Below, one piece after another: positions 1-64,000 of a stretch of DNA of 64,000 nucleotides. Where the stretch lies: NCBI GenBank assembly GCA_012744475.1, contig JAAYBV010000031.1, positions 1 through 64,000 on the forward strand, given 5' to 3'. How positions within the stretch are numbered: the stretch's first letter is position 1; every line of letters starts with the position of its first letter. Made by a program: the position numbers and the translations under genes. The notes under the pieces are model-generated. The model was given only the letters and a program-made list of their open reading frames with translations, was not told the DNA's origin and made no database searches. The DNA comes from Phycisphaerae bacterium (GTDB taxonomy: Bacteria > Planctomycetota > Phycisphaerae > Sedimentisphaerales > Anaerobacaceae).

Positions 1-1
1 C

Positions 2-532
2 CTGGCGATGCGTTCGGCCGAGGCCGCCAAGAACACCGCCAGCATGATCGAGGAATCCGTCAAGAACGCCAACCACGGCGTGGACATCGCCTCCGAGGTC
101 GGCAAGGTCCTCGACGAGATCGTACACAGTATCGGCAAGACCACCGATCTGGTCAGTGAGATTGCCGCCGCCTCGCAGGAGCAGGCCCAGGGCATCGACC
201 AGGTCAACACGGCGGTCTCGCAGATGGACAGGGTCACGCAGCAGAACGCCGCCAACGCGGAGGAATCGGCCAGCGCGTCGGAAGAGCTCAGCTCGCAGGC
301 CGAATCGATGAACGACATCGTCGGCGAGCTGATCGCCCTGGTCGGTGGAGGGACTTCGAAGACGGCGAGCCAGCCGACGGGTAAACCTACGCGTCGAAGC
401 GCGCCGAAGCAATCCAAGGCGCACCCGTTGAGTCCCTCGGACAAGACCTGGCACAAGATCGCGGCTGGCAAGACCGCTCGTCAGGCCATCCCGCTGGGCG
501 ACGGCGAGGACCTGAAAGAATTCAACTCCTGA
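2..532 (+). CDS. Methyl-accepting chemotaxis protein, C-terminal part (5' end outside window)
   Basis: The reading frame is open to the window edge, so only the last roughly 176 residues are seen. They form the long helical signalling hairpin of a chemoreceptor. The stretch reading QEQAQGIDQVNTAVSQMD followed by NAANAEESASASEELSSQA is the typical segment after the kinase-contacting tip. A basic, Ser/Thr/Pro-rich tail of about 55 residues follows (GKPTRRSAPKQSKAHPLS). There is no recognisable CheR-docking pentapeptide of the NWETF type at the end. The sensing domain and membrane segments must lie upstream. The protein would relay ligand signals to CheA/CheW. The gene ends 21 bases before a strong terminator, so it closes its transcription unit. 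Confidence 0.9.
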   Translation: MAMRSAEAAKNTASMIEESVKNANHGVDIASEVGKVLDEIVHSIGKTTDLVSEIAAASQEQAQGIDQVNTAVSQMDRVTQQNAANAEESASASEELSSQAESMNDIVGELIALVGGGTSKTASQPTGKPTRRSAPKQSKAHPLSPSDKTWHKIAAGKTARQAIPLGDGEDLKEFNS

Positions 533-552
533 AAGCACACGCAGTGCCGAAG

Positions 553-598
553 AGGGGCCGGCCTTCCCGGGGACACCGGGATGAGCCGGCCCCTTTTC
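553..598 (+). terminator. Rho-independent terminator of the chemoreceptor gene
   Basis: A perfect 10-bp GC-rich stem (AGGGGCCGGC, 553-562, with GCCGGCCCCT, 585-594) is followed by TTTTC. It lies 21 bases after the chemoreceptor stop codon. A smaller internal stem (CCCGG/CCGGG) stacks inside the loop. Confidence 0.85.
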
Positions 599-691
599 TA
601 TGGTGCAGTCCCCTGACGAACTGTCGCGGCACAGGAGCTGATTCGTTTTCGGCGGCGGCGCCCCTCCGTAGGGGCGAATGATTATTCGCCC

Positions 692-2179
692 CTACCGACG
701 GCGCGATCCGCCCAATATGCTGCCGAGCACGCCGCGCCAGATGGAGCGGCCAAGCCGGCTTCCGGCGGTACGCGCGGCCTGCTTGGCCAGCGTTTCCACC
801 ATGCCCTGCCGGCGTTTGGTGCCCCACAGCAGTTCGCCGAGCTTGCCGCGTCCCGAGGGCTTCGCGGTCTCGCGCTTCGTTGACGGCGGTGCAGCAGCTT
901 CCTTTTCCAGAGTTCTGCGACTGAGGATCTCGTAGGCCGACTCGCGATTCACGGTGGTGTCGTACTTGCTGCCGACCGGGCTGCGCGAGCGCACGGCAGC
1001 GCGCTCTTCCGCCGTGATCGAACCCATCCGGCATCGCGGCGGACAGATGACCGTGCGCTCGACAGGCATCGGAACGCCCTTGTCCTGGAGCGTGGAGACC
1101 AGGGCCTCGCCGACGCCGAGCTGCGAAATGACCTTTGCCACGTCCAGGTTCGGATTCGCGACAAAGGTCTCGGCCGCCGTTCGCACCGCCTTCTGGTCAC
1201 GCGGCGTGTACGCCCGCAAGGCGTGTTGGATGCGGTTGCCGAGCTGACCGAGGATCTCGTTCGGCACGTCGTCGGGGAATTGCGAGCAGAAGTACACGCC
1301 CACGCCCTTGGAGCGGATGATCCGCACCACCTGCTCGACGCGCTGGCGCAACATCGCCGGAGCGTCATCGAACAGCAGATGCGCCTCATCGAAGAAGAAC
1401 ACCAGCTTGGGCTTGTCCAGATCGCCGACCTCGGGCAGGTTCTCAAACAGTTCAGACAGCAGCCACAGCAGGAAACTCGAATACAATCGCGGCTTCAGGA
1501 TCAGTTGGTCTGCCGCCAGGATGCTGATGACGCCGCGACCACTCAGATCGGTCCGCAGCAGGTCGTTCAGTTCCAGGGCCGGTTCGCCGAAGAACGCCTT
1601 GGCGCCTTCCCTTTCCAGCGACAGCAGCGCCCGCTGAATCGCCGCCACGGACTGCACGCTGACCAGGCCGTATTCCGTCGAGATCTCCTTGCGATGCTCC
1701 GCAACGAACCCCAGCAGGGCGCGGAGATCGTCGAGGTCGAGCAGCAGCAGCCCCTGATCGTCCGCCAGCCTGAACGCGATTTCAAGCACGCCGGTCTGCG
1801 TGTCGTTGATCTCCAACATGCGTCCCAGCAGGGTCGGCCCGATCTCGCTGATCGTAGTCCGCACGCGATGGCCCGCATCGCCGAACATGTCCCAGAGCAG
1901 GACCGGACTGGCCTCGTTGGCATAGCCTTCGATGCCGATCTGGGCGACCCGCTGCTGGATCTTCTCGTTCATGGCCCCGGCCATCGCCAAGCCGGCGACG
2001 TCGCCTTTCACGTCCGCCATGAACACCGGCACACCCATGCGCGAAAAGCCCTCCGCCAGCACCAGTAGAGAAACGGTCTTGCCGGTACCGGTGGCTCCGG
2101 CGACCAGGCCATGGCGGTTGGCATACTTGGCGAGCAGATGAACCTGCCGTTCGCCCTTGCCGATGAGTATCTGACTCAT
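692..2179 (-). CDS. HerA/YjgR-like (DUF853 type) P-loop ATPase
   Basis: The 495-residue protein has a Walker A motif GATGTGKT at residues 28-35 and a Walker B stretch LVFFFDEAHLLF near residue 260. It ends in a basic C-terminal tail. Length and motif order match the DUF853/YjgR family, which belongs to the HerA-FtsK ATPases. Its members are predicted helicase or DNA-pumping ATPases whose cellular role is poorly defined. The ATG at 2179 was chosen because it follows AAGGGG by seven bases and gives the family start MSQILIGKG. The open frame extends upstream through a palindromic repeat, but that part reads as low-quality translation of the repeat and is excluded. Family assignment is firm; function is not. 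Confidence 0.85.
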   Translation of the reverse strand: MSQILIGKGERQVHLLAKYANRHGLVAGATGTGKTVSLLVLAEGFSRMGVPVFMADVKGDVAGLAMAGAMNEKIQQRVAQIGIEGYANEASPVLLWDMFGDAGHRVRTTISEIGPTLLGRMLEINDTQTGVLEIAFRLADDQGLLLLDLDDLRALLGFVAEHRKEISTEYGLVSVQSVAAIQRALLSLEREGAKAFFGEPALELNDLLRTDLSGRGVISILAADQLILKPRLYSSFLLWLLSELFENLPEVGDLDKPKLVFFFDEAHLLFDDAPAMLRQRVEQVVRIIRSKGVGVYFCSQFPDDVPNEILGQLGNRIQHALRAYTPRDQKAVRTAAETFVANPNLDVAKVISQLGVGEALVSTLQDKGVPMPVERTVICPPRCRMGSITAEERAAVRSRSPVGSKYDTTVNRESAYEILSRRTLEKEAAAPPSTKRETAKPSGRGKLGELLWGTKRRQGMVETLAKQAARTAGSRLGRSIWRGVLGSILGGSRRR

Positions 2180-2231
2180 GCACAGTCCCCTTATTGCGCT
2201 GCCCTTGTGGACGGGTTGCCCTGTGCCCGAC

Positions 2232-2295
2232 GATTGCGGATTTCGGATTGCGGATTCGCCTCCGTGCGCCAATCCGCAATCCGAAATCCGCAATC
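2232..2295. repeat. Perfect 25-bp inverted repeat, dispersed-repeat type
   Basis: Arms at 2232-2256 and 2271-2295 are exact reverse complements of 25 bases separated by 14 bases. Each arm is built from alternating units of the kind GGATTGCGGATT and GGATTTC. The element lies between the HerA-like start and nrnA, upstream of the former. Translated frames give the ISDFGLRI/SAIRNPQS-type peptides that are well known as artefacts of such repeats in planctomycete genomes. No second copy was noticed in this window. Confidence 0.85.
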
Positions 2296-2400
2296 CGAAC
2301 GCCACCCAATGTAACACGATCGGCCATCGAAGCAACTGCCAAGAAGGCCACAGGCTCCGGGGACAGACGCACCCGCTCGAAAAGGACCCCGGCGAGGCTG

Positions 2401-3396
2401 TCAGGGAAGGCATTGGGCGACTTCGTCGAAGATGAGCTGCCTGGCGTGGTCGATGGGGCCGGGCAGGAAGGTGCCGGCGGCCATCTTGTGGCCCCCGCCG
2501 CCGAACTGGGCGGCGATCTTGCTGACGTCGACAGGCCCCCGGCTGCGCAGGGAGCAGCGGACGCGACCGTCCTTCAGCTCCACCAGTAACGCCGAGACCA
2601 CCACCGAGGCGATGCGATGACACTCGTTGATGAAGTTCTCGGTGTCCTCGTAGGCCGCGCCGGTCCGGGCGAAGTCCTCCTGAACCAGATGCTGCACGGC
2701 GTAGCGTCCATCGAGGTGCAGTTCGAGGCGGTCGAGCATGGTCACCAGAAGCCGGAACCGCGCCGGCGAAAACGTGTGATAGAGCTTGTCATACAACTCG
2801 GTCGGCGAGACGCCCAGGTCGATCAGCTCGGCGGCGCAGCGGTACACCCGGCTGGTGGTGTTGCTGAACTGGAACCATCCGGTGTCGGTGGCGATCGCGA
2901 CAAACAGGGCCTCGGCTATCTTCGCGGTGATGGCCACGGAGACCGCCTGGAAGAAGTCATACACCACCAGGCCCGCCGCCGCAGCGGTCGCATCGACGAT
3001 CTCGACGGCGCCCAGGCCGTCGCTGGTGACGTGATGGTCGATCACCAGGATCGGCGTGTCGATCCGCTTGAGGTGATCGGCCAAGTGGGGCAACTGGCTG
3101 TAGCTGTTGGTGTCCACAATGACGATCAGGTCGCACCGCCCGAACGGACCGGTGGCGAGTTCATCGACCTGCACATCCTTACGCAGCACGGGCACTTTCT
3201 CGTCGAAGAGAAACGCGTACCAGGAAGGCACCGGCGAGACAAACAAGGGCCGCACGGTTTGGCCTCGCGTGCGGAAGGCCTGCATCAATGCCGCCACGCA
3301 GCCGCACGCGTCGCCGTCCGGGCGCGTGTGCGTGGTGATCAGAATGTCGTTCGCCTTCTCGATCAGCGCCAGCGCCTGCTGATACGTATCCGTCAT
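2401..3396 (-). CDS. nrnA: DHH-family phosphoesterase, NrnA-like (oligoribonuclease / pAp phosphatase)
   Basis: The 331-residue protein has the DHH superfamily metal motifs: HTRPDGDA at 23-30, VDTN near 94-97, and IDHH at 119-122. Its C-terminal DHHA1 domain carries GGGGHKMAAG at 299-308. NrnA enzymes use Mn2+ to degrade 2- to 5-nucleotide RNAs (nanoRNA) and often 3'-phosphoadenosine 5'-phosphate. No oligoribonuclease Orn is seen here, which fits NrnA taking that role. The ATG at 3396 follows AAAGGGGTGG closely. The gene is followed in the same direction by the HerA-like gene but is separated from it by the inverted repeat. The exact substrate range, whether RNA, cyclic dinucleotide or pAp, cannot be told from sequence. 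Confidence 0.9.
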   Translation of the reverse strand: MTDTYQQALALIEKANDILITTHTRPDGDACGCVAALMQAFRTRGQTVRPLFVSPVPSWYAFLFDEKVPVLRKDVQVDELATGPFGRCDLIVIVDTNSYSQLPHLADHLKRIDTPILVIDHHVTSDGLGAVEIVDATAAAAGLVVYDFFQAVSVAITAKIAEALFVAIATDTGWFQFSNTTSRVYRCAAELIDLGVSPTELYDKLYHTFSPARFRLLVTMLDRLELHLDGRYAVQHLVQEDFARTGAAYEDTENFINECHRIASVVVSALLVELKDGRVRCSLRSRGPVDVSKIAAQFGGGGHKMAAGTFLPGPIDHARQLIFDEVAQCLP

Positions 3397-3465
3397 TCCA
3401 CCCCTTTCGTGTCGTCAAGGAAGCAAGAGAGAGCGGGCGATTCGTGCAACGCCTTCCCGACGCGA

Positions 3466-3732
3466 TCAATCGTGCTCGAAGACCATCTTCTGCACATCGA
3501 CACCCTCGATGGCGCCGAGCTTGTCGAGCAGCTCAAAGACGGGCTTCTCGTCGCCGGCCATTTCCAGCAACACCAGCCCGTTCGGCGAGCAGTAGTTGTC
3601 GGAGACCGGGTGGAGTCCGATCCGGGTCTTGATGCTGCAACCGTATTCGGTGAACAGATCCTGCACCTTCTGTGCATGGCGGATGCGATCGGTGATGTGA
3701 ACGCCCAACACGATGTGACGTGGCTCTTTCAT
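3466..3732 (-). CDS. Small ACT/NikR-C-like protein, possible regulator (TM1266-like)
   Basis: This 88-residue protein starts HIVLGVHITDRIRHAQKVQ and continues with alternating strands and helices in a beta-alpha-beta-beta-alpha-beta pattern, ending DVQKMVFEHD. The pattern and size resemble the ACT-like TM1266 family (putative iron-only hydrogenase system regulators) and NikR C-terminal domains. This is a resemblance from memory, not an alignment. Its ATG overlaps the ribF stop codon in an ATGA junction, and a strong AGGAGAG lies inside the end of ribF, so translation is probably coupled. Conserved His, Cys and Asp residues (HPVSDNYCSPNG) could bind a metal or ligand. The function is unknown. 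Confidence 0.6.
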   Translation of the reverse strand: MKEPRHIVLGVHITDRIRHAQKVQDLFTEYGCSIKTRIGLHPVSDNYCSPNGLVLLEMAGDEKPVFELLDKLGAIEGVDVQKMVFEHD

Positions 3733-4730
3733 GGTGTCTCTCCTTGAACATACTCGTTCAGTATGGCCCGGGCCTGGTCGCAGTCCCTGCCGATCTGAGC
3801 GACGAGTTCATCGGGACTGGTGAATTTGTGCTGCGGTCTCAGGTGACGGACAAACTCCATCACCATCCATTTTCCGGTCAGATCCCCTGCCGGCTCGTCG
3901 AGAACATGGGCCTCGATCAGCAGCGGATGCCGCTCTTCGAACGTTCGAATCTCGCCGATGCTGAACGCGGCGGGAAGTCGTTCGGCTTTGGACAGTCCCG
4001 GCGCGCCGGGATCCGGATCGTCGGCGACCTCCACAAAGCCGGCGTAGACGCCCTCGGCCGGAATGACCTGCTCGGGCCTGGCCATGTTCAGCGTCGGGAA
4101 GCCCAACTGCCGGCCCCTTCCGCGGCCGGAGACGATCGGTCCGAGCAGGCGATACGGCCGTGACAGAGCGATGGCCGCATCGGCGACGTGACCGCTCTCC
4201 AGCATGTAGCGGATCACCGTGCTGGAGACGCGAATCGTCTCGCCCATCGGCAGCGTCATCTGTTTGGGAGGAACGACAACAACCTCGAAGCCCTTCTGGC
4301 GTCCGAAGGCCCCCAGCGTTTCGATGTCACCGGCGCGGCGGGCGCCGAAGTGGAAATCGTGGCCCTCTACGATGAAACGAGGCGCGAAAGTGGCCATCAG
4401 GAACTCGTCGATGAACTGCTCGGGCGACAGTTTCAGCAACTCCCTGTTGTCCTCCAGCACGATGACGCAGTTGTCGGCGTAGGGACGCAGCAGATCGAGC
4501 TTCAGCGGCAGCGGCGTCAGGACGCCCGGGGCCTTCTCCGGATACAGAACCGCCACGGGATGGGGCTCAAACGTCATCACGACCATCTCGGCGCCGCAGT
4601 CGGCGGCCAGCGACCGCGCCGTGCGAAGGATCTCCTGATGCCCGATATGGACACCGTCGAAATTGCCGATGGTCAGCACACACCCTTTCCGGATGCGCCC
4701 GAATTCCGACAGCGACTTGAGAACCTTCAT
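3729..4730 (-). CDS. ribF: Bifunctional riboflavin kinase / FAD synthetase
   Basis: The 333-residue protein makes FMN from riboflavin and then FAD. The N-terminal nucleotidyltransferase domain has GNFDGVHIGH at 22-31. The C-terminal riboflavin kinase domain begins near residue 190 with GPIVSGRGRGRQLGFPTLN, containing the flavokinase PTxN-type motif. Length and order are those of standard bacterial RibF. I placed the start at ATG 4730, about ten bases after AGAGAG; an in-frame GTG at 4739 is the alternative but would sit on that site. The stop overlaps the start of the small ACT-like gene. The window encodes many flavoproteins (NuoF, GltD-like, flavodoxin-like), so FMN/FAD supply matters to this cell. 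Confidence 0.95.
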   Translation of the reverse strand: MKVLKSLSEFGRIRKGCVLTIGNFDGVHIGHQEILRTARSLAADCGAEMVVMTFEPHPVAVLYPEKAPGVLTPLPLKLDLLRPYADNCVIVLEDNRELLKLSPEQFIDEFLMATFAPRFIVEGHDFHFGARRAGDIETLGAFGRQKGFEVVVVPPKQMTLPMGETIRVSSTVIRYMLESGHVADAAIALSRPYRLLGPIVSGRGRGRQLGFPTLNMARPEQVIPAEGVYAGFVEVADDPDPGAPGLSKAERLPAAFSIGEIRTFEERHPLLIEAHVLDEPAGDLTGKWMVMEFVRHLRPQHKFTSPDELVAQIGRDCDQARAILNEYVQGETP

Positions 4731-4994
4731 TGGCCACACTCTCTAAACAGACTCGACCGCAGGCGCAGCAAAACCACCGCCCTTCGGCGCATGGACGCCC
4801 AAGAGAGTGTATCGCGGCGTTGCATGGACGCAATGGGTTTTCGCGGACAAAACGACCGGACGGAGGTGAAGGGGTACGCAACGAAAACGAACCAAGACGC
4901 CGGCAGGGAGGTCTTGCACGGGTCAGACGGTGAGCCCGGGATTCCGCACCGGCGCGTTGAGACGGAACAGCAATCGGCAATCCGCTGGAGCGGT

Positions 4995-5621
4995 TCAGCC
5001 GGACCGGGCCCCGGTCACAGTCGCTTTGGCCGGTTCGCCCAATTGCGTGTGGTGCGGATAGTAGACGCGAAGCTCTTCGCGCGTGAACTTGGCCTTGGTC
5101 TCGTCGCCCAGCTTCTCGTAGCACATCACGAGCATGTCGAGGGCGGCCCGATGGTAGGCGAACTCGTCTGGCGCGTACTGATTCGCGCGGCCGGCTTCCG
5201 CCTGGCGCACCTGCTCGAAGTAAGGAACCGCCTGCTGGGGCTGGCCGTCCTTGACGTACATCACGGCCAGTTCGAAGCTGGCCGGCACGTTGGTGGGATC
5301 GGCCTCGGTCGATTTCTGATAGGCGCCGTAGGCCGCGTCGAGCTCCCCTCGGGCCTTGTGAACACAGGCGAGCAAATACCACGCATGGCCGTTGTCTCCA
5401 TCGATCAACAGGGCCTTGTCACATTGCCGCTTGGCGTCGTCATACTGGCGGAAGACGGAGTAGGCTTCGGCCCGATCGAGGATATGGCGGACCATGAGCG
5501 GTCGGATCGCAATCAGCGCGATCACGACCAGGATGACACTGTACGATCCGTTGGCGATCAGCTCCCGGCACTCCTGCCGGTCGCGTCGCGGTCTGGGATA
5601 GATGACCTGTCCTTCTGCCAT
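4995..5621 (-). CDS. Membrane-anchored TPR protein
   Basis: The 208-residue protein has a short cytoplasmic N-terminus, one membrane segment at about residues 24-43 (SYSVILVVIALIAIRPLM), and then at least three tetratricopeptide repeats. The repeats show YDDAKRQCDKALLIDGDNG, ELDAAYGAYQKSTEADPTN and QQAVPYFEQV. TPRs mediate protein-protein contacts. The ATG at 5621 follows GGGGGA; longer in-frame starts would run into the neighbouring ccdA-like gene. The 11-base spacing from the CcdA-like gene suggests one operon, so the protein may serve as an assembly factor for a redox or secretion process. The exact partner is unknown. Confidence 0.75.
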   Translation of the reverse strand: MAEGQVIYPRPRRDRQECRELIANGSYSVILVVIALIAIRPLMVRHILDRAEAYSVFRQYDDAKRQCDKALLIDGDNGHAWYLLACVHKARGELDAAYGAYQKSTEADPTNVPASFELAVMYVKDGQPQQAVPYFEQVRQAEAGRANQYAPDEFAYHRAALDMLVMCYEKLGDETKAKFTREELRVYYPHHTQLGEPAKATVTGARSG

Positions 5622-5632
5622 AGCGTCCCCCG

Positions 5633-6346
5633 TCAACCCACCACGATGAGGTAAATGCCAACGATCACCAGCGCGTTGCCGGCAATCAACTGAATCCGCC
5701 GCTCGAGCGAACAAATGCGAGTCCGCGCGCGGTCGATCACGTTCGGCTTCATTAACCCGGTCAGCGCCCCGACCGCCAGAACCGGCACGCTCTGGCCCAG
5801 TGCGAAGCTCAGGAACAGCAGCACCCCGTACACCGAGAGCTTCTTGGCGACGACGATCCCCGCCAGGATCAGCAGGCCCGCTCCGCACGACGGGCACCCA
5901 GGCACGAGCAGCAGGCCGAAGACGAACCCCAACAGAGCCGCCCCCGGCAGAGTAGCCGTGTGTAGTTTGGGTCCGAGACCCTGCCATTTCTCCGGCAACA
6001 GGTGCACACTCACCAAGCCCGAAACGAGGAGCCCGGTAACGATCAGCAGGCCGCCCAGGAGCCAGAAGAAGTACTTGTTCAGGCCGAGCAGCTTGCCTGC
6101 GACACCGCCGGCGGTCGTCATAACCATCCCCAGCAGGACATAGCTGAGGGTCAGTCCCGCGCCGAACAGGCACGTCAGGGTGATGGCCCGTTTCTTGGAC
6201 AACCCGACCCCGGCCACGTATCCAATCACGACGGGCAGCCGAACGGCCATACACGAGCTGAGCGAGGCCATTGCCCCAATCCAGAACACGATGAGCAGGG
6301 CCCACGCCGGCGATTCATTGATCAGTCTGTCAACGGTCGAAATCAC
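5633..6346 (-). CDS. CcdA/DsbD-type transmembrane thiol-redox transporter
   Basis: The 237-residue protein has about six membrane helices. It shows two Cys-bearing segments typical of the CcdA/DsbD transmembrane domain: SSCMAVRLP near residue 30 and PGCPSCGAG near residue 150. Such proteins carry electrons from cytoplasmic thioredoxin across the membrane to periplasmic thiol acceptors, for cytochrome c maturation or disulfide reduction. In most CcdA proteins the reactive cysteines are one per half, in helices 1 and 4. The second site here has CPSC, one extra Cys. The start is a GTG at 6346 with a weak ribosome site. The gene diverges from the Zur-like island. The TPR gene downstream is likely co-transcribed. 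Confidence 0.8.
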   Translation of the reverse strand: MISTVDRLINESPAWALLIVFWIGAMASLSSCMAVRLPVVIGYVAGVGLSKKRAITLTCLFGAGLTLSYVLLGMVMTTAGGVAGKLLGLNKYFFWLLGGLLIVTGLLVSGLVSVHLLPEKWQGLGPKLHTATLPGAALLGFVFGLLLVPGCPSCGAGLLILAGIVVAKKLSVYGVLLFLSFALGQSVPVLAVGALTGLMKPNVIDRARTRICSLERRIQLIAGNALVIVGIYLIVVG

Positions 6347-6541
6347 AGTGCATCGCTTTCAATGCTCACGGATCTTCAGTTCAGTACACAACTCCGATCG
6401 GGGGTCTTGTTCGGTCCCAAGTCGTCCGACGGAAGGCCGAACAACGCCGCTCGCCCCCGCCCCCGTCCGTACGGGCGACTCAAAAAGACAGAGCCACCCG
6501 CCCGTATCCAAATCCTACGAAACAAATCGGCCTCTAAAAAT

Positions 6542-6558
6542 ATGCAACTAAGTTGCAT
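6542..6558 (+). promoter_or_regulatory. Fur/Zur-type operator (ATGCAACTAAGTTGCAT)
   Basis: The site is a perfect 8-1-8 palindrome with a single centre base, the geometry of Fur-family boxes of the 7-1-7 class. It overlaps the -35 box of the promoter at 6553-6580, so a bound repressor would exclude RNA polymerase. A Fur-family regulator is the second gene downstream. Binding by that regulator is inferred. Confidence 0.75.
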
Positions 6559-6580
6559 TTTCTGACGAACCGACTATAAT
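6553..6580 (+). promoter_or_regulatory. Sigma-70-type promoter of the Zur-like island
   Basis: TTGCAT (6553-6558) and a consensus TATAAT (6575-6580) are separated by 16 bases. The predicted start of transcription is near 6587, giving a leader of about 50 bases. The leader ends in AGGAGG (6622-6627) nine bases before ATG 6637. Confidence 0.75.
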
Positions 6581-6636
6581 GATCGTTCGAAGAGACGATA
6601 GAGCTACAATACCGGACTGTCAGGAGGCGGTTGTTC

Positions 6637-7398
6637 ATGCAGACAAGAATCGCGGCGATCGGCACTGAACTGAGACATCATGCCCCGTTTACGCTATTCG
6701 GAGCGGCCACAGGGATTGTCTGTATGCTGCTGTTCCACAACGCCGGCGAGGCGGTCAACCACCGCCTCTTCCAGGTGTTCCACCCAGCTCACGTTGTCCT
6801 GTCCGCCATCGTAACCGCTTCTCTATTCAAGATTTACGAGAAGAAGGTCAGTTTGGTGAAGCTGGTGGTGATCGGCTACTTCGGGGCCGTCGGGGTCGCG
6901 ACGTTAAGCGACTGCATCTTGCCGTTCTTCGGTGAGAGCATCCTGGGAGTGGCCGTGCCGAGCCACGCAGACCTTCACGACCATGAAGAAACCGGGGAGG
7001 CGCATGATCACGGGACGGCCGGGCACGAGGCCCATTCGGACGAGGCCGGCGGCGCCGTCCGCCCGAGACTGCATCTGGGCTTCATCGAAGACTGGTACGT
7101 CGTAAATCCCGCCGCATTTGTGGGAATTCTCGTCGCGTACTTCTGGCCGCGAACCAAATTTCCGCACGCCGCCCACGTTCTGGTCAGCACTTGGGCCTCT
7201 TCCTTCCACATGCTGATGAACACCCACGCGGAACTGACCGCCACAATGCTCGTGGGCGTGTTCGTGGTGCTCTTCATCTCGGTCTGGCTACCGTGCTGCT
7301 TCAGCGATATCGTCTTCCCACTTCTGTTCGTCAAGTCCGCGCCGTTGCACTTACACGGCGTCGCCGAGCCGGAGGCTGCACATGAGCATCGGTCTTGA
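6637..7398 (+). CDS. Multi-pass membrane protein with His-rich loop, putative metal transporter
   Basis: The 253-residue protein has about five to six hydrophobic segments. A long His/Asp/Glu-rich loop near residues 110-135 reads HADLHDHEETGEAHDHG and resembles the metal-sensing loops of zinc and nickel/cobalt transporters. Further His residues sit in membrane segments (HNAGEAVNH, SSFHMLMNTHAE), and a CC pair lies near 220. The C-terminus is again His-rich (HLHGVAEPEAAHEH). I do not recognise the family with certainty. The ATG at 6637 is set by AGGAGG nine bases upstream; an in-frame TTG at 6631 is too close to it. The gene is first behind a Fur-type operator and overlaps the Fur/Zur gene by 17 bases. 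Import of zinc or another divalent metal is the likely role (inference). Confidence 0.65.
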   Translation: MQTRIAAIGTELRHHAPFTLFGAATGIVCMLLFHNAGEAVNHRLFQVFHPAHVVLSAIVTASLFKIYEKKVSLVKLVVIGYFGAVGVATLSDCILPFFGESILGVAVPSHADLHDHEETGEAHDHGTAGHEAHSDEAGGAVRPRLHLGFIEDWYVVNPAAFVGILVAYFWPRTKFPHAAHVLVSTWASSFHMLMNTHAELTATMLVGVFVVLFISVWLPCCFSDIVFPLLFVKSAPLHLHGVAEPEAAHEHRS

Positions 7399-7804
7399 TG
7401 AGAAATGCCACGGAATGCTCAAGCAGGCGCAGTTGTACCGCACGGAGGCGCGCGTCGCGGTCCTGAAGGTGCTGTTCGAGGCAGTCGGGCCTCTGCGGCA
7501 GGATCAGATTGCCGAGCGGTTGCCCGACGGAGGGCGAAACAAGGTGACGATCTATCGAACCCTCGAATCTCTGGTCGATGCAGGGCTGGTCCATCGCGCG
7601 TTCATGCAGGAGCGGGCCTGGCACTTCGAACTGGCCCATCACTGTACCGACAGACAATGCCACCCGCACTTCACCTGCTCGAACTGCGGGACGACGCACT
7701 GCCTGAAGGACTTCTCGATGCCGATGGCGCCGAGATTCTACAAGGGATTCGTGATTCAACATCAACAGGTGCGGCTGGAAGGGCTTTGCCCTGCCTGCGC
7801 ATAG
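7382..7804 (+). CDS. Fur-family metalloregulator, probably Zur
   Basis: The 140-residue protein has a winged-helix domain with recognition helix region VTIYRTLESLVDAGLV at about 55-70, the Fur signature. The dimerisation domain follows with HHCTDRQCHPHF (86-97), CSNC (99-102) and a final CPAC (136-139). The two CxxC pairs form the structural Zn site common in Zur, PerR and Fur. The target metal cannot be fixed by motif alone. Zinc is favoured because the operon encodes His-rich envelope proteins, one of them resembling the Zur-repressed All3515 protein of cyanobacteria (recalled, not aligned). It overlaps the upstream gene by 17 bases and probably represses its own operon through the 6542-6558 palindrome. 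Confidence 0.85.
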   Translation: MSIGLDEKCHGMLKQAQLYRTEARVAVLKVLFEAVGPLRQDQIAERLPDGGRNKVTIYRTLESLVDAGLVHRAFMQERAWHFELAHHCTDRQCHPHFTCSNCGTTHCLKDFSMPMAPRFYKGFVIQHQQVRLEGLCPACA

Positions 7805-7816
7805 GAGCGCGACGAC

Positions 7817-8125
7817 GTGAGGTCGCTGGTGCGACATACCGTTCTGATTCTGGCGACCGGGTGCTTCCTGGCGATGACTTTGGGTCTTGTGCTGTTTCTG
7901 CACCTGCACCTGGCTCACGACCATGACGAGGACCCGCAGCACCACGACTCCGAGCACTGCTGCCTCTGCCAGCAACTTCTCGTGGCCACGAAGGATTTCA
8001 CCGCCCGAATCGAGCCGGCGCACGTCGAGATCGATCGGGCCGGGCAGCTTCTCGAGGCCTGCCTCGACACAGCTCCGCCTCAGACCACGGCGATGATCCT
8101 TGGCGCCCGCGCTCCCCCTGTCTAA
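7817..8125 (+). CDS. Small His/Cys-rich membrane-anchored protein
   Basis: This 102-residue protein has an N-terminal membrane segment (about residues 8-32) followed directly by a metal-binding-like stretch, HLHLAHDHDEDPQHHDSEH, and then CCLCQQL. It ends in GARAPPV. The layout, one membrane segment then His and CxxC residues with a Pro-rich end, resembles small DUF2946/DUF2607-like proteins found with metal transport genes, but I cannot confirm the family. The start is a GTG at 7817, after AGGAG with nine bases of spacing. It lies 12 bases after the Fur/Zur gene, so it is part of the same operon. A periplasmic zinc buffer or shuttle is plausible. Confidence 0.7.
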   Translation: MRSLVRHTVLILATGCFLAMTLGLVLFLHLHLAHDHDEDPQHHDSEHCCLCQQLLVATKDFTARIEPAHVEIDRAGQLLEACLDTAPPQTTAMILGARAPPV

Positions 8126-8264
8126 CACCGCCTGCGCCGCACTGCAAATCACATTCGCCCGTGCTGAACGGGGCACCTGCTGCGCCGGCGCAGCGTTATC
8201 CCGAACCAACCTGATTCGCCGAAGAAACGGCGATGTCACCCGTTGCTTACACAGAGGAGTGAAT

Positions 8265-9191
8265 ATGATGATGCATAAGGGCACGTTTGCCCTCCTTAGC
8301 CTGCTTCTTTGCGGGTCAATCCTTGCGGCGTGGCCACACAGCGCCGCGGCCGAGTGCGCCGTGGCGCACACACACATCGGCATCAACCCAACCTGGCGGC
8401 CCGCCGACTGGGGTCGGCCGGGAGAGGGGTCCGCCGATCCGGACCCGATGGACAACGACAGGCTTTGGTTCTTCTCCCTGCCGCCGGTTCACGCCTGCGC
8501 CACGCCGGGTTGGCCGAACTGGACCCAGACCGACGGCACGCCATTCCTCGTGCTCAGTCCCGTGCTCGAAGAGGGGCAGCACATCACCAAACCCGACGAG
8601 CCCGCCAAGGTCCTGTACACATGCGCCTTCCATTACACCAAGGCCAACGGCTATGGCGACGCGAACGGGCTGGAGCACGTGGACGGCTGGCATTCTGCTC
8701 ATGGTCCTCAGGGGGCATGGAACCTGGAGAGCGCCGATGAGGCTACGATTCCGGCATGGAACATCTACATCCGGCGCGAGCGGGTCAGCCCCAACCTGGC
8801 GGAAGACGACTTCCTCATGCTGCGGCCCGACGATACGCCCGTGCTGCAAACCGATGGCGAGGTCTGTGCACTGAACAAGCGGTGGATGGCCGACGTCAAC
8901 GCGTGGGGCTTCCACGACCACATGGGCTTCTACTTCTGGCTCGACGAACAGGACGAAGAGGTCTATGTCGTCGTGTCGGCCCACGACGCCGGCGGGCTCT
9001 ATCAGCGTTCGGCCGACTTCGTCCTGCGATTCGCCCGGGCGGTGGTCCAACCGATTGCCGGCGATCTCAACGGCGACGGCGTGGTGGACGTCCATGACCT
9101 GGAGATTCTCGTGGAGAACTGGGGCCGATCCGGCATCTATCATGGCGACGAGGCGGAGCACCATAATCATGACCACGATCATGACGATTAG
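8265..9191 (+). CDS. Secreted All3515-like protein with dockerin-like repeat and His tail
   Basis: The 308-residue protein starts with a signal peptide (cleavage expected after HSAAA). Its mature part opens [16 protein letters not shown]. The body includes [36 protein letters not shown] and [19 protein letters not shown], all rich in His, Trp and acidic residues. From memory this is the layout of the All3515-type Zur-repressed secreted protein of cyanobacteria. Instead of a PEP-CTERM anchor it carries one dockerin-like EF-hand unit ([19 protein letters not shown]) and ends [11 protein letters not shown]. The ATG at 8265, one of three consecutive ATGs, was chosen with GAGGAG upstream. Role: probably a zinc-binding surface or periplasmic protein made under zinc starvation (inference). 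Confidence 0.75.
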
Positions 9192-9213
9192 GCCACAAGA
9201 CAGGGAGATGGCT

Positions 9214-9990
9214 ATGCGAAGGGAATCATCTCCCAGCCGATTGGCGCAGGAAGGGATCGGGGGCGTCTGCGGACGCCCCCAATCCAATCCCATCGTGGGG
9301 CGAGGGTTCACGCTGATCGAGCTGCTCGTGGTCATTGCGATTATCGCGCTGCTGATGGGGATCCTGTTGCCGTCGTTGCACCGCGCCCGCGAGCAGGCGC
9401 GCAAGATCGCCTGCCTGAGCAACATGCGGCAGATGGGTGTCGCGCTCCAGGCGTACCTGATCGACTCGGAGTATCGACTGCCTCCCAGCTCCTGTCACTG
9501 CCAGGACCCGAACGACCACTGGCTGCGAGTCCTGACCCGCTACACCAAGGAGCCGCTTCTGGTCCGCTGCCCGAGCGACAAAGGCAAAGAGTTCGTCGAT
9601 TGGAGCCGCCCCCTGAGCGAACAGCGTCAGGCCCGGTACTCGAGCTTCGCGGTCAACGCCCTGCTCGACCCGGTCCACTTCCGCTATGGGCCGAACACGA
9701 ACCGCTACAACAACGTCAATAGCATCCGGCGGCCGATGCACTGTATCTGGATCAGCGAGGCGCCTGACAGCGAGAGCTTCCGCCTGGCCGACCACATTCA
9801 CCCCGATCTGTGGGAAGGATCGATCGAATACGCCCGGCAGTCCATCGCATGGGATCGGCACAGAGGAATGTCGCACTACCTCTTCGCCGATGGGCACGCC
9901 GAGGGGCTGCCGTTCGAGCGGACCTATACCTGGCCCGGCGACTGCTATTGGTATCCTGAGGCGGCGCCGAAATGGCCCGAGAATCCGTGA
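9214..9990 (+). CDS. Type II secretion-type pseudopilin with H-X9-DG-like C-terminus
   Basis: The 258-residue protein has a prepilin cleavage/methylation segment [19 protein letters not shown] at about residues 31-50, preceded by an unusually long leader. A globular domain of the planctomycete DUF1559-like kind follows, ending in the H-to-DG motif region [12 protein letters not shown]. The ATG at 9214 has AGGGAG with six-base spacing; another ATG at 9208 abuts that site. Its place between two secreted dockerin-tailed proteins suggests it belongs to the metal island, perhaps as a surface filament component or secretion partner. Pseudopilins of this type are very numerous in planctomycete genomes and mostly without assigned function. 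Confidence 0.85.
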
Positions 9991-10005
9991 GCCTGGAGTA
10001 GAAGC

Positions 10006-10803
10006 ATGAAACTCGCTGTGACAAGCGTCGTGACATTGATCTGTCTGTCGTACGGCGTGGCCGTGCGGGCCGACTGCCCCCTCGACCATCTTCTCATCGG
10101 CTGCAACCGCGACGGCGTCGAGGGCACCGACGACGATACGAAGCTTTTCGTGGACTGCTCACAGAAGTACCGCGACAGCGGCGAGACGGACCACGCCAAC
10201 TGGTTCTACCCGTTACAGAAGAGCATCTTTTCGAGCTACGGCTACCGCATCGGCGAGCCGGGCTTCGACGTTTTCCAGAGCACCAATGCCAATGCGGGAC
10301 ACACGTACGATCCCAATCGCGCGCCGGCGGGCGAGCCCGACCTCGACTTCGGCCTGATCGTCGAATGCTATGCCCTCTCGGATGGGCTGCGAGCCGTGCA
10401 CAAGGAGTATCCCCAGTTTACGATCGCCGGCGCCGGCGAGAGCTTCGACCACACTTCCATCCACGCCCTTCGCGGCGACGGACACGTGCACCTGTCGTAT
10501 CAGGCCGTCGACGGCGAGAGCCTGCACTGGATCACCTACCGCTTCCACGATCGTCTGGGCCGATACGAGTCATCCGAACCGTTCACGGTCGTCTTCAACG
10601 TCGAACCCCTCGCAGGCGATCTCGTCGTGGACGATGCCGTTGACCTTGCGGACATGGCGGCGCTGTCGCACTGCTGGCTTCGTCAGGACGCTGCCAGGCA
10701 GAACGACTACTGGGAACGCGCCGATACAAACCGCGACGGCGCCGTGAACCTGATCGATTTCGCCCGCATGGCCGCGAACTGGCGGGTCGCCGCAATCAGG
10801 TGA
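10006..10803 (+). CDS. Secreted protein with C-terminal dockerin-like repeats
   Basis: The 265-residue protein has a signal peptide (about residues 1-22) and then a mature start CPLDHLLIGCNRDGVEGTDDD with Ca-binding-like Asp residues. The body is His/Asp-rich (HTSIHALRGDGHVHLSYQ). The C-terminus carries two EF-hand-like units: a degenerate one with DDAVDLADMAALSHCW and a good one, ADTNRDGAVNLIDFARMAANW. This is the dockerin/type I repeat arrangement common in planctomycetes. The spacing of 15 bases from the pseudopilin gene suggests the same operon. Its N-terminal part differs from the 8265 protein, but both have Cys at the mature N-terminus region and many His. The function is unknown; a metal-related surface role is inferred from context. 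Confidence 0.7.
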   Translation: MKLAVTSVVTLICLSYGVAVRADCPLDHLLIGCNRDGVEGTDDDTKLFVDCSQKYRDSGETDHANWFYPLQKSIFSSYGYRIGEPGFDVFQSTNANAGHTYDPNRAPAGEPDLDFGLIVECYALSDGLRAVHKEYPQFTIAGAGESFDHTSIHALRGDGHVHLSYQAVDGESLHWITYRFHDRLGRYESSEPFTVVFNVEPLAGDLVVDDAVDLADMAALSHCWLRQDAARQNDYWERADTNRDGAVNLIDFARMAANWRVAAIR

Positions 10804-10998
10804 CGCTGCTCGGATCACTCGACGCATCTCCTGGTCGCACAGTGGTGTTTCCCCTTTCCGGAAGGGTTCGCAGACCACGCCGAAGAGTGCCGCCTCGGTT
10901 TCAAGTGTTCCACTGCGCGCTTCCCAGGACGGTCGCGGTCGGGTAGAATCGAAAAAATGTGTATGCATGGACCGCCCCTCTCCGATAACAGAGGTTAC

Positions 10999-11910
10999 AT
11001 GAGAACAAGGACGAAGATAAAGATCGTTGCAGCCCTTCTCGCCCTGGTGGCCGCCGGCTGCCAGGGCCCGCAGACCACCGCGCCCGCCGTGGTCACCAGA
11101 GATCACACCACCAGCGTTGAGGAACTGGCCCGGCAACTGGGCCTGAGCGTCGAGGATCGCGACGACGCCTTTGTCGTCCTGCGTGGGGGCGGCAATACCG
11201 TCCTGATCTTCACGCACAGCGACGGCCGATTCTTCGTCAACGGAAAGCCCATCGGCTCTGTCGGAATGGTGCGTAAGGTCGGGCAGACCGTCTACGTCGC
11301 CGAATCGCTGGTCTCGCAGATCCGGCCGCACCTCGGCGCGCCGATAACACCTTCGCGCCCGCAGCCCCGCGTCCTGCGGGGGAACATCGTGATTGATCCC
11401 GGCCACGGCGCCCACGACCCCGGGACGACCTCCGTCACGGGAGTCCACGAGAAGACAATCAACTACGACGTCGCCGAGAAGGTCGCCGCCATCCTGGAAC
11501 GCAGGGGCCTTGGCGTAACCATGACCCGACAACGCAACGAGTACACCGAGCTGGAGGCCAGAGCGGAGATCGCCAACCGACGCAACGCCGATTTGTTCGT
11601 GAGCATCCACGCCGATTCGGCTCCCAGTCCCTCGGCTCAGGGCTTCACGGTCTACATCGCCAACGCCGCATCTGCCGATTCCCAGCGTGCTGCCCGAGAT
11701 ATATCGCGCGCGATGGCCACCACGGGCCTGGAGAACCGGGGCGTCCGCCGCGAGGATTACCGGGTGCTGAGAACGAGTCGGGGACCGGCGGTGCTCGTGG
11801 AGATGGGGTATCTCTCCAACCGCCAGGACGCCCTGCGGCTGCAAGACAGCGCCTTCCAGGACAAACTGGCCGCCGCAATTGCCACAGGGATTCTCGACTA
11901 CCTGCAATAG
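10999..11910 (+). CDS. N-acetylmuramoyl-L-alanine amidase (Amidase_3), lipoprotein
   Basis: The 303-residue enzyme cleaves the amide bond between MurNAc and the peptide stem in peptidoglycan. The N-terminus is a lipoprotein signal with lipobox LVAAGC. A roughly 95-residue domain follows with a copper-amine-oxidase-like or AMIN-like look (GGNTVLIFTHSDGRFFVNG). The catalytic domain has zinc ligands in IDPGHGAHDPG, the Glu of HEKTIN, and SIHAD, with the catalytic Glu in VLVEMGYLSN. The ATG at 10999 (after AGAGG) gives a proper lipoprotein signal; the upstream ATG at 10957 would bury it. A planctomycete with this enzyme has a peptidoglycan wall to remodel. The gene converges with the NIDO gene, 11 bases apart. 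Confidence 0.92.
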   Translation: MRTRTKIKIVAALLALVAAGCQGPQTTAPAVVTRDHTTSVEELARQLGLSVEDRDDAFVVLRGGGNTVLIFTHSDGRFFVNGKPIGSVGMVRKVGQTVYVAESLVSQIRPHLGAPITPSRPQPRVLRGNIVIDPGHGAHDPGTTSVTGVHEKTINYDVAEKVAAILERRGLGVTMTRQRNEYTELEARAEIANRRNADLFVSIHADSAPSPSAQGFTVYIANAASADSQRAARDISRAMATTGLENRGVRREDYRVLRTSRGPAVLVEMGYLSNRQDALRLQDSAFQDKLAAAIATGILDYLQ

Positions 11911-11921
11911 CGTCAGAATCG

Positions 11922-13697
11922 CTACAGGATGCGGCGTCTCCGCGCGACGATCAGACCCAGCAGGCCAATCGCAGACAACCCCAGCGCTCCGGGCAAGGGC
12001 ACGACCGCAAGAGCACCGGCGCCCGGTGCGATCGGCACCTGCCGCATGGAAACCAGTCCCGTTGACGTGAACCACAGGCCCGTGACGAAATCGCTCATCT
12101 CGGCAGAGCTCCAGCGCAGGCCCGCTTCGGTAGCCAGCAGGCGGAACGCGTTAACTCCCTCGCCGCCGAAACTGTAGAGGTCGCCGGCCATCAGATCGAA
12201 ACCGGCGTCCTCCCACGAGCCAAAGGTGTCGTTCCACAACCAAAGGTCGTAAAGACCATCGGCAAACCTCGGCAGTTGGACCGACAGGACATTGGCGCCG
12301 AAGTCCACGAAGTAGTCATAGCCGATGGCCAGCGGTGAACTGACAAAGACCGCGTCGCCGACGTTCCCGATGTGGAAATCGAATTGCCAGCCGTTGTTGA
12401 CCATCACCGGGGCCAGCGGATTGTATGCAACCGTGCCCGGCAGATAGCCGTTGCGGACGGGAAACACCCACAGCCCGTTGATCGACACATTAGACGGGGT
12501 GTTGGTCAGGTTCGCCAGGTCCAGGACCGCCGCGGTGCCGGAGCCGGGCAGGATGAGGTAGTGTTTCCCATCGCCGGCGTCATAACCCGCCTGGGCGGCC
12601 GTGCCGCCGGGACCCCCGACGCCTCCGCTGGCGTCGCCGGTCGTCCACTGGAGCTGCCCATAGCGAAACTCAATGTCGAAGTCCCCCGGCGCGACGTCGT
12701 CGCGGTTGCGGAGCACCATCTGAAAATCGTTGCTCAGGTCCGTGTGCTGGTCGAAACAGCCGACGCCGTCCCAGGTCACGACGACCGCGTCCGAACCGGG
12801 CGACGCGACGTAAACGGCGCCGCCGTTCTCGCTGCGCGTATCGACGTCGGCCCAGTAGGGCGCGATCATCGGCTGACCGGCGACCGGGAAAGCCTGAGGC
12901 GTGGATTCCGATACAGCCGTCTCGAAGGAGACGTTGCCGTTGTTGTTGACAAAGAACGAATCGTACTTGGCGCCGAAGAGGTTGATCTGAAACGGCAGAT
13001 CCAGGAGGCCGGAAGATCCGTCGTCCGTGCGTCCCAGGGCCACGTCGCCATATCCGGCGGCACCGCCGAGACCATCGAGCATGACGCTGTAGTCAAAGGC
13101 GTCTGTCAGCACCCCGGCGTGTTGGTACGTCGGATAAAGACGCACCCCTCTCGGTGCGTAGGCTTGCATCAGATCGCGCGAACCGTCGGGAGCATGGGTC
13201 CCCTGCCAGCTCACGTCGATCAGGTCGAAGTCCGTGTCGGCGCGGAAGGCCCCGTCGTGGTCCAGGTCGTAGAAGCGATTCCCGCCCACGCTGACGACGT
13301 TGGCGGTGTAGCGGTCGAGGGCAACGGTCCAGCCGATGGCGTGCGCGATCTCGTGCATCATGCCCCGCATGGCATCAATCTGGCCGCCGGCAGGATCGCC
13401 CATCGTCCAGTTGTACCCGGCCGTATTGACATGGATCGTCGCACGCACTGGGCGACCCAGCTCATCGGTGCTCCAGCCGCTCGTGGTCGCCAGAGAGACG
13501 TCCGTGCTCGTGGCAAAGACAATATCGATCGCATGACCGCCGAACATGGTGATCCATCGGTTGATCGCCGCCTGGATCACGTCCTGCTGGGCAGCATCGA
13601 AACCCTCAAACGTCGGGTTGATCGTGATCGCGCGCACAGAGGACGCTGCGGCACAGATCACCAGCAAACCCATAGAAATGGCACCCGGCCTCTTCAT
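11922..13697 (-). CDS. Secreted NIDO-domain protein with zincin motif and PEP-CTERM anchor
   Basis: The 591-residue protein has a signal peptide (cleavage about residue 23) and then a metallopeptidase-like domain with HEIAHAIGW at 115-123, matching HExxHxxG of zincins. A nidogen-type NIDO domain follows (YDSFFVNNNGNVSFE, PMIAPYWADVDTR, DFDIEFRYGQLQW). The end is a PEP-CTERM-type sorting tail: VPLPGALGLSAIGLLGLI followed by ARRRRIL. Exosortase would cleave and anchor such a tail, but no exosortase lies in this window. The pairing of a possible protease domain with NIDO suggests an extracellular matrix or surface role. Whether it is an active protease is uncertain: the third zinc ligand after HEIAH is Gly-Trp then Thr, not the usual His or Asp. 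Confidence 0.8.
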   Translation of the reverse strand: MKRPGAISMGLLVICAAASSVRAITINPTFEGFDAAQQDVIQAAINRWITMFGGHAIDIVFATSTDVSLATTSGWSTDELGRPVRATIHVNTAGYNWTMGDPAGGQIDAMRGMMHEIAHAIGWTVALDRYTANVVSVGGNRFYDLDHDGAFRADTDFDLIDVSWQGTHAPDGSRDLMQAYAPRGVRLYPTYQHAGVLTDAFDYSVMLDGLGGAAGYGDVALGRTDDGSSGLLDLPFQINLFGAKYDSFFVNNNGNVSFETAVSESTPQAFPVAGQPMIAPYWADVDTRSENGGAVYVASPGSDAVVVTWDGVGCFDQHTDLSNDFQMVLRNRDDVAPGDFDIEFRYGQLQWTTGDASGGVGGPGGTAAQAGYDAGDGKHYLILPGSGTAAVLDLANLTNTPSNVSINGLWVFPVRNGYLPGTVAYNPLAPVMVNNGWQFDFHIGNVGDAVFVSSPLAIGYDYFVDFGANVLSVQLPRFADGLYDLWLWNDTFGSWEDAGFDLMAGDLYSFGGEGVNAFRLLATEAGLRWSSAEMSDFVTGLWFTSTGLVSMRQVPIAPGAGALAVVPLPGALGLSAIGLLGLIVARRRRIL

Positions 13698-14026
13698 CCA
13701 GTCTCCTCCCTGAGACCAACCGTTCTGTCATCACATCGCCCTCCATCCATGGGTGCGACGCTCATCCGTAGAGGTACCGCCTTGGACGCTCCCGGCACGG
13801 AATACAAAACCATCTCGCTGTGATTGGGGAATAGCAGGCACGCCGTGCTCCGTCACAGCCTTGCGGGAATCATCCCTGCAACATGTTGTGGTCCACCTTA
13901 CCGCAAGACGTACTTTCGTCAATTGTGGAATGTACGTATTCTGCACGTTTTTTTTGCGAGATTCGGGGGATTGACGCTTGGTTCGCGGCGTGGACACACC
14001 CTGCCGGCGTCGGTAGAATGCCTTGT
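13698..14026. other. Divergent intergenic region without a gene
   Basis: These 329 bases separate the NIDO gene (leftward) from the mannose-6-phosphate isomerase gene (rightward). They must hold both promoters. A run of eight T residues lies at about 13951-13958, and TAGAAT (14014-14019) resembles a -10 box but overlaps one candidate start. I see no convincing open frame, operator or RNA gene. Confidence 0.6.
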
Positions 14027-14974
14027 ATGAAACTGTACCCGATGAAATGCGTGCCGATCTTCAAGGAGCGGATATGGGGTGGCCGAACACTCCAGACCGC
14101 CTTTGGCAAGCCTTTGCCTGCCGATGCGAAGATCGGAGAGAGCTGGGAACTGGCGGACCTGCCGCACGACAAGACCGTCATCGCCAATGGACCATTCGAG
14201 GGCCGCACCGTCGCCGATGTCACGCAGGAGCATCCGCAGCAGATCGCCGGGACATCCGATTTCCCCACCCCTTTCCCCCTGCTGGTCAAGCTGCTCGATG
14301 CCCAGGACATCCTGAGCGTGCAGGTGCATCCCGACGCCGAGACCTGCCGGCGGATGGGCCGGGGCGAGCCCAAGACCGAATGCTGGTATGTAATCGACGC
14401 GCAGCCCGGCGCGGTGATCTACAAGGGGCTGAAAGAGAAGGTCACACCGGAGCAGTTCGCCCGGGCCATCGAGAACGGCACGACCGCCGATCTGCTCGCA
14501 AAGGTCCCGGTCGAGCGGGGTCAGTGCCACTTCCTTCCGGCGGGAACCGCCCATGCCATCGGAGGCGGGCTGCTCATCGCCGAGATACAGACCCCTTCGG
14601 ATACCACCTATCGCATTTACGACTGGGGCCGGGTCGACCACACGGGCCGGCCCCGGCAGCTCCACATCGACGAGGCGCTCCAGAGCATCCATTTCGACGT
14701 CACCGCCGACCGGCTCCCGGTCACCACGGTCGGACGCCTCGTGGACTGCGAGCACTTCAAGGTCGACAAGGGCCATCGCAGCAAGGGGACCGAACTACTG
14801 CTGGCGCGGGGCCGGATGCGAACGCTGATCGTGCTCTCAGGAGGCGGAACGATAGAGTCGCAGCAGGCCGAACCGGTGGAATTCGTCGCCGGCGATTGCC
14901 TGGTGATTCCCGCCGCCTACGACGGCGCTGTCGCCTTCGGCGACGACACGGAGTACCTGACGGTCACGCTGTAG
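14027..14974 (+). CDS. manA: Class I mannose-6-phosphate isomerase
   Basis: The 315-residue enzyme interconverts fructose-6-phosphate and mannose-6-phosphate. It opens MKLYPMKCVPIFKERIWGG, the start seen in the short bacterial class of the family. Metal-binding residues are in LSVQVHPDAE, TECWYV and AGTAHAIGGG. The last third is a second cupin-like domain. No good ribosome site is visible, and ATGs at 14018, 14027 and 14042 are all possible; 14027 fits the family best. Its product feeds GDP-mannose and surface polysaccharide synthesis, which fits the nucleotide-sugar genes downstream. Confidence 0.9.
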   Translation: MKLYPMKCVPIFKERIWGGRTLQTAFGKPLPADAKIGESWELADLPHDKTVIANGPFEGRTVADVTQEHPQQIAGTSDFPTPFPLLVKLLDAQDILSVQVHPDAETCRRMGRGEPKTECWYVIDAQPGAVIYKGLKEKVTPEQFARAIENGTTADLLAKVPVERGQCHFLPAGTAHAIGGGLLIAEIQTPSDTTYRIYDWGRVDHTGRPRQLHIDEALQSIHFDVTADRLPVTTVGRLVDCEHFKVDKGHRSKGTELLLARGRMRTLIVLSGGGTIESQQAEPVEFVAGDCLVIPAAYDGAVAFGDDTEYLTVTL

Positions 14975-14985
14975 TCGCGCCGCTG

Positions 14986-16014
14986 TCACATTTCGGGCCC
15001 GGAGAGCCAGACCTCGCCGTCGTAGCGCAGCATCACGAGGCCATCCTCGAACCTGTCGAAGGCGATGCGGGGCCGCTGTCCGCTGAGCTCCTGAAGAATC
15101 CACCTGGGGAAATCCGCTCCCGCCCGGATCGCCAGCGGCGCACCGCCGCCGAAACGAGGATTGACCTCGAGGATCTTGATGGTGCTTCTCTCGGTCACGA
15201 ACAGTTGAACCGTGATGACGCCCGGACCGGCGCCGAGCCGGCGGACCACCCCGGCCGCCGATTCCATGATGCGCCCATCCTTGACGACCTGCGCCTTGCT
15301 GACCTCGCCCGAGCGCACTTCGAGACGCCGGCGCGGGACGACGCATCGCACACGCTGTTCGAAATCAACATACACGTCACAGGTGTACTCAGTGCCTGTG
15401 ACGAGTTCCTGACAGATCGCGTTCGGGACTCGCCTGGCGAAGAAGAGCAACTCCTTGCGGTTGCGCGCGATGGTGTTGCCCTTGGCGGCGCTACCGTCCC
15501 ACGGCTTGAGCAGGCAGGGCCATGCCAACCGCCCTTTCCGGTCGGCCTCCAGAGCGGCACGTGGACTCCAGGTGCGCGGGCCGTCGAAGCCGTTCTGTCT
15601 GAGGAATCGACGGGTCAGCCTCTTGTCCTGGCATATGTCGATAACGCCCGGCTCGCTGACCAGCACGCGGCAGCCCAGCCGCTCGAAACGGGACCGGTGC
15701 GCCGCAAGGACTCGCAGATCGAGGTCCGTTGTCGGAACGACCAATCGGACCCCGCGATTCCTGACGATCGACAGGAGTTGGCCCACGTATCGCGGATGCG
15801 TGGTAGGCTCGACAAGAAAGGCCTCGTCGCAACATTGCAGCGCCGGGCTGAGCATCGTGACATCGGTCCCGCAGAAGCGGATGCGGCCCTTCAGTCGCCG
15901 GGCGGCCCGGCGAAAGGCCTTCAGCAGCGACACCCGGCGGCCGATGCAGGTAAACAGCACCGCCACGTCGCGTTCGGCGTGGCGACCGGATTTGCCCTTC
16001 CTGGTTCTGCGCAT
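14986..16014 (-). CDS. ATP-grasp enzyme (CarB-like)
   Basis: The 342-residue protein has an N-terminal pre-ATP-grasp Rossmann-like domain (AVLFTCIGRRVSLLKAFRRA, then CGTDVTMLSPALQCCDEAF). The ATP-grasp domain follows with CLLKPWDGSAAKGNT, FEQR...VPRRRLEVRSGE and the Mg-binding ILEVNPRFGGGAPLAIRAG. It belongs with carbamoyl-phosphate-synthase-large-subunit-like ligases that join a carboxylate to an amine or other nucleophile. The substrate is unknown; such genes often lie in polysaccharide or peptide-modification loci. The ATG at 16014 has a strong AGGAG with six-base spacing. The gene diverges from the NusG-like operon and converges with manA. Confidence 0.8.
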   Translation of the reverse strand: MRRTRKGKSGRHAERDVAVLFTCIGRRVSLLKAFRRAARRLKGRIRFCGTDVTMLSPALQCCDEAFLVEPTTHPRYVGQLLSIVRNRGVRLVVPTTDLDLRVLAAHRSRFERLGCRVLVSEPGVIDICQDKRLTRRFLRQNGFDGPRTWSPRAALEADRKGRLAWPCLLKPWDGSAAKGNTIARNRKELLFFARRVPNAICQELVTGTEYTCDVYVDFEQRVRCVVPRRRLEVRSGEVSKAQVVKDGRIMESAAGVVRRLGAGPGVITVQLFVTERSTIKILEVNPRFGGGAPLAIRAGADFPRWILQELSGQRPRIAFDRFEDGLVMLRYDGEVWLSGPEM

Positions 16015-16113
16015 CGTTGCTCCTGAGGCCCCAAAGGCGGGCGGTGAACGCGTCGATTGATCGTACATCGCGTCCGGCGGTCCGTCAATCCGCCAAGTCG
16101 TTCGCCGATTTCT

Positions 16114-16142
16114 TTGACAACCCCTGCGAACCGTTATAGACT
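16114..16142 (+). promoter_or_regulatory. Promoter of the NusG-like / glucuronate operon
   Basis: A perfect TTGACA (16114-16119) is followed after 17 bases by TAGACT (16137-16142). Transcription would start near 16149, which makes the ATG at 16155 too close to be a good start and leaves a leader of about 117 bases before TTG 16266. Confidence 0.6.
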
Positions 16143-16265
16143 CGGCGCCATATTATGAATCGACCAGAATCGGACGCTGGTTTAGACGTTGTAGACCCGC
16201 CGAATCGCCCGGAAGGCTTGGCCGGACGGACCGCGATCGGCTTCGAATGGTTTCGGAGAGCGAAA

Positions 16266-16838
16266 TTGCTCAAGATCAATGAGAATCCCCCCATCCTCTG
16301 GCCACCGGTGGAGTCCATCCGGACCTTCGAGGGCCTCTGGTGGGTCGCGCATACCAAGAGTCGAAACGAGAAGGTCCTGGCCCACGACCTGATGGCCAAG
16401 AACATCAGTTACTTTCTGCCCATGACGCTGAAGGTCAGCCGGAGGAGCCATCGCACGTTCAAGTCGATGCTGCCCCTGTTCACTGGCTACCTGTTCTTCT
16501 GTGGCCGCGAAAATGACCGGATCGAGCTGCTCAAGACCAACCGCGTGGCCAACCTGCTGGAGGTGGTGGACCAGAAGACCTTCCTCAACGAGCTGGCCCG
16601 CATCGAGCAGGCGATCAGCGCCGGCGCTCCGTTGGTGCCTCACAAGTACATCGAGAAAGGTCAGTGGTGCCGCGTCATCGCCGGTCCGCTGCTCGGACTC
16701 GAGGGCATCGTTGTCCAGAACCGCGGCAACACCCGTCTGGTGCTCCAGATTGACATGCTGGGCCAGGCCGCGAGCGTCGAGATCGATGTCGACATGATCG
16801 AGCCGGTCGAGGGACGCCGCGCTCAGCCGTCTATCTGA
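16266..16838 (+). CDS. NusG-like transcription antiterminator (RfaH/UpxY type)
   Basis: The 190-residue protein has an N-terminal NusG domain beginning LWWVAHTKSRNEKVLAHDLM and a C-terminal KOW domain (KGQWCRVIAGPLLGLEGIVV). Specialised NusG paralogues of this kind bind RNA polymerase and read through terminators in long polysaccharide operons. I prefer the TTG start at 16266, with GGAG seven bases upstream, giving MLKINENPPILWPP. An ATG at 16155 would add 37 residues that look unlike any NusG and would lie almost on the transcription start. It heads the set of glucuronokinase, uridylyltransferase and epimerase genes, so it may control that operon. Confidence 0.82.
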   Translation: MLKINENPPILWPPVESIRTFEGLWWVAHTKSRNEKVLAHDLMAKNISYFLPMTLKVSRRSHRTFKSMLPLFTGYLFFCGRENDRIELLKTNRVANLLEVVDQKTFLNELARIEQAISAGAPLVPHKYIEKGQWCRVIAGPLLGLEGIVVQNRGNTRLVLQIDMLGQAASVEIDVDMIEPVEGRRAQPSI

Positions 16839-16955
16839 TAACGCGCGCCGGAACCGGGAACCGAATGCGATGCCCTGCGAATGTCCGAGAAGTCGCGGAT
16901 CGCCGGTGCAGGTGATGTGCGTGGCACATTGAGAAGCTTTGGCGAGGTGAATGCT

Positions 16956-17975
16956 GTGATCATCCGCACACATGCCTATCCGAGAGCGGGCCTGGTCGGA
17001 AACCCGTCGGACGGCTACTTCGGCAAGACCATCTCGTTCGTCTTCAGCAACTTCCGGGCCGAGGTGGTCCTGTACGAAACGCCGGAGCTGGAAATCCTGC
17101 CCAGCCAGAAAGACCATTCTTGCTTCAACAACATCGCGGACATCGTGCGCGACGTTCGCCTGCACGGCTACTACGGCGGCATCCGCCTGTTGAAGGCCAC
17201 CATCAAGACCTTCTACGATTACTGCCAGGACAACCAGATCGCCCTGCACGATAAGAACTTCACGATCCGCTACTGCTCCGACATCCCGCATGGCGTGGGA
17301 CTGGCCGGCTCCAGCGCGATCATCACCGCCTGCCTCCGCGCCCTGATGGCCTTCTACGGCGTCAGCATCCCCAAGTACGTCCAGGCCAACCTCGTGCTGG
17401 CGGCCGAGAAGAACGAGCTGCACATCCCCGCCGGTCTCCAGGACCGCGTCATTCAGGTCTACGAGGGCCTCGTGTACATGGATTTCGCCGAGGAGATCAT
17501 GACGCGACAGGGCTACGGCAACTACATGCCGCTCGACCCGGCCTTGCTGCCCCGCCTTTACGTTGCCTATCGCGACGATTTCAGCGAGCCGACCGAGAAA
17601 TTCCACCACAATATCCGCGTTCGCTTCGAACAGGGCGAGCGCAAGGTCGTCAATGCCATGCGGTTCTGGGCCCATCTGACGGACAAGGTCCGCCAGTGTC
17701 TGCTCAACGGCCAGACCGACCAGGTCGGCGAGCTTCTCGACGCCAACTTCGACCGCCGGCGGCAGATCTACAAGATCAGCGAGGACAACCTTCGGATGGT
17801 GGAGGCGGCCCGCTCGACCGGTGCCAGTGCGAAATTCACCGGTTCCGGCGGCGCCATCGTGGGGACGTACAAGGATGAGCGGATGTTCGCCGAGTTGCGC
17901 AAGCGATTAGGCAAGCTGAACATCAGCGTCATCAAACCGAAGGTCTTCAGCCCGGAGGCGAAGGCGCGAACATGA
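16956..17975 (+). CDS. GHMP kinase, probable glucuronokinase
   Basis: The 339-residue protein begins MIIRTHAYPRAGLVGNPSDG, the substrate-side motif of glucuronokinase-like GHMP kinases. The ATP-binding motif is PHGVGLAGSSAIITACL at about residues 109-125, and motif 3 is KFTGSGGAIVG near 290. Glucuronokinase makes glucuronate-1-phosphate from glucuronate and ATP. A GTG start at 16956 is supported by GAGG eight bases upstream and by the family N-terminus; an ATG at 16881 would add 25 residues unlike the family. The stop overlaps the start of the uridylyltransferase (ATGA), and an epimerase follows. That fits a salvage route glucuronate to UDP-glucuronate to UDP-galacturonate. The alternative would be another sugar kinase of the same superfamily. 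Confidence 0.78.
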   Translation: MIIRTHAYPRAGLVGNPSDGYFGKTISFVFSNFRAEVVLYETPELEILPSQKDHSCFNNIADIVRDVRLHGYYGGIRLLKATIKTFYDYCQDNQIALHDKNFTIRYCSDIPHGVGLAGSSAIITACLRALMAFYGVSIPKYVQANLVLAAEKNELHIPAGLQDRVIQVYEGLVYMDFAEEIMTRQGYGNYMPLDPALLPRLYVAYRDDFSEPTEKFHHNIRVRFEQGERKVVNAMRFWAHLTDKVRQCLLNGQTDQVGELLDANFDRRRQIYKISEDNLRMVEAARSTGASAKFTGSGGAIVGTYKDERMFAELRKRLGKLNISVIKPKVFSPEAKART

Positions 17976-18838
17976 TACGCAAGGCCGTCATTCCGGCGGC
18001 GGGATTCGGGACGCGATTCCTGCCGGCGACCAAGAGCCAGCCGAAGGAGATGCTGCCCATCGTCGACACGCCCGTGATCCAGTACGTAGTCGAGGAAGCG
18101 GTTGCAGCGGGAATCTCAGACCTGCTGATGATCATCGGCAAGGGCAAGCGCTCCATCGAAGAGCACTTCGATCGCAGCTTCCAGCTTGAAGCGCAGCTTC
18201 TGGCCAAGGGCAAGACGGACGAACTCGACGCGATGCGGCGAATCTCCGAACTGGCGGAGATCCATTTCGTCTGGCAGAAGGAAATGAGAGGTCTCGGCGA
18301 CGCGGTCTACTGCGCCCGGCACCACGTTCACGACGAGCCGTTCGTCGTCCTGCTGGGTGACACGCTGATCGACGCGCCGAAACCGGCGGCCGGCCAGCTC
18401 GTCGAGCTTTACGAGGAGCTCCAGGCGCCGGTCATCCTGGTCGAGGAGGTCGAGCCCAGGAAGGTTCACCTGTACGGCATCATCGACGGCGACGAGATCC
18501 GCCCGGGCGTCTATCGGATTCGCGACTTCGTCGAGAAGCCCAGCGCCGCCGAGGCGCCGTCGAACCTGGCCATCGCCGGACGCTACCTGCTGACGGCGGA
18601 CATCTTCGACCTCATCGGGACAACCGGACCCGACCGGGGCGGTGAGATTCAACTGACCGACGCCCTGCGGGCCCTGGTCCGACGGCGCCCCATGTACGGA
18701 TTGAAGCTCGACGGGCGACGCTGTGACATCGGCAACAAAGACGGCTTCATCCGAACCAACATCGAATTTGCGTTGAAACGCCAGGACATGGCCGAGGACA
18801 TGGTGCAATACATCAAGCGACTGGCGCAGACGCTCTGA
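17972..18838 (+). CDS. galU: UTP--sugar-1-phosphate uridylyltransferase (GalU type)
   Basis: The 288-residue enzyme transfers UMP to glucose-1-phosphate or a related sugar phosphate. It has the nucleotidyltransferase start IRKAVIPAAGFGTRFLPATK and PKEMLPIVDTPVIQYVVEEA, both diagnostic of GalU. The middle has LGDTLIDAPKP, VEEVEPRKVHLYGII, and the sugar-binding FVEKPSAAEAPSNLAIAGRY. The Lys-rich P-loop GTRFLPATK is intact. Next to a glucuronokinase-like gene it could accept glucuronate-1-phosphate as well as glucose-1-phosphate. This is inferred from context, as GalU families are usually glucose specific. Its start overlaps the kinase stop by four bases. Confidence 0.9.
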   Translation: MIRKAVIPAAGFGTRFLPATKSQPKEMLPIVDTPVIQYVVEEAVAAGISDLLMIIGKGKRSIEEHFDRSFQLEAQLLAKGKTDELDAMRRISELAEIHFVWQKEMRGLGDAVYCARHHVHDEPFVVLLGDTLIDAPKPAAGQLVELYEELQAPVILVEEVEPRKVHLYGIIDGDEIRPGVYRIRDFVEKPSAAEAPSNLAIAGRYLLTADIFDLIGTTGPDRGGEIQLTDALRALVRRRPMYGLKLDGRRCDIGNKDGFIRTNIEFALKRQDMAEDMVQYIKRLAQTL

Positions 18839-18891
18839 GATCGCGCCAGACTGGTCACATCCATCGACGACGCACAGAGGGGAGTAAGGAC

Positions 18892-19845
18892 ATGAAAGCA
18901 GTGGTCACCGGCGCGGCGGGGTTCATCGGCTCGCATCTGACCGAACGTCTGCTCCAGGAAGGTCACGCCGTCATCGGCATCGACAGCTTTGACACGTTCT
19001 ATGATCCGCAGATCAAGCGGCGCAATATCGCCGGGGCTCTTTCGCATCCGAGCTTTCGTCTTATCGAGGCGGACATCCGCGACCAGGCGGCTATGGAGCA
19101 GGCCATCGAAGGCGACGTTGACGTGATCGTGCACCTGGCGGCGCGGGCCGGCGTGCGTCCCTCGATCGAGCAGCCGGCCCTCTACAGCGACGTCAACATC
19201 AACGGAACGGTGGTTCTGCTGGAGATCGCGCGCACCCGCCACATCAAGAAGTTCGTCTTCGCGTCGAGTTCGAGCGTCTACGGTAACAACAAGAAGGTCC
19301 CGTTCTCGGAGTCCGACAACGTCGATTTCCCGATCTCGCCCTACGCCGCGACCAAGAAGGCGGGCGAGCTGATCTGTCACACATACCACCATCTCTATGG
19401 CATCGGCATGACCTGCCTGCGTTTTTTCACCGTCTATGGTCCCCGGCAGCGTCCCGACCTGGCCATCCACAAGTTCGCCCGGCTCATCGAGGCGGGCAAG
19501 CCCATCCCGATTTACGGCGACGGCACGATGCGGCGCGACTTCACCTACATCGACGACATCATCAACGGCGTCGTCGCCGCCATCGACAAATGCGCGGGCT
19601 ATCACATCTACAACCTCGGAGAGTCGCGTCCCATCTGCGTCAGCGACCTGATCGCCGAGATCGAGAAGGCCCTCGGCAAGAAGGCACTCCGGAACCATCT
19701 GCCCACCCAGCCCGGCGACGTCGATCAAACCTACGCCGACGTCGCAAGGGCCCAACAGGAGCTGGGCTACCATCCCGCCACCCACATCGCCACCGGCCTT
19801 GCCCGCTTCGTCCAGTGGTTGCGAGCCGAAGAGATGCGCCGCTGA
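18892..19845 (+). CDS. UDP-glucuronate 4-epimerase-like NAD-dependent epimerase
   Basis: The 317-residue short-chain epimerase has the NAD motif GAAGFIGSHL at 7-16, the catalytic Ser region FASSSSVYG, and YAATKKAGE with Tyr-x3-Lys. The segment TVYGPRQRPDLAIHKF is shared with UDP-glucuronate 4-epimerases and GDP/UDP-sugar epimerases. It would convert UDP-glucuronate to UDP-galacturonate. RBS GAGGGGAG lies a few bases upstream of ATG 18892. It follows galU by 53 bases and ends the operon. UDP-glucose 4-epimerase activity is the main alternative. Confidence 0.82.
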   Translation: MKAVVTGAAGFIGSHLTERLLQEGHAVIGIDSFDTFYDPQIKRRNIAGALSHPSFRLIEADIRDQAAMEQAIEGDVDVIVHLAARAGVRPSIEQPALYSDVNINGTVVLLEIARTRHIKKFVFASSSSVYGNNKKVPFSESDNVDFPISPYAATKKAGELICHTYHHLYGIGMTCLRFFTVYGPRQRPDLAIHKFARLIEAGKPIPIYGDGTMRRDFTYIDDIINGVVAAIDKCAGYHIYNLGESRPICVSDLIAEIEKALGKKALRNHLPTQPGDVDQTYADVARAQQELGYHPATHIATGLARFVQWLRAEEMRR

Positions 19846-20105
19846 CCTCCGGGCACACTCGCCTACAAAATGGAACGTAAATGCTTACAAATACGTCAGT
19901 TGCGACGCGTTCGCGCACCGCAGAGAACCAATCTGCATCGGCCAGCGTATAGTAACAGGACGGTACTGGAAGCAATGCTGGAAGAATGAGAACCGGGGCC
20001 GGACAGTCTCGGGACATTGCGGCCATACCATCCCCACGGATCAGCACAAGATGAACGTGAAACCGGAACGACCGACCTTCTCGGACGCGATCAACGAAGA
20101 CGAAT

Positions 20106-20540
20106 ATGAGCCTCCTGACGAGCATGCTTCTGTTTCTGATCGTAGGATGTGGCGAGTGGTATCTCGCTTTGCGTCGTACGCTGGCATGTGCCCGCGGGGA
20201 GAAGGTCGTTCTCGTCTCGATTGTCTTTATCGAAAATCTCTTGGGATTGTGGGTACTGTCGAATTTCATCCGGACGAATAACTGGTTCCTGGCGTTGAGC
20301 TATTCGTCCGGCGCCGCAGCGGGCGCCCTGCTTGTCGCGATCAACAGCGAAAAAGCCACACAGCCGAAGCAGGCTCCACAAGACCCAGACCTCACAACCG
20401 ACACATCCGTCACAGAAGATCCCTCCGCAGTCCCGGCCGTCCGACGACACACACGGCGTCCGCGTCTGTGGTCCCATGCCGCGAGGCCGCCACGCGGCCA
20501 GACCAAACCTGCCGCGAAGTTGGTCCCGGCGCCGTCGTAG
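20106..20540 (+). CDS. Small membrane protein, DUF5698-like N-terminal domain
   Basis: The 144-residue protein has three membrane segments in its first 80 residues (MSLLTSMLLFLIVGCGEWYL, then VVLVSIVFIENLLGLWVL, then SSGAAAGALLVAI). The pattern with ALRRTLACARGEK after the first helix resembles DUF5698/UPF0316 N-terminal domains. The remaining 60 residues are Pro/Thr/Arg-rich and look disordered, unlike the DUF2179 domain that follows in UPF0316. No function is known. It converges with the secreted-protein gene at 20562. Confidence 0.6.
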   Translation: MSLLTSMLLFLIVGCGEWYLALRRTLACARGEKVVLVSIVFIENLLGLWVLSNFIRTNNWFLALSYSSGAAAGALLVAINSEKATQPKQAPQDPDLTTDTSVTEDPSAVPAVRRHTRRPRLWSHAARPPRGQTKPAAKLVPAPS

Positions 20541-20561
20541 CAGCCTCGCTTGCGGGACAGG

Positions 20562-22307
20562 CTATTGGAGCGAAGTCTCCAACACCAAGGCCGGCAGATA
20601 AGCCTTGCCACGGACGTCGTCGACCAGGTCCACGCTGGCCATACAGAATTCGCCGTCGGGCGAGCACGAAAGCGCGAAACCCGAGAACGCTGCTCCATCC
20701 GCGAGCAACTGCCGAACCGACTCGGTGACGTCGATCAACAGCGTATATGGCTCGCTCAGGCCCGGATCGACGAGCCTGAACCACGACAACGCGAAGTCCG
20801 TAATCGGTGTCCCGTCGGCGGCGCCGTCCATCGTCAGCCAGACCGCCACGTCGGCCGCCTCGTGGTCGATCCGCTCGAAATCGGCCTGGGCATTCTCGAA
20901 ACGCCCGACAACGCCGTCGCCCGCAAAGCAGTTGACGTACAGCACGCTGGGCAGCAGGGCCATGTTGTTGCCGCTCAGTGACATGTCCACCACCCGATCG
21001 ATCGTCAGCTCGATATGCGCCGAGATCAGATGGTTGGGGTCGAGTCCATACCACGAAGGCCGCTCCATCTTGAACTCCGTCAGAAGGGCATGCTGCACAT
21101 CGGCCGCCGCGCCGGGAACGCGTCCGTAGTTGCCCAAGCTCAGCGGCAGATCGCTCGACCACTCCTCGTAGTAGACCTTTTCGAATCCTTCGGGCGCATC
21201 GTTCTCGTCGGCGATCAGGGCATATTCTTCGTGGATCGCGTTCCAGTAGACGTACAGTGCGCTTCCATCCGCAGCATAGGCGATCGCCTCGGGACGTTCC
21301 GAGGCGCGATTGGGGTCGGTAAAGACATCCCATTCGAGGATGCCGTCGGGAATCGGCCAGGTCACCTTCAGCTCAGGGCTGTGGCTGCCGGTCCATTCGC
21401 GAGCCGTCAGGTAGACCGCCTCGTCGTTCGGGTCGTTGAAGACGTGATAAGCTCGACCGCTGTGCTGGTCGCCCGTGACCGGGCCGGTGTCGGACGATGT
21501 CAGGCTGAACCGCAGGGGCTCGGATGCCGTCATCTCAACGATCAGCGTGGGCAAATGTCCGGCAGGGTCCATGCTGGTCCAGTAGCCATCCGGCGTGTTC
21601 GAGATCCAACGGAAACCGAGATAGCGCACGTTGGGGTCCACTATCATTTTGGCCACGAGGCTCGTCACGTCCACTTTAAAGCCGATCATGCCGTAGATCA
21701 TCAACTCATCATCGCCGAACCGTGCCGGGTAGGGTTCGTCCGGGCCATACACCCCGACAACCGCCTGTCCCGGCGTGAACGGGCCTTCTGCTCCGGCCAC
21801 GAAGCGCCAGCTCTGGAGGACCTTGCCGGCCCAGTCGTCACTTTCGACACCTGGCGAGGCGGAATCGAGATCGTTAGCATCGCTGCCATCGACAATGCCA
21901 TCCGCCGTCTCGCCGTAAAGCTCAAGCGTGAAGTCCTGCGTCGTCCAGGGCTTCGGAGACAGGCCCGGATAGATGACATCGTCGAAATAGAACCGCAGGA
22001 CCGCCGACTGCAGGGCGTTCGGCTCCGTCGAGACCCAACGCAATGGATTCAGCGAGAACTCCGCGATCGCCCGGCGATCGTGAGTATACGTCCCGGCCGC
22101 CGGGAACGGCGTGCTAATGTAGGGCTTCGAGGGCACGCCGCCGTGGCCCATCTGAACGACCGAGTAGCCGTCGCCATCATCGTCCGACAGCGAAGCCATA
22201 GCCGTACACGAATCATCGTACGTCAAAGTCACCGTCACCGCCCAAGCCGGTCCGGTCAACGCAATAACCAGCAGAATAGCCAACACCCAGTATCGTTTCA
22301 CTCGCAT
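20562..22307 (-). CDS. Secreted protein of unknown function
   Basis: The 581-residue protein has a clear signal peptide (MRVKRYWVLAILLVIALTG, cleaved near AWA-V). The mature part begins with a beta-rich region containing Asp-rich turns (SLSDDDGDGYSV). There are two similar beta-sandwich-like halves, both with Trp and acidic residues (LTMDGAADGTPITDFALSWF, RFYFDDVIYPG). It is not recognised as an enzyme. A strong AAGGAG fixes ATG 22307. It is followed downstream in the same direction by nothing and preceded by a pseudopilin gene. A surface or cell-envelope role is likely from the signal peptide alone. Confidence 0.65.
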   Translation of the reverse strand: MRVKRYWVLAILLVIALTGPAWAVTVTLTYDDSCTAMASLSDDDGDGYSVVQMGHGGVPSKPYISTPFPAAGTYTHDRRAIAEFSLNPLRWVSTEPNALQSAVLRFYFDDVIYPGLSPKPWTTQDFTLELYGETADGIVDGSDANDLDSASPGVESDDWAGKVLQSWRFVAGAEGPFTPGQAVVGVYGPDEPYPARFGDDELMIYGMIGFKVDVTSLVAKMIVDPNVRYLGFRWISNTPDGYWTSMDPAGHLPTLIVEMTASEPLRFSLTSSDTGPVTGDQHSGRAYHVFNDPNDEAVYLTAREWTGSHSPELKVTWPIPDGILEWDVFTDPNRASERPEAIAYAADGSALYVYWNAIHEEYALIADENDAPEGFEKVYYEEWSSDLPLSLGNYGRVPGAAADVQHALLTEFKMERPSWYGLDPNHLISAHIELTIDRVVDMSLSGNNMALLPSVLYVNCFAGDGVVGRFENAQADFERIDHEAADVAVWLTMDGAADGTPITDFALSWFRLVDPGLSEPYTLLIDVTESVRQLLADGAAFSGFALSCSPDGEFCMASVDLVDDVRGKAYLPALVLETSLQ

Positions 22308-22427
22308 CGATTCACTCCTTCCATCCTGACCAAGACTGATGTTCTCACGGTGCCACGCGCGCAAACTGTACCTCACGTCACAGCTCCATTTTGCACTCCT
22401 TCCTTCTTCTCTTCGCTGCACCGGACG

Positions 22428-23228
22428 CTATTGCCCTCCAACCACATCCCCGCCCTCAAGCCCCTCGTAGACCGCTCCCCAGAATGCCGGCTTCTCGCGA
22501 GCGGAAGGGATCGGTCCTTCCAGCAAGGATGCGTGTCCATCGACCCAAAGCATGTTCATCCGTTGCGCGTGGCGATACGCGATCTGCACGGTCTTGTTTT
22601 GCTCGGGATAACCGGGCATCTCGTCGAAATGCGCGCCGGGCTCGGAGGCGTATTGGTTGCGCGTCAGAGCCACCGCATCGCACACCCACGCGCGGTAGGC
22701 AAAATCACAGTGCAGCATCACTTCGGACGGGCGGCGCAGTTGGGTGATCTTGTTGCCGCCGGCGCCGGCGTACTTCTTCGTCCGGCTGCTGACGTGCCGC
22801 GTCGGTTGGCTGTTCAGGGCATAGGAAAGCCAGCCTTCGGGATTATCGACGCAATGGGGATTGAGCATCTCCGGATACGCCGCCTTGTCCAGCGGGCACC
22901 GCAGGATGTCCCGCCCGATGTCGTCCGGATGCTCCTTGGCGTGACCGACGTTCCGGTGCTCGAAGTACGGGCCGAGTGTGTTGTACCAGTACTCCTCCAC
23001 ACCCAGGTTCTGTGTGGCCGGCACGATCCATCCTTCGTGACTCTGCTGATACATCGTGTGGGCCATCGCCAGTTGCCGCAGTTGCGACGCGCATACGATC
23101 CGCTGGGCGCGCTCCTTAGCCGCCCGCAGACCGGGCAACAGAACGGCCGTGAGAACTGCCACGATAGAAATCACCACGAGCAGCTCGACCAATGTGAAAC
23201 CACGCTTCGCTTTATGCTCTGGGCACAT
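22428..23228 (-). CDS. Type II secretion-type pseudopilin
   Basis: The 266-residue protein has a short prepilin leader and then RGFTLVELLVVISIVAVLT (cleavage before F) at about residues 9-27. The globular part ends with a H-to-DG motif region RHAQRMNMLWVDGHASLLEG near residue 235. The N-terminal helix is extended by LRAAKERAQRIVCASQLRQLA, typical of planctomycete pseudopilins. ATG 23228 has AAGGAGG with five-base spacing; frames upstream are not needed. It lies 120 bases upstream of the secreted protein, and the two may form a functional pair. Confidence 0.88.
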   Translation of the reverse strand: MCPEHKAKRGFTLVELLVVISIVAVLTAVLLPGLRAAKERAQRIVCASQLRQLAMAHTMYQQSHEGWIVPATQNLGVEEYWYNTLGPYFEHRNVGHAKEHPDDIGRDILRCPLDKAAYPEMLNPHCVDNPEGWLSYALNSQPTRHVSSRTKKYAGAGGNKITQLRRPSEVMLHCDFAYRAWVCDAVALTRNQYASEPGAHFDEMPGYPEQNKTVQIAYRHAQRMNMLWVDGHASLLEGPIPSAREKPAFWGAVYEGLEGGDVVGGQ

Positions 23229-23265
23229 TTGCCCTCCTTTCTTCCTTTCTTCCGCTCTCGTTGCC

Positions 23266-24315
23266 TCACGGATGCCGCTGCACTTCACTTCGGGCGGTGT
23301 CCACGATCCACTGTGTCACCAGCTCGTCGGGCAGCAGTCCCTGCTCCGCCAGTTCCAGATTCAACCCCTGTAACGGGTTCTCCATTCCCGGCATCTCGCC
23401 CCCCGGTTCGTTGAAACGCGCCATCCACCGACCGTGCATTCGGGTGACGCCCATAGACAGATACGCGCCGACGACAATCACGCGATCCTTGTGTCGCGCC
23501 GCCTCCTGCATCGCGGCAGCCGCCCGGCTGTACTCCTGTCCGACGCCGACGGCGGCCCAATCCCCATAGCTGATGCCGGTCTGCCCGCAGAGGTACGTCA
23601 CGGTGCGTCTCATGAAGCGGTCCCACGCCGGAGGGATCGCCTCACTTCCATGCGCCAGCAGCACGACCGCCTCCCGCTTTGGGTCACGGCTCAGCTGGCG
23701 AACGCGCTTGAGCATGATCCGCTCGATCACGTCGCTCTTGTCCAGGGTCGTCGTCACCGTCACGGGCACCGCGGTGCGCACCAGGCGCGCCCCCTCATCC
23801 CGAAGTGCCTTTTCGACCTGAGGATCGCTGTATATCCCCAGCAGAGCCGGGATGTCCCAATGGGAATGAGACGACGGTGCAATCAGCAGAGGCACTGCCA
23901 CAATGCGGCTGCAACCGGCTTTTTCGAGGGCGCACAGGCCGTCGGCCACGTTCGGCTCGGCAAACTCCATGAACACCACTTTGATCTCGGCGAAGGGACT
24001 GTCGTCGCCGAACCCCGCACGCACCTTCTGCTCTTGTTCGAGAACCTGCTGGTTCCAGACGTTAGCGGGCGACCCGTGCGCGACGATGAGCAGGCCGGGG
24101 CCTCCACTCTTCGAGGTCGCGCCGGGACCATTGGACTGGCCCCATGCCGCAACACACAAGACGAGCAGCCAGATCATGACCGTGACAGCCGAGAACGGGA
24201 CCGGCCTCGACATGCTCTGATTCTCCCTAGTCTTCTTGCATTGGCAGTCCGTGCACTGCCCGGAGCAGGAACATGTTTTCGCCGACGTCACTTCCTGAGA
24301 TTCTGTGTCCTTCAT
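23266..24315 (-). CDS. CbiX-type sirohydrochlorin chelatase with Cys-cluster N-terminus
   Basis: The 349-residue protein has a two-domain CbiX body. The first half contains LLIVAHGSPANVWN and APSSHSHWDIPAL; the second contains VVLLAHGSEAIPPAWDRF. CbiX inserts Co2+ (or Ni2+/Fe2+) into sirohydrochlorin. The first 26 residues are unusual, with Cys at 15, 17, 21, 24 and 26 (CSCSGQCTDCQC), like a small metallothionein knuckle, before a hydrophobic segment at 42-60. ATG 24315 follows GGAAAGGAAG; an in-frame ATG at 24213 with AGGGAG could instead give a plain signal peptide and lose the Cys cluster. If exported, the chelatase would act outside the cytoplasm, which is unusual. It lies behind the hemP terminator. 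Confidence 0.75.
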   Translation of the reverse strand: MKDTESQEVTSAKTCSCSGQCTDCQCKKTRENQSMSRPVPFSAVTVMIWLLVLCVAAWGQSNGPGATSKSGGPGLLIVAHGSPANVWNQQVLEQEQKVRAGFGDDSPFAEIKVVFMEFAEPNVADGLCALEKAGCSRIVAVPLLIAPSSHSHWDIPALLGIYSDPQVEKALRDEGARLVRTAVPVTVTTTLDKSDVIERIMLKRVRQLSRDPKREAVVLLAHGSEAIPPAWDRFMRRTVTYLCGQTGISYGDWAAVGVGQEYSRAAAAMQEAARHKDRVIVVGAYLSMGVTRMHGRWMARFNEPGGEMPGMENPLQGLNLELAEQGLLPDELVTQWIVDTARSEVQRHP

Positions 24316-24382
24316 CTGTTCTTCCTTTCCGTCAATCCACTCTGTGTGTTTCCATTTCCACGATGCCGGACCTCCCGAGGCC

Positions 24383-24433
24383 AAAACAAAAGGAGCAGGC
24401 AAGACCTCGCTGGACAAAGGTCTCATCTGCTCC
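24383..24433 (-). terminator. Rho-independent terminator after hemP
   Basis: On the minus strand the arms 24418-24433 and 24392-24407 pair in 14 of 16 positions around a ten-base loop. They are followed by TTTTGTTTT. The hairpin closes hemP and separates it from the cbiX-like gene. Confidence 0.75.
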
Positions 24434-24486
24434 CTGGCTGGCGCGCGGCTGGCTCGGTCGCGATGCGTATACGTCCTGTGATTGCT

Positions 24487-24663
24487 CTACTTGTTCAGGA
24501 TCAGTTTTCCATGCCGGGTCTTCCTCAATCGATACACCTGATCTCCGTGCCGAATGAGCACTTCATCCCGGTCGCCGAGAATGGCCTGCGAGTCGATACA
24601 GTTGGCGCTGATCTGATTCCGGCTCAACACCTCACTCTGCTCGTCAGAGACCAATCGTTCCAC
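24487..24663 (-). CDS. hemP: Hemin uptake protein HemP family
   Basis: A 58-residue reading frame starts at GTG 24663, after AAGGGG with five-base spacing, and ends at TAG 24487. Its last 27 residues include DEVLIRHGDQVYRLRKTRHG and end KLILNK. This matches the HemP core, in which a short beta-hairpin reads VxIxHxGxxYRLRxTRxGKLILTK. HemP proteins accompany haem and iron uptake systems; their mechanism is poorly known. It lies between the DtxR-FeoA gene and a terminator, with its own DtxR-type box 22 bases upstream, so it is probably an iron-starvation gene. Length and motif make the call firm despite the small size. Confidence 0.85.
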   Translation of the reverse strand: MERLVSDEQSEVLSRNQISANCIDSQAILGDRDEVLIRHGDQVYRLRKTRHGKLILNK

Positions 24664-24684
24664 ACCATCCCCTTAACGCCCGAA

Positions 24685-24702
24685 AGTTAGCCATTCCTAA
24701 CT
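24685..24702 (-). promoter_or_regulatory. DtxR-type operator at the hemP promoter
   Basis: The 18-base site reads AGTTAGCCATTCCTAACT on the plus strand, with perfect 6-base arms AGTTAG/CTAACT. On the minus strand it overlaps a promoter of TTGCGG, 17 bases, TAACTT. Its spacing and arms match three other boxes in this region. Confidence 0.7.
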
Positions 24703-24727
24703 ATGACCGCAAAAAAAGACAAGCCCC

Positions 24728-25441
24728 TTATCTTCCCACCACCGAGATCGCCGCCGCTTCGCTTCTACGCAGGGCCAGGCGATACCCGCGAATCCTGATA
24801 CGGATCGGATCACCCGCCGGGGCGATCCCTTCAACTTCCACCAAGGCGCCGCGACCCAATCCCATGTCAACCAACCGCCTGGCGAGGGCCCCTTCGGACC
24901 GCACGGCAACGATCGCCGCCTTCTGGCCGGGCCGCAGGTCGGCCACCGTGACAGACTTCCCCTGCACCCGACCCGGCGTATCCGCAACACGACACTGTTC
25001 GGCGAGCAATCGCGAGAGTTCCTCCCCCACCTCCGGGCGGGTCCTCACGAACTCCGTTAGTGCCGCCAGACGGTCCGTCACATCCGCTCCGAGACAGTGC
25101 TCCATCCGGCAGGCCTTCTCCTCAGCCGCCGCATCGTTCAGCCTCAGGACTCCGGCGAAGAACTCGCGAACGATCGAGTGCCGCTGCACAACCCGCGTCG
25201 CCTCATCAAAGCCCTCCGCCGTCAGCGTGACCGCCTCGTAAGGCTGGTAGTGAACGTACTGCTTCTGTGCCAATGCCTGCAGCGCTCCGGTGACGGACGA
25301 GGCCTTGACCTCCAATTGCCTGGCGATGTCCTTCGCTCGGGCGGTTCCCTTGGCGGCAACCGTCCAGAAGATCGCCTGCAAGTAGTCTTCCAGGCTCGGA
25401 CTCAGCGATTTGGCAGATTCGAACGTCATCCGTCTTTCCAT
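24728..25441 (-). CDS. DtxR-family iron regulator fused to a FeoA/SH3-like domain
   Basis: The 237-residue protein has an N-terminal winged helix (SLEDYLQAIF, KASSVTGALQALAQKQYVHY) and a dimerisation domain with metal ligands (RMEHCLGADV). The C-terminal FeoA-type SH3 domain runs from about residue 165 (VADLRPGQKAAIVAVRSEG, then LVDMGLGRGALVEVEG). DtxR/IdeR and MntR proteins repress metal uptake genes when Fe2+ or Mn2+ is bound. The C-terminal FeoA-like domain is normal in larger DtxR members. The ATG at 25441 or the in-frame ATG at 25429 may be the start. It carries a DtxR box on its own promoter (25448-25465), so it is likely autoregulated. A second, shorter DtxR protein is encoded at 27929-28408. 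Confidence 0.88.
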   Translation of the reverse strand: MERRMTFESAKSLSPSLEDYLQAIFWTVAAKGTARAKDIARQLEVKASSVTGALQALAQKQYVHYQPYEAVTLTAEGFDEATRVVQRHSIVREFFAGVLRLNDAAAEEKACRMEHCLGADVTDRLAALTEFVRTRPEVGEELSRLLAEQCRVADTPGRVQGKSVTVADLRPGQKAAIVAVRSEGALARRLVDMGLGRGALVEVEGIAPAGDPIRIRIRGYRLALRRSEAAAISVVGR

Positions 25442-25447
25442 GCCCTT

Positions 25448-25465
25448 ACTTCAGGTACTCCTAAT
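25448..25465 (-). promoter_or_regulatory. DtxR-type operator at the dtxR-feoA promoter
   Basis: On the minus strand the site reads ATTAGGAGTACCTGAAGT, an imperfect palindrome of the TTAGG-N4-CCTAA class. It lies over the start-proximal side of a promoter with TTGACA (25487-25492), 17 bases, TAATAT (25464-25469). Confidence 0.6.
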
Positions 25466-25492
25466 ATTATTAGCCATACAAAACTCTGTCAA
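25464..25492 (-). promoter_or_regulatory. Promoter of the dtxR-feoA fusion gene
   Basis: TTGACA and TAATAT with a 17-base spacer on the minus strand. The first bases, TTGACAGAGTT, are the same as in the promoter of the second dtxR gene at 28442-28471. Confidence 0.6.
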
Positions 25493-25496
25493 GCAG

Positions 25497-25524
25497 AAAT
25501 CTCCGGCGGTGGTGAGATTTTTTT
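25497..25524. other. Hairpin between feoB and the DtxR-FeoA gene
   Basis: AAATCTC (25497-25503) and GAGATTT (25514-25520) form a 7-bp stem. The T-run follows on the plus strand, so as a terminator it points the wrong way for feoB. It may still end or stabilise the feoB message. Confidence 0.35.
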
Positions 25525-25532
25525 GCACACGG

Positions 25533-27593
25533 CTACAGCCAGAGCCGCCCAACCTGATAGACCAGCAGGGTCAATACGTAGGCCAGGGCGGTCAGGCCGA
25601 AGAACTGGAACAGGGCCCAGCCCCACGAGTTTGTCTCTTGCCGCGTCATCGCCACCGTGGCGATGCAGGGGGCGCTGACCAGGCAGAACAGCATCACGCA
25701 GAAGCCCACCAGAGGTGTGTAGTCGGCTCGAAGCTGCTCGCGCAGGCTTGGCGCCTCCTCGTCGGGACTCTCGACCGCGTAGATGATCCCCAATTGCGAG
25801 ACGAACAGCTCCTTGGCCGCCACTGAGCCGATCAGGGCCGTGCCGACCCTCCAGTCGAAACCGAGCGGCCGCAGGAGCGGCTCGACGGCCAAACCCACGC
25901 GTCCGACCGTCGAATACCGCAGACCTTCCTGGCGGGCCTCCTGTGCGCTCCGCCCTTCGAGCCGGTCCGCCGGCGGTTTCGGGAAGTTCATGGCAAACCA
26001 CAGCGCGATCGACACCGCAAGAATCACGGTGCCCGCCTTGCGGATGTAGAGCCATCCGCGCTGCCAAGTGTGTACGAGCACCCCCTTGCTGGTGGGCATT
26101 CGGTACGGCGGCAGCTCCATGACGAACGGCATCGTCTCGCCGCGAAAGACGGTCAATCGCAGCACCTTGGCGGCGACGATCCCCAGCGCGATCCCGATGA
26201 GGTAGATCAGCCAGAGCATGGGTCCCTGCCAGTGCGGCGGGAAGAACGCCGGGATGAACAGGGCGTATATCGTCAGCCGGGCGCCGCAGCTCATCAGCGG
26301 GATCACCATGATCGTCGTCAACTGGTTGCGGCGGTTGTCGAGGATGCGAGCGGCCATGATCGCCGGCACGGAACAGCCGAACCCGATCAGCATCGGAATG
26401 AAGCTCTTGCCGTGCAGGCCGATCTTGTGCATGATCCGGTCGATCACGAACGCCGCACGGGCCATGTAGCCCGTGTCCTCCAGCAGCGCAATGGCCATGA
26501 ACAGCAGCAGGATGTTGGGCAGGAACACCAGCACGCCGCCCACGCCGCCGATGACGCCGTCGACCAGCAGCGAACGCAGCCACTCCACATGGCCGTCCGA
26601 CCAATGGCTTGTGATCGCGTCCGCCAGCATCCCAAAGAAAGCCTCCAGCCAACCCATCGGGTAGCTTCCGATCTTGAAGGTCAGGAAGAAGACCACGTAC
26701 ATCAGCAGCAGGAAGATCGGCAGCCCCAGAACGCGGCTGGTCACCACCGCGTCGATCGTGTCACTGATGTCGTGACGCCGCTCGACCGAATTCTGGATCG
26801 TCTCCTGGCAGGCGCCCGAAATGAACCCGTACCGCCGGTCGGCCATGATGATCTCGGGCTCATCCCCCAGGATGGTGCGCAGGTGGACGACGCTTCGACC
26901 GACGACCTCCAGGACCTTCTGGTCATGGACCTTGGACATGACGTCCTCATCCTGCTCGAGCAGCTTGATCGCCAGCCATCGCCGGCCATACCTGGCGACC
27001 ACGTCGCCGTCGCTCCGGTCGAGGGCTTGCTGGATCTGAAGCAGCTTGTCTTCGATTTCCTGGCCATAGGTGACCCGATGGATTCGTTCCCGGCGCTCGG
27101 CGCCGGCGGTCTCGACGATGGCATCCAGCAATTCGGTCCGGCCCTGGCTCTTGTTGCCAACCGTCGGGACGATCCGCATCTCCAACAGTCGCGATAACTG
27201 ATCCAGGTCGAACTTCAAACCGCGTCGTTCGGCCAGGTCGCTCATGTTGAAGGCCAGCACCATGGGCACGTCCATCTCCATGATCTGCGTGGCGAGGTAC
27301 AGGTTGCGTTCCAGATTGCTGGCGTCGATGACGTCCACCACGACATCGGGCCGGTCTTCCTGAATGTGGTTGCGGGCAATCAGCTCCTCGGCCGAGTAAG
27401 CTGTCAGGCTGTACGTGCCGGGCAGATCGACGAACGTGATGCGCCAGTCGCGATGGATGCACTGGCCCTCCTTCTTCTCGACGGTCACGCCGGGGTAGTT
27501 GCCCACGTGCTGGTGTGCGCCGGTGAGCAAGTTGAACACGCTGGTCTTTCCGCTGTTCGGATTGCCCGCCAGCGCCACTGTGATGGACTTCAT
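25533..27593 (-). CDS. feoB: Ferrous iron transporter FeoB
   Basis: The 686-residue protein has an N-terminal GTPase (GNPNSGKTS at 10-18; DLPGTYSL; NMSD) and a guanine-dissociation-like helical part. About ten membrane helices follow, including the Gate regions with GFGCSVPAIMAARIL, VIPLMSCGARLTIY and VAAKELFVSQLG. It moves Fe2+ into the cytoplasm. Length is close to the usual 700 or more residues. The start ATG 27593 gives the family N-terminus; the ribosome site is weak (GGAG about 13 bases upstream). The gene has its own promoter with a DtxR box (27630-27647). It is flanked by feoA with one DtxR gene and by the DtxR-FeoA gene. Confidence 0.96.
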   Translation of the reverse strand: MKSITVALAGNPNSGKTSVFNLLTGAHQHVGNYPGVTVEKKEGQCIHRDWRITFVDLPGTYSLTAYSAEELIARNHIQEDRPDVVVDVIDASNLERNLYLATQIMEMDVPMVLAFNMSDLAERRGLKFDLDQLSRLLEMRIVPTVGNKSQGRTELLDAIVETAGAERRERIHRVTYGQEIEDKLLQIQQALDRSDGDVVARYGRRWLAIKLLEQDEDVMSKVHDQKVLEVVGRSVVHLRTILGDEPEIIMADRRYGFISGACQETIQNSVERRHDISDTIDAVVTSRVLGLPIFLLLMYVVFFLTFKIGSYPMGWLEAFFGMLADAITSHWSDGHVEWLRSLLVDGVIGGVGGVLVFLPNILLLFMAIALLEDTGYMARAAFVIDRIMHKIGLHGKSFIPMLIGFGCSVPAIMAARILDNRRNQLTTIMVIPLMSCGARLTIYALFIPAFFPPHWQGPMLWLIYLIGIALGIVAAKVLRLTVFRGETMPFVMELPPYRMPTSKGVLVHTWQRGWLYIRKAGTVILAVSIALWFAMNFPKPPADRLEGRSAQEARQEGLRYSTVGRVGLAVEPLLRPLGFDWRVGTALIGSVAAKELFVSQLGIIYAVESPDEEAPSLREQLRADYTPLVGFCVMLFCLVSAPCIATVAMTRQETNSWGWALFQFFGLTALAYVLTLLVYQVGRLWL

Positions 27594-27629
27594 AGACACT
27601 GCCTGAATCTCCAAGTCGGGCCCGCAAAA

Positions 27630-27647
27630 AGTTAGGGGCACCGAACT
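27630..27647 (-). promoter_or_regulatory. DtxR-type operator at the feoB promoter
   Basis: The plus strand reads AGTTAGGGGCACCGAACT, an imperfect version of the 28447-28464 box. On the minus strand TTGTGC, a 17-base spacer and TAACTT (27629-27634) form the promoter, and the box covers its spacer and -10 end. Confidence 0.6.
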
Positions 27648-27680
27648 ATATGCACAAAAAAAGAGGACTCCTTTGTCCCG

Positions 27681-27932
27681 TTACTTGACGAGAATCTTCT
27701 GAGCAACTCCCCTGCCCAGAACGACTTTGGCCTCTTTGACAATCAGCACGAACGGCCCGGGATGTCCGTTGCTGACGACCCTCAGTTCCGCGTTGGGCAC
27801 CAGCCCCATGGACGCCAGGCGGTTGTTGAGCCCCCGTCCGGCGTCGATCCGAACGAGGCGCACGCGCTCGCCGGCCTTGGCCGTCGACAAGGGTCGCGTC
27901 TGTTTCTCCTGCACTCCAATGCTCTGACTCAT
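27681..27932 (-). CDS. feoA: FeoA family protein
   Basis: The 83-residue protein is an SH3-like FeoA domain (STAKAGERVRLVRIDAGRG, LASMGLVPNAELRVV) with a 10-residue N-terminal extension. FeoA supports FeoB-dependent iron uptake. Its start overlaps the stop of the upstream dtxR gene (ATGA, 27929-27932), so the two are translationally coupled. Confidence 0.9.
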   Translation of the reverse strand: MSQSIGVQEKQTRPLSTAKAGERVRLVRIDAGRGLNNRLASMGLVPNAELRVVSNGHPGPFVLIVKEAKVVLGRGVAQKILVK

Positions 27933-28408
27933 GCCTGTGCCTTGCGGGCCTTGGCGCCCGATCTGCTCTTGTGGAACTGACGGAACTCCTCGGCTACATC
28001 GCGGCCGTTGCGGTGGCTTTCCGTCACGTACTTGATGAAACTCAGCAGGCGTCCGATGATCTCCGGACCCAGCGCGTGCTCTGCCTTGCAGGCCGCCTGC
28101 TGGGCAACGTCCGCGTCCACCCCAAGCACGTTGACGAAGAACGACTTGAGGATATTGTGCTTTCGCACGACCTCGGCCGCGAGAGTCCGGCCCGGCTCGG
28201 TCAACGTGATGCAGCCGTATGGCCGGTAGTTGGCCAGGCCCTTTTCGCGGAGGGCCTGGAGCGCCCCGGTTACCGAAGACCGCGCAACGCTCAGCGTCTC
28301 GGCGATATCCTTGCTCCGCGCCCCTTCCGACTCGCCCGCCAGATTGAAAATGGCTTCGAGGTAATCTTCGAGCGAGGCGCTGAGCTGTGGTTCTGATTCG
28401 GTCTTCAT
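27929..28408 (-). CDS. DtxR-family metal-dependent regulator
   Basis: The 159-residue protein has the winged-helix domain (ASLEDYLEAIFNLAGESEG, VARSSVTGALQALREKG) and a dimerisation domain with ligand-bearing EHALGPEIIGRL. It stops without the SH3-like third domain, which is instead encoded as separate FeoA next door. It ends in a basic tail. It carries a perfect DtxR palindrome inside its promoter and is coupled to feoA. Paralogue of the 24728 protein; both likely sense Fe2+, though Mn2+ cannot be excluded. Confidence 0.9.
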   Translation of the reverse strand: MKTESEPQLSASLEDYLEAIFNLAGESEGARSKDIAETLSVARSSVTGALQALREKGLANYRPYGCITLTEPGRTLAAEVVRKHNILKSFFVNVLGVDADVAQQAACKAEHALGPEIIGRLLSFIKYVTESHRNGRDVAEEFRQFHKSRSGAKARKAQA

Positions 28409-28441
28409 CGTTTCGTCCGGTCAGCAACGACCAAAACATAC

Positions 28442-28471
28442 AGGATAGTTAGGGACCCCTAACTCTGTCAA
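28442..28471 (-). promoter_or_regulatory. Promoter of the dtxR-feoA operon
   Basis: On the minus strand TTGACA (28466-28471) and TATCCT (28442-28447) are separated by 18 bases. The DtxR palindrome 28447-28464 fills the spacer. Confidence 0.7.
28447..28464 (-). promoter_or_regulatory. DtxR-type operator, perfect palindrome AGTTAGGGACCCCTAACT
   Basis: The arms AGTTAGGG and CCCTAACT are exact reverse complements with two centre bases, close to the TTAGG-N4-CCTAA core of DtxR/IdeR boxes. The location between -35 and -10 is a typical repressor position. Confidence 0.8.
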
Positions 28472-28601
28472 GGGTCCGTTTCGGATTTCCGGGAAATTGT
28501 GAGGAGTCTCGGAACGCCGCCAAGCTCCATCCGATAATACGCGATGCGTCGCACCGCCGGCCCCAGAACCCGTCCCACCGGCCGAATTCCGAAAAAAACG
28601 C

Positions 28602-28630
28602 TTGTTCGCCTGCCCGCACGACACTACAAT
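28602..28630 (+). promoter_or_regulatory. Promoter of tRNA-Pro
   Basis: TTGTTC (28602-28607), a 17-base spacer and TACAAT (28625-28630). Transcription would start about 7 bases before the tRNA. Confidence 0.5.
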
Positions 28631-28643
28631 GACCCTTGTCGCT

Positions 28644-28718
28644 CGGGGCGTGGCGCAGTTTGGCTAGCGCGCTTGACTGGGGGTCAAGAGGTCGCAGGTT
28701 CAAGTCCTGTCGCCCCGA
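28644..28718 (+). tRNA. tRNA-Pro (anticodon GGG)
   Basis: The acceptor stem CGGGGCG (28644-28650) pairs with CGCCCCG (28711-28717). The anticodon stem CTTGA/TCAAG holds the loop CTGGGGG, with T at 33 and anticodon GGG. The T-arm has GGTTCAAGTCC. CCA is not encoded. Its 3' half is antisense to the end of the cusA-like gene. Confidence 0.95.
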
Positions 28719-31700
28719 TTGTCCCAATTCCTTGCCCATCTGCGGGTCTTTGCATGGCTCGGCCCATCTGTTGTCTTGCCGTTCCGCTTGCTTTCGCTTC
28801 CTGGAGTGCGCAGTAGAGGACCGGAACGATGAGCATCGTAAGGATTTCGATGGTCATGCCGCCGAAGGAGGGGATGGCCATCGGGACCATGATGTCCGAG
28901 CCGCGGCCGGACGAGCCCAGAACAGGAATCAGCGCCAGGATCGTGGTGGCCGTGGTCATCAAAGCCGCTCGGACTCGCCGCTTGCCGGCCTGTACCGTCG
29001 CCTCGCGGATCTCCGCCACGGTCTGTGGCTTGTGCCGTTCGAACGCCTGTTTCAGGTACGTTCCCATCACAACGCCGTCGTCGTCTGCGATGCCGAACAG
29101 GGCAAGGAAGCCGACCCACACAGCGACGCTCAGGTTGATTGGATGAATCCGAAAGAGCCCCCGCAGGTTCGTGCCAAAGATGCTGAAGTCGAGGAACCAG
29201 TCGCGGCCGTACAGCCAGATCAGCAGGAAGGCCCCCGACCATGCCACCATCACCCCAACGAAGACCAGCAAGGTCAGCGGGACACTCCGGAACTGCATAT
29301 ACAGAACAAGGAAGATGGTGAACAAGGAGAGCGGCACCAGCAGTCTGAGGGTCTTGTTGGCGTGAAGCTGGTTCTCGTACGATCCCGCAAAGGTGATCGT
29401 CACGCCGACCGGCCGTATGAACTCGCCGCGAGCCTCTTTTCCCTGAATGAGTCGCCCCGCCGCCTCCACGACATCCACCTCGGCGACCCCCGCCACCTTG
29501 TCGAACAGCACGTAGCCCACGAGAGACGTATCCTCGCTCTTGATCATCTCCGGCCCGCGGACATACTGAATCTGCGCCAGTTGGACCAGAGGGATCTGGA
29601 CGCCGTCGAGCGAGGGGACCAGCACCCGCTCAAGGGCTTCGATGTTGTCACGCAACTCCCGTTGGTAACGAACGCGCACCGGGAATCTCCGGCGGCCCTC
29701 CACGATCGTCGTCCCCTTGATCCCTCCGACGGCCACTTCGAGGACATCCTGGAACTGCTGGATGGGCACACCATAACGGGCCAGCGCCTGGCGGTCGGGA
29801 ACAATCTCCAGATAGGGTTTGCCAACGATTCGGTCGGCGACGACGGTGGCCGGATCGATGCTCGGGACTTCCTTAAGCATCCGCTCGATCTCAAGGCCCA
29901 CGGCTTCAATGGTCGCCAGGTCGGGTCCTTTGATCTTGACGCCCATGGCCGCCCGCATTCCGCTCTGTAACATTACGACCCGGGCGGCAATCGGCTGCAG
30001 CTTGGGAGCCGACGTCGTTCCCGGAATCTCAGCGGCCGTGGCGATCTCCCGCCAGATGTCATCGGGCGATTGGACGTGGCTTCGCCACTGCCGGTATGGC
30101 CGGCCATGTGGATCGGGGATCAATCGGCCGTTCGCGTCGCGGGGATACTCGCCCATCACACGGTCATACCGGAAGGTGAGTCGCCGGCCATCCTGGTCGA
30201 CCACGTACTCGTTCTTGTAGTTGATCACGGTCTCGATCATGCCGATGGGCGCCGGGTCCAGAGCGGATTCCACCCGCCCGATCTTGCCGACGACGGACTC
30301 GACTTCCGGGATCGAGCCGATTGCGATGTCCTGCTTCTGCACAACGTCCAGGGCCTCGCCGATGGAGGCATGAGGCATCGTCGTCGGCATGTACAGGAAC
30401 GACCCCTCGTCGAGCGGCGGCATGAACTCCTTGCCCAATCCGGGGAACGTGTGCTTTGCGACAGCCCACAGCCGATTGGCCCGAAGCCCCTGCGGCACAA
30501 AGGCGAATACCCGGTCGAAGCCCAACCAGATCATCGCGCCAAGCACAAGCAATGTCGCGGGAATAGACAGAAATGCGAGCTTGTGATTCAGGCACCATCG
30601 TAAGATGTGGGGATAGAACCGCTCGAACAGCAGGATGAACGCCATGAGAATGCCGATCAATCCGCCGACAAAGAGGAGATTCCGTACAAGACCCTTCTGC
30701 GGCCCCAGCGGCTCCCAATCCATCGTCAGCAACAGTCCGACTACCGCAAGGACAACCACGTTGGCCGCATAGGGCGCCATGTCGTTCATTCGACGAGGCA
30801 GCACGCTTTTGGACAATTGATAGACGGCAAACCCAATCAGGGCCGCCGCAACCAGCCAACTGAGCATCCGCCCTACCACCAGGGCTGCAACGATCAGCGA
30901 AACGTACACCACCACCCGACCGGACTTTCCGCCGATCTTTCGGGGAAAGAACAGCAGGTGCGCCGCCGGGGGGATGATCGTCAGGGCCACGACAATCGAG
31001 GCAAACAGCGCGAAGGTCTTGGTGAAGGCCAGCGGTCTGAACAGCTTGCCCTCCGGCCCCGTCATGAAGAAGACGGGGAGGAAGCTGATGATCGTCGAGG
31101 CAACGGCGGACAGAACCGCGCCGCCCACTTCGCTGGCCGCACGGTGAATCACTTCGGCGCGAGACATATCCGGCGGGTCTTCCTCAAGGTGCCGCAGGAT
31201 GTTCTCGGAGATCACAATCCCCATATCGACGATGGTGCCAACGGCGATCGCAATGCCGGCCAGCGATACGACGTTCGCATCCACGGAGAACGCCTTCATC
31301 ACAATGAAGCAACCGAGCACGGCCAACGGCATGACCGCGCTGATCATGATGCTGCTGCGAAGGTGCATCACCATGATGATGATTACGATAGCCGTGACCA
31401 GGATCTCCTGATACACGGCGTCGTTGAGCGTGCCCAGGGTCTCATAGATCAAGCCGGTGCGGTCGTAGAACGGCACGACGGAAACCTGGCTTCGCGTCAC
31501 CCAGGTGGGCCATTGCCCTTGCGGCGTTCGTCGCAGGTACTCCAGCCACGCTGACTGGTTCAGGACGGCACGTTCGTACGCATCGAACCCCTGCTGTCGC
31601 GCGAAGTCGCCGATCTGCTGAGCGGGAATCGCCGGATCGGTGATGACCGCCTTGGCAGGCAGGGCCGGTCCCAACTCGGCGATGGTTCGCTTGACGCTCT

Positions 31701-32724
31701 TGATCACGTCCAGAGGGTTGGAAGCGTAGCGAGCCACCACGACTCCCCCCACGGCCTCCGCACCCTGCTTGTCGAGGGCGCCGCGCCGGGGTTCCGGACC
31801 GAGAGACACCTTCGCGACGTGCCGGACGAGGATGGGGACATTCTCATTCGTCTTGATCACGCTGTTCTCGATGTCCTCGACGCTCTTGACGAAGCCGAGT
31901 CCGCGAATCAGATATTCCACGCGGTTCAGCTCGATGGTCTGCGCGCCCACGTCGATGTTGGACCGCCTGACGGCCTCGAACACCTCGTCGATGCCGACCT
32001 TGTACGCCCGCATGGCGTCCGGGTCTACATCGACCTGGTACTCCCGCACAAAGCCGCCGACCGAGGCAACCTCGCTGACGCCGGAGGCCGACCGCAGCGT
32101 CTGTCTCACCTGCCAATCCTGAACGGTCCGAAGTTCTTCGAGGTCCCAGCCTCCGGTGACGTTGCCGTTCGGGTCGCGTCCCTCCAGCGTGTACCAGAAG
32201 ATCTGCCCGAGCGCCGTGGCGTCCGGGCCAAGGGTCGGCTGTACCCCCTCCGGAAGCGTGCCCGCAGGCAGGCTGCTGAGCTTTTCGAGCACCCGGCTGC
32301 GGGTCCAGTAGAAATCCCTGCCCTCGATCAGCCTCTCGGCAAACGAGAACTCTTCGAAGATGATGTAGATGGACGAGAACCCGAACATCGACGTGCTGCG
32401 GATGGTCCTGATGCCGGGGATGCCCAGCAAGGCTGTGGTGAGCGGATAGGTGACCTGATCTTCCACGTCGCCCGGCGAGCGGCCGGGCCATTCGGTAAAG
32501 ACGATCTGCTGGTTCTCGCCGATGTCCGGAATGGCGTCGACCGCTACGGGATTGCGGGGAAACGACTTGCACTCCCAGTCGAACGGAGCGACATGAATCC
32601 CCCACGTAACGAGAAACAAGGTGACCAGGCCGACAATCAGCTTGTTGTAGATGCAGAAGCCCAAAACCCTCCCCACCAGGGACTTCTGCTCCGGGATCGG
32701 CTCGTACTTGCTCTCGTTTGGCAC
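28684..32724 (-). CDS. cusA: Heavy-metal RND efflux pump, CusA/CzcA type
   Basis: The roughly 1346-residue inner-membrane pump is longer than the usual 1040. Extra membrane segments and a soluble stretch lie in the middle (about residues 620-700), after the first half with RND motif VVSLAGIAIAVGTIVDMGIV. The second half holds FALFGIADDDGVVMGTYLKQ. The N-terminus has SFPRNPVAVDAIPDIGENQQ and EWPGRSPGDVEDQVTYPLT, typical of CusA/CzcA. The start is uncertain: GTG 32724 with GTGAGG upstream, or GTG 32736. The last dozen or so residues (GATGLEPATS) are the antisense translation of tRNA-Pro, so the true C-terminus ends inside the tRNA gene. With CusB and TolC neighbours it exports Cu+/Ag+ or similar metals. 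Confidence 0.92.
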   Translation of the reverse strand: MPNESKYEPIPEQKSLVGRVLGFCIYNKLIVGLVTLFLVTWGIHVAPFDWECKSFPRNPVAVDAIPDIGENQQIVFTEWPGRSPGDVEDQVTYPLTTALLGIPGIRTIRSTSMFGFSSIYIIFEEFSFAERLIEGRDFYWTRSRVLEKLSSLPAGTLPEGVQPTLGPDATALGQIFWYTLEGRDPNGNVTGGWDLEELRTVQDWQVRQTLRSASGVSEVASVGGFVREYQVDVDPDAMRAYKVGIDEVFEAVRRSNIDVGAQTIELNRVEYLIRGLGFVKSVEDIENSVIKTNENVPILVRHVAKVSLGPEPRRGALDKQGAEAVGGVVVARYASNPLDVIKSVKRTIAELGPALPAKAVITDPAIPAQQIGDFARQQGFDAYERAVLNQSAWLEYLRRTPQGQWPTWVTRSQVSVVPFYDRTGLIYETLGTLNDAVYQEILVTAIVIIIMVMHLRSSIMISAVMPLAVLGCFIVMKAFSVDANVVSLAGIAIAVGTIVDMGIVISENILRHLEEDPPDMSRAEVIHRAASEVGGAVLSAVASTIISFLPVFFMTGPEGKLFRPLAFTKTFALFASIVVALTIIPPAAHLLFFPRKIGGKSGRVVVYVSLIVAALVVGRMLSWLVAAALIGFAVYQLSKSVLPRRMNDMAPYAANVVVLAVVGLLLTMDWEPLGPQKGLVRNLLFVGGLIGILMAFILLFERFYPHILRWCLNHKLAFLSIPATLLVLGAMIWLGFDRVFAFVPQGLRANRLWAVAKHTFPGLGKEFMPPLDEGSFLYMPTTMPHASIGEALDVVQKQDIAIGSIPEVESVVGKIGRVESALDPAPIGMIETVINYKNEYVVDQDGRRLTFRYDRVMGEYPRDANGRLIPDPHGRPYRQWRSHVQSPDDIWREIATAAEIPGTTSAPKLQPIAARVVMLQSGMRAAMGVKIKGPDLATIEAVGLEIERMLKEVPSIDPATVVADRIVGKPYLEIVPDRQALARYGVPIQQFQDVLEVAVGGIKGTTIVEGRRRFPVRVRYQRELRDNIEALERVLVPSLDGVQIPLVQLAQIQYVRGPEMIKSEDTSLVGYVLFDKVAGVAEVDVVEAAGRLIQGKEARGEFIRPVGVTITFAGSYENQLHANKTLRLLVPLSLFTIFLVLYMQFRSVPLTLLVFVGVMVAWSGAFLLIWLYGRDWFLDFSIFGTNLRGLFRIHPINLSVAVWVGFLALFGIADDDGVVMGTYLKQAFERHKPQTVAEIREATVQAGKRRVRAALMTTATTILALIPVLGSSGRGSDIMVPMAIPSFGGMTIEILTMLIVPVLYCALQEAKASGTARQQMGRAMQRPADGQGIGTIGATGLEPATS

Positions 32725-32767
32725 GTGGAACCTCACGCTCGACTACGTGTGCGCTGCGGACGCCGCA

Positions 32768-33142
32768 TCAGTTCTGAAACTGAGGCAGCTTCGCGATATA
32801 CTTCTCCGGGTCGGCCAGAAACTCTTCCGGACAGGCCTTGCAGCAGAAATAGACCTTCTTGCCCTTGTACTCGACAAAGACGGCCTTGTTGATCGGGTTG
32901 CCTTCCATGACGGGACAGGTCGTCTGTTCGGCTGTAGCCACAACGTGATCGGCTGCTTCTGGGGAGGTTTCTTTGGCCGCCGTGGCAGCCTGGTCCCTCT
33001 GTGACGCAGTAGCGGCCTGGTTCGGCTGGGCCTGCTGGGCCATAGGCTCCTGTTTCTTGCAGCCCTGAGCGACAAACAATGCAATGACAGCCACACCTAC
33101 CACACTCAGGGTCGCCTGCAATGGTCTTCTTGCGATCTTCAT
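32768..33142 (-). CDS. YHS-domain lipoprotein
   Basis: The 124-residue protein has a lipoprotein signal with FVAQGC, a Gln/Ala-rich linker, and a C-terminal YHS domain: CPVMEGNPINKAVFVEYKGK and VYFCCKACPEEFLADPEKYI. YHS domains bind copper or other metals in periplasmic chaperones. ATG 33142 follows AAGGAG. It lies between cusB and cusA in the operon, so it probably hands metal to the pump (inference). Confidence 0.85.
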   Translation of the reverse strand: MKIARRPLQATLSVVGVAVIALFVAQGCKKQEPMAQQAQPNQAATASQRDQAATAAKETSPEAADHVVATAEQTTCPVMEGNPINKAVFVEYKGKKVYFCCKACPEEFLADPEKYIAKLPQFQN

Positions 33143-33175
33143 GGTATTCTCCTTCTCGGCGAACCACTTCGCCGT

Positions 33176-34687
33176 TCAATGACTGTGCGTCTGACTTTCT
33201 TGTCCCGCCTCCATCCCGTGTTGCCGCCCGGCCGGCATGGCGCCGACTTCGGGGTTCATCATGCTGGGTCTGGCCTGGATCTGGAGAGCGGAGTCGATCT
33301 TGAAACTGCCGTTGGTCACTACCTGTTCACCTTCGGCGAGCCCCTCCTTTACGACGTAATAGTCGCCCGCTCGAGGCCCGAGGACAATCTGCCGCCCTTC
33401 GAACGTCGGATTCTCGGTGTCCGGCTTCTTCACGTATACAACCGCACGCTGGCCCGTGATCAAGGGCGCGGACGCCGGAATGACCAGCGGAAGCACGCCG
33501 GCGGACTGCGCCGTCATGTAGCCGAGCGATTCGGTGGTTACAAGGTCCATCCCACAGACGTCACACGTCCCGGCCTGGTCCTTCAGAACCGATGGGTGCA
33601 TCGGACAGGTCCACTTGCCTGCCAGGTTCGGGTCCATCACCTTGCCCCCCTGGGCCAGGTGCGATTCGACCACCGCTCGAACAAACATCTCGGGTTTGAG
33701 TCGATCATCGGGATTGTTCACGTTGACGCGGACCTTGACTACTCGCGTCTTGGCATCCAGCGTCGGAGCAATGAAGCTGATCCAGCCCTGGAAGACCTCG
33801 CCGGGATGGGCCTCGGCGGTGAACGTGACCTCCTGTCCATAGCGGATCCAGGGCAGGTCGGATTCGTAGGCGTCGAGCTTGACCCAGACCTGCGACAGGT
33901 CGGCGACGGTGTAGATGTGTGTCCCCGTCTCGACGTACATCCCCTCGGTGGCCATCTTCTGAATCACCACGCCGCCGATGGGCGAGTAGATGGTCACGTG
34001 CGTTAGCGGCTCACCCGATCTCTCGATGTGTTCAATCTGCTCCGTCTTGAGGCCCAACAGGCGCAGCTTCTCTCGGGCGGCAGCAAGCGTAGCCTGAGCG
34101 GAGTCCTTGAGATATTCCGATGCCTCGGTCGCTGCTCTGGAGGCCGCCTTGGCCGCCTGCAGCAACTCCGCCTGCGCGCCGAACAGTTCGGGGCTGTAGA
34201 GATCGACGAGGTGATCGCCTTGCGCCACGCGGGTGCCGGTGAAGTCGACGTAGAGCCGGTCGATGCGGCCGGGCGACCAGGCGGCGATCGACTTGACGCG
34301 TGTCTCGTCGTAGTCGACCTTTCCCACCATGCGAACTCTGTTCGTCACAGCTCTTCGCGTGACGGCAGAGGTCTGGATGTCCATCAGCCTGGCGGCTGCC
34401 TCCGAGACAACCAGCTCGCGCGACGCTGCGTGGGCTGTCATCTCGGTGGGCATCGGGATCAGGTCCATGTCGCAGATCGGGCACAGGCCCGGCTTATCCC
34501 GGATGATCTGCGGATGCATCGAGCAGTACCACTTTTGCGGGGCAGACTCGGAATGCGCCCCCGGCATGGCTGCTTCGCTCTGCGAGGCCGGTGAAACCAG
34601 ATACCCAAGAACGAAACCGACCGCGATCAGGGTCAGCACACCAACCACCCACGCCCCCGACCGGATTGTGCGCCGAATCGATGCCAT
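33176..34687 (-). CDS. cusB: RND efflux periplasmic adaptor, CusB type, with two metal-binding domains
   Basis: The 503-residue protein has an N-terminal membrane anchor (about 12-32) and a first heavy-metal-binding domain KWYCSMHPQIIRDKPGLCPI near 52-76. The barrel-sandwich and beta-barrel adaptor body follows (RVAQGDHLVDLYSPELFGAQ, VTIYSPIGGVVIQ). A second copy, GKWTCPMHPSVLKDQAGTCD, then VCGMDL, lies near residue 355-385, inside the C-terminal third. The tail is Met/His-rich (HGMEAGQESQTHSH). Duplicate domains of this type occur in planctomycete CusB proteins, but the internal position is unusual. ATG 34687 with AAAGG was chosen. It links CusA to the TolC-like outer membrane channel. Confidence 0.9.
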   Translation of the reverse strand: MASIRRTIRSGAWVVGVLTLIAVGFVLGYLVSPASQSEAAMPGAHSESAPQKWYCSMHPQIIRDKPGLCPICDMDLIPMPTEMTAHAASRELVVSEAAARLMDIQTSAVTRRAVTNRVRMVGKVDYDETRVKSIAAWSPGRIDRLYVDFTGTRVAQGDHLVDLYSPELFGAQAELLQAAKAASRAATEASEYLKDSAQATLAAAREKLRLLGLKTEQIEHIERSGEPLTHVTIYSPIGGVVIQKMATEGMYVETGTHIYTVADLSQVWVKLDAYESDLPWIRYGQEVTFTAEAHPGEVFQGWISFIAPTLDAKTRVVKVRVNVNNPDDRLKPEMFVRAVVESHLAQGGKVMDPNLAGKWTCPMHPSVLKDQAGTCDVCGMDLVTTESLGYMTAQSAGVLPLVIPASAPLITGQRAVVYVKKPDTENPTFEGRQIVLGPRAGDYYVVKEGLAEGEQVVTNGSFKIDSALQIQARPSMMNPEVGAMPAGRQHGMEAGQESQTHSH

Positions 34688-34787
34688 TCGGTCCACCTTT
34701 CTGAATCAACACGAATACATACCGTCATAGTGGGATTTATGTTCGCGGTATTCCACTCTTCCACCCACAGGAACGTGCCTACTCCCC

Positions 34788-36071
34788 TCAGTCGGACAGC
34801 TCGGTTCCGACCAGCATTTCCAGTTCCGCCAGCCGCTGATGCTGATTTGCGCGAGCCCGCTCGCATTCGAGGCGGAATCGCAGCAGCGTCCGCTCGGCGT
34901 CGATCAGGCTGAGGAAATCGACCGTTCCGGCCGCGTACGCCGTCTCGGAGGCCCCCACCAGCTCCTGCGCCTTCGGGACCAGGACCTGCTCATAGAGACG
35001 CAGCTTCCGGCCGCTGTCTTCGAGGTCGTAGAGAACCTCTTGGGCCCGGGCCAGAAGGTCGTTCTCGACATCCTGTCTGTGATGCAGCGCCCGACGCGAC
35101 TGGGCCCTCGCCTGCAATTCGGCCGCACCATAGCTCTTGCGCCAGATCGGTAGATTCAGGCTGAACATCAGGATCACGGGGTCCTTGCCGCTGTCGCGTA
35201 CGCCCGACGTCATCGCGTCGTCTGTGACGATCCAATCGACGCCCACGCCGAGATCGGGGTAGAACTTCTTCTTCGCCAACTCGATCCGATTTCTGGCGAC
35301 CTCCACATCGAAATCCATCGCCTGCAATTGGGGATTCTGCTTTCTCAGCGCTGCCACCACCGTGGGCTGGTCCACCTGAACCATCTCATGCATCTCGGGC
35401 TTCGGCCAGAGTAGAGGCTCGGAGGTTGGGCGATTCAACGCCGCGTTGAGTCGGGCGACAATCGGCTCACGCAATTCCTGCAAAGCGATGAGCTCGTCCT
35501 CCAACGTCGCCAACTCGACCTGGGCACGAATGATGTCGGGATGGCCGGCGGTGGCTGCCGTGTACCTGGCGCGGGCCACCTCCTCAAAGTGTCGCACCAG
35601 ATCGAGGTTCTCCCGGGCGATCTCGATGGCGCTTTGGAGATAGACGTACTCGTGGAATGCGTCCTTGACGTCGTAGAACAATTGCAGCTTGCTGGCCTCG
35701 TAGCGTTTGTGAGCGGCCTGGGCGGCCGCAGAGGCCGCATCCGTGCGGGCTTCAATCGTGCCAAACCAGGGGAAGACCTGCATGATGCCGAGACGATGCT
35801 TCTGCGGGCCGACGCGAGTCTCGACCTCATCGATGAAGTAGCCGTAGGTGAAGCGAGGGTCAGGCAGTGCCTTGGCCTGGGGCACTGCCTCCAGAGTCAC
35901 CTTCCATTCCTCGAATGCCGCCTTCAGGCCCGCGTTGTTCCGCGCCGCCTGCCGCAGGTACTCCTGCAATGTCTGCGGCGTATTGACATCACGCACCTCG
36001 GCCGCGCCTATCGAAGAGGCCATCTCAACAATAAGCACAGCGGCAACTACTGCCGTGGGCTTGGCTTTCAC
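34788..36071 (-). CDS. TolC-family outer membrane efflux protein
   Basis: The 427-residue protein has a signal peptide, followed by two OEP repeats with long coiled helices (AAFEEWKVTLEAVPQAKALP, LRFRLECERARANQHQRLAE) and TolC-like motifs such as GIMQVFPWFGTIEART. It would be the CusC-like channel of the efflux operon. A GTG at 36071 is the start, with a weak ribosome site. Length and context are normal. Confidence 0.9.
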   Translation of the reverse strand: MKAKPTAVVAAVLIVEMASSIGAAEVRDVNTPQTLQEYLRQAARNNAGLKAAFEEWKVTLEAVPQAKALPDPRFTYGYFIDEVETRVGPQKHRLGIMQVFPWFGTIEARTDAASAAAQAAHKRYEASKLQLFYDVKDAFHEYVYLQSAIEIARENLDLVRHFEEVARARYTAATAGHPDIIRAQVELATLEDELIALQELREPIVARLNAALNRPTSEPLLWPKPEMHEMVQVDQPTVVAALRKQNPQLQAMDFDVEVARNRIELAKKKFYPDLGVGVDWIVTDDAMTSGVRDSGKDPVILMFSLNLPIWRKSYGAAELQARAQSRRALHHRQDVENDLLARAQEVLYDLEDSGRKLRLYEQVLVPKAQELVGASETAYAAGTVDFLSLIDAERTLLRFRLECERARANQHQRLAELEMLVGTELSD

Positions 36072-36113
36072 AGGATCGTCACTTTCAACAACGAGAAGTG
36101 CCCGCGACGGCGA

Positions 36114-36689
36114 TCAGAAGTAGTCCGGCTCGTTGCCGGCCTTCCACTTGATGTTGCAGCCCATACTGGGTTTCTGGTTTGCAGGTACGGGTCCGCCTTC
36201 GAGGATCCCGTCGAGCGCCACGCACAGGTCGGCGCCGGTGATCGGCACACCGTTGCCCGGCCGACTGTCATCCATCTGCCCGCGGTAGATCAGCTCGCGT
36301 TTTTCGTCGAAGACGAAGAAGTCCGGCGTGCAGGCGGCACGACAGGCCTTGGCAACCTCCTGCGTCTCGTCGTACAGATAGGGAAAGGTGAAACCCCTCT
36401 GCTTGGCAAACTTCGCCATCATCTCGGGCCGGTCGTCGGGGTAGGTCGCCACATCGTTCGAGTTGATCGCAACGAAGGCGACCCCTCGATCCTGATACTC
36501 CTTCGCCAGATCGACGAGATCGCCGATCACGTGCTTGACGAAGGGGCAATGATTGCAGAGGAAGGCCACCACCAGCGCCCTGGCGTCCCGGAGATCGGAC
36601 AGCGACACCGTCTTGCCCTCGGTGTCGGGCAAATGGAAATCGGGGGCCTTCGTGGTCAACGGCAGCATTGTGGAAGCGGTCGCGGACAT
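36114..36689 (-). CDS. Thioredoxin-fold redoxin with CNHC motif
   Basis: The 191-residue protein is of the AhpC/TSA-redoxin kind. It has DFHLPDTEGKTVSLSDLRDA, then VVAFLCNHCPFVKHVIGDL, where CNHC replaces CxxC, and later TPDFFVFDEKRELIYRGQ. Family members annotated as thioredoxin-family proteins are thought to be thiol oxidoreductases or peroxiredoxins. AAAGGAGG fixes ATG 36689. It could repair metal- or thiol-stress damage next to the efflux operon, but it lies in its own unit 88 bases from the ADH gene. Confidence 0.85.
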   Translation of the reverse strand: MSATASTMLPLTTKAPDFHLPDTEGKTVSLSDLRDARALVVAFLCNHCPFVKHVIGDLVDLAKEYQDRGVAFVAINSNDVATYPDDRPEMMAKFAKQRGFTFPYLYDETQEVAKACRAACTPDFFVFDEKRELIYRGQMDDSRPGNGVPITGADLCVALDGILEGGPVPANQKPSMGCNIKWKAGNEPDYF

Positions 36690-36777
36690 ATAGAGCCTCC
36701 TTTTACAGGAAACAACGGATCTTTTGACCCTACCTATATGCTGCTGGCGGAGGATTGTTCGGTCTTTCTCCCTGTCT

Positions 36778-37812
36778 CTACGGGGCAACCCGCAGGGCGA
36801 TCTTGCCAAATTGCCGGCCCGCTTCCATCTTCGCCATGGCCTGGCGCACTTCATCCAGCGTGAACACCTCATCGATAACGGGCCGGAGCCGGTTGACAGT
36901 CACGGCCCGCAGCATCTGGCGGAAGTCCTCGTTCGAGCCCATCGTCGAACCGAGGATCGTCAACTGGTTCCAGTAGAGGGCCTGGAGATTCGTCTCGGCC
37001 TTCGCGCCGGTGGTGATGCCGCAGGTGACGATCCGGCCGCCCCGCCGGACACAGGCAAAATCGAGCGGCCACGTGGCCGCGCCGACGCTGTCGACCGCGA
37101 CATCGACGCCACGACCCGCCGTAATCTCCTTGACGCGTTCCGCAACATCCTGACTGCGGTAGTGGATCGCATGATCGGCGCCGAGTTCGCGAGCGCGAGC
37201 AAGTTTCTCGTCGGAGGACGATGTGACAATCACCTTTGCGCCGATCAACTTGGCAAATTGCAGCGCGCAGAGGGCCGCGCCGCCCCCAATGCCGTGGATC
37301 AGGACGCTCTCACCCGGTCGAATCTGGGCTCGCGTCATCAGCATGCGCCAGGCCGTAACGGAGGCCAGCGACAGCGCGCCGGCCTCTTCCACAGACAGAT
37401 GCGCTGGCTTGGGCCACAGATTGCGAGCAGGAACCACCACGCGTTCGGCAAACGTGCCTGGCCGGCTGAGTCCCGCGATCCCAAACGATGGGCACTCGCT
37501 CTGCTGGCCTCGGGCACAAAACTCGCAGCGGCCGCAACTCAGGGCAGGGTTCACGATGACTTCGTCGCCGACTCTGACGCCCTCAACATCACGGCCAAGC
37601 TCCTCGACGAGGCCCACCGCATCGGACCCGAGGATGTGTGTGCCGCTCAGCGATGTCCCGGGCCGGCCCTTGCGGACCCAGATGTCCAGATGGTTCAGGC
37701 CGGCGCAGGTGACTTTCAGCACAACCTCGCCAGAACCCGGCGCCGGCTCGGGGACTTCCTCCACGCGTACAACGTCTAACTCACCATTCTCGTGGATGAC
37801 CGCCGCCTTCAT
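36778..37812 (-). CDS. Zinc-type alcohol dehydrogenase / quinone oxidoreductase family protein
   Basis: The 344-residue MDR-family protein has the catalytic-metal motif GHILGSDAVG-type region (HILGSDAVGLVEELG), the structural-zinc cysteines CGRCEFCARGQQSECP, and the NAD(P) motif GIGGGAALCALQFAKLIGA. The structural zinc site supports an alcohol dehydrogenase rather than a metal-free quinone reductase. The substrate is unknown. It is preceded by a GGGGGA-type ribosome site. Confidence 0.85.
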   Translation of the reverse strand: MKAAVIHENGELDVVRVEEVPEPAPGSGEVVLKVTCAGLNHLDIWVRKGRPGTSLSGTHILGSDAVGLVEELGRDVEGVRVGDEVIVNPALSCGRCEFCARGQQSECPSFGIAGLSRPGTFAERVVVPARNLWPKPAHLSVEEAGALSLASVTAWRMLMTRAQIRPGESVLIHGIGGGAALCALQFAKLIGAKVIVTSSSDEKLARARELGADHAIHYRSQDVAERVKEITAGRGVDVAVDSVGAATWPLDFACVRRGGRIVTCGITTGAKAETNLQALYWNQLTILGSTMGSNEDFRQMLRAVTVNRLRPVIDEVFTLDEVRQAMAKMEAGRQFGKIALRVAP

Positions 37813-37837
37813 GGAAGAGTCCCCCGAAAAGAAACGC

Positions 37838-39130
37838 CTATTTCGCCTTCACGTCGTAACAGAACAGGACATCCGCATGCCGCAGATAGAGTCTGCCGTC
37901 GGAGATCACCGGATACGGCCAGGCCGTTCCCGTCGCGGTCGGTCGCTGCGGGAGTTTGAACGAGCCTTTGAGGTTGTACTTCTCGGGCGTAGCCTCGATC
38001 AGAACCGCCGTGCCGTTTTCGTAGAGGAAGTACAAGCAGCCGTCCGCATACAGAACGCATCCCGACCCCCTGCCAAGCTGGTCGGCGTGCCACATGACCT
38101 TGCCCGTCTTCATCTCCAGGCAGGTAGGCTCGCCTTTGTTGTGGTTGTGACCGCCGTAGATGTAGTCGCCAACCTTCACGAAGCCACCGTGGTGATTCTG
38201 AAACGTGTCCTTGTCGAGCCAATAGACCTCCTCGGCCTTGACCCCGCCGCCGTCGGAGACCAGCTTCAGCAGCGCCGATCCAGTCTGGTAGGCGGTTGAG
38301 GCAAAGACATAGTCTCCGTCGATCACGGGCGTCGGGATGTTGGCGACGCGGTTGGCGATGCGGTTGTAGCCCCACAGGAACTTGCCCGAGTCGGCGGCGA
38401 CGCCGATCAGGCCCTCGTTGGTCAACTGCACGTATTGCTTCACGCCGGCGCCGTGACTGATCATGATGGAGGAATAGCCCGCTTCGTCGCGGCCGTTGGG
38501 TCCGATGTCGGACATCGAGGTCTTCCAGATCAGCGCGCCCGTCGCCTTGTCGAGAGCCGCGATCGCCGCGCTGTGGCCGCCGGGAGTACACAGCAGTCTA
38601 TCGCCATCGATCAGAGGCGACTCACTGAACTTCCACCTCGGATTAGCCGCCCCGCCCAGATCGTCGAGCAGGTTCTTCGACCAGACCAGCTTGCCGTCGT
38701 CGAGGCGCAGGCAAACCACATCGCCTTCGGTGCCTATGGCGTAAACGAAACCGCCGTCCAGCGTTGGCGTGCAACGAGGCCCATCCTGGTGCGCCGGGCC
38801 GATCTTCGTCGCCCAGAGTTGATTCCGCGTGGCCAGATCGTTCGCGTAGACGTACTGGGCCTTCTCGCCATCGACCTGGCGGTCTCCCATGGAGTACAGC
38901 CGCCCGCCGAGAATAGCAACCGTCGAGTACCCGGCCCCCATTCCGGACAGTTCCCACAGCAGCGCGGGGCCGCCCTCAGGCCACTGCTGGAGCAGCCCGG
39001 TCTCGCGGCATACGCCATCGCGGTTCGAGCCGCGCCATTGCGGCCAGTTGTCCGCCCAGCCGACCGTGCCAGACACCAATACAAGGACACAAATTCCAAC
39101 GAAGAAACATCGCCTTTTCATCATCGACAT
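37838..39130 (-). CDS. PQQ-like beta-propeller protein, secreted
   Basis: The 430-residue protein has a signal peptide and the planctomycete signature WPQWRGSNRDGVCRETG. A beta-propeller follows with repeated VLxALDKATGALIWKT and YVFASTAYQTGSALL blades. Such proteins are called PQQ-binding-like, but cofactor residues cannot be confirmed and most probably do not bind PQQ. It is a close paralogue of the neighbouring 39174 protein. Confidence 0.85.
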   Translation of the reverse strand: MSMMKRRCFFVGICVLVLVSGTVGWADNWPQWRGSNRDGVCRETGLLQQWPEGGPALLWELSGMGAGYSTVAILGGRLYSMGDRQVDGEKAQYVYANDLATRNQLWATKIGPAHQDGPRCTPTLDGGFVYAIGTEGDVVCLRLDDGKLVWSKNLLDDLGGAANPRWKFSESPLIDGDRLLCTPGGHSAAIAALDKATGALIWKTSMSDIGPNGRDEAGYSSIMISHGAGVKQYVQLTNEGLIGVAADSGKFLWGYNRIANRVANIPTPVIDGDYVFASTAYQTGSALLKLVSDGGGVKAEEVYWLDKDTFQNHHGGFVKVGDYIYGGHNHNKGEPTCLEMKTGKVMWHADQLGRGSGCVLYADGCLYFLYENGTAVLIEATPEKYNLKGSFKLPQRPTATGTAWPYPVISDGRLYLRHADVLFCYDVKAK

Positions 39131-39173
39131 GTCGAACCCCCAAAAGGACTCCCTGCTCTACTTTCGCTCGGCA

Positions 39174-40421
39174 TCAGTTACCGCCGCCCACATTCACGCA
39201 GACCAGATCGCCGGCAGCGTTGCGAGCGTAGATCCGCCCGTTAGCCAGCACCGGAACGGTCCAGCACTTGCCTTCGAGAATCTCGGCCGAGGCCAGCTCT
39301 TTATATCCATCGGGCGTCGCTTCCGCGATCACCAGCTTGCCCCTCTCGCCCAGGACGATCAGCTTGCCGTCCGCGAGCATGAGCGAGCCGGTGCCCAAGC
39401 CGCCCTGGGCCCACTTGATCTGACCGGTCTGGAGATCGAGACAAGTGAGCTTGCCGGAGCCACCGACCTGTCCGTCGAAACCATAAACGTATCCCTTCCA
39501 CAGGACCGAGCAGTTGACCTGATTTCGCATGTTCCTGTTGCTATAGACCTTCGTGACCCCGTTGTCGTCGAGCTTCAGAAGAGCACAGCCTTTGTTGTAG
39601 CCCGATGAGATGAAGATGCGGTCGTCCGCGATGATCGGATCGGCCGAGTTGATGTCGTAGCTCGTCTTCCACTCCAAACGCCACAGGATCTTACCCGTCG
39701 CGGCCTCCAAGCCGAACAGATGCTGGCATCCGAATAGAGCAACGCATTTCTTGCCTCCAAAGGTATAGGGCACAGGCGTTGCGTAACCGCCGGCGTCCTT
39801 GCCGTTGTGCCAGACCACGCGGCCGTCCGCCTTGTGCAGCGCCACGCCTGCGGTGCCCGCGTTCAGAATCACCAGATCATCCACGATCAGGGGCGAACTG
39901 GAGAAATACCACGTCAGTTCTTTGACGCCGGGGTCCTGATAGAGCTTCTTGTGCCAGACGATCTGACCACTGTCGGCGCGAAGTCGCAGGACGTCGCCGT
40001 TCTTGCTGAAGACGTAGACGGAGTCGCCCTCCACGGTTGGTGTGGCCGCCGGACCGCCTTCATGGCTCTTGTCCAGCCGAGGACACGGATACGATTGCTG
40101 CCACTTCTCACGGCCGGTGGCGGCATCGAGGCAGTAGAGCACGTCCCGGCCGTCGACGTTGCCCATGGCCCAGACGCATCCGTCGCGGACCGCCATCGAC
40201 GCGAATCCCCACCCGAGAGACGTCTTCCATTCTACCGCCGAACCTTCCGGCAGGACCGCCCGCCAGCCGGTCTCTCTGGAGATCCCGTCATAGTTGGAAC
40301 CGCGATAGTTGGGCCAGTCCGCGGCGAAAACGATGCCGGGAGCAATCAGCGAGACGACGATGGCCCAGCGAAAAACGCCCCACGAGAGATTTTGATAGGC
40401 ATTGCGCGTTTGTGACCTCAT
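39174..40421 (-). CDS. PQQ-like beta-propeller protein, secreted
   Basis: The 415-residue protein has a signal peptide and opens WPNYRGSNYDGISRETGW, parallel to the next gene (WPQWRGSNRDGVCRETG). Blades show VLYCLDAATGREKWQQSY, VALFGCQHLFGLEAATGKIL and LTCLDLQTGQIKWAQGGLGT. ATG 40421 follows AAGGAG. The two genes look like a tandem duplication, 43 bases apart. Role unknown; surface binding or electron transfer are both conceivable. Confidence 0.85.
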   Translation of the reverse strand: MRSQTRNAYQNLSWGVFRWAIVVSLIAPGIVFAADWPNYRGSNYDGISRETGWRAVLPEGSAVEWKTSLGWGFASMAVRDGCVWAMGNVDGRDVLYCLDAATGREKWQQSYPCPRLDKSHEGGPAATPTVEGDSVYVFSKNGDVLRLRADSGQIVWHKKLYQDPGVKELTWYFSSSPLIVDDLVILNAGTAGVALHKADGRVVWHNGKDAGGYATPVPYTFGGKKCVALFGCQHLFGLEAATGKILWRLEWKTSYDINSADPIIADDRIFISSGYNKGCALLKLDDNGVTKVYSNRNMRNQVNCSVLWKGYVYGFDGQVGGSGKLTCLDLQTGQIKWAQGGLGTGSLMLADGKLIVLGERGKLVIAEATPDGYKELASAEILEGKCWTVPVLANGRIYARNAAGDLVCVNVGGGN

Positions 40422-40591
40422 AATGACTCTCCTTAACAGACGGCACATTCAACAACGGCATTTGTATTATGCGACCACGGGATGTCAGGTTCGCTTGATC
40501 TGCATTGCCCACGTATCGATTCCGTAATCGGGCATCGCGCCGCCGGCCCGTCGCCTGGACCGAGAGCACGTCCACCAGAAGGAGACCACCG

Positions 40592-41293
40592 ATGACAGCT
40601 ATCACTCGTCGCGACTTCGTGAAAGACTCCATCGCCACCGGCGTCACTGTAGCCGGCGCCACCTCCGCACTCAGCGGAGCCGAAACGCCTTCGCGTGGCG
40701 GCCTCCTCAAGATCGTCGGCATCTCGTGCAGCCCTCGGCAGGGTCAGACAACCGCCAAGTCGCTGAAGGTCTGCCTCGAAGCAGCCGGCCAGGTCAGCGC
40801 GAGGGTCGAAACCGAACTGATTGAGCTGGCAGGACTGAAGATCAACGGCAGCCTGGCCGCCGGCATCCCTCTGGAGCCCGGAGAGAAAGACGACTTCCCC
40901 TCGCTGATCCCCCGGCTCACGGATCCAAACGTCCGCGGCATCATCATCGGCACACCGGTCTACTTCGGCAACATGAGCGCGCTGTGCAAGGCCTTCCTCG
41001 ATCGCTGCATCGCGTTCTACCAGAACGACCTGGCGTTGAGCAACAAGGTCGGTGGTGTCCTGGCCGTCGGCGGCACCCGCAATGGCGGACAGGAGGCAAC
41101 CGTTCAATCCGTTCAGGTGTCGCTGTTCTGCCAGGAGATGATTGTGGTGGGCAACGGCCGGCCGCACGCCCGCTTCGGCGCGACGCTCTGGAGCGGCGCC
41201 GAAGGAGGCGTCACGAAGGACGAGTACGGCATGACAACCGCCCGAAACCTCGGTCGTCGCGTCGCCGAGACGGTCCTGCGGATGCCGTCCTGA
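40592..41293 (+). CDS. Tat-exported flavodoxin / NADPH-dependent FMN reductase-like protein
   Basis: The 233-residue protein has a twin-arginine signal (TRRDFVKDSIATGVTVAGAT) and then a flavodoxin-like fold (LKIVGISCSPRQGQTTAKSL, GIIIGTPVYFGNMSALCKAF). The FMN loop and the GTPVYFGN segment match iron-sulfur flavoprotein / NADPH-FMN reductase proteins, without an Fe-S Cys motif. A twin-arginine export implies that it folds with its flavin in the cytoplasm. AAGGAG fixes ATG 40592. It diverges from the propeller gene and converges with the redox operon end. Confidence 0.85.
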   Translation: MTAITRRDFVKDSIATGVTVAGATSALSGAETPSRGGLLKIVGISCSPRQGQTTAKSLKVCLEAAGQVSARVETELIELAGLKINGSLAAGIPLEPGEKDDFPSLIPRLTDPNVRGIIIGTPVYFGNMSALCKAFLDRCIAFYQNDLALSNKVGGVLAVGGTRNGGQEATVQSVQVSLFCQEMIVVGNGRPHARFGATLWSGAEGGVTKDEYGMTTARNLGRRVAETVLRMPS

Positions 41294-41344
41294 CACAGCA
41301 AGCATATAGTACCCTCCAGAGAGTGACCGATGGAGCACCTCCGC

Positions 41345-42922
41345 TCATGGGGACGAAGGCTCTCTGCCGTCCTTGAAGGCCAGCGCGCCGGTAGGACAGG
41401 CAGCAACGCATCGCTCGGCCGCCACACGCAATCCGTCCGCAAGCGTTCCGTCGAACGGGACCGCCACGCGGACGTCGAACCCGCGACCGACGAACGTCAG
41501 GCCCAACGCCTCGCCGGCCTCGGAAGCGATCTGGATGCAGATGCCGCAGTCGATGCACTTGCCCGGTTCGTAGATCACGTCGGGATGTTGTGTTCGCTGA
41601 ACGAAGAACCGCCGGTCCGCCTTGTACCGGTTCTGCCTGGCGCCGTAGGCCTGGGCATACTGCCTCAAGAGGCACGCATCGGGCTTGCGGCAATCACAGC
41701 GAAGGCAACGGAGCGATTCGGCGCGCGCCTCGTCCATGCTGAACGTGCTGGCGATGCCGAACGGCTTGGTCCGCGGCTCCAAACTGGCCGACTGTAAGAA
41801 GACCGGCATCTCTGATTCCGCCAGCTTGCCCATGCGGCTGTTAAACCGCTTCTCGGGACCGACCACCTCCTGCCCGGTGAGGTATTGGGCGATCGAGCGT
41901 GCCGCCTCCTTCCCGTCGGCGACCGCACGCACGGTCATTCTCCGCCGGCGAACCACATCGCCTCCGGCGAACACGCCCGGCAGGTCGGTCGCGTACGTGG
42001 CGCCGTCCACCCTGATCTTGTCGGCCGCAGCAAACTGGAGCGTTTCGGCGTCGCCTTCCTTCAGCTCGCCGACGGCAACGAAGACAGCATCGAACTGCTT
42101 GCGCACCTCCTCCATCGAGATGGCCTTGCCGACGCGGATACCGAGCCGGAATCGCACGCCGAGCTTCTCGATTTGCGCAATCTCCGCTTTGAGGATGTCG
42201 TGAGGCAGCTCGCTCTCGGATACACCGTACCGCAGCATCCCGCCCGGCTCATCGTGTTCATCCACCACCACACTTTCGAAACCCTCCTGCTGGAGATAAT
42301 ACGCCGCCGCCAGACCGGCTGGACCGGCGCCGATGATCGCCACGCGTTTGCCCTTGGGCGTAGCGCACTTCGGCGTATAAGGTCCGTCACTGCTGAGGTC
42401 GACGTCGGCCACGTGCCGCTTGAGCAGGCAGATCGAAACCGCCTGGTCGTGTTGCGCCCGCCGGCAGACGTTTTCGCAAGGCGCCGGGCAGATGCGTCCC
42501 AGCACCGCCGGCAGCGCGATGTCCTGTTTCACCGTCGCGATGGCGTCGGACAATCGACCGGCGGCGATCTGGCGAATCATCTGCGGGATGTCCATATGGG
42601 CCGGACAGCCCATCACGCAGGGCCCCACGCAGTCGCCCACGTGATCGCTGAGCAGCAGTTCCAGAGCCGATCTCCTGGCATCGAAGACCTCTTCGGACGT
42701 CGTGTCAACCTGCATTCCGTCGCGCACGGGCGTGCCGCACGCGGGCACCAGCCCGTTGCCGCCGGCCACCTTCACCACGCAGACCATGCAACTGGTCGTC
42801 GCCTCGTGGCCCCGAAGGTAACACATCGTGGGAATCTCGATATCGAGCTTGCGGGCGGCATCGAGAATCGTCGCGCCGGCGTCCACCTCCACATCACGAC
42901 CGTCTATCGTAATCCTGGGCAT
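41345..42922 (-). CDS. [2Fe-2S]/GltD-like FAD- and NAD(P)-binding oxidoreductase
   Basis: The 525-residue protein joins four redox parts. An N-terminal [2Fe-2S] domain has C34, C45, C48 and C62. A NuoG-like HxxxCx3C segment follows (HVGDCVGPCVMGC, 94-106). A GltD-type iron-sulfur segment has C145, C149, C153 and C165. A flavoprotein with FAD motif GAGPAGLAAA (198-207) comes next, and the C-terminus has further cluster-like Cys motifs (KCIDCGICIQIA, CVAACPTGAL). It resembles the NADPH/ferredoxin oxidoreductase subunits of electron-bifurcating enzymes. It is two bases after the NuoE-NuoF gene, so a complex between them is likely. No hydrogenase H-cluster is present. The start is the ATG at 42922. 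Confidence 0.8.
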   Translation of the reverse strand: MPRITIDGRDVEVDAGATILDAARKLDIEIPTMCYLRGHEATTSCMVCVVKVAGGNGLVPACGTPVRDGMQVDTTSEEVFDARRSALELLLSDHVGDCVGPCVMGCPAHMDIPQMIRQIAAGRLSDAIATVKQDIALPAVLGRICPAPCENVCRRAQHDQAVSICLLKRHVADVDLSSDGPYTPKCATPKGKRVAIIGAGPAGLAAAYYLQQEGFESVVVDEHDEPGGMLRYGVSESELPHDILKAEIAQIEKLGVRFRLGIRVGKAISMEEVRKQFDAVFVAVGELKEGDAETLQFAAADKIRVDGATYATDLPGVFAGGDVVRRRRMTVRAVADGKEAARSIAQYLTGQEVVGPEKRFNSRMGKLAESEMPVFLQSASLEPRTKPFGIASTFSMDEARAESLRCLRCDCRKPDACLLRQYAQAYGARQNRYKADRRFFVQRTQHPDVIYEPGKCIDCGICIQIASEAGEALGLTFVGRGFDVRVAVPFDGTLADGLRVAAERCVAACPTGALAFKDGREPSSP

Positions 42923-42924
42923 GG

Positions 42925-45276
42925 TTATTCGACTCGGACCGCGTCGGCCGGGCAGACGCTCTTGCAGGTCCCGCACCGAACGCATTTGTTGGGATCGATT
43001 TCGTGCTTCTCGTAAGGTTTCATCTCGATCGCGCCGGTCGGACAATGCTGGGCGCAGATCGTGCAGCCGATGCAGTCGTCGGTGATTGAGTACGTGATGA
43101 GGGCCTTGCACTTGCCGGCCGGACAACGCTTCTGGATGTGGGCCTCGTACTCCTCGCGGAAGTGCCGCAGCGTTGACAGCACCGGGTTGGGCGCCGTCTT
43201 GCCGAGACCGCAGAGGCTGCCCTTCTTGATCATCTCCGCCAGGTGCTGAAGCTCGTCCAGATCATCGGCTTTGCCCCGGCCGGCGCAGAGCCGGTCGAGG
43301 ATGTCGAGCATCCGCCGCGTGCCGATCCGACAGAAGGTGCACTTGCCGCACGACTGGTTCTGGGTGAATTGCAGGAAATACCGTGCGATGTCGACCATGC
43401 AGTCGGTCTCGTCCAGCACGACCAGGCCGCCCGAGCCCATCATCGCCCCGGCGGCGGTCAGCGATTCGTAGTCGACCGAGAGATTGTCCGAACCGACGGG
43501 AATGCATCCGCCCGAGGGACCGCCCACCTGAACCGCCTTGAACCTGAGGCCGCCGGCGACCCCGCCTCCGATCTCATCGACGATCTGGCGGATCGAGGTG
43601 CCCATCGGCACTTCGATCAGGCCGCCGCGTGCGACCTTGCCCGCCAATGCGAAGACCTTCGTGCCCTTGCTCTTGTCTGTGCCGATGGCGGCGTAGGCGT
43701 CGGCGCCGTTGCGCAGGATCCAGGACACCGCCGCATAGGTTTCGACGTTGTTGATCAGCGTGGGTCGGGACCACAGCCCCTTCACCGCCGGGTATGGCGG
43801 TCGCAGCTTGGGCATGCCGCGACGACCCTCGATGCTCGCCATCAGAGCAGTTTCTTCGCCGCAAACGAACGCGCCGGCGCCCGCGACGATCTTCAGGCGC
43901 AGCGAGAAGTCGCTGCCCACGATATTGTCGCCGAGGAAACCACGCTCGACGCACTTTTCGATCGCCTCGCTGACCCGCTTGATCGCCAGCGGGTACTCCG
44001 CACGAATGTAGAGGAATCCTTCCTTCGCGCCGACGCAGCGGGCCGCAATGACCATTCCTTCGAGAATCCGATACGGATACGACTCCATCAGCATCCGGTC
44101 CATGAACGCGCCCGGGTCGCCTTCATCGCCGTTGCAGACGACGTACTTGACCTCCGCCTCCTGCGCGCGGACCGCTGACCACTTCAGGTGCGTCGGGAAG
44201 CCAGCGCCGCCCCGCCCCCGCAGGCCGCTTCTTTCGATCTGGGCAATCACATCCTCCGGCCCGAACTCGCGAAGGCTCTTCTGGAGCGCCTGGAATCCGC
44301 CGTGGGCCAGGTATTCGTCGAGATCGGTCGGGTCGATGTGCCCGCAGTGCTCGGTGGCGATGTGAATCTGATGGCCCAGGAAATCCGACACCGCCCGGTC
44401 GCGAACGTGGATCGAGTAGCGTGTCACCGGTTCGGAGTTCTCGTCGGTCAGCAGACGGTCGAGCACCCCGGAGACTTTCGTCCGCACCTTCCGGACGGGA
44501 CCCCGCGCGCCGAAGTGCCTCAGGACGATGGCCTTGGCGTCCTCGGGCTGGACCCTCGCGTAGAGAGACGACTCCCCGCTCGGCAGGACCACCTCCAATA
44601 GAGGCGTCTGGTGGCACATGCCCACGCAACCGACGCGTTTGACGGGCACCTTGACGCCCGTCTCGGCCAGGGCCTTGTCGAGCGCCTCGTTGAGTCGTCC
44701 GCTGCCGCGCGCAACGCAACAGGAACCGAGCCCGACGCGCAGCTCGCCGACGGCGCCGGCCTTCCACTTGCGCCGGCGCTTCCTGGGGTGAGCAGCCTTG
44801 GCTTCGGTGTGTTTGAGAAAGTCACTCAGCACCTTGGGGACCGTCTCGCGCGTCAGGTGGCCATACGTCACGTCGTCGATCTGCACCGCCGGAGCCAGCG
44901 TACAACAGCCCAGGCACGCGATCTTTTCGACGGTGAACAGCTTCTGCGCATCGGTGTCTTCACCGTCGGGAATGCTGAGATAGCGAAGAAACTCGTCGTA
45001 CACCTGGTCGGCGCCCTTGACGTGACAGGCGGTGCCCACGCACACGTGAATGATGTGCCGGCCCGCCGGCCGGTGGCGGAACTGGTCGTAGAAGGTCGAG
45101 ACGCCGGTGATTGTCGCCGGCGCGATCTCCGTCAGTTCGCAGACCCGCTGGAGCGCCTCGGTGGGGAGATAGCCGTAGTGCGTCTGAAGGGCCTGGAGAA
45201 TCTCCAGCACCTTCTCGGCGCCCGTGCCGACGCGATCGACGGTTTGATCGACAAATTTCAGATCCAGTTCTTCCAT
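42925..45276 (-). CDS. NuoE-NuoF fusion protein (NADH:acceptor oxidoreductase)
   Basis: The 783-residue protein has a complete NuoE domain, a second thioredoxin-like [2Fe-2S] domain, and NuoF. NuoE cluster Cys are C79, C84, C121 and C125. The second domain has C186, C187, C217 and C221. NuoF begins near residue 330, with GLRGRGGAGFPT at 351-362 and CNGDEGDPGAF at 381-391 (NADH/FMN). The [4Fe-4S] site is CGKCTFC at 643-649 with C689. The C-terminus holds a two-cluster ferredoxin (DDCIGCTICAQHCP, NKCVRCGTCKSVCP). NuoE and NuoF are normally separate, and a ferredoxin tail is found in HydB/HndC-type bifurcating enzymes. The start ATG 45276 is set by family length. No hydrogenase large subunit is present. 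Confidence 0.88.
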   Translation of the reverse strand: MEELDLKFVDQTVDRVGTGAEKVLEILQALQTHYGYLPTEALQRVCELTEIAPATITGVSTFYDQFRHRPAGRHIIHVCVGTACHVKGADQVYDEFLRYLSIPDGEDTDAQKLFTVEKIACLGCCTLAPAVQIDDVTYGHLTRETVPKVLSDFLKHTEAKAAHPRKRRRKWKAGAVGELRVGLGSCCVARGSGRLNEALDKALAETGVKVPVKRVGCVGMCHQTPLLEVVLPSGESSLYARVQPEDAKAIVLRHFGARGPVRKVRTKVSGVLDRLLTDENSEPVTRYSIHVRDRAVSDFLGHQIHIATEHCGHIDPTDLDEYLAHGGFQALQKSLREFGPEDVIAQIERSGLRGRGGAGFPTHLKWSAVRAQEAEVKYVVCNGDEGDPGAFMDRMLMESYPYRILEGMVIAARCVGAKEGFLYIRAEYPLAIKRVSEAIEKCVERGFLGDNIVGSDFSLRLKIVAGAGAFVCGEETALMASIEGRRGMPKLRPPYPAVKGLWSRPTLINNVETYAAVSWILRNGADAYAAIGTDKSKGTKVFALAGKVARGGLIEVPMGTSIRQIVDEIGGGVAGGLRFKAVQVGGPSGGCIPVGSDNLSVDYESLTAAGAMMGSGGLVVLDETDCMVDIARYFLQFTQNQSCGKCTFCRIGTRRMLDILDRLCAGRGKADDLDELQHLAEMIKKGSLCGLGKTAPNPVLSTLRHFREEYEAHIQKRCPAGKCKALITYSITDDCIGCTICAQHCPTGAIEMKPYEKHEIDPNKCVRCGTCKSVCPADAVRVE

Positions 45277-45286
45277 AGTAGCTCGA

Positions 45287-47074
45287 TCAGTCTGCTTTTC
45301 CGACGGCGGTCGGTCCGCCGATGCACCACAGATTCTCCAGGCTGCGAATATAGATGCGCCCGTCCACAAAGGCCGGCGACGCGTGGCATTTCTCACCCAA
45401 CTCGCATTTCGCCAGCTCCTTGTATTCGGGACCCACCTGACCGATGTGCATGACTCCCTCGGCGTCGAGGAGATAGATCTTGTCGCCCACGATGCTCGGC
45501 GAGGCCACAAAGTCGGTCCGCAGGTCGTGATCGAAGACCTTCTTGCCGTCGGCAACGCTGCAGCAGATCAGCAGCCCCTGGCCCTCGAGAAGGTACACGT
45601 ACTGGTCATTGCCGACCGGGCTGCAAATGTCCGGGCCGCCTTCGTCCATGGTCCAGGCGACGTGGGTCTCGGTGACGTTGCCCTGTCCCGTGGGCTTGAT
45701 CGCGATCAGGTGACTGTACGGCTCGATCGCCAGCACCAGGCCACCCGCGTAGATCGGCGAGGGCGCCACGTCGCCGCCGGCACACTCGGCCCGCCATATC
45801 TCGGCGCCGTCGGCCGGGTTGTTGGCCAGCAACCAGGGATCGGTCAGAGTGATCAGTTGCGACTTGCCTTCGACCTCCACCACGATCGGCGAGGTCCACG
45901 AGTTCGGTACTTCCCGCTTGGCTTCCCACACGATCCGGCCCGAAGCGCCGTCCAGCGCATAAAGGCGGGACTTGTCCTCGCTGCCGTCGCCCTGATCGTA
46001 CTGGACGATTACGCGATCCTCGTACGTCTCCAGCGAGGACGCGTAGCCATAGGCGCTGTCCGGCACGCCCAGGCTCTTGTACCAGAGCCGGCGGCCGCCA
46101 AAGTCGAAGGCAGCGATGTCACCGGTCACGAAGATCGCATAGACCCGCCTGCCGTCGGTGGCCATGGTCGAAGCGGAGCGGCCGGTGTCCTCCATGGGAT
46201 TGAGTTCGGCCGCAGCAACCGCCGGAGAGATCGGGACATCGCCCGTCCAGAGCAGCCGGCCCGAAACGGCATCGTAGCAGTAGACCTCCTGCTTGGTCTC
46301 CGTCGCGCCGCTGAGAAAGATGCGGTCGTTCCACACGACAGGCGAGTTGTTTCCAGCCAGCGGCACCGGAGACTTCCACGCGATGCCCTTGCCGGTCTTG
46401 CCGTCCCACTCGGTGGGGATGTTGGTGAACAGGCTCACGCCACCCCCGCCCGGACCGCGGAAGCGGTGCCACTGCACGCGCTTCTCTTCCATCGACGCAT
46501 AGGAAGGCCCCGTTTCGTTGGGCTCCACGGCCGCGACAGGAGAAGGCTCCGTTCCGCTGGCGACGACGAAAGCCAGGGGCGCCTCGTTTATCACAAGCAG
46601 CGCGACGATGCCCCCCAGGATGACCAAGCCGGCGGTCACCGTCCAGCGGGCACCGCGGGCCTCGCGAATCTGCTCGACACCGACGTCCGGAGCATGCTCG
46701 GGTCTCGGGAGCCGCTTGTTCAGAACGCGCGCCAGCTTGCCGGCGACAAAGAACACGACGATACTCGCCAGAAGGGCATGGCCGGTTTTGTGCGCGAAAT
46801 CCAGCCGCCAGATTCGGTTGCGTCGAATCCGAAGGTCCAACTGACGAATCTCCGACAACTTCTCGTCCGTCGCCTCGCCTTCGCGAAGCGCCGCCTTCAT
46901 CGCGGCCAAGTGGTTCTCTCGCCGCGGCCCGATCACGCTGGTGCCGATGAAGTTGGCGACGAGCAGCACCAAGAAGACCACCGAGAACACGCCGGCGACC
47001 TTGGCCGTCGTGCGAGCGGTCCGGTATCCAAGGGCCGGCTCGTTGGCAGGAATCTGCGGCGGCGCGCCCGTCAT
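45287..47074 (-). CDS. Membrane-anchored PQQ-like beta-propeller protein
   Basis: The 595-residue protein has two N-terminal membrane segments (about 25-45 and 100-120, including TGHALLASIVVFFVAGKLA), a third at about 145-165, and then a periplasmic beta-propeller (WHRFRGPGGGGVSLFTN, VYCYDAVSGRLLWTGDVP). The ATG at 47074 shares its A with the stop of the NapH-like gene (TGATG) and has GGGGAGG upstream. It may dock soluble redox proteins at the membrane in the operon. Its link to electron transfer is inferred from its position between a polyferredoxin and NuoE-NuoF. Confidence 0.8.
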   Translation of the reverse strand: MTGAPPQIPANEPALGYRTARTTAKVAGVFSVVFLVLLVANFIGTSVIGPRRENHLAAMKAALREGEATDEKLSEIRQLDLRIRRNRIWRLDFAHKTGHALLASIVVFFVAGKLARVLNKRLPRPEHAPDVGVEQIREARGARWTVTAGLVILGGIVALLVINEAPLAFVVASGTEPSPVAAVEPNETGPSYASMEEKRVQWHRFRGPGGGGVSLFTNIPTEWDGKTGKGIAWKSPVPLAGNNSPVVWNDRIFLSGATETKQEVYCYDAVSGRLLWTGDVPISPAVAAAELNPMEDTGRSASTMATDGRRVYAIFVTGDIAAFDFGGRRLWYKSLGVPDSAYGYASSLETYEDRVIVQYDQGDGSEDKSRLYALDGASGRIVWEAKREVPNSWTSPIVVEVEGKSQLITLTDPWLLANNPADGAEIWRAECAGGDVAPSPIYAGGLVLAIEPYSHLIAIKPTGQGNVTETHVAWTMDEGGPDICSPVGNDQYVYLLEGQGLLICCSVADGKKVFDHDLRTDFVASPSIVGDKIYLLDAEGVMHIGQVGPEYKELAKCELGEKCHASPAFVDGRIYIRSLENLWCIGGPTAVGKAD

Positions 47075-48375
47075 CAGGACCTCCCCAACCTCTCTTTGCG
47101 GTTCTTCCATCGCTCATGCTCTTTGGGGCAGTATTCGTAGCATCGACCGCAGGCCAGACAGCTTGCGCGGTCCGCCTCGTAGTCGGTGCGTCGTCGCTTG
47201 ACCGAAAGCGAAAGCAGCTTGCCTCCGATCACCAGCCCGACGAAAGCGCCGAACAGGACGCCTCCAATGCCGAATCGGTCGCGAAGCAGCGTCGCCTCGC
47301 TGTACAGCTCTGGGCTCGGCCTTCCCGTCGCACGGAAGGCGTCGCTGGCGTCCGTGGTGCCCTCGACCTGTGCATTCTCCTCCAGGTAGATGCGCTGAGC
47401 CAGACGGACCTGCGGATGAATCTGCGCCAGCCAGCCGCGCAACTCGTATCCAGCCCAACCGCCGGCGCCGATCAAGACGGGCAGCAGCACGAGGAAGAAG
47501 GCCAATCGCGCTTTGGCGACCCTGTATTCTTTCGCCGGCCACGGCTCGGTCGGCTTGCGGATCGCGCCGAAAGGACAGGCGTCTTCACAGAGCCGGCATT
47601 GGATGCAGTCGGTCGGCGTGATCGTAACACGCCAGCGGGACAGGCGCGACAGTTGCCGCAGAATCACACCGTACGGACAGAGGAAGCGGCAGTACGGCCG
47701 GCCCACGAACACCCCGATCAGCAGCAGGCACCCACCGAGAACGAGGATGTTCCAGTTGCCCCCGAACCGGAAGAAACCGACGAACGGATCGTAACGACAG
47801 ATGATGAACATCGCCCCCATGGCGGCAAAGAGCACGCCGGCGCCCAGATAGAGGTACGCAATCAGACGAAGCCCGCTCTCCAGCCATCGCGGCACGCGGA
47901 CGGGATGGATCAACACGGCGTCCTGAATCGCTCCAAGCGGGCAGACCGCCCCGCAGAAGACTCGCCCGAAGAACAGCGTGAACACCAGGGGCAACGCGAA
48001 GAACATCAGCACCGCGATGGGAACCGCATAGGTCGAGTCAAACGCCGTGAGGGTCACGTTCTGAACGGCGCCGACGGAACAGACGCATCCCTTGCGGAAG
48101 AACCCGAAATACACCAGACTGAAGAGCATCAGCGCGAAGATCCACCTGCGGCTGCGCTTTCGCAAGATCAGATACGTCGCCAGGAACAGGGTAACGATCA
48201 GAACGCCGGCATCGATGTACTCCCAGAAGCCCTGCGGCGGGTTCGGCACCGTCGTTGTGGGCCGGACATAGTCCGTTTCGAACTGGGGCGGAGGAAACCG
48301 CTCCAATCCGAACGCCGCCGCGCCCGTCGCAAGCAGAACCGCAAATAAGATGAGGGTATGGCTCGAACGTGTCAT
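47074..48375 (-). CDS. NapH/NosR-type membrane polyferredoxin
   Basis: The 433-residue protein has about six membrane segments and several [4Fe-4S] motifs: CGAVCPLGAIQDAV, CRFLCPYGVI, CIQCRLCEDACPFGAI and CLACGRCYEYCPKEH. NapH and NosR-type proteins take electrons from quinol or periplasmic donors across the membrane. The N-terminus has VYFGFFRKGCVCSVGAVQNV. The gene overlaps its neighbours on both sides with TGATG junctions, at 48375 with the ferredoxin gene and at 47074 with the propeller gene. No NapA, NosZ or related catalytic subunit is present, so the partner enzyme is unknown. Confidence 0.85.
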   Translation of the reverse strand: MTRSSHTLILFAVLLATGAAAFGLERFPPPQFETDYVRPTTTVPNPPQGFWEYIDAGVLIVTLFLATYLILRKRSRRWIFALMLFSLVYFGFFRKGCVCSVGAVQNVTLTAFDSTYAVPIAVLMFFALPLVFTLFFGRVFCGAVCPLGAIQDAVLIHPVRVPRWLESGLRLIAYLYLGAGVLFAAMGAMFIICRYDPFVGFFRFGGNWNILVLGGCLLLIGVFVGRPYCRFLCPYGVILRQLSRLSRWRVTITPTDCIQCRLCEDACPFGAIRKPTEPWPAKEYRVAKARLAFFLVLLPVLIGAGGWAGYELRGWLAQIHPQVRLAQRIYLEENAQVEGTTDASDAFRATGRPSPELYSEATLLRDRFGIGGVLFGAFVGLVIGGKLLSLSVKRRRTDYEADRASCLACGRCYEYCPKEHERWKNRKERLGRS

Positions 48376-48941
48376 CAGGCGTGATCCACACTCTTGAGCA
48401 GATAGGGATGGTCGGCCGGAGCACGCCGGAACGCCTGCGACGGGCAGGCCGCCGCGATCGCACACTGGTTGCAGTTCACGCACAAGTCATGACGCACCTG
48501 CAGGAACAGCGAGCCGTTGCCGAACGCGTTGCATCCCTTGACGCACTTGCCGCATCCGTTGCACAACGGTTCGTCGATTGTGTATTCGTAGTATGGATCT
48601 TCGACGTACTTGCGCCGGATGGCGCCGGTGGGACACATCTGATTCTCGGCGCCTTCGTTGATCTGGTACGGCTCCGGATCGAAGAACCCGAAGCAGATCT
48701 TGCAGTAGCCGCAGATCGCGTGCACGTGCGTGCACTTGACCGCCGACTCTTCGAGCACGCAGTAGGTCGCGCAGTTCCCGCAGGCAATGCACTTGTATGG
48801 ATCGATCTGCCAGACCCAGTCGGTCCTCTGGCTCTTGTGAGCAGCGTAACCCGCCACGCCGCCGATTCCGGCCAGGCAGGCCCCCCACAGGCCGTCGCGC
48901 AGGAAGCGACGGCGCGTGACATCGTCATTTCGCTGGACCAT
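48375..48941 (-). CDS. Tat-exported ferredoxin with several [4Fe-4S] clusters
   Basis: The 188-residue protein has a Tat signal (TRRRFLRDGLWGACLAG) and multiple Cys clusters: YKCIACGNCATYC, VHAICGYCKICFG, PLCNGCGKCVKGCN and DLCVNCNQCAIAAACP. This pattern resembles NrfC- or DmsB-like ferredoxins. It sits next to a NapH-like protein, which often exchanges electrons with such periplasmic ferredoxins. I used ATG 48941 with GAGGTGA; an ATG at 48971 is also in frame. Confidence 0.85.
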   Translation of the reverse strand: MVQRNDDVTRRRFLRDGLWGACLAGIGGVAGYAAHKSQRTDWVWQIDPYKCIACGNCATYCVLEESAVKCTHVHAICGYCKICFGFFDPEPYQINEGAENQMCPTGAIRRKYVEDPYYEYTIDEPLCNGCGKCVKGCNAFGNGSLFLQVRHDLCVNCNQCAIAAACPSQAFRRAPADHPYLLKSVDHA

Positions 48942-49173
48942 GCTCACCTCGTTCCAGAGATCGTTTCGCATTCAACGCCGCAGGAAGGTTGCAGCCGTGG
49001 TAAGCCGCACATCCGAGGCACAACCCCTCGTTAATGCACCGGCCCTCTCGGATCAGGCGGCGCCTCTTGGCGACGGCCAGGGCCCCTGCTGCCGCCAGAC
49101 CGCCCAGCGCTCCGTAGCGCAGCGCGCCGGCAAAGAACTCGCGTCTGCTCTGTGTTGGTGACAAGCGGCTCAC
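48925..49173 (-). CDS. Small Tat-exported Cys-containing protein
   Basis: The 82-residue protein has a Tat motif SRREFFAGALRYGALGGLAA and, after the signal, four Cys in CINEGLCLGCAAYHGCNLP. Four cysteines would be enough for a single cluster or two disulfides. It is unrecognised. It overlaps both neighbours, by 17 bases downstream with the ferredoxin gene and by four upstream with the NHL gene, so it is translated as part of the operon. Confidence 0.7.
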   Translation of the reverse strand: MSRLSPTQSRREFFAGALRYGALGGLAAAGALAVAKRRRLIREGRCINEGLCLGCAAYHGCNLPAALNAKRSLERGEHGPAK

Positions 49174-50219
49174 TCGGATCGACCTTTCTGGTTCTCCACG
49201 AAGACTCGGACCTTATTCTCTATCGTGTCGAGCACGAAGATCCGACCGGCAGCGTCGACCGCAACGTCGAACCCGCTGGCCTCGGCATCCTCGGCGTTCT
49301 CGAAAACGCGAGCGGCGCCTCCCTCGACCAATTGATCCGGACCGGCGACGACGCTCTGAAACGTCCCATCAGCATCGTAGATCTTCACGCGAATCAGACC
49401 TTTCTCGGCGGTCACGTACCGGCCATCGGGCAACATGGCGATGTTGACCGGATTGCAGCAGCCGCAGAAACCATGGATACGAATGCTGTTTTCGCCCCAG
49501 GCGAACTCGAGGTCGCCATCGAAAGTGTACGCTTCGACGCGTGTGCGTCCGGGACTGACGACGCGAAGCAGTCCATCCGGCGCCAGGGCAAGATCGAAGT
49601 ACGGGCTCGGCACAAGAAAGCCCGGGATGTCGCGCGTGGGGTCCTTCTCGCCGATGCGGTTGATCGCTTTTCCCGTCTTGTCATACCGCTGCACCACGGC
49701 GTTTCCGGCATCGGCGACAAACACGCTGTCTCCGGCCACGAGGATGCTCGACAGAAACGACCGGTCGCCCAGCGGCTCCCAGGCCGCAAGGCGCTCGCCC
49801 GCCGCATCGAAGACCTCGACGCGATTCCTCAACCCAACGTAAATCCGACCCTCCGACGAGACGGCTACGCATCGAGGCTCTCCCGAGACCGCGATCACGC
49901 GTTCCAGCGTGCCTTCGGCACTCAGCACGTGCACGGCCTTGTCGCCGGCGATATACAACCGCCCCTCGCCATCGAGCGTCAAGGCGCGCGACCTCGCGAA
50001 ACCAGTCGCGATGGCCGGCTCGACTTCGTGGCAGGCGATCAGGTTCGGATCGAAACGCGCCATCTTCACAGCGTCCAGCTCATACGCGTCGCTCAGACCG
50101 CTGCCGCCGCGCCCGGTCGAATCGACCAGGAGCAGCGCGCCGATTGCGACCAGCACCGCCGTGCCGATCAGCGCGCCGATGACGACGCCGGAATCCGTCT
50201 TGCCTTGCGGCTGATTCAT
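49170..50219 (-). CDS. Membrane-anchored NHL-type beta-propeller with CGCC motif
   Basis: The 349-residue protein has an N-terminal membrane anchor (about residues 11-32) and six blade-like repeats (SRALTLDGEGRLYIAGDKAV, SILVAGDSVFVADAGNAVVQ and YVTAEKGLIRVKIYDADG). An unusual HGFCGCCNPVNIAML segment lies near residue 250 and has CGCC, which might bind a metal or cluster. It starts the redox operon. AGAGG upstream of ATG 50219 and the ATGA overlap with the next gene support co-translation. The role is unknown. Confidence 0.78.
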   Translation of the reverse strand: MNQPQGKTDSGVVIGALIGTAVLVAIGALLLVDSTGRGGSGLSDAYELDAVKMARFDPNLIACHEVEPAIATGFARSRALTLDGEGRLYIAGDKAVHVLSAEGTLERVIAVSGEPRCVAVSSEGRIYVGLRNRVEVFDAAGERLAAWEPLGDRSFLSSILVAGDSVFVADAGNAVVQRYDKTGKAINRIGEKDPTRDIPGFLVPSPYFDLALAPDGLLRVVSPGRTRVEAYTFDGDLEFAWGENSIRIHGFCGCCNPVNIAMLPDGRYVTAEKGLIRVKIYDADGTFQSVVAGPDQLVEGGAARVFENAEDAEASGFDVAVDAAGRIFVLDTIENKVRVFVENQKGRSE

Positions 50220-50302
50220 CGTGCCTCTCGTATCCTTGTCTATCCGTCGTCGCAAACGTCGGGATTGTAACAGAGCTACGCCCGCCGTTCAACGCCGCCG
50301 CT

Positions 50303-51700
50303 CTACCGCGCGGCAATGTCCAGGCACACCATCTTCGTCAGATCGCGCAGCAGCAACCGGTTGCCCGCAACTGCCATCGGACCCCAGGAGTCGATCCCTT
50401 CGAGGACGTCCGCCTGAGCCAACAGCGCGAAGCCTGCCGGCGTCGCCTCCGCCAGCGTCAGCAGCCCATGATCGTCCATGACGTAGAGGAAATCGTTGAT
50501 GATCGTGAAGGGTCCCAGCCCGAACTTGTGCGTACTGCCGCTGGTCCAGACCACGTTGCCTTCGAGGTCCAGGCAAACGAGCTGCTCGTCCGGACGGACG
50601 CCATAGATGTGGCCTTCGTAGAGGATCGGCGTGTGCTGAGGCGATCCAAACACCTCCGGTGGAAGACGGAATTCGATCTCCGGCACGATCTGCTCGTTCT
50701 GCATAGCCAGCTTCAGCATCATCGCACCGGCATTGTAGCCGCCCGAAAGGAACAGACGTCCCTCGCCCACCGGGACGGGGGTGGGGACATTGGCGATGCG
50801 AATCTGCCATTCCGGCGTTTCCCACAGCACCTTCCCGTCCTCAGCCGAGACGCCGACGACGCCGCCGCTGGCGCACCAGACGTACATCCGCGTGCCGGCG
50901 AATTCGACCGGCACGATGGACGAGTGGGTCATCTCCCACTTCTTCGGATTCGGGGATTCCCAGACCGCGTTGCCGGTCTCGATGTCCACCGCCAGAATCA
51001 GGGATGCGCCGCCCACGCCGAGGATGACCTTGCCGTCTTCGATCAGCGGGCACTGCCCCGCGTACCAGGCGGGCACCTTGGCGCCGTAGTCCTTGACCAG
51101 GTCGAGAAACCAGTGGAGCTTGCCCGTCGCCACGTCGAGGCAGGCAACGTGACATTTCGGTCCCATCGTGACGACGTTCTTGTCGGTAACGGCCGGAACG
51201 GTCCGGCTCATCCCGTGATTGCGTTTGACCTTGACGGGATAAAAGTACCGCCAGATTTCCTTCCCGTCGGCCAGGGAAAAGCAGCGAATCGCATCGCCCT
51301 GCTTCTGCTGGTCGTAGTCGGCGACGAAGATCCTGCCGTCGCGAATCGCCGCGCCGGAGTACCCTTCGCCCAAATCGAGCGACCACAGCACCGGCGGACC
51401 CTCAGCAGGCCATTGGCGAGCCAGCGTGACATCGACCTTGCCGATCGCATCGAGATTCGGCCCTCGAAATTGGGGCCACGCACCGGGCAGGTCGGCCGGC
51501 TGCCCATCGTAGGTCGTCAATTCCGCCTTCGCCAGGACATCTTCCTGGCCGGCCGCTGGTCCAGCGACATCAGATTCGACGGGAATGCGCAGCTCCAATT
51601 GCGGCGCCGCATCGGCGCTGATCCAGAGGTACAGCAGACAGACGACACCCGCGACGGCAAACCCCATCGGCACGATGTCGGCGATAGCGGCTTTTCTCAT
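50303..51700 (-). CDS. Membrane-anchored PQQ-like beta-propeller protein
   Basis: The 465-residue protein has an N-terminal membrane segment (about residues 10-28) and a propeller with WPQFRGPNLDAIGKVD, VVTMGPKCHVACLDVATGKL and GVVGVSAEDGKVLWETP. Blade motifs match the paralogues at 37838 and 39174. It lies 83 bases upstream of the NHL gene and 24 bases downstream of the FtsX gene, so it could belong to either unit. Co-factor binding is not shown. Confidence 0.82.
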   Translation of the reverse strand: MRKAAIADIVPMGFAVAGVVCLLYLWISADAAPQLELRIPVESDVAGPAAGQEDVLAKAELTTYDGQPADLPGAWPQFRGPNLDAIGKVDVTLARQWPAEGPPVLWSLDLGEGYSGAAIRDGRIFVADYDQQKQGDAIRCFSLADGKEIWRYFYPVKVKRNHGMSRTVPAVTDKNVVTMGPKCHVACLDVATGKLHWFLDLVKDYGAKVPAWYAGQCPLIEDGKVILGVGGASLILAVDIETGNAVWESPNPKKWEMTHSSIVPVEFAGTRMYVWCASGGVVGVSAEDGKVLWETPEWQIRIANVPTPVPVGEGRLFLSGGYNAGAMMLKLAMQNEQIVPEIEFRLPPEVFGSPQHTPILYEGHIYGVRPDEQLVCLDLEGNVVWTSGSTHKFGLGPFTIINDFLYVMDDHGLLTLAEATPAGFALLAQADVLEGIDSWGPMAVAGNRLLLRDLTKMVCLDIAAR

Positions 51701-51724
51701 ACGCGACCCGTCAGCGATTCGCGG

Positions 51725-54700
51725 CTATTCCGTTCTGAGCGCATCGAGCAGCGCCCCATGCAGGGCCGCCGTCCCGGCGATCCACACCCACAGACCGCTG
51801 AGGACGCCAATCCCTGCCACGGTCAAGGCCAGCCAGACAAAGGGAATTTGCCCGGGCGACGATTGCAGTGCCGGAACCACAGCTACCAGGGCCGCGACCA
51901 CACCACAGAGCAATCCGGACAGCACCAGACCCCAATGCTCGTAGAATATCATACGCTGCAACGTTTTGCGATCAAAACCAACCGCCCGGAGCATGGCCAA
52001 CTCGCCCCGCCGTTCCAGCATGTTGCGAAGAACCACCAGACCCAGACCGACGCTGCCGAGCAGCAGGCCCAGACCGCCCAGGGCCGTGAAGATCGACAGG
52101 TACGTATTCTCCACTGCACTGAAGGCGGCCAGCCGCTCGACCGTCGGCGTTAGAACCAGACCAAAGTCCCTCAAGCCCGATGTCAGGGTCTGTTCGACCG
52201 CCGCAACCTTCTCGGACGGAGCATCGATCAGGAACGCGCGATACCCCGACTCCGACGGGAACCGCGCCATGAACTCGTTCTCGGCAATGACAAGGCTGCC
52301 CTGGAGGACGGAGCTTTCGAGCATGCCTACAATGCGCACGCGAAGCACCCGCCCCCTCTCGTCACTATACTCCAATTCGTCACCGATGTTCTTGCCCAGG
52401 CCCCAGAAAACCGTGGGATAGTCGCCGAGGGCCGGCACCGACCCGGCCTCCAGGTCCATCCGCAGCAGGTCCCAGCCTTCCTCCTGCTGTCCTGCGTCGA
52501 TGATCTGCGAGAACTTGAATGCTTCGCGCCGGCTCAATTCCTGCGATCGAACGCCCAGCAAGCGAGGCTGTTGCGCCCGATTGAGGTTCAGGCAACTGGC
52601 GTCATCCCCTTCGTGCACGCGGAGTTGAACCACCTCCACCCCTTCCAGGTCGTCGCGACCCAGGCCCAAGGCATCGCGTCCTTCCTTCGTGTTCAGGTCG
52701 TGAAGAATCGGGACGGAGGTCTCGCCGTAGAAGGCAAATCCTCCCGTCCCCGAGCCCCTGCTCTGGGGCTGTGCCATCGGGTCGTGCCGGTTGGCGCCGA
52801 CCGCAACGACCATGAAGACGCCGCACGCCAACAGACCGACAATCGCCAAGCTCCGGCCGCTCCGCCGGGCCATGTTGCGGAATCCCAGACCGCCCAGGGA
52901 AACCATGGGCCGGGTCGAGCCACCAGCGACGATCCGCAGCAGGGCCTGGGACAGGCCCAGCCCGCCCAGCAGCAGCAATGCACCGGCGCCGAAGAACAGC
53001 CCTGCGACCGCCTGGCTGTTGCCCCCTCCCATCACCGCCAGGAAGATCGCCACGGTGACAAACGACGCCACCGCCAGCGCCAAACCCCATCGTCCGCGTG
53101 ACCACGAGGCGCTGCGCGACTGGGACACTTCGAGGTTGCCGCTCATCAGTTGTCGGGGAGAATGCGACACGTGTCGGCGAATGGTAAACCAGATGGCCAG
53201 CAGAGCCGCCAGCAGGCCTCCCATGCCGCCGAGCAGAAGTGTCGCCGGCTCGGCGTGGAAGTGAATGTCCGTCCCCGCCACGGCGCCACTCCACGAAGTC
53301 GAGAGTCCGTAGAGCAGCAATCGCGTATAGAGCAGGCCCGCGCCGACGCCGACCACCGCTCCGGCCAGCGCCACAAGACCCCCTTCGGCGACGAGCAGTC
53401 GCTTGACGCGCGCCGCAGGTAGCCCAACCGCCAGCAGCAGGCCCACCTGCTCGCAGCGGCTTTCCACGCCGAAGACGAAGAGCAGACCCGTCAGGATGAC
53501 CGCCGAGGCAATCAGGAACATGCTCAGGCCGAGGAAGAGCTGGCCGAAGTCGGTCCCGTCCCGTCGGGCCTGGAGCCCGCGCAACTGAACCGGCTGAAAG
53601 AACAGGCCCGCCGTCGCCGGATCGATTTTGGCGGTCAGGTCCGCCCCGATCTGGTTGTCGAGTCCGGCGTGCCATGGGTAGCGTACCGCGGTGAGATTGC
53701 CGTAGCGATTGCCCCAGAGCGCCTGGCCCGTGCCCAAGGGGATGAATGCCTTGGGCGTTCCCCGGTACGCGTCCCAGTAGGCTTCGTCTTTGGGCCTTAT
53801 CTTATCCAGATCGATCGGAATACCGGCCTCCCAGTCGCGGCAGTTGTCTACATCCGCCAATCCGGGGAAATCGGGCATCAGGTTCGGATCGACCGCGGCG
53901 CCCTCCAACGGGACGATCGCGACAACCTTGAACGTGCCCATCCGCTCGTACAACTGCCGCATCGGTCCGACCAGGTAATACACCAGCTCGACGGAATCGC
54001 CCACCGTCGCGCCCAAATCGTCGGCCAGCCATTGGTTGATGACGATCTCGTCGGTTCCCATGCCGGGCGGAAGAAACGCCCCAGCGTCCGAGCCCAGGCC
54101 GACGGCCGTCACCATCGAATACGGCGTGGCTTTCTCTCCCAGACGAATCGCGTTGACGAAATACGTCAGGACGCCCGCCGCACCGTCGGCGATCTTCAGG
54201 GCCTCGACACCGATACCGTTCTCGATGAAGATACGCCGACTCCGCAATTCGAGGGTCTGCGTCGCTTCAAGACGGCGCAGCTCCAGATCCGCGTCTGCGA
54301 GCTTCCAGCACCTCTGAAGCGATGCGTTGAGCTGTTCGGCAGTGACGATCTTGTCGAGTTCCGCCGCCAGCAGGACGTTGGCGCGGCCCGGCTGCTCGAT
54401 CCGCTCGCCCAGCCAGGCCAGAGGCACAAAGACGTTCGACGGAGCGGTCTGATTGGCCCGGAGGTCGAAACGTCCGAAGGCCGCATCGCCCGCAATCGCC
54501 TGCACCCGCAGACGAAACGCGGCGGTTCGGTCCGCATCGGACGCCAGCGGGACATCGCGCGGCATCAGGCCGGGCTTCTCGATGCGAAGCACCACCTCGT
54601 CGCCGACCGAGACGCCCAGCTTCTCGGCCACCGCTTCGCCGATAACGAGCGTATCAGTTTGGTTGGCGTCTACGGGAATCGTGGCATGGCCAATCTCGTA

Positions 54701-55045
54701 GAATCGGTCGTCGACGCCGAGGACCTCCACACGATTGACTCGACGAGAGCCATCGTCGTTGGTGATGATTCCCGAAACCTGCAAGGCGGGCGCGAACAGA
54801 CCCTTCAACTCCTTCGCCAGATCGTCGGCCAGCGCCGCGCGGAAATAGCGATCCTGCGGGACGATAGCGAATTCCGTCCGGCCCAGACGAGCCTCCTGCG
54901 TTCGTCGCAACGTATACCGGACCGAATCGCCGACCGCCATCGCACCGGTCAACGTTCCCGTGGCGACCACGACCGCGAGCAAGACCGCGGCGTTGGTCCG
55001 CCAGTAGAACCGCAGACTCCGCGCCACCAGTTGCCGCAGACTCAT
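51725..55045 (-). CDS. Large ABC transporter permease (FtsX/MacB type)
   Basis: The 1106-residue membrane protein has two FtsX-like halves. There is a membrane segment near residues 18-40, periplasmic domains with INDNDTQ-free sugar-like folds, and membrane groups near 620-720, 770-870 and 970-1090 (GLGLVVLRNMLERRGELAML, WGLVLSGLLCGVVAALVAVV). Its size is about twice that of a MacB permease, with a large N-terminal periplasmic part. The ATG at 55045 overlaps the stop of the ATPase gene (ATGA). It would extrude lipoproteins, peptides or lipids with its partner; the substrate is unknown. Confidence 0.85.
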   Translation of the reverse strand: MSLRQLVARSLRFYWRTNAAVLLAVVVATGTLTGAMAVGDSVRYTLRRTQEARLGRTEFAIVPQDRYFRAALADDLAKELKGLFAPALQVSGIITNDDGSRRVNRVEVLGVDDRFYEIGHATIPVDANQTDTLVIGEAVAEKLGVSVGDEVVLRIEKPGLMPRDVPLASDADRTAAFRLRVQAIAGDAAFGRFDLRANQTAPSNVFVPLAWLGERIEQPGRANVLLAAELDKIVTAEQLNASLQRCWKLADADLELRRLEATQTLELRSRRIFIENGIGVEALKIADGAAGVLTYFVNAIRLGEKATPYSMVTAVGLGSDAGAFLPPGMGTDEIVINQWLADDLGATVGDSVELVYYLVGPMRQLYERMGTFKVVAIVPLEGAAVDPNLMPDFPGLADVDNCRDWEAGIPIDLDKIRPKDEAYWDAYRGTPKAFIPLGTGQALWGNRYGNLTAVRYPWHAGLDNQIGADLTAKIDPATAGLFFQPVQLRGLQARRDGTDFGQLFLGLSMFLIASAVILTGLLFVFGVESRCEQVGLLLAVGLPAARVKRLLVAEGGLVALAGAVVGVGAGLLYTRLLLYGLSTSWSGAVAGTDIHFHAEPATLLLGGMGGLLAALLAIWFTIRRHVSHSPRQLMSGNLEVSQSRSASWSRGRWGLALAVASFVTVAIFLAVMGGGNSQAVAGLFFGAGALLLLGGLGLSQALLRIVAGGSTRPMVSLGGLGFRNMARRSGRSLAIVGLLACGVFMVVAVGANRHDPMAQPQSRGSGTGGFAFYGETSVPILHDLNTKEGRDALGLGRDDLEGVEVVQLRVHEGDDASCLNLNRAQQPRLLGVRSQELSRREAFKFSQIIDAGQQEEGWDLLRMDLEAGSVPALGDYPTVFWGLGKNIGDELEYSDERGRVLRVRIVGMLESSVLQGSLVIAENEFMARFPSESGYRAFLIDAPSEKVAAVEQTLTSGLRDFGLVLTPTVERLAAFSAVENTYLSIFTALGGLGLLLGSVGLGLVVLRNMLERRGELAMLRAVGFDRKTLQRMIFYEHWGLVLSGLLCGVVAALVAVVPALQSSPGQIPFVWLALTVAGIGVLSGLWVWIAGTAALHGALLDALRTE

Positions 55046-55731
55046 GGCTCGCTCCTGTCGGCCAGGACGCCGCCTCGCAACTCCATGACGTCCCCAATGC
55101 GGGACGCCAGCTTCTGCGAATGCGTCACGGCGATCAGTGTCACGCCCTCGTCGCGATTGAGCTGAACGAGCAGATCGGCGATGCCGTCCGAGGTCGCCTC
55201 GTCGAGCGAGCCGGTCGGTTCGTCGGCCAGCAGCAGTTTGGGCTGATTGACCAGCGCCCGGGCCACGGCGACGCGCTGCCGCTGGCCACCGGACAGCTCG
55301 CCCGGGCGGTGTCGCATGCGATCCTTCAGGCCCACGCGATCGAGCAGCGACTCGGCTCGCTGTCGCAGGGCCCGCGACGTTCTGCCGTCGGCGCTCGCCA
55401 GGGTCGGGATCAAGACGTTCTCCAGAACCGTGCACTGCGGCAACAGGTGATGCAACTGGAAGATGAAACCGATATCACGGTTGCGCACGTGCGCCAGTTC
55501 GTGGTCCGTGAGCCTGGCGAGGTCGCGCCCATCGAGAAGCACCTGGCCCCCGGTCGGATGATCGAGACCGCCGATGATGTTCAGCAGCGTGCTCTTGCCG
55601 CTGCCGGAGGGCCCGACGATAACCACCGCCCGACCCCGGTCGATCTTCAGGCGAATGCCCTTGAGCACACGGACAGCGGTCCCGGGGCCCGACCCTTCGT
55701 AGTCCTTCGTCACATCGACCAACTCAACCAT
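55042..55731 (-). CDS. ABC transporter ATP-binding protein (LolD/MacB type)
   Basis: The 229-residue ATPase has Walker A GPSGSGKST near residue 40, the signature LSGGQRQRVAVARAL and Walker B LLLADEPTGSLDEATSD. It resembles LolD/MacB-type NTPases. ATG 55731 shares its A with the stop of the glycosyltransferase gene (TGATG) and is six bases after GAGGAAA. It pairs with the FtsX permease downstream. Confidence 0.92.
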   Translation of the reverse strand: MVELVDVTKDYEGSGPGTAVRVLKGIRLKIDRGRAVVIVGPSGSGKSTLLNIIGGLDHPTGGQVLLDGRDLARLTDHELAHVRNRDIGFIFQLHHLLPQCTVLENVLIPTLASADGRTSRALRQRAESLLDRVGLKDRMRHRPGELSGGQRQRVAVARALVNQPKLLLADEPTGSLDEATSDGIADLLVQLNRDEGVTLIAVTHSQKLASRIGDVMELRGGVLADRSEP

Positions 55732-57041
55732 CATTTTCCTCGCTTGGCTCGTTGGGCAATCTGTTCGCATGTCTCCGCCATCTTCCGCGCGGTCTCTTCG
55801 ACGTCGAATGCCCGGCGGACGCCCTGGCGACCTTCTTCACCGAGCCTTCGTGCGGCCTCCGGGTCCCGCAGCAGCGGTGCAATTGCATCGGCCAGCGCTT
55901 CCGGCGAGCCGGGCGTGTACAGCACACCTCCGCCGGTCATCTCAATGGTCTCGGGGAAACACCCGATCGCCGGCTCTACAACAGGCACGCCCATCGCCAG
56001 AGACTCCAGCACGTACAGGCCGTACGCCACCGGGTCCCGCTCCGGCACCGACAACACGGAGAGGCTCTGCAGAAAAGCCAGCCTCGCGTCCTGATCGAAC
56101 GAGTCCAGAAAATCGACGTTGTCCCGCACACCGGCCGCATGCAGTTTGTCCTGCAATCGCCGGATGAACGGCTCGTCGGCGGCACTGCGTCCGCCGGAGA
56201 TCTGCAGCCGAATCGACTGAAAACCGCCGCGGCGCTTCAGTACGATAAACGCATCGACGAGCGTTTCGAGACCCCGCTCCGGGCACATCCGCGAAAGAAA
56301 GCCAATCGTCGGCACGGATGGAGCGGTCGGCGACGGCGCGTAGTTGTTCAGATCGATGCCCATGTGTACAACGTGCATCCGCTCCTCTTTCACGTCGAGC
56401 CGCTTCTGCATCGTCTGCGCGAAATACGTACTGACGGCGATGAAGCCGTCGATGTCACGCGCTCGGCGGCGAACGATCTCCCAGGCCCGCTCGGCGTAGG
56501 GGCTGGTCAGGCCGTCGAGAAAACCATCTTCGTCCTGCAACAGACAGACGACGGGGACCCGCAGCCGGTCCTTGATCCGGCGGGTCAGCCCTCCAAGCAG
56601 GATATTGGATAGACAAACGACGCCTGGGTCGTGCTGCGTCTCCACGAACCAGTCCACGAGGCGATCGAGCTCCTTCACCTGGCGCCCGTCCTCGCCTTCG
56701 AGCATGGAGATTGTCGTTTCGCCCAGGTCGCGCGCGTTGGTCATGCCCGCCTTGCGCGCCGCCCAGTTCAGGAGCTTGCGCGAATCGAACAGCTTGTCGA
56801 TCCACCGCGGCGTCTTGCGAAACAGCGCGAACTTCTGCTGGAGGAACACGTTGACACCGCCGAAGAAGAGCGGCGCATTGCTCACCGGCTCGGTCTTGTC
56901 CGCCTGCAAGGGCAGGTACAGCGGAACCATGAGCACATCGTGGTCGCGCCGACGCATGGCACGCACGAGTGCTGCATCACGCAAGCAATTCTCACAGTAG
57001 AAGTTGTCGCCCGAGCCGGGACTGATCTGAACGATCCTCAT
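55731..57041 (-). CDS. Glycosyltransferase family 4
   Basis: The 436-residue protein has a GT-B fold. It shows PTIGFLSRMCPERGLETLVD and PDPVAYGLYVLESLAMGVPV-type motifs (RDPVAYGLYVLESLAMG, then EPAIGCFPETIEMTGGG), with the E-x7-E of GT4. The N-terminus has VQISPGSGDNFYCENCLRDA, which includes two Cys. The sugar donor and acceptor are unknown. It overlaps the next gene by four bases. Confidence 0.88.
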   Translation of the reverse strand: MRIVQISPGSGDNFYCENCLRDAALVRAMRRRDHDVLMVPLYLPLQADKTEPVSNAPLFFGGVNVFLQQKFALFRKTPRWIDKLFDSRKLLNWAARKAGMTNARDLGETTISMLEGEDGRQVKELDRLVDWFVETQHDPGVVCLSNILLGGLTRRIKDRLRVPVVCLLQDEDGFLDGLTSPYAERAWEIVRRRARDIDGFIAVSTYFAQTMQKRLDVKEERMHVVHMGIDLNNYAPSPTAPSVPTIGFLSRMCPERGLETLVDAFIVLKRRGGFQSIRLQISGGRSAADEPFIRRLQDKLHAAGVRDNVDFLDSFDQDARLAFLQSLSVLSVPERDPVAYGLYVLESLAMGVPVVEPAIGCFPETIEMTGGGVLYTPGSPEALADAIAPLLRDPEAARRLGEEGRQGVRRAFDVEETARKMAETCEQIAQRAKRGK

Positions 57042-58267
57042 CGCGCGGTCCCCCTGATCGGCGCCGCGGCGCCGAATGCGTACACGGTCCCATCGTCGCA
57101 GCCGATCACGACCACGCCCTGGGCCACTGCCGGCGACGAGACGATGGGCCGGCCGATCTCATACGACCAGACCTGCCTGCCGTCGGACAGACGCAGCATG
57201 TAGAGGCGTCCGTCGCCCGAGCCGACGACGACCTTGTCGCCGCAGACCGCTGGCGAGCTGTCCACCTCGCCCAGCGTCTTGAACGCCCAGAGGCGCTGCC
57301 CGTTGTCACGTCGCAGCGCGTAGACGTGGTTGTCGCGGCTCCCGAAGATCACCCGGTCCCCCGCGACTGCCGCCGATGAGAAGATGGGCGATTCGCTCTC
57401 GGCGAACCTCCAGACGATCTCGCCCTTGTCGACGTCGGCCCGCAGAAAGACGTTGTCGTAATTGCCTACGTACACCTGACCGTCCAGGAAGGCCGCCGAG
57501 GCGGCGATGTAGGAGCCCGTGTCGATCTCGGCCACTCTGGCGCCGTCGGCCAGCGAGACGGCGTGGATCATCGCGTCGCATCCGCCGAACACACATTGAC
57601 CGTCCGCCACCGCAGGCGCGCCATTGATGTAGTTATTGGTTTCGTATGTCCAGACAGCCTGGCCGCTCTCGGCGTGGACGCAATGCAGGCGATTGTCATA
57701 GCTGCCGACCAGAATCCAGGTCTGGCGTCCGTCGGGAGAACGGGTCCAGTTCGGCGCGCTGAGAATCTCGCCGTTGGTTTCGTACTTCCACTTGAGCTGT
57801 CCCGTCATGGCGTCCAGCGCGTACAGAAACCCATCGGAGGAACCGACGAACACGACGCCCTCCATCAGACAAGGCGATGATTCAACCGCGTCACCGGTCG
57901 CATATGACCACAGCTTCTGGCCGTTGTGCAGATCGATCGCGTAGACGTTCGCATCGGAAGAACCGACGAAAGCGCGTCCCCCGGCGACGGCGGCGGACGA
58001 TTTGACCTCGGCTCCCGTCTTGAACTTCCATAGGACCGATAGCGAATCGGGCAGTTGCGTCGCCGCTTGTCCCACGAGGCCCGGTCCGGCTCCGAACATT
58101 GTCCAGGCGGTGCCATCGTCGCGGACGGCCGGAGGCGCTGCGCCTTCACCCGCATGCGATGAAGATGCGGCCAACGGATCGACCCACGCTCGCAGAGCAA
58201 AGAACGCCGCCACCGTACCGACAAGAACGCTTACGAAAACCAGCCAGATTGTGGTCCTTGTAGCCAT
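57038..58267 (-). CDS. PQQ-like beta-propeller protein, membrane-anchored
   Basis: The 409-residue protein has a signal/anchor (about residues 5-25) and about seven blades of the WD/PQQ kind (VLWKFKTGAEVKSSAAVAGG, VFVGSSDGFLYALDAMTGQL, VYVGNYDNVFLRADVDKG). It heads the run glycosyltransferase, ATPase, FtsX. The start at ATG 58267 is tentative. Like the others its cofactor is unproven. Confidence 0.82.
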   Translation of the reverse strand: MATRTTIWLVFVSVLVGTVAAFFALRAWVDPLAASSSHAGEGAAPPAVRDDGTAWTMFGAGPGLVGQAATQLPDSLSVLWKFKTGAEVKSSAAVAGGRAFVGSSDANVYAIDLHNGQKLWSYATGDAVESSPCLMEGVVFVGSSDGFLYALDAMTGQLKWKYETNGEILSAPNWTRSPDGRQTWILVGSYDNRLHCVHAESGQAVWTYETNNYINGAPAVADGQCVFGGCDAMIHAVSLADGARVAEIDTGSYIAASAAFLDGQVYVGNYDNVFLRADVDKGEIVWRFAESESPIFSSAAVAGDRVIFGSRDNHVYALRRDNGQRLWAFKTLGEVDSSPAVCGDKVVVGSGDGRLYMLRLSDGRQVWSYEIGRPIVSSPAVAQGVVVIGCDDGTVYAFGAAAPIRGTAR

Positions 58268-58513
58268 CAGCACCGTTCAGACGCCGCAGCGCCGCCCAGG
58301 AAAATGGACCCGCACGAGACACTGTACCGTACGGCTTCGGCCTCATGATAGTTCGCATGGGCAGGTGACGCAACGCGGTTTGCCGAAGGCGCTGCAGACA
58401 CCCCGCGAGGGAGAAGGAACCAAGGAGGACAAGCGAATGGCTGCCGAGGCGCAGCGCACAGCACAGATCACATCGCCACAAACCGACGCTGCTGCCCTTG
58501 CCCGAAGGCAGCC

Positions 58514-58544
58514 GTTGGCCCACCGACAGCATCAGCGGGCCAAC
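58514..58544 (-). other. Hairpin downstream of the LolA-like lipoprotein gene
   Basis: GTTGGCCC (58514-58521) and GGGCCAAC (58537-58544) form a perfect 8-bp stem with a 15-base loop, 15 bases after the stop at 58559. There is no T-run on either strand, so termination is uncertain. The rest of the 58268-58558 gap shows no convincing gene. A plus-strand frame starting at ATG 58438 (80 residues) is considered and rejected elsewhere. Confidence 0.35.
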
Positions 58545-58558
58545 AGCCAGCTCCGCGG

Positions 58559-59413
58559 CTATTTTCCTCTGATGTCAATCTGCGCCAGACGATCCTGGAC
58601 CGTGCTGTCCGGCCTGGCCCGGAAGATCTCCACCTTGGAGGGAACGCGAATCCCGATGGATTCGACATCCGAGTAGTTGTATCCACGCACCGTCACGTAT
58701 TCCTGCCGCGATACGTTGCTCAGCCAGACCATGTCGATCAGAGAGCTGGCCCGATTCAGGAATAGAACCGCGTCGGTCCAATACGGCTGCGACGTCTGCA
58801 CATCGGTCTGGCCGGCTCTCTCGACCGCCACCGTTCCAGGTCCGAACTTGACCTCGATCCTCTCATACCACTGGCCGTTCATCCGGAACGGGACCGGCTC
58901 GCGATGCAACTGGTTGCCCTGATCCAGCAGGCGCACCGGCGCGGTGACAATCTGCAGGAAGGCATCGGCGTATGCGGCATACAGTCCCGCCAGAGGCGAG
59001 ACGTCCGCCCCCGTCGAACCTTCGAGCATCTCGTATCGCCCAGCCACCATCTTCCACGCGAACTTGCCGCGCGGCTCGCTGGCCGTGATCCGAACGGCAT
59101 TCGACCACGGATAGACTTCGAAGTCGTGTTCGGTCAGGTAGAAGCTGTTGTCGGGCCGGTAGATCTTAACCACGCCGACGGCGCGAAGCCGCCGGTTCTC
59201 GGCCCAGGCCGAGATTCCGCCCGAGGCGTTCAGAATGGACATGACGTAGTCCGGCGGAACCGCCCGCGCCAACGCCTCCCGATCCGGACTGACCGCCAGC
59301 GGGTCGGCGCTGCTGTCCGCTTGAGGACTCCGGACCACCGGCCGGCTACACCCGGTCAACATCGATGCCGCCAATCCAATCAGCACTGCACGTGTTCGAA
59401 CCGTTTTGAACAT
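58559..59413 (-). CDS. Lipoprotein with LolA/LppX-like features, function unknown
   Basis: The 284-residue protein has a lipobox signal (IGLAASMLTGC, cleaved before C) and a beta-rich mature part with SGGISAWAENRRLRAVGVVK and FYLTEHDFEVYPWSNAVRIT. The pattern of a long half-barrel resembles LolA/LolB-like sorting proteins, an inference from shape only. It follows the PQQ propeller gene by 291 bases and precedes the PFOR gene. Confidence 0.6.
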   Translation of the reverse strand: MFKTVRTRAVLIGLAASMLTGCSRPVVRSPQADSSADPLAVSPDREALARAVPPDYVMSILNASGGISAWAENRRLRAVGVVKIYRPDNSFYLTEHDFEVYPWSNAVRITASEPRGKFAWKMVAGRYEMLEGSTGADVSPLAGLYAAYADAFLQIVTAPVRLLDQGNQLHREPVPFRMNGQWYERIEVKFGPGTVAVERAGQTDVQTSQPYWTDAVLFLNRASSLIDMVWLSNVSRQEYVTVRGYNYSDVESIGIRVPSKVEIFRARPDSTVQDRLAQIDIRGK

Positions 59414-59456
59414 ACCATTTCCCCACCGTGGGATTCGGCGTCTGGTATCGAGGCCG

Positions 59457-62400
59457 TCACGCCCCTTTTTCGCCTTGCCCGCACTTCAGATTCGCCAGTT
59501 GCTCCATCAACGTGTATCGGTCAGCCGCATCACGATTGGCCAGCTTCATCAGCACGGCGGCCGCTTCCGGCTTGGTCTGCTTCAGCGACCGATAGCGGTT
59601 CTCGCCGTAGGCATACTCATCGAAGGCCATTGTCGGCGCCTTCGAATCGAGCTGCAGCGGGTTCTTGCCGGCCTCTTTCAGACGCGGATCGAAGCGGTAC
59701 AGCGGCCAGTGCCCGCAGGCCACCGCCTTCTTCTGCTCTTCCATGCCTGTCGTCATGTTGATCCCGTGGGCAATGCAGTGGGAATAGGCCAGAATCAGCG
59801 AGGGTCCCGGATAGGCCTCGGCCTCGACGAAGGCCTTGACCGTTTGCGCGGGATTGGCGCCGAGCGCGACCTTGGCGACGAAGATATTACCGTAGGTCAT
59901 CGCCAGCAGGCCCATGTCTTTCTTCGGAGCGGGCTTGCCGGCCGCCGCGAACTTGGCGACGGCCGCCCTCGGCGTCGACTTGGACATCTGGCCGCCGGTG
60001 TTCGAGTAGACCTCGGTATCGAGCACGAGCACGTTGACGTTGACGCCGCTGGCGAGGACGTGGTCCATGCCGCCGTAGCCGATGTCATAGGCCCAGCCGT
60101 CGCCGCCCACCGCCCAGACGCTCTTGCGGACGAGGTAGTCGGCCACACTGAGCAGCCGCTTGCACTCGGGGCAATTGCTCTTGCCCGCCTGGCTCTTAAG
60201 CTGGTCGACGCGCGAACGCTGCTTTTCGATCGCCTCTTGTTCCGGATCGTCGGCCAGCGCCGCGGCACGGACCTCGGCCGCCAGGCCCTTGTCGACGCAG
60301 CCTTTCTGGGCCGCCTTCTCCAACAGCTCCAGCGCCAATTGACGGAACTTGTCGACGGTCAGTCGCATGCCCATCGCAAACTCGGCGTTGTCCTCGAACA
60401 GGCTGTTGCTCCAGGCCGGACCGCGCCCGTCGGCGCGCGTGGTGTACGGCGTCGTCGGCAGGTTGCCGCCGTAGATGGATGAGCATCCGGTCGCATTGCC
60501 GATCATCGCACGGTCACCGAAGAGCTGAGTCAGCAGCTTGACATACGGCGTCTCTCCACAGCCGGCACAAGCGCCCGAATACTCGAACAGCGGTTCGAGC
60601 AACTGGCTGCCTTTGACGGTGTTGTTCTTGAACAGGGATCGATCGGTCAGCGGGATCGAGAGGAAGTAATCGTAGTTGGCCCGTTCGGCGTCGCGAATCG
60701 GCTCTTGGAGTCCCATGTTGATCGCCTTGCGTCCCGTCGGCTGCTTGTCGGGGCCGCGCTCTCGCCCGGGACAGGTCTGCACACAGGCGCCGCAACCGGT
60801 GCAGTCCTCCGGCGCAACCTGAACGGTAAACTTCATGCCCGGGAACTCCTTGCCCTTGGCGTCGATGCTCTTGAAGCCCTTCGGCGCGTTGCCGTTGGCG
60901 TGCTTGGCGTCGTACGCCTTGACGCGGATCGTCGCATGCGGGCAGACCAGCGAGCACATCCCGCATTGCAGGCACACCTCCGGCTCCCAGACCGGGATGT
61001 AGACCGCGATGTTGCGCTTTTCGTACTTCGTGGTGCCCAGCAGATACTTGCCGTCGACCGGCATCTTGCTGACGGGGATGGCATCGCCCCGCATCGCCAT
61101 GATTTCGGCAGTGACCGTTCGGACGAACTCGGGCGCGTCGGCGGGAACGACCGGCGGGCGGCTCCACGTGCTGGTGACCTTGCCCGGCACCTTCACCTCA
61201 TAGACGCGGTCCAACGACTGGTCCACCGCCGCATTGTTCATCTGGACGATCTTCTCGCCCTTCTTGCCGTAGCTGTGCTGGATCGCATCCTTGATCGCCT
61301 TGAGCGCCTCATCGAGCGGAATGATGTTGCTGATCTTGAAGAATGCCGTCTGCATGATCACGTTGATGCGGGCGCCGAGCCCGAGCTCCTCCGCCAGCGA
61401 AATCGCGTCGATGACGTAGAACTTCATCTTCTTGTCGATCATCTGCTGCTGCATTTCCTTGGGCAGCGTGTCCCAGACCTCGTCGGGCTTGCGGCTGGTG
61501 GTCAACAGGAACGTTGCGCCATCCTTGGCCGAGCCGAGCATATCGTACTTCTCGAGGAAGCTGGGATTGTGACAGGCGATGAAATCTGCCTTGGCGATCA
61601 GGTATGGGCGGCGAATCCGCCTCTTTCCAAAACGCAGATGCGAGATCGTCACCGCGCCGGCCTTCTTGGAGTCGTAGACGAAATAGCCCTGGGCGTAGTT
61701 GTCGGTGTTCTCGCCGATGATCTTGATCGAGTTGTGATTGGCGCCGACGGTGCCGTCCGAGCCAAGCCCGTAGAACATGGCCGCATAGAGACCGCCGGCG
61801 GGGACCTCAAACGAGGAGTCGACATCGAGACTGGTGCCGGTCACGTCGTCGATGATGCCGACCGTGAAGCTGCGCTTCGGCTTGGCCGCGTCCAGGTTGT
61901 CGTAGACCGCCTTGACCATCGCCGGCGTGAACTCCTTCGAGCCCAGGCCATACCGGCCGCCCACCACCACCGGGTACTTCTCAAACGGGGCGATCCCGTC
62001 CGACATCGCTTCGCCGATCGCCGTGCGGATGTCCAGGTACAGCGGCTCGCCCAAAGCTCCGGGCTCCTTCGTCCGGTCCAGCACCGCGATCTTCTTGACC
62101 GTCTTGGGCAGAACCGCCACCAGGTGCCTGGTGCTGAAGGGCCGATACAGCCTCACCTTCACGACGCCGACTTTCTCGCCCTTGCTGGTCAGATGCTCCA
62201 CCGTCTCCTCAACGGTGTCGGCACCGCTGCCCATGATGATAATCACCTTTTCGGCGTCCGGCGCGCCGACGTAATCGAAGAGCTTGTACTGACGTCCGAC
62301 AAGCTTGGCGAACTTGTCCATCGTATCCTGGACGATCTGGGGCGCCGCCAGATAGAACTTGTTGACGGTTTCGCGTCCCTGGAAGTAGACGTCGGGGTTC

Positions 62401-63059
62401 TGGGCGGTTCCGCCCAGGAGCGGGCGGTCGGGCGAAAGGGCCCGCGCCTTGTGGGCCGCGACCAGATCGTCGTCGATCATCGCCCGCATGTCGTCATAAG
62501 TCAGCTCTTCGACCTTCTGAATCTCGTGGCTGGTCCGGAACCCGTCGAAGAAGTGCATGAACGGCACGCGCGAAGCTAGCGTCGACTGCTGAGCGATCAA
62601 CGCGAAATCCATCACCTCCTGAACGTTGGCCGAGGCCAGCATCGCAAAGCCCGTCTCGCGGCAGGTGGTCACGTCGGAATGATCGCCGAAAATGGACAAG
62701 GCCTGGCAGGCCAGCGAACGCGCGGTGATGTGAAACACAGTCGGCAGCAGCTCACCGGCGATCTTGTACATATTCGGGATCATCAGCAGCAGACCTTGCG
62801 AGGCGGTGAAAGTCGTCGTCAGAGCCCCGGCCGCCAGCGCGCCGTGAACGGCGCCGGACGCGCCGCCTTCCGACTGCATTTCCGTCACGGAAGGCACGCT
62901 TCCCCAGATATTCGGCGTATTCCTGGCGGTCTTGTCATCGGACATTTCGCCCATCGGCGAACTCGGCGTAATCGGGTAGATCGCAATCACTTCATTCGTC
63001 GCGTGCGCGACGTGTGCGGGAGCCGTGTTTCCGTCAATCGTGACCATTCTGCGCTTCAT
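59457..63059 (-). CDS. nifJ: Pyruvate:ferredoxin (flavodoxin) oxidoreductase
   Basis: The 1200-residue single-chain PFOR has the domain order alpha, gamma, two-cluster ferredoxin, then beta. N-terminal: VTIDGNTAPAHVAHATNEVI and AIYPITPSSPMGEMSDD. Ferredoxin clusters: CLQCGMCSLVCPH and CTGCGACVQTCPG. The TPP-binding domain has CAGCGETPYVKLL, GDGWAYDIGYGGMDHVL and EVYSNTGGQMSKSTPR. It oxidises pyruvate with CoA to acetyl-CoA, CO2 and reduced ferredoxin, or runs in reverse. The start ATG 63059 has GGAG upstream. Reduced ferredoxin from it could feed the bifurcating-type enzyme of the redox operon. Confidence 0.97.
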   Translation of the reverse strand: MKRRMVTIDGNTAPAHVAHATNEVIAIYPITPSSPMGEMSDDKTARNTPNIWGSVPSVTEMQSEGGASGAVHGALAAGALTTTFTASQGLLLMIPNMYKIAGELLPTVFHITARSLACQALSIFGDHSDVTTCRETGFAMLASANVQEVMDFALIAQQSTLASRVPFMHFFDGFRTSHEIQKVEELTYDDMRAMIDDDLVAAHKARALSPDRPLLGGTAQNPDVYFQGRETVNKFYLAAPQIVQDTMDKFAKLVGRQYKLFDYVGAPDAEKVIIIMGSGADTVEETVEHLTSKGEKVGVVKVRLYRPFSTRHLVAVLPKTVKKIAVLDRTKEPGALGEPLYLDIRTAIGEAMSDGIAPFEKYPVVVGGRYGLGSKEFTPAMVKAVYDNLDAAKPKRSFTVGIIDDVTGTSLDVDSSFEVPAGGLYAAMFYGLGSDGTVGANHNSIKIIGENTDNYAQGYFVYDSKKAGAVTISHLRFGKRRIRRPYLIAKADFIACHNPSFLEKYDMLGSAKDGATFLLTTSRKPDEVWDTLPKEMQQQMIDKKMKFYVIDAISLAEELGLGARINVIMQTAFFKISNIIPLDEALKAIKDAIQHSYGKKGEKIVQMNNAAVDQSLDRVYEVKVPGKVTSTWSRPPVVPADAPEFVRTVTAEIMAMRGDAIPVSKMPVDGKYLLGTTKYEKRNIAVYIPVWEPEVCLQCGMCSLVCPHATIRVKAYDAKHANGNAPKGFKSIDAKGKEFPGMKFTVQVAPEDCTGCGACVQTCPGRERGPDKQPTGRKAINMGLQEPIRDAERANYDYFLSIPLTDRSLFKNNTVKGSQLLEPLFEYSGACAGCGETPYVKLLTQLFGDRAMIGNATGCSSIYGGNLPTTPYTTRADGRGPAWSNSLFEDNAEFAMGMRLTVDKFRQLALELLEKAAQKGCVDKGLAAEVRAAALADDPEQEAIEKQRSRVDQLKSQAGKSNCPECKRLLSVADYLVRKSVWAVGGDGWAYDIGYGGMDHVLASGVNVNVLVLDTEVYSNTGGQMSKSTPRAAVAKFAAAGKPAPKKDMGLLAMTYGNIFVAKVALGANPAQTVKAFVEAEAYPGPSLILAYSHCIAHGINMTTGMEEQKKAVACGHWPLYRFDPRLKEAGKNPLQLDSKAPTMAFDEYAYGENRYRSLKQTKPEAAAVLMKLANRDAADRYTLMEQLANLKCGQGEKGA

Positions 63060-63223
63060 AGCTTCTCCATTTTTCGGTAAGGATGAATGATACAACTCTG
63101 CTCAAAAACCCCCCTGCGTAGGCGGCCTTTGAGTCCTGTCCGGTGCGCCGACCGGAGGCGGACCCGTCAGACGCGGGGCCTCTCTCCTCCTGTTGCGGCC
63201 CCGGGCGTATCAAAGGCAGTTGT
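63060..63223. other. Gap between PFOR and an acyltransferase-like gene
   Basis: The 164 bases hold a hairpin at 63133-63163 (outer GTCC/GGAC, inner TCCGGT/ACCGGA) and a PFOR promoter region. There is no T-run after the hairpin in the minus-strand direction. Confidence 0.3.
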
Positions 63224-64000
63224 TTATACAGATTTTTGTCCCGTCGAGCAACAAAAATTCCCAGCCGATGGCACTTCGCGCGAGCCTGTGGAACCTCCCC
63301 CTGCGCAGCCGTCAGGCGGGTCCGGCCTTCTTCCCGCACGCGCAACAGATGCTTTGACCACCGCATGGGCAGCAAGCAGCACCCCGGTGGCCACACCCAT
63401 TGCCATGGGGCTCCCATAGCGATTACGGCCGATGACCAGGACCGCCCAGCCATACAGAATCCATTGCACAAAGTAGACGGCAGTCACGTTGCGGCTCCAG
63501 AAGCTCAGCAGGCGCAAACCGGCCGAACCGGCCCGCCGTCTCGCCAGGAGTCGGCAGAAGGACAACCAGACCAGAACAAAGCCCACCGTGGCAACCTGTG
63601 CCCCAGGCCCGTCCTGAAAGTACTGCCCAAGGTCCAACTGCCCCTCCCGAGGAAGGAAGAATGTCGCGGCCCCGACAGCAAAGAACAACGCACCGACCGC
63701 GGCGCTACGGTGGGTCACCGTGCTTTGGCCTTCCTGCGCGAGCGCATAGGGGTTGTAGACCATCCCGGCGAGAGGATAGGCAACCCAAGGAAACAGGGGA
63801 AAGAACACATCGTCTCGGTTGCCCCACAGTGCATAGACTCCGGACGGCCCGCCCCAATGCCACAGCAAGGGGGAGACGAAGGCGACAGCCGCCGCGAGAA
63901 TCGCCCACACCCATCGAAACGGCAGATATCTCCTGAGCAACGTCAAAAGGACGAACGACAGCCCGGCCATTTGCAGGATGTCGACCGCCCAGAACGATGC
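63224..64000 (-). CDS. Membrane acyltransferase-like protein (5' end outside window)
   Basis: The visible 258 residues of the C-terminal part continue without a stop through the window end. They hold about seven membrane segments (FVLLTLLRRYLPFRWVWAIL, AVGALFFAVGAATFFL, WILYGWAVLVIGRN). The segment NRDDVFFPLFPWVAYPLAGM resembles acyltransferase or heparan-alpha-glucosaminide N-acetyltransferase-like (DUF1624 type) proteins. The active-site region is not visible. It lies in the same direction as PFOR, 164 bases upstream of it. Confidence 0.6.
   Translation of the reverse strand, partial: ASFWAVDILQMAGLSFVLLTLLRRYLPFRWVWAILAAAVAFVSPLLWHWGGPSGVYALWGNRDDVFFPLFPWVAYPLAGMVYNPYALAQEGQSTVTHRSAAVGALFFAVGAATFFLPREGQLDLGQYFQDGPGAQVATVGFVLVWLSFCRLLARRRAGSAGLRLLSFWSRNVTAVYFVQWILYGWAVLVIGRNRYGSPMAMGVATGVLLAAHAVVKASVARAGRRPDPPDGCAGGGSTGSREVPSAGNFCCSTGQKSV

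Follow-up and report, generated by a model that had tools for sequence, protein, structure and literature searches.

Could a bacterium recycle free glucuronic acid into UDP-glucuronate (UDP-GlcA), a nucleotide sugar that bacteria are generally said to make with UDP-glucose dehydrogenase? The question is raised by a gene cluster in the window, which is the whole stretch of DNA that we analysed (64,000 nucleotides of a contig from a Phycisphaerae bacterium). Four open reading frames, encoding a NusG paralog, a GHMP kinase, a GalU-family enzyme and an epimerase, lie there on one strand in the order given by the preliminary description, and the four-base overlap that it reported between the first two enzymes is present in the sequence.

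14986–16068, minus strand: PylC-like ATP-grasp gene, a divergent neighbour with no assigned part, conserved beside NusG
16114–16142, plus strand: promoter-like site 5' of the operon, TTGACA-17-TAGACT, 10/12 consensus matches
16266–16838, plus strand: specialised NusG paralog, UpxY/LoaP/RfaH-like, TTG start, PF02357
16956–17975, plus strand: GHMP sugar kinase, predicted glucuronate 1-kinase, GTG start, frame open from 16881
17972–17975, plus strand: ATGA start-stop overlap of kinase and galU, read from the sequence
17972–18838, plus strand: GalU-family uridylyltransferase, predicted to use glucuronate-1-phosphate (GlcA-1-P), TIGR01099
18359–18364, plus strand: codons for the metal-binding Asp130 and the diagnostic Thr131 of GalU, equivalent to YngB Asp133/Asp134
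18892–19845, plus strand: predicted UDP-glucuronate 4-epimerase, with Ser126, Ser127, Ser128, Tyr151, Lys155, Thr180 and Arg187

In the proposed route, the kinase would use ATP to phosphorylate the C1 position of free D-glucuronate, the GalU-family enzyme would combine the resulting GlcA-1-P with UTP to give UDP-GlcA, and the epimerase would convert UDP-GlcA to UDP-galacturonate (UDP-GalA) for cell-surface polymers. We consider it probable that the cluster is a bacterial module of glucuronokinase and GlcA-1-P uridylyltransferase, extended here to UDP-GalA, although the chemistry is what we infer from its genes. It is plausible that uronic acids are recycled into surface polymers in this way.

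The last step has the clearest signature. The epimerase is an NAD epimerase whose best solved relatives are 5u4q and 6zl6, the latter being the UDP-glucuronate 4-epimerase of Bacillus cereus (BcUGAepi), a distant relative at 226 bits. Residues reported as carboxylate-holding or catalytic in that enzyme, namely Thr/Ser-Ser-Ser at 126–128 without Glu, Tyr149, Lys153, Thr178 and Arg185 (BcUGAepi numbers), are all conserved, with Thr126 replaced by Ser. The epimerase is thus very probably specific for UDP-GlcA, as the preliminary description had proposed. The same SSS-Y-K-T-R pattern is carried by 21 epimerases downstream of the kinase.

Is the gene order accidental? Of 80 bacterial loci, 68 have GalU downstream of the kinase, 25 of them with the 4-nt overlap seen here, and in four of the 12 remaining loci less than 0.6 kb of contig is left. 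Of 22 Planctomycetota loci (L032–L053, five of them from genomes that a separate search for relatives also found), 13 have the NusG gene on the upstream side of the kinase and 20 have an epimerase with the above signature on its downstream side, so the order is not due to chance. Furthermore, in a set of 194 genomes from one phylum, whose centre genome is titled Verrucomicrobiales, GalU was found in 52 of the 60 genomes with the kinase vs. only 1 of the 134 without it. As GalU is unlinked to the kinase in nine of the 52, linkage alone is insufficient to explain the co-occurrence. Similarly, GalU was found in 0 of 50 kinase-less Planctomycetota genomes. Eight of the 60 kinase genomes lack GalU by threshold, and in five of these no nucleotidyltransferase match adjoins the kinase; in one genome (G525), a different PF00483 nucleotidyltransferase occupies the place of GalU. 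A Bacteroidota plasmid also carries the pair. Outside part of the Planctomycetota, the other neighbours of the pair are variable. These results support the view that the kinase and GalU are parts of a single functional unit. They are best explained by a two-gene module of kinase and uridylyltransferase in PVC and some other bacteria, to which the NusG paralog and the epimerase, and sometimes UDP-glucose dehydrogenase too, were added in part of the Planctomycetota.

The preliminary description had called such a pathway rare in bacteria. Indeed, our searches of the open-access literature found neither a bacterial glucuronokinase nor this pathway in bacteria, but the gene pair itself is common, occurring in many poorly studied bacteria: we confirmed 517 relatives of the kinase, in addition to its occurrence in 60 of the 194 genomes. 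The kinase was absent from the phage collection searched.

The neighbours of the kinase bear on its substrate. Four genomes whose GalU is unlinked have the kinase flanked on one side by a UDP-glucose dehydrogenase (those scanned belong to two NCBIfam types) and on the other by an epimerase of the same signature. At another locus (L095), a UDP-GlcA decarboxylase follows the kinase–GalU pair. At two loci (L080 and L096), GDP-mannose dehydratases lie upstream, which does not favour uronates. The kinase thus repeatedly adjoins enzymes of UDP-glucuronate, and this genomic setting points to glucuronate as its substrate. The genome also has a UxaC gene, implying that free glucuronate is present in the cell. 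The UxaC family also handles galacturonate, and the same neighbours would be expected of a galacturonokinase forming GalA-1-P and then UDP-GalA, with the reversible epimerase running toward UDP-GlcA. We regard this reading as unlikely, since most loci have the core pair without an epimerase, the dehydrogenase and decarboxylase neighbours centre on UDP-GlcA, and the motifs of the kinase presumably resemble those of plant glucuronokinase rather than galacturonokinase.

Could the kinase itself reveal its sugar? It has GHMP_N and GHMP_C domains and is 339 residues long when read from the GTG at 16956, a start conserved in relatives, whereas the longer frame from 16881 is not conserved. The predicted structure (mean pLDDT 89.0) has the fold of GHMP-superfamily sugar kinases and aligns over more than 300 residues with galactokinases and the heptokinase WcbL (Z about 32, rmsd 2.3–2.8). 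Among solved structures, it is equally close to heptokinases, galactokinases and mevalonate kinases; no chain named glucuronokinase is among the structural matches listed, and NCBIfam has no model named for that enzyme. A kinase for heptose or another unrelated substrate, placed here by accident, would fit the best PDB sequence matches, which are heptose kinases. This is highly improbable, as the heptose kinase model gives 48 bits against a cut-off of 600 and the partner conserved here is of the UTP type, unlike HddC, the partner named for heptose, which is a guanosyltransferase (NF049965).

On the other hand, the GalU-family enzyme scores 350.7 bits with the UDP-glucose pyrophosphorylase model TIGR01099 (cut-off 326.8) and is the only one over the cut-off in its genome, so it may also make UDP-glucose. 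PF01704, found in 51 of 61 relatives, was considered for the role of housekeeping UDP-glucose enzyme in this lineage, but the protein of this genome is nearest to UDP-GlcNAc pyrophosphorylases. Could the cluster then consist of a kinase for galactose, glucose, xylose or a similar neutral sugar coupled to an ordinary UDP-glucose pyrophosphorylase? The kinase does have the galactokinase fold, but its best scores with galactokinase models are only 35.5 and 33.0 bits (cut-offs 509 and 443), and neither the dehydrogenase–kinase–epimerase triplets and UDP-uronate neighbours nor the absence of GalU from kinase-less relatives would be explained, which makes this reading unlikely too.

A substitution in GalU fits the use of GlcA-1-P. 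The best PDB match, Bacillus subtilis YngB of the same family (7b1r, 307 bits), keeps Asp134 after the metal-binding Asp, and this residue is predicted to touch glucose (PMC7961091). The enzyme here has Thr131 at this position, as do 93 of 97 kinase-associated GalUs and 0 of 7 controls (Asp in four, Val in two, Met in one); the Asp occurs in YngB and PaUGP and is not universal in GalU. KpUGP tolerates changes at the equivalent position (V138A, 67%; V138D, 61%), and six UGPases assayed elsewhere were specific for Glc-1-P. Asp at position 110 was rejected as diagnostic; it was found in 64 of 66 at first, but also in two of the seven controls. Columns 95, 98 and 202 also split the groups at 90%; no known contact is tied to them, and they were left unused. 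A bolder version of the glucuronate reading, in which we have slightly less than even confidence, is that this GalU branch became a dedicated GlcA-1-P uridylyltransferase, marked by the Asp-to-Thr change and working only with the bacterial glucuronokinase. Many GalU annotations in PVC bacteria would then be functionally wrong, and the UDP-glucuronate salvage of plants and animals would have a complete bacterial equivalent that was assembled separately.

The head of the operon is less general. The NusG paralog, whose frame opens at 16155 and whose TTG start at 16266 agrees with the preliminary description and with the start of one homolog, matches PF02357 (35.8 bits). It shares the NGN domain and the position at the head of a sugar-related operon with UpxY, LoaP and RfaH but, unlike these, falls short of the cut-off of each specific model (86.2 of 100 bits for the best model, UpxY NF033644; 43.3 of 125; 45.9 of 144.5). 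A specialised NusG gene is present as first described, but by its scores it is a sub-threshold UpxY relative, heading the operon only in part of the Planctomycetota; its role would be antitermination. Two promoter-like sites, by consensus match only, were found in the region vs. a shuffle mean of 0.8, and terminator-like sites were not above chance. A terminator or RNA element in the NusG–kinase gap was rejected on this ground and because the stretch is poorly conserved.

Salvage would not be the sole source of UDP-GlcA. Dehydrogenase-like genes (TIGR03026 matches) are present in 48 of 50 kinase genomes, 45 over the cut-off, and three matches in this genome exceed it. The kinase is consequently no substitute for UDP-glucose dehydrogenase, and salvage would be a second route here.

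The same two steps, with a GHMP kinase, are known from the Arabidopsis enzymes GlcAK and USP (PMC3938481), except that the plant partner is the broad USP instead of GalU and that plant glucuronate comes from myo-inositol oxygenase. The latter source was rejected here because PF05153 had no match in 61 genomes; this is weak evidence, as the search had no positive control and control genomes gave no match either. In zebrafish DrGKUP, a kinase that proved specific for GlcA when nine sugars were compared is coupled to a short bacterial-type nucleotidyltransferase, but the animal protein is a fusion, with another nucleotidyltransferase, and its second, putative pyrophosphorylase activity is very low (PMC3938481), whereas the genes here are unfused. 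Prokaryotes in the tree of that paper are described as having the pyrophosphorylase only.

If our reading is correct, a widespread module adds a salvage entrance to UDP-GlcA from free uronic acid, of which polysaccharide-degrading PVC bacteria should release much, and hundreds of proteins now named just 'GHMP kinase' would gain a function. GalU would be a candidate efficient partner for glucuronokinase, the pair may be useful for UDP-GlcA production without NAD, and Thr131 offers a testable residue for uronate specificity. The finding would also bear on the origin of eukaryotic glucuronokinase.

The preliminary description placed a NusG gene ahead of three genes for a route from glucuronate to UDP-galacturonate, and this gene order stands, the four co-directional genes having been confirmed at the same positions from the open reading frames and the sequence of the window. 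The four-base overlap of the second and third genes was likewise found, ATGA being common to both.

16266–16838, + strand: NusG paralog (PF02357 plus a weak KOW match in the domain scan; best NCBIfam model UpxY, 86.2 bits, below its cut-off of 100)
16956–17975, + strand: GHMP kinase, predicted glucuronokinase (the frame opens at 16881; alignment with seven relatives gives GTG at 16956 as the conserved start)
17972–18838, + strand: GalU-family uridylyltransferase, exceeding the TIGR01099 cut-off
18892–19845, + strand: nucleotide-sugar epimerase
14986–16068, − strand: PylC-like ATP-grasp gene, divergent to the NusG gene and kept beside it in related loci

The window lies on contig C118 of a genome of 5.75 Mb in 118 contigs (99.6% complete). 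Some relatives carry a small protein between galU and the epimerase gene (L019:1495–1998, − strand; also L043, L044 and L047), with no Pfam or NCBIfam match.

Kinase matches were present in 12 of 61 genomes (the genome itself and 60 relatives; strong in 8), in 15 of 246 genomes of an own-phylum sample and in 60 of 194 from the phylum that includes genome G071 (its locus L055 carries the title Verrucomicrobiales). Across bacterial and archaeal genomes, 517 relatives were confirmed, and the locus analyses used the best 80 of them; by record title, most of these come from Planctomycetota, Verrucomicrobia, Kiritimatiellae and Lentisphaerae, and a few from other groups, Chitinivibrionales for example. 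Genome G014 has the kinase as two fragments separated by a gap (L021:6688–7532), explained either by gene decay or by a faulty assembly. Two viral homologs were also seen (L223:35–5333, 45% identity, IMG/VR contig IMGVR_UViG_3300009034_002981; L224, 37%). The first has RecA on one side and QueD-like (PTPS) plus radical-SAM genes on the other; a QueC-like gene also lies upstream. Such a context makes it possible that the 7-deazaguanine modification of phage DNA involves a uronate sugar.

The kinase and GalU are one unit. GalU lies downstream on the same strand in 68 of the 80 loci, within 100 nt in 61 of these 68 (by tblastn ends) and with a 4-nt overlap in 25; of the remaining 12, four reach the end of their sequence within 0.6 kb and eight have room. 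The one plasmid among 72,556 records that carries the kinase, from Rufibacter, again has it adjacent to GalU (annotated "GHMP kinase" and "GalU"). In the G071-phylum sample, GalU (E at most 1e-65) was found in 52 of 60 kinase genomes compared with 1 of 134 kinase-less ones (Fisher p 2e-37, kinship ignored), and this co-occurrence exceeds linkage because 9 of the 52 GalUs are unlinked, 43 being adjacent. All eight strong carriers among the 61 genomes have GalU, each of 50 kinase genomes reached via loci has one GalU-like match of at least 277 bits, and none of 50 kinase-less Planctomycetota (40 of the 49 no-match relatives plus 10 from the own-phylum sample) has one at 1e-50. The flanks are otherwise mixed, no family recurring in more than 3 of the 25 upstream and 19 downstream close same-strand neighbours from L054 on.

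Eight kinase genomes lack a strong GalU. In five of them no nucleotidyltransferase was seen near the kinase; in G514 the region stops at a contig edge, and in G529 a short GalU-like gene just precedes the kinase. In G525, the last of the eight, GalU's place, 21 nt after the kinase, is taken by another PF00483 nucleotidyltransferase (L214:3001–3741, 246 aa), nearest to the haloarchaeal AglF model (90.7 of 400 bits). The fused-pyrophosphorylase tree of a zebrafish study also includes haloarchaeal and Verrucomicrobium members (PMC3938481), and the L214 protein may be the unfused bacterial counterpart of the fused animal protein.

What does the kinase phosphorylate? Galactokinases, the heptokinase WcbL and mevalonate kinases match its model (from 44-row alignment A2; mean pLDDT 89.0) about equally. 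The 44 kinases match 15 NCBIfam families, and none of these is a glucuronokinase. In the motif AGLQDRV, Asp and Arg are invariant (44/44). This Asp is the catalytic one, as is known from the family, and the plant glucuronokinase presumably has the same motifs. The Arg, which is replaced by Gln in the heptose kinases 3k85 and 4n3o, might, we speculate, hold a carboxylate.

The window GalU has Thr131 directly after the metal-binding Asp130. The matching YngB Asp134 is a predicted glucose contact (PMC7961091); D131A nearly inactivates the Pseudomonas enzyme, and KpUGP has Val at the equivalent position, where a change is tolerated (PMC11796359). Of 97 GalUs associated with the kinase, whether linked to it or not, 93 have Thr, versus none of seven plasmid-borne controls, which form one side of a branch (support 100/97) in the 64-row tree; the sole kinase-less GalU of the G071-phylum sample (G449) also has Thr. 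Judged from these residues, the loss of negative charge next to the sugar would be favourable for a uronate. Separately, frames of about 650–790 aa contain a GalU-like domain (181–193 bits), perhaps fused to something else (G082 C46, G099 C99, G072 C41, G106 C52 and others).

According to papers on the B. cereus epimerase, the substrate carboxylate lies among Thr126, Ser127, Ser128 and Thr178, Arg185 is the site of the product carboxylate, Tyr149 is the base, and decarboxylases have Glu instead of Ser128. At the matching places, the window epimerase has Ser126, Ser127, Ser128, Thr180, Arg187, Tyr151 and Lys155. All seven residues recur in 21 downstream partners, that of L096 (Fibrobacterota) among them, as well as in four from the G071 phylum; the L085 epimerase (36%) departs at the last two places, and 10 more SDR-type matches at these loci lack the signature.

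Among 22 Planctomycetota loci (L032–L053, five from the same genomes as relatives in the 61-genome set), a signature-bearing epimerase is downstream in 20, and in 7 the gene immediately before the kinase encodes a UDP-glucose dehydrogenase, one of these being cut by the contig end; both of the two dehydrogenases scanned were nearest TuaD. At L095, from Opitutia, the gene after the pair encodes a UDP-glucuronate decarboxylase (358.7 bits to PDB 4gll). The strongest contexts for the pair's product are G517, G452, G458 and G471, where GalU lies elsewhere and the kinase is flanked by a UDP-glucose dehydrogenase on one side and a uronate epimerase on the other. The dehydrogenases scanned from G517 and G471 are of two types (one nearest NF011631, the other TuaD), which suggests more than one recruitment. 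Counting against a UDP-uronate context, the upstream neighbour of the pair is a GDP-mannose dehydratase in both L080 and L096. In G456, a PF00349/PF03727-type hexokinase is directly upstream of the kinase (L212:3–1211); among 25 other neighbours on the upstream side, 2 match hexokinase as well.

Searches for glucuronokinase and its synonyms, these phyla, and GalU with GlcA-1-P in a library of open-access journal papers returned studies of plants and animals and enzymatic syntheses that used Arabidopsis proteins, with no bacterial glucuronokinase among the matches listed. The zebrafish study states that bacteria and archaea in its tree have only the pyrophosphorylase (PMC3938481), and a paper from 2019 describes the dehydrogenase route as the usual one for bacteria. 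The genome itself encodes the uronate isomerase UxaC, three UDP-glucose dehydrogenase-like genes and one GalU over the cut-offs, and a PF01704 enzyme closest to UDP-GlcNAc pyrophosphorylases. With UxaC present, free glucuronate is probably available inside the cell. The single GalU may also serve UDP-glucose synthesis. The proposed glucuronate-to-UDP-uronate reading, its substrates predicted, is probably right in substance, and it is broader than first described: the core is the conserved kinase–uridylyltransferase pair, to which the NusG paralog and the epimerase are this lineage's additions. The operon would probably serve as a second, salvage entrance to UDP-uronates.
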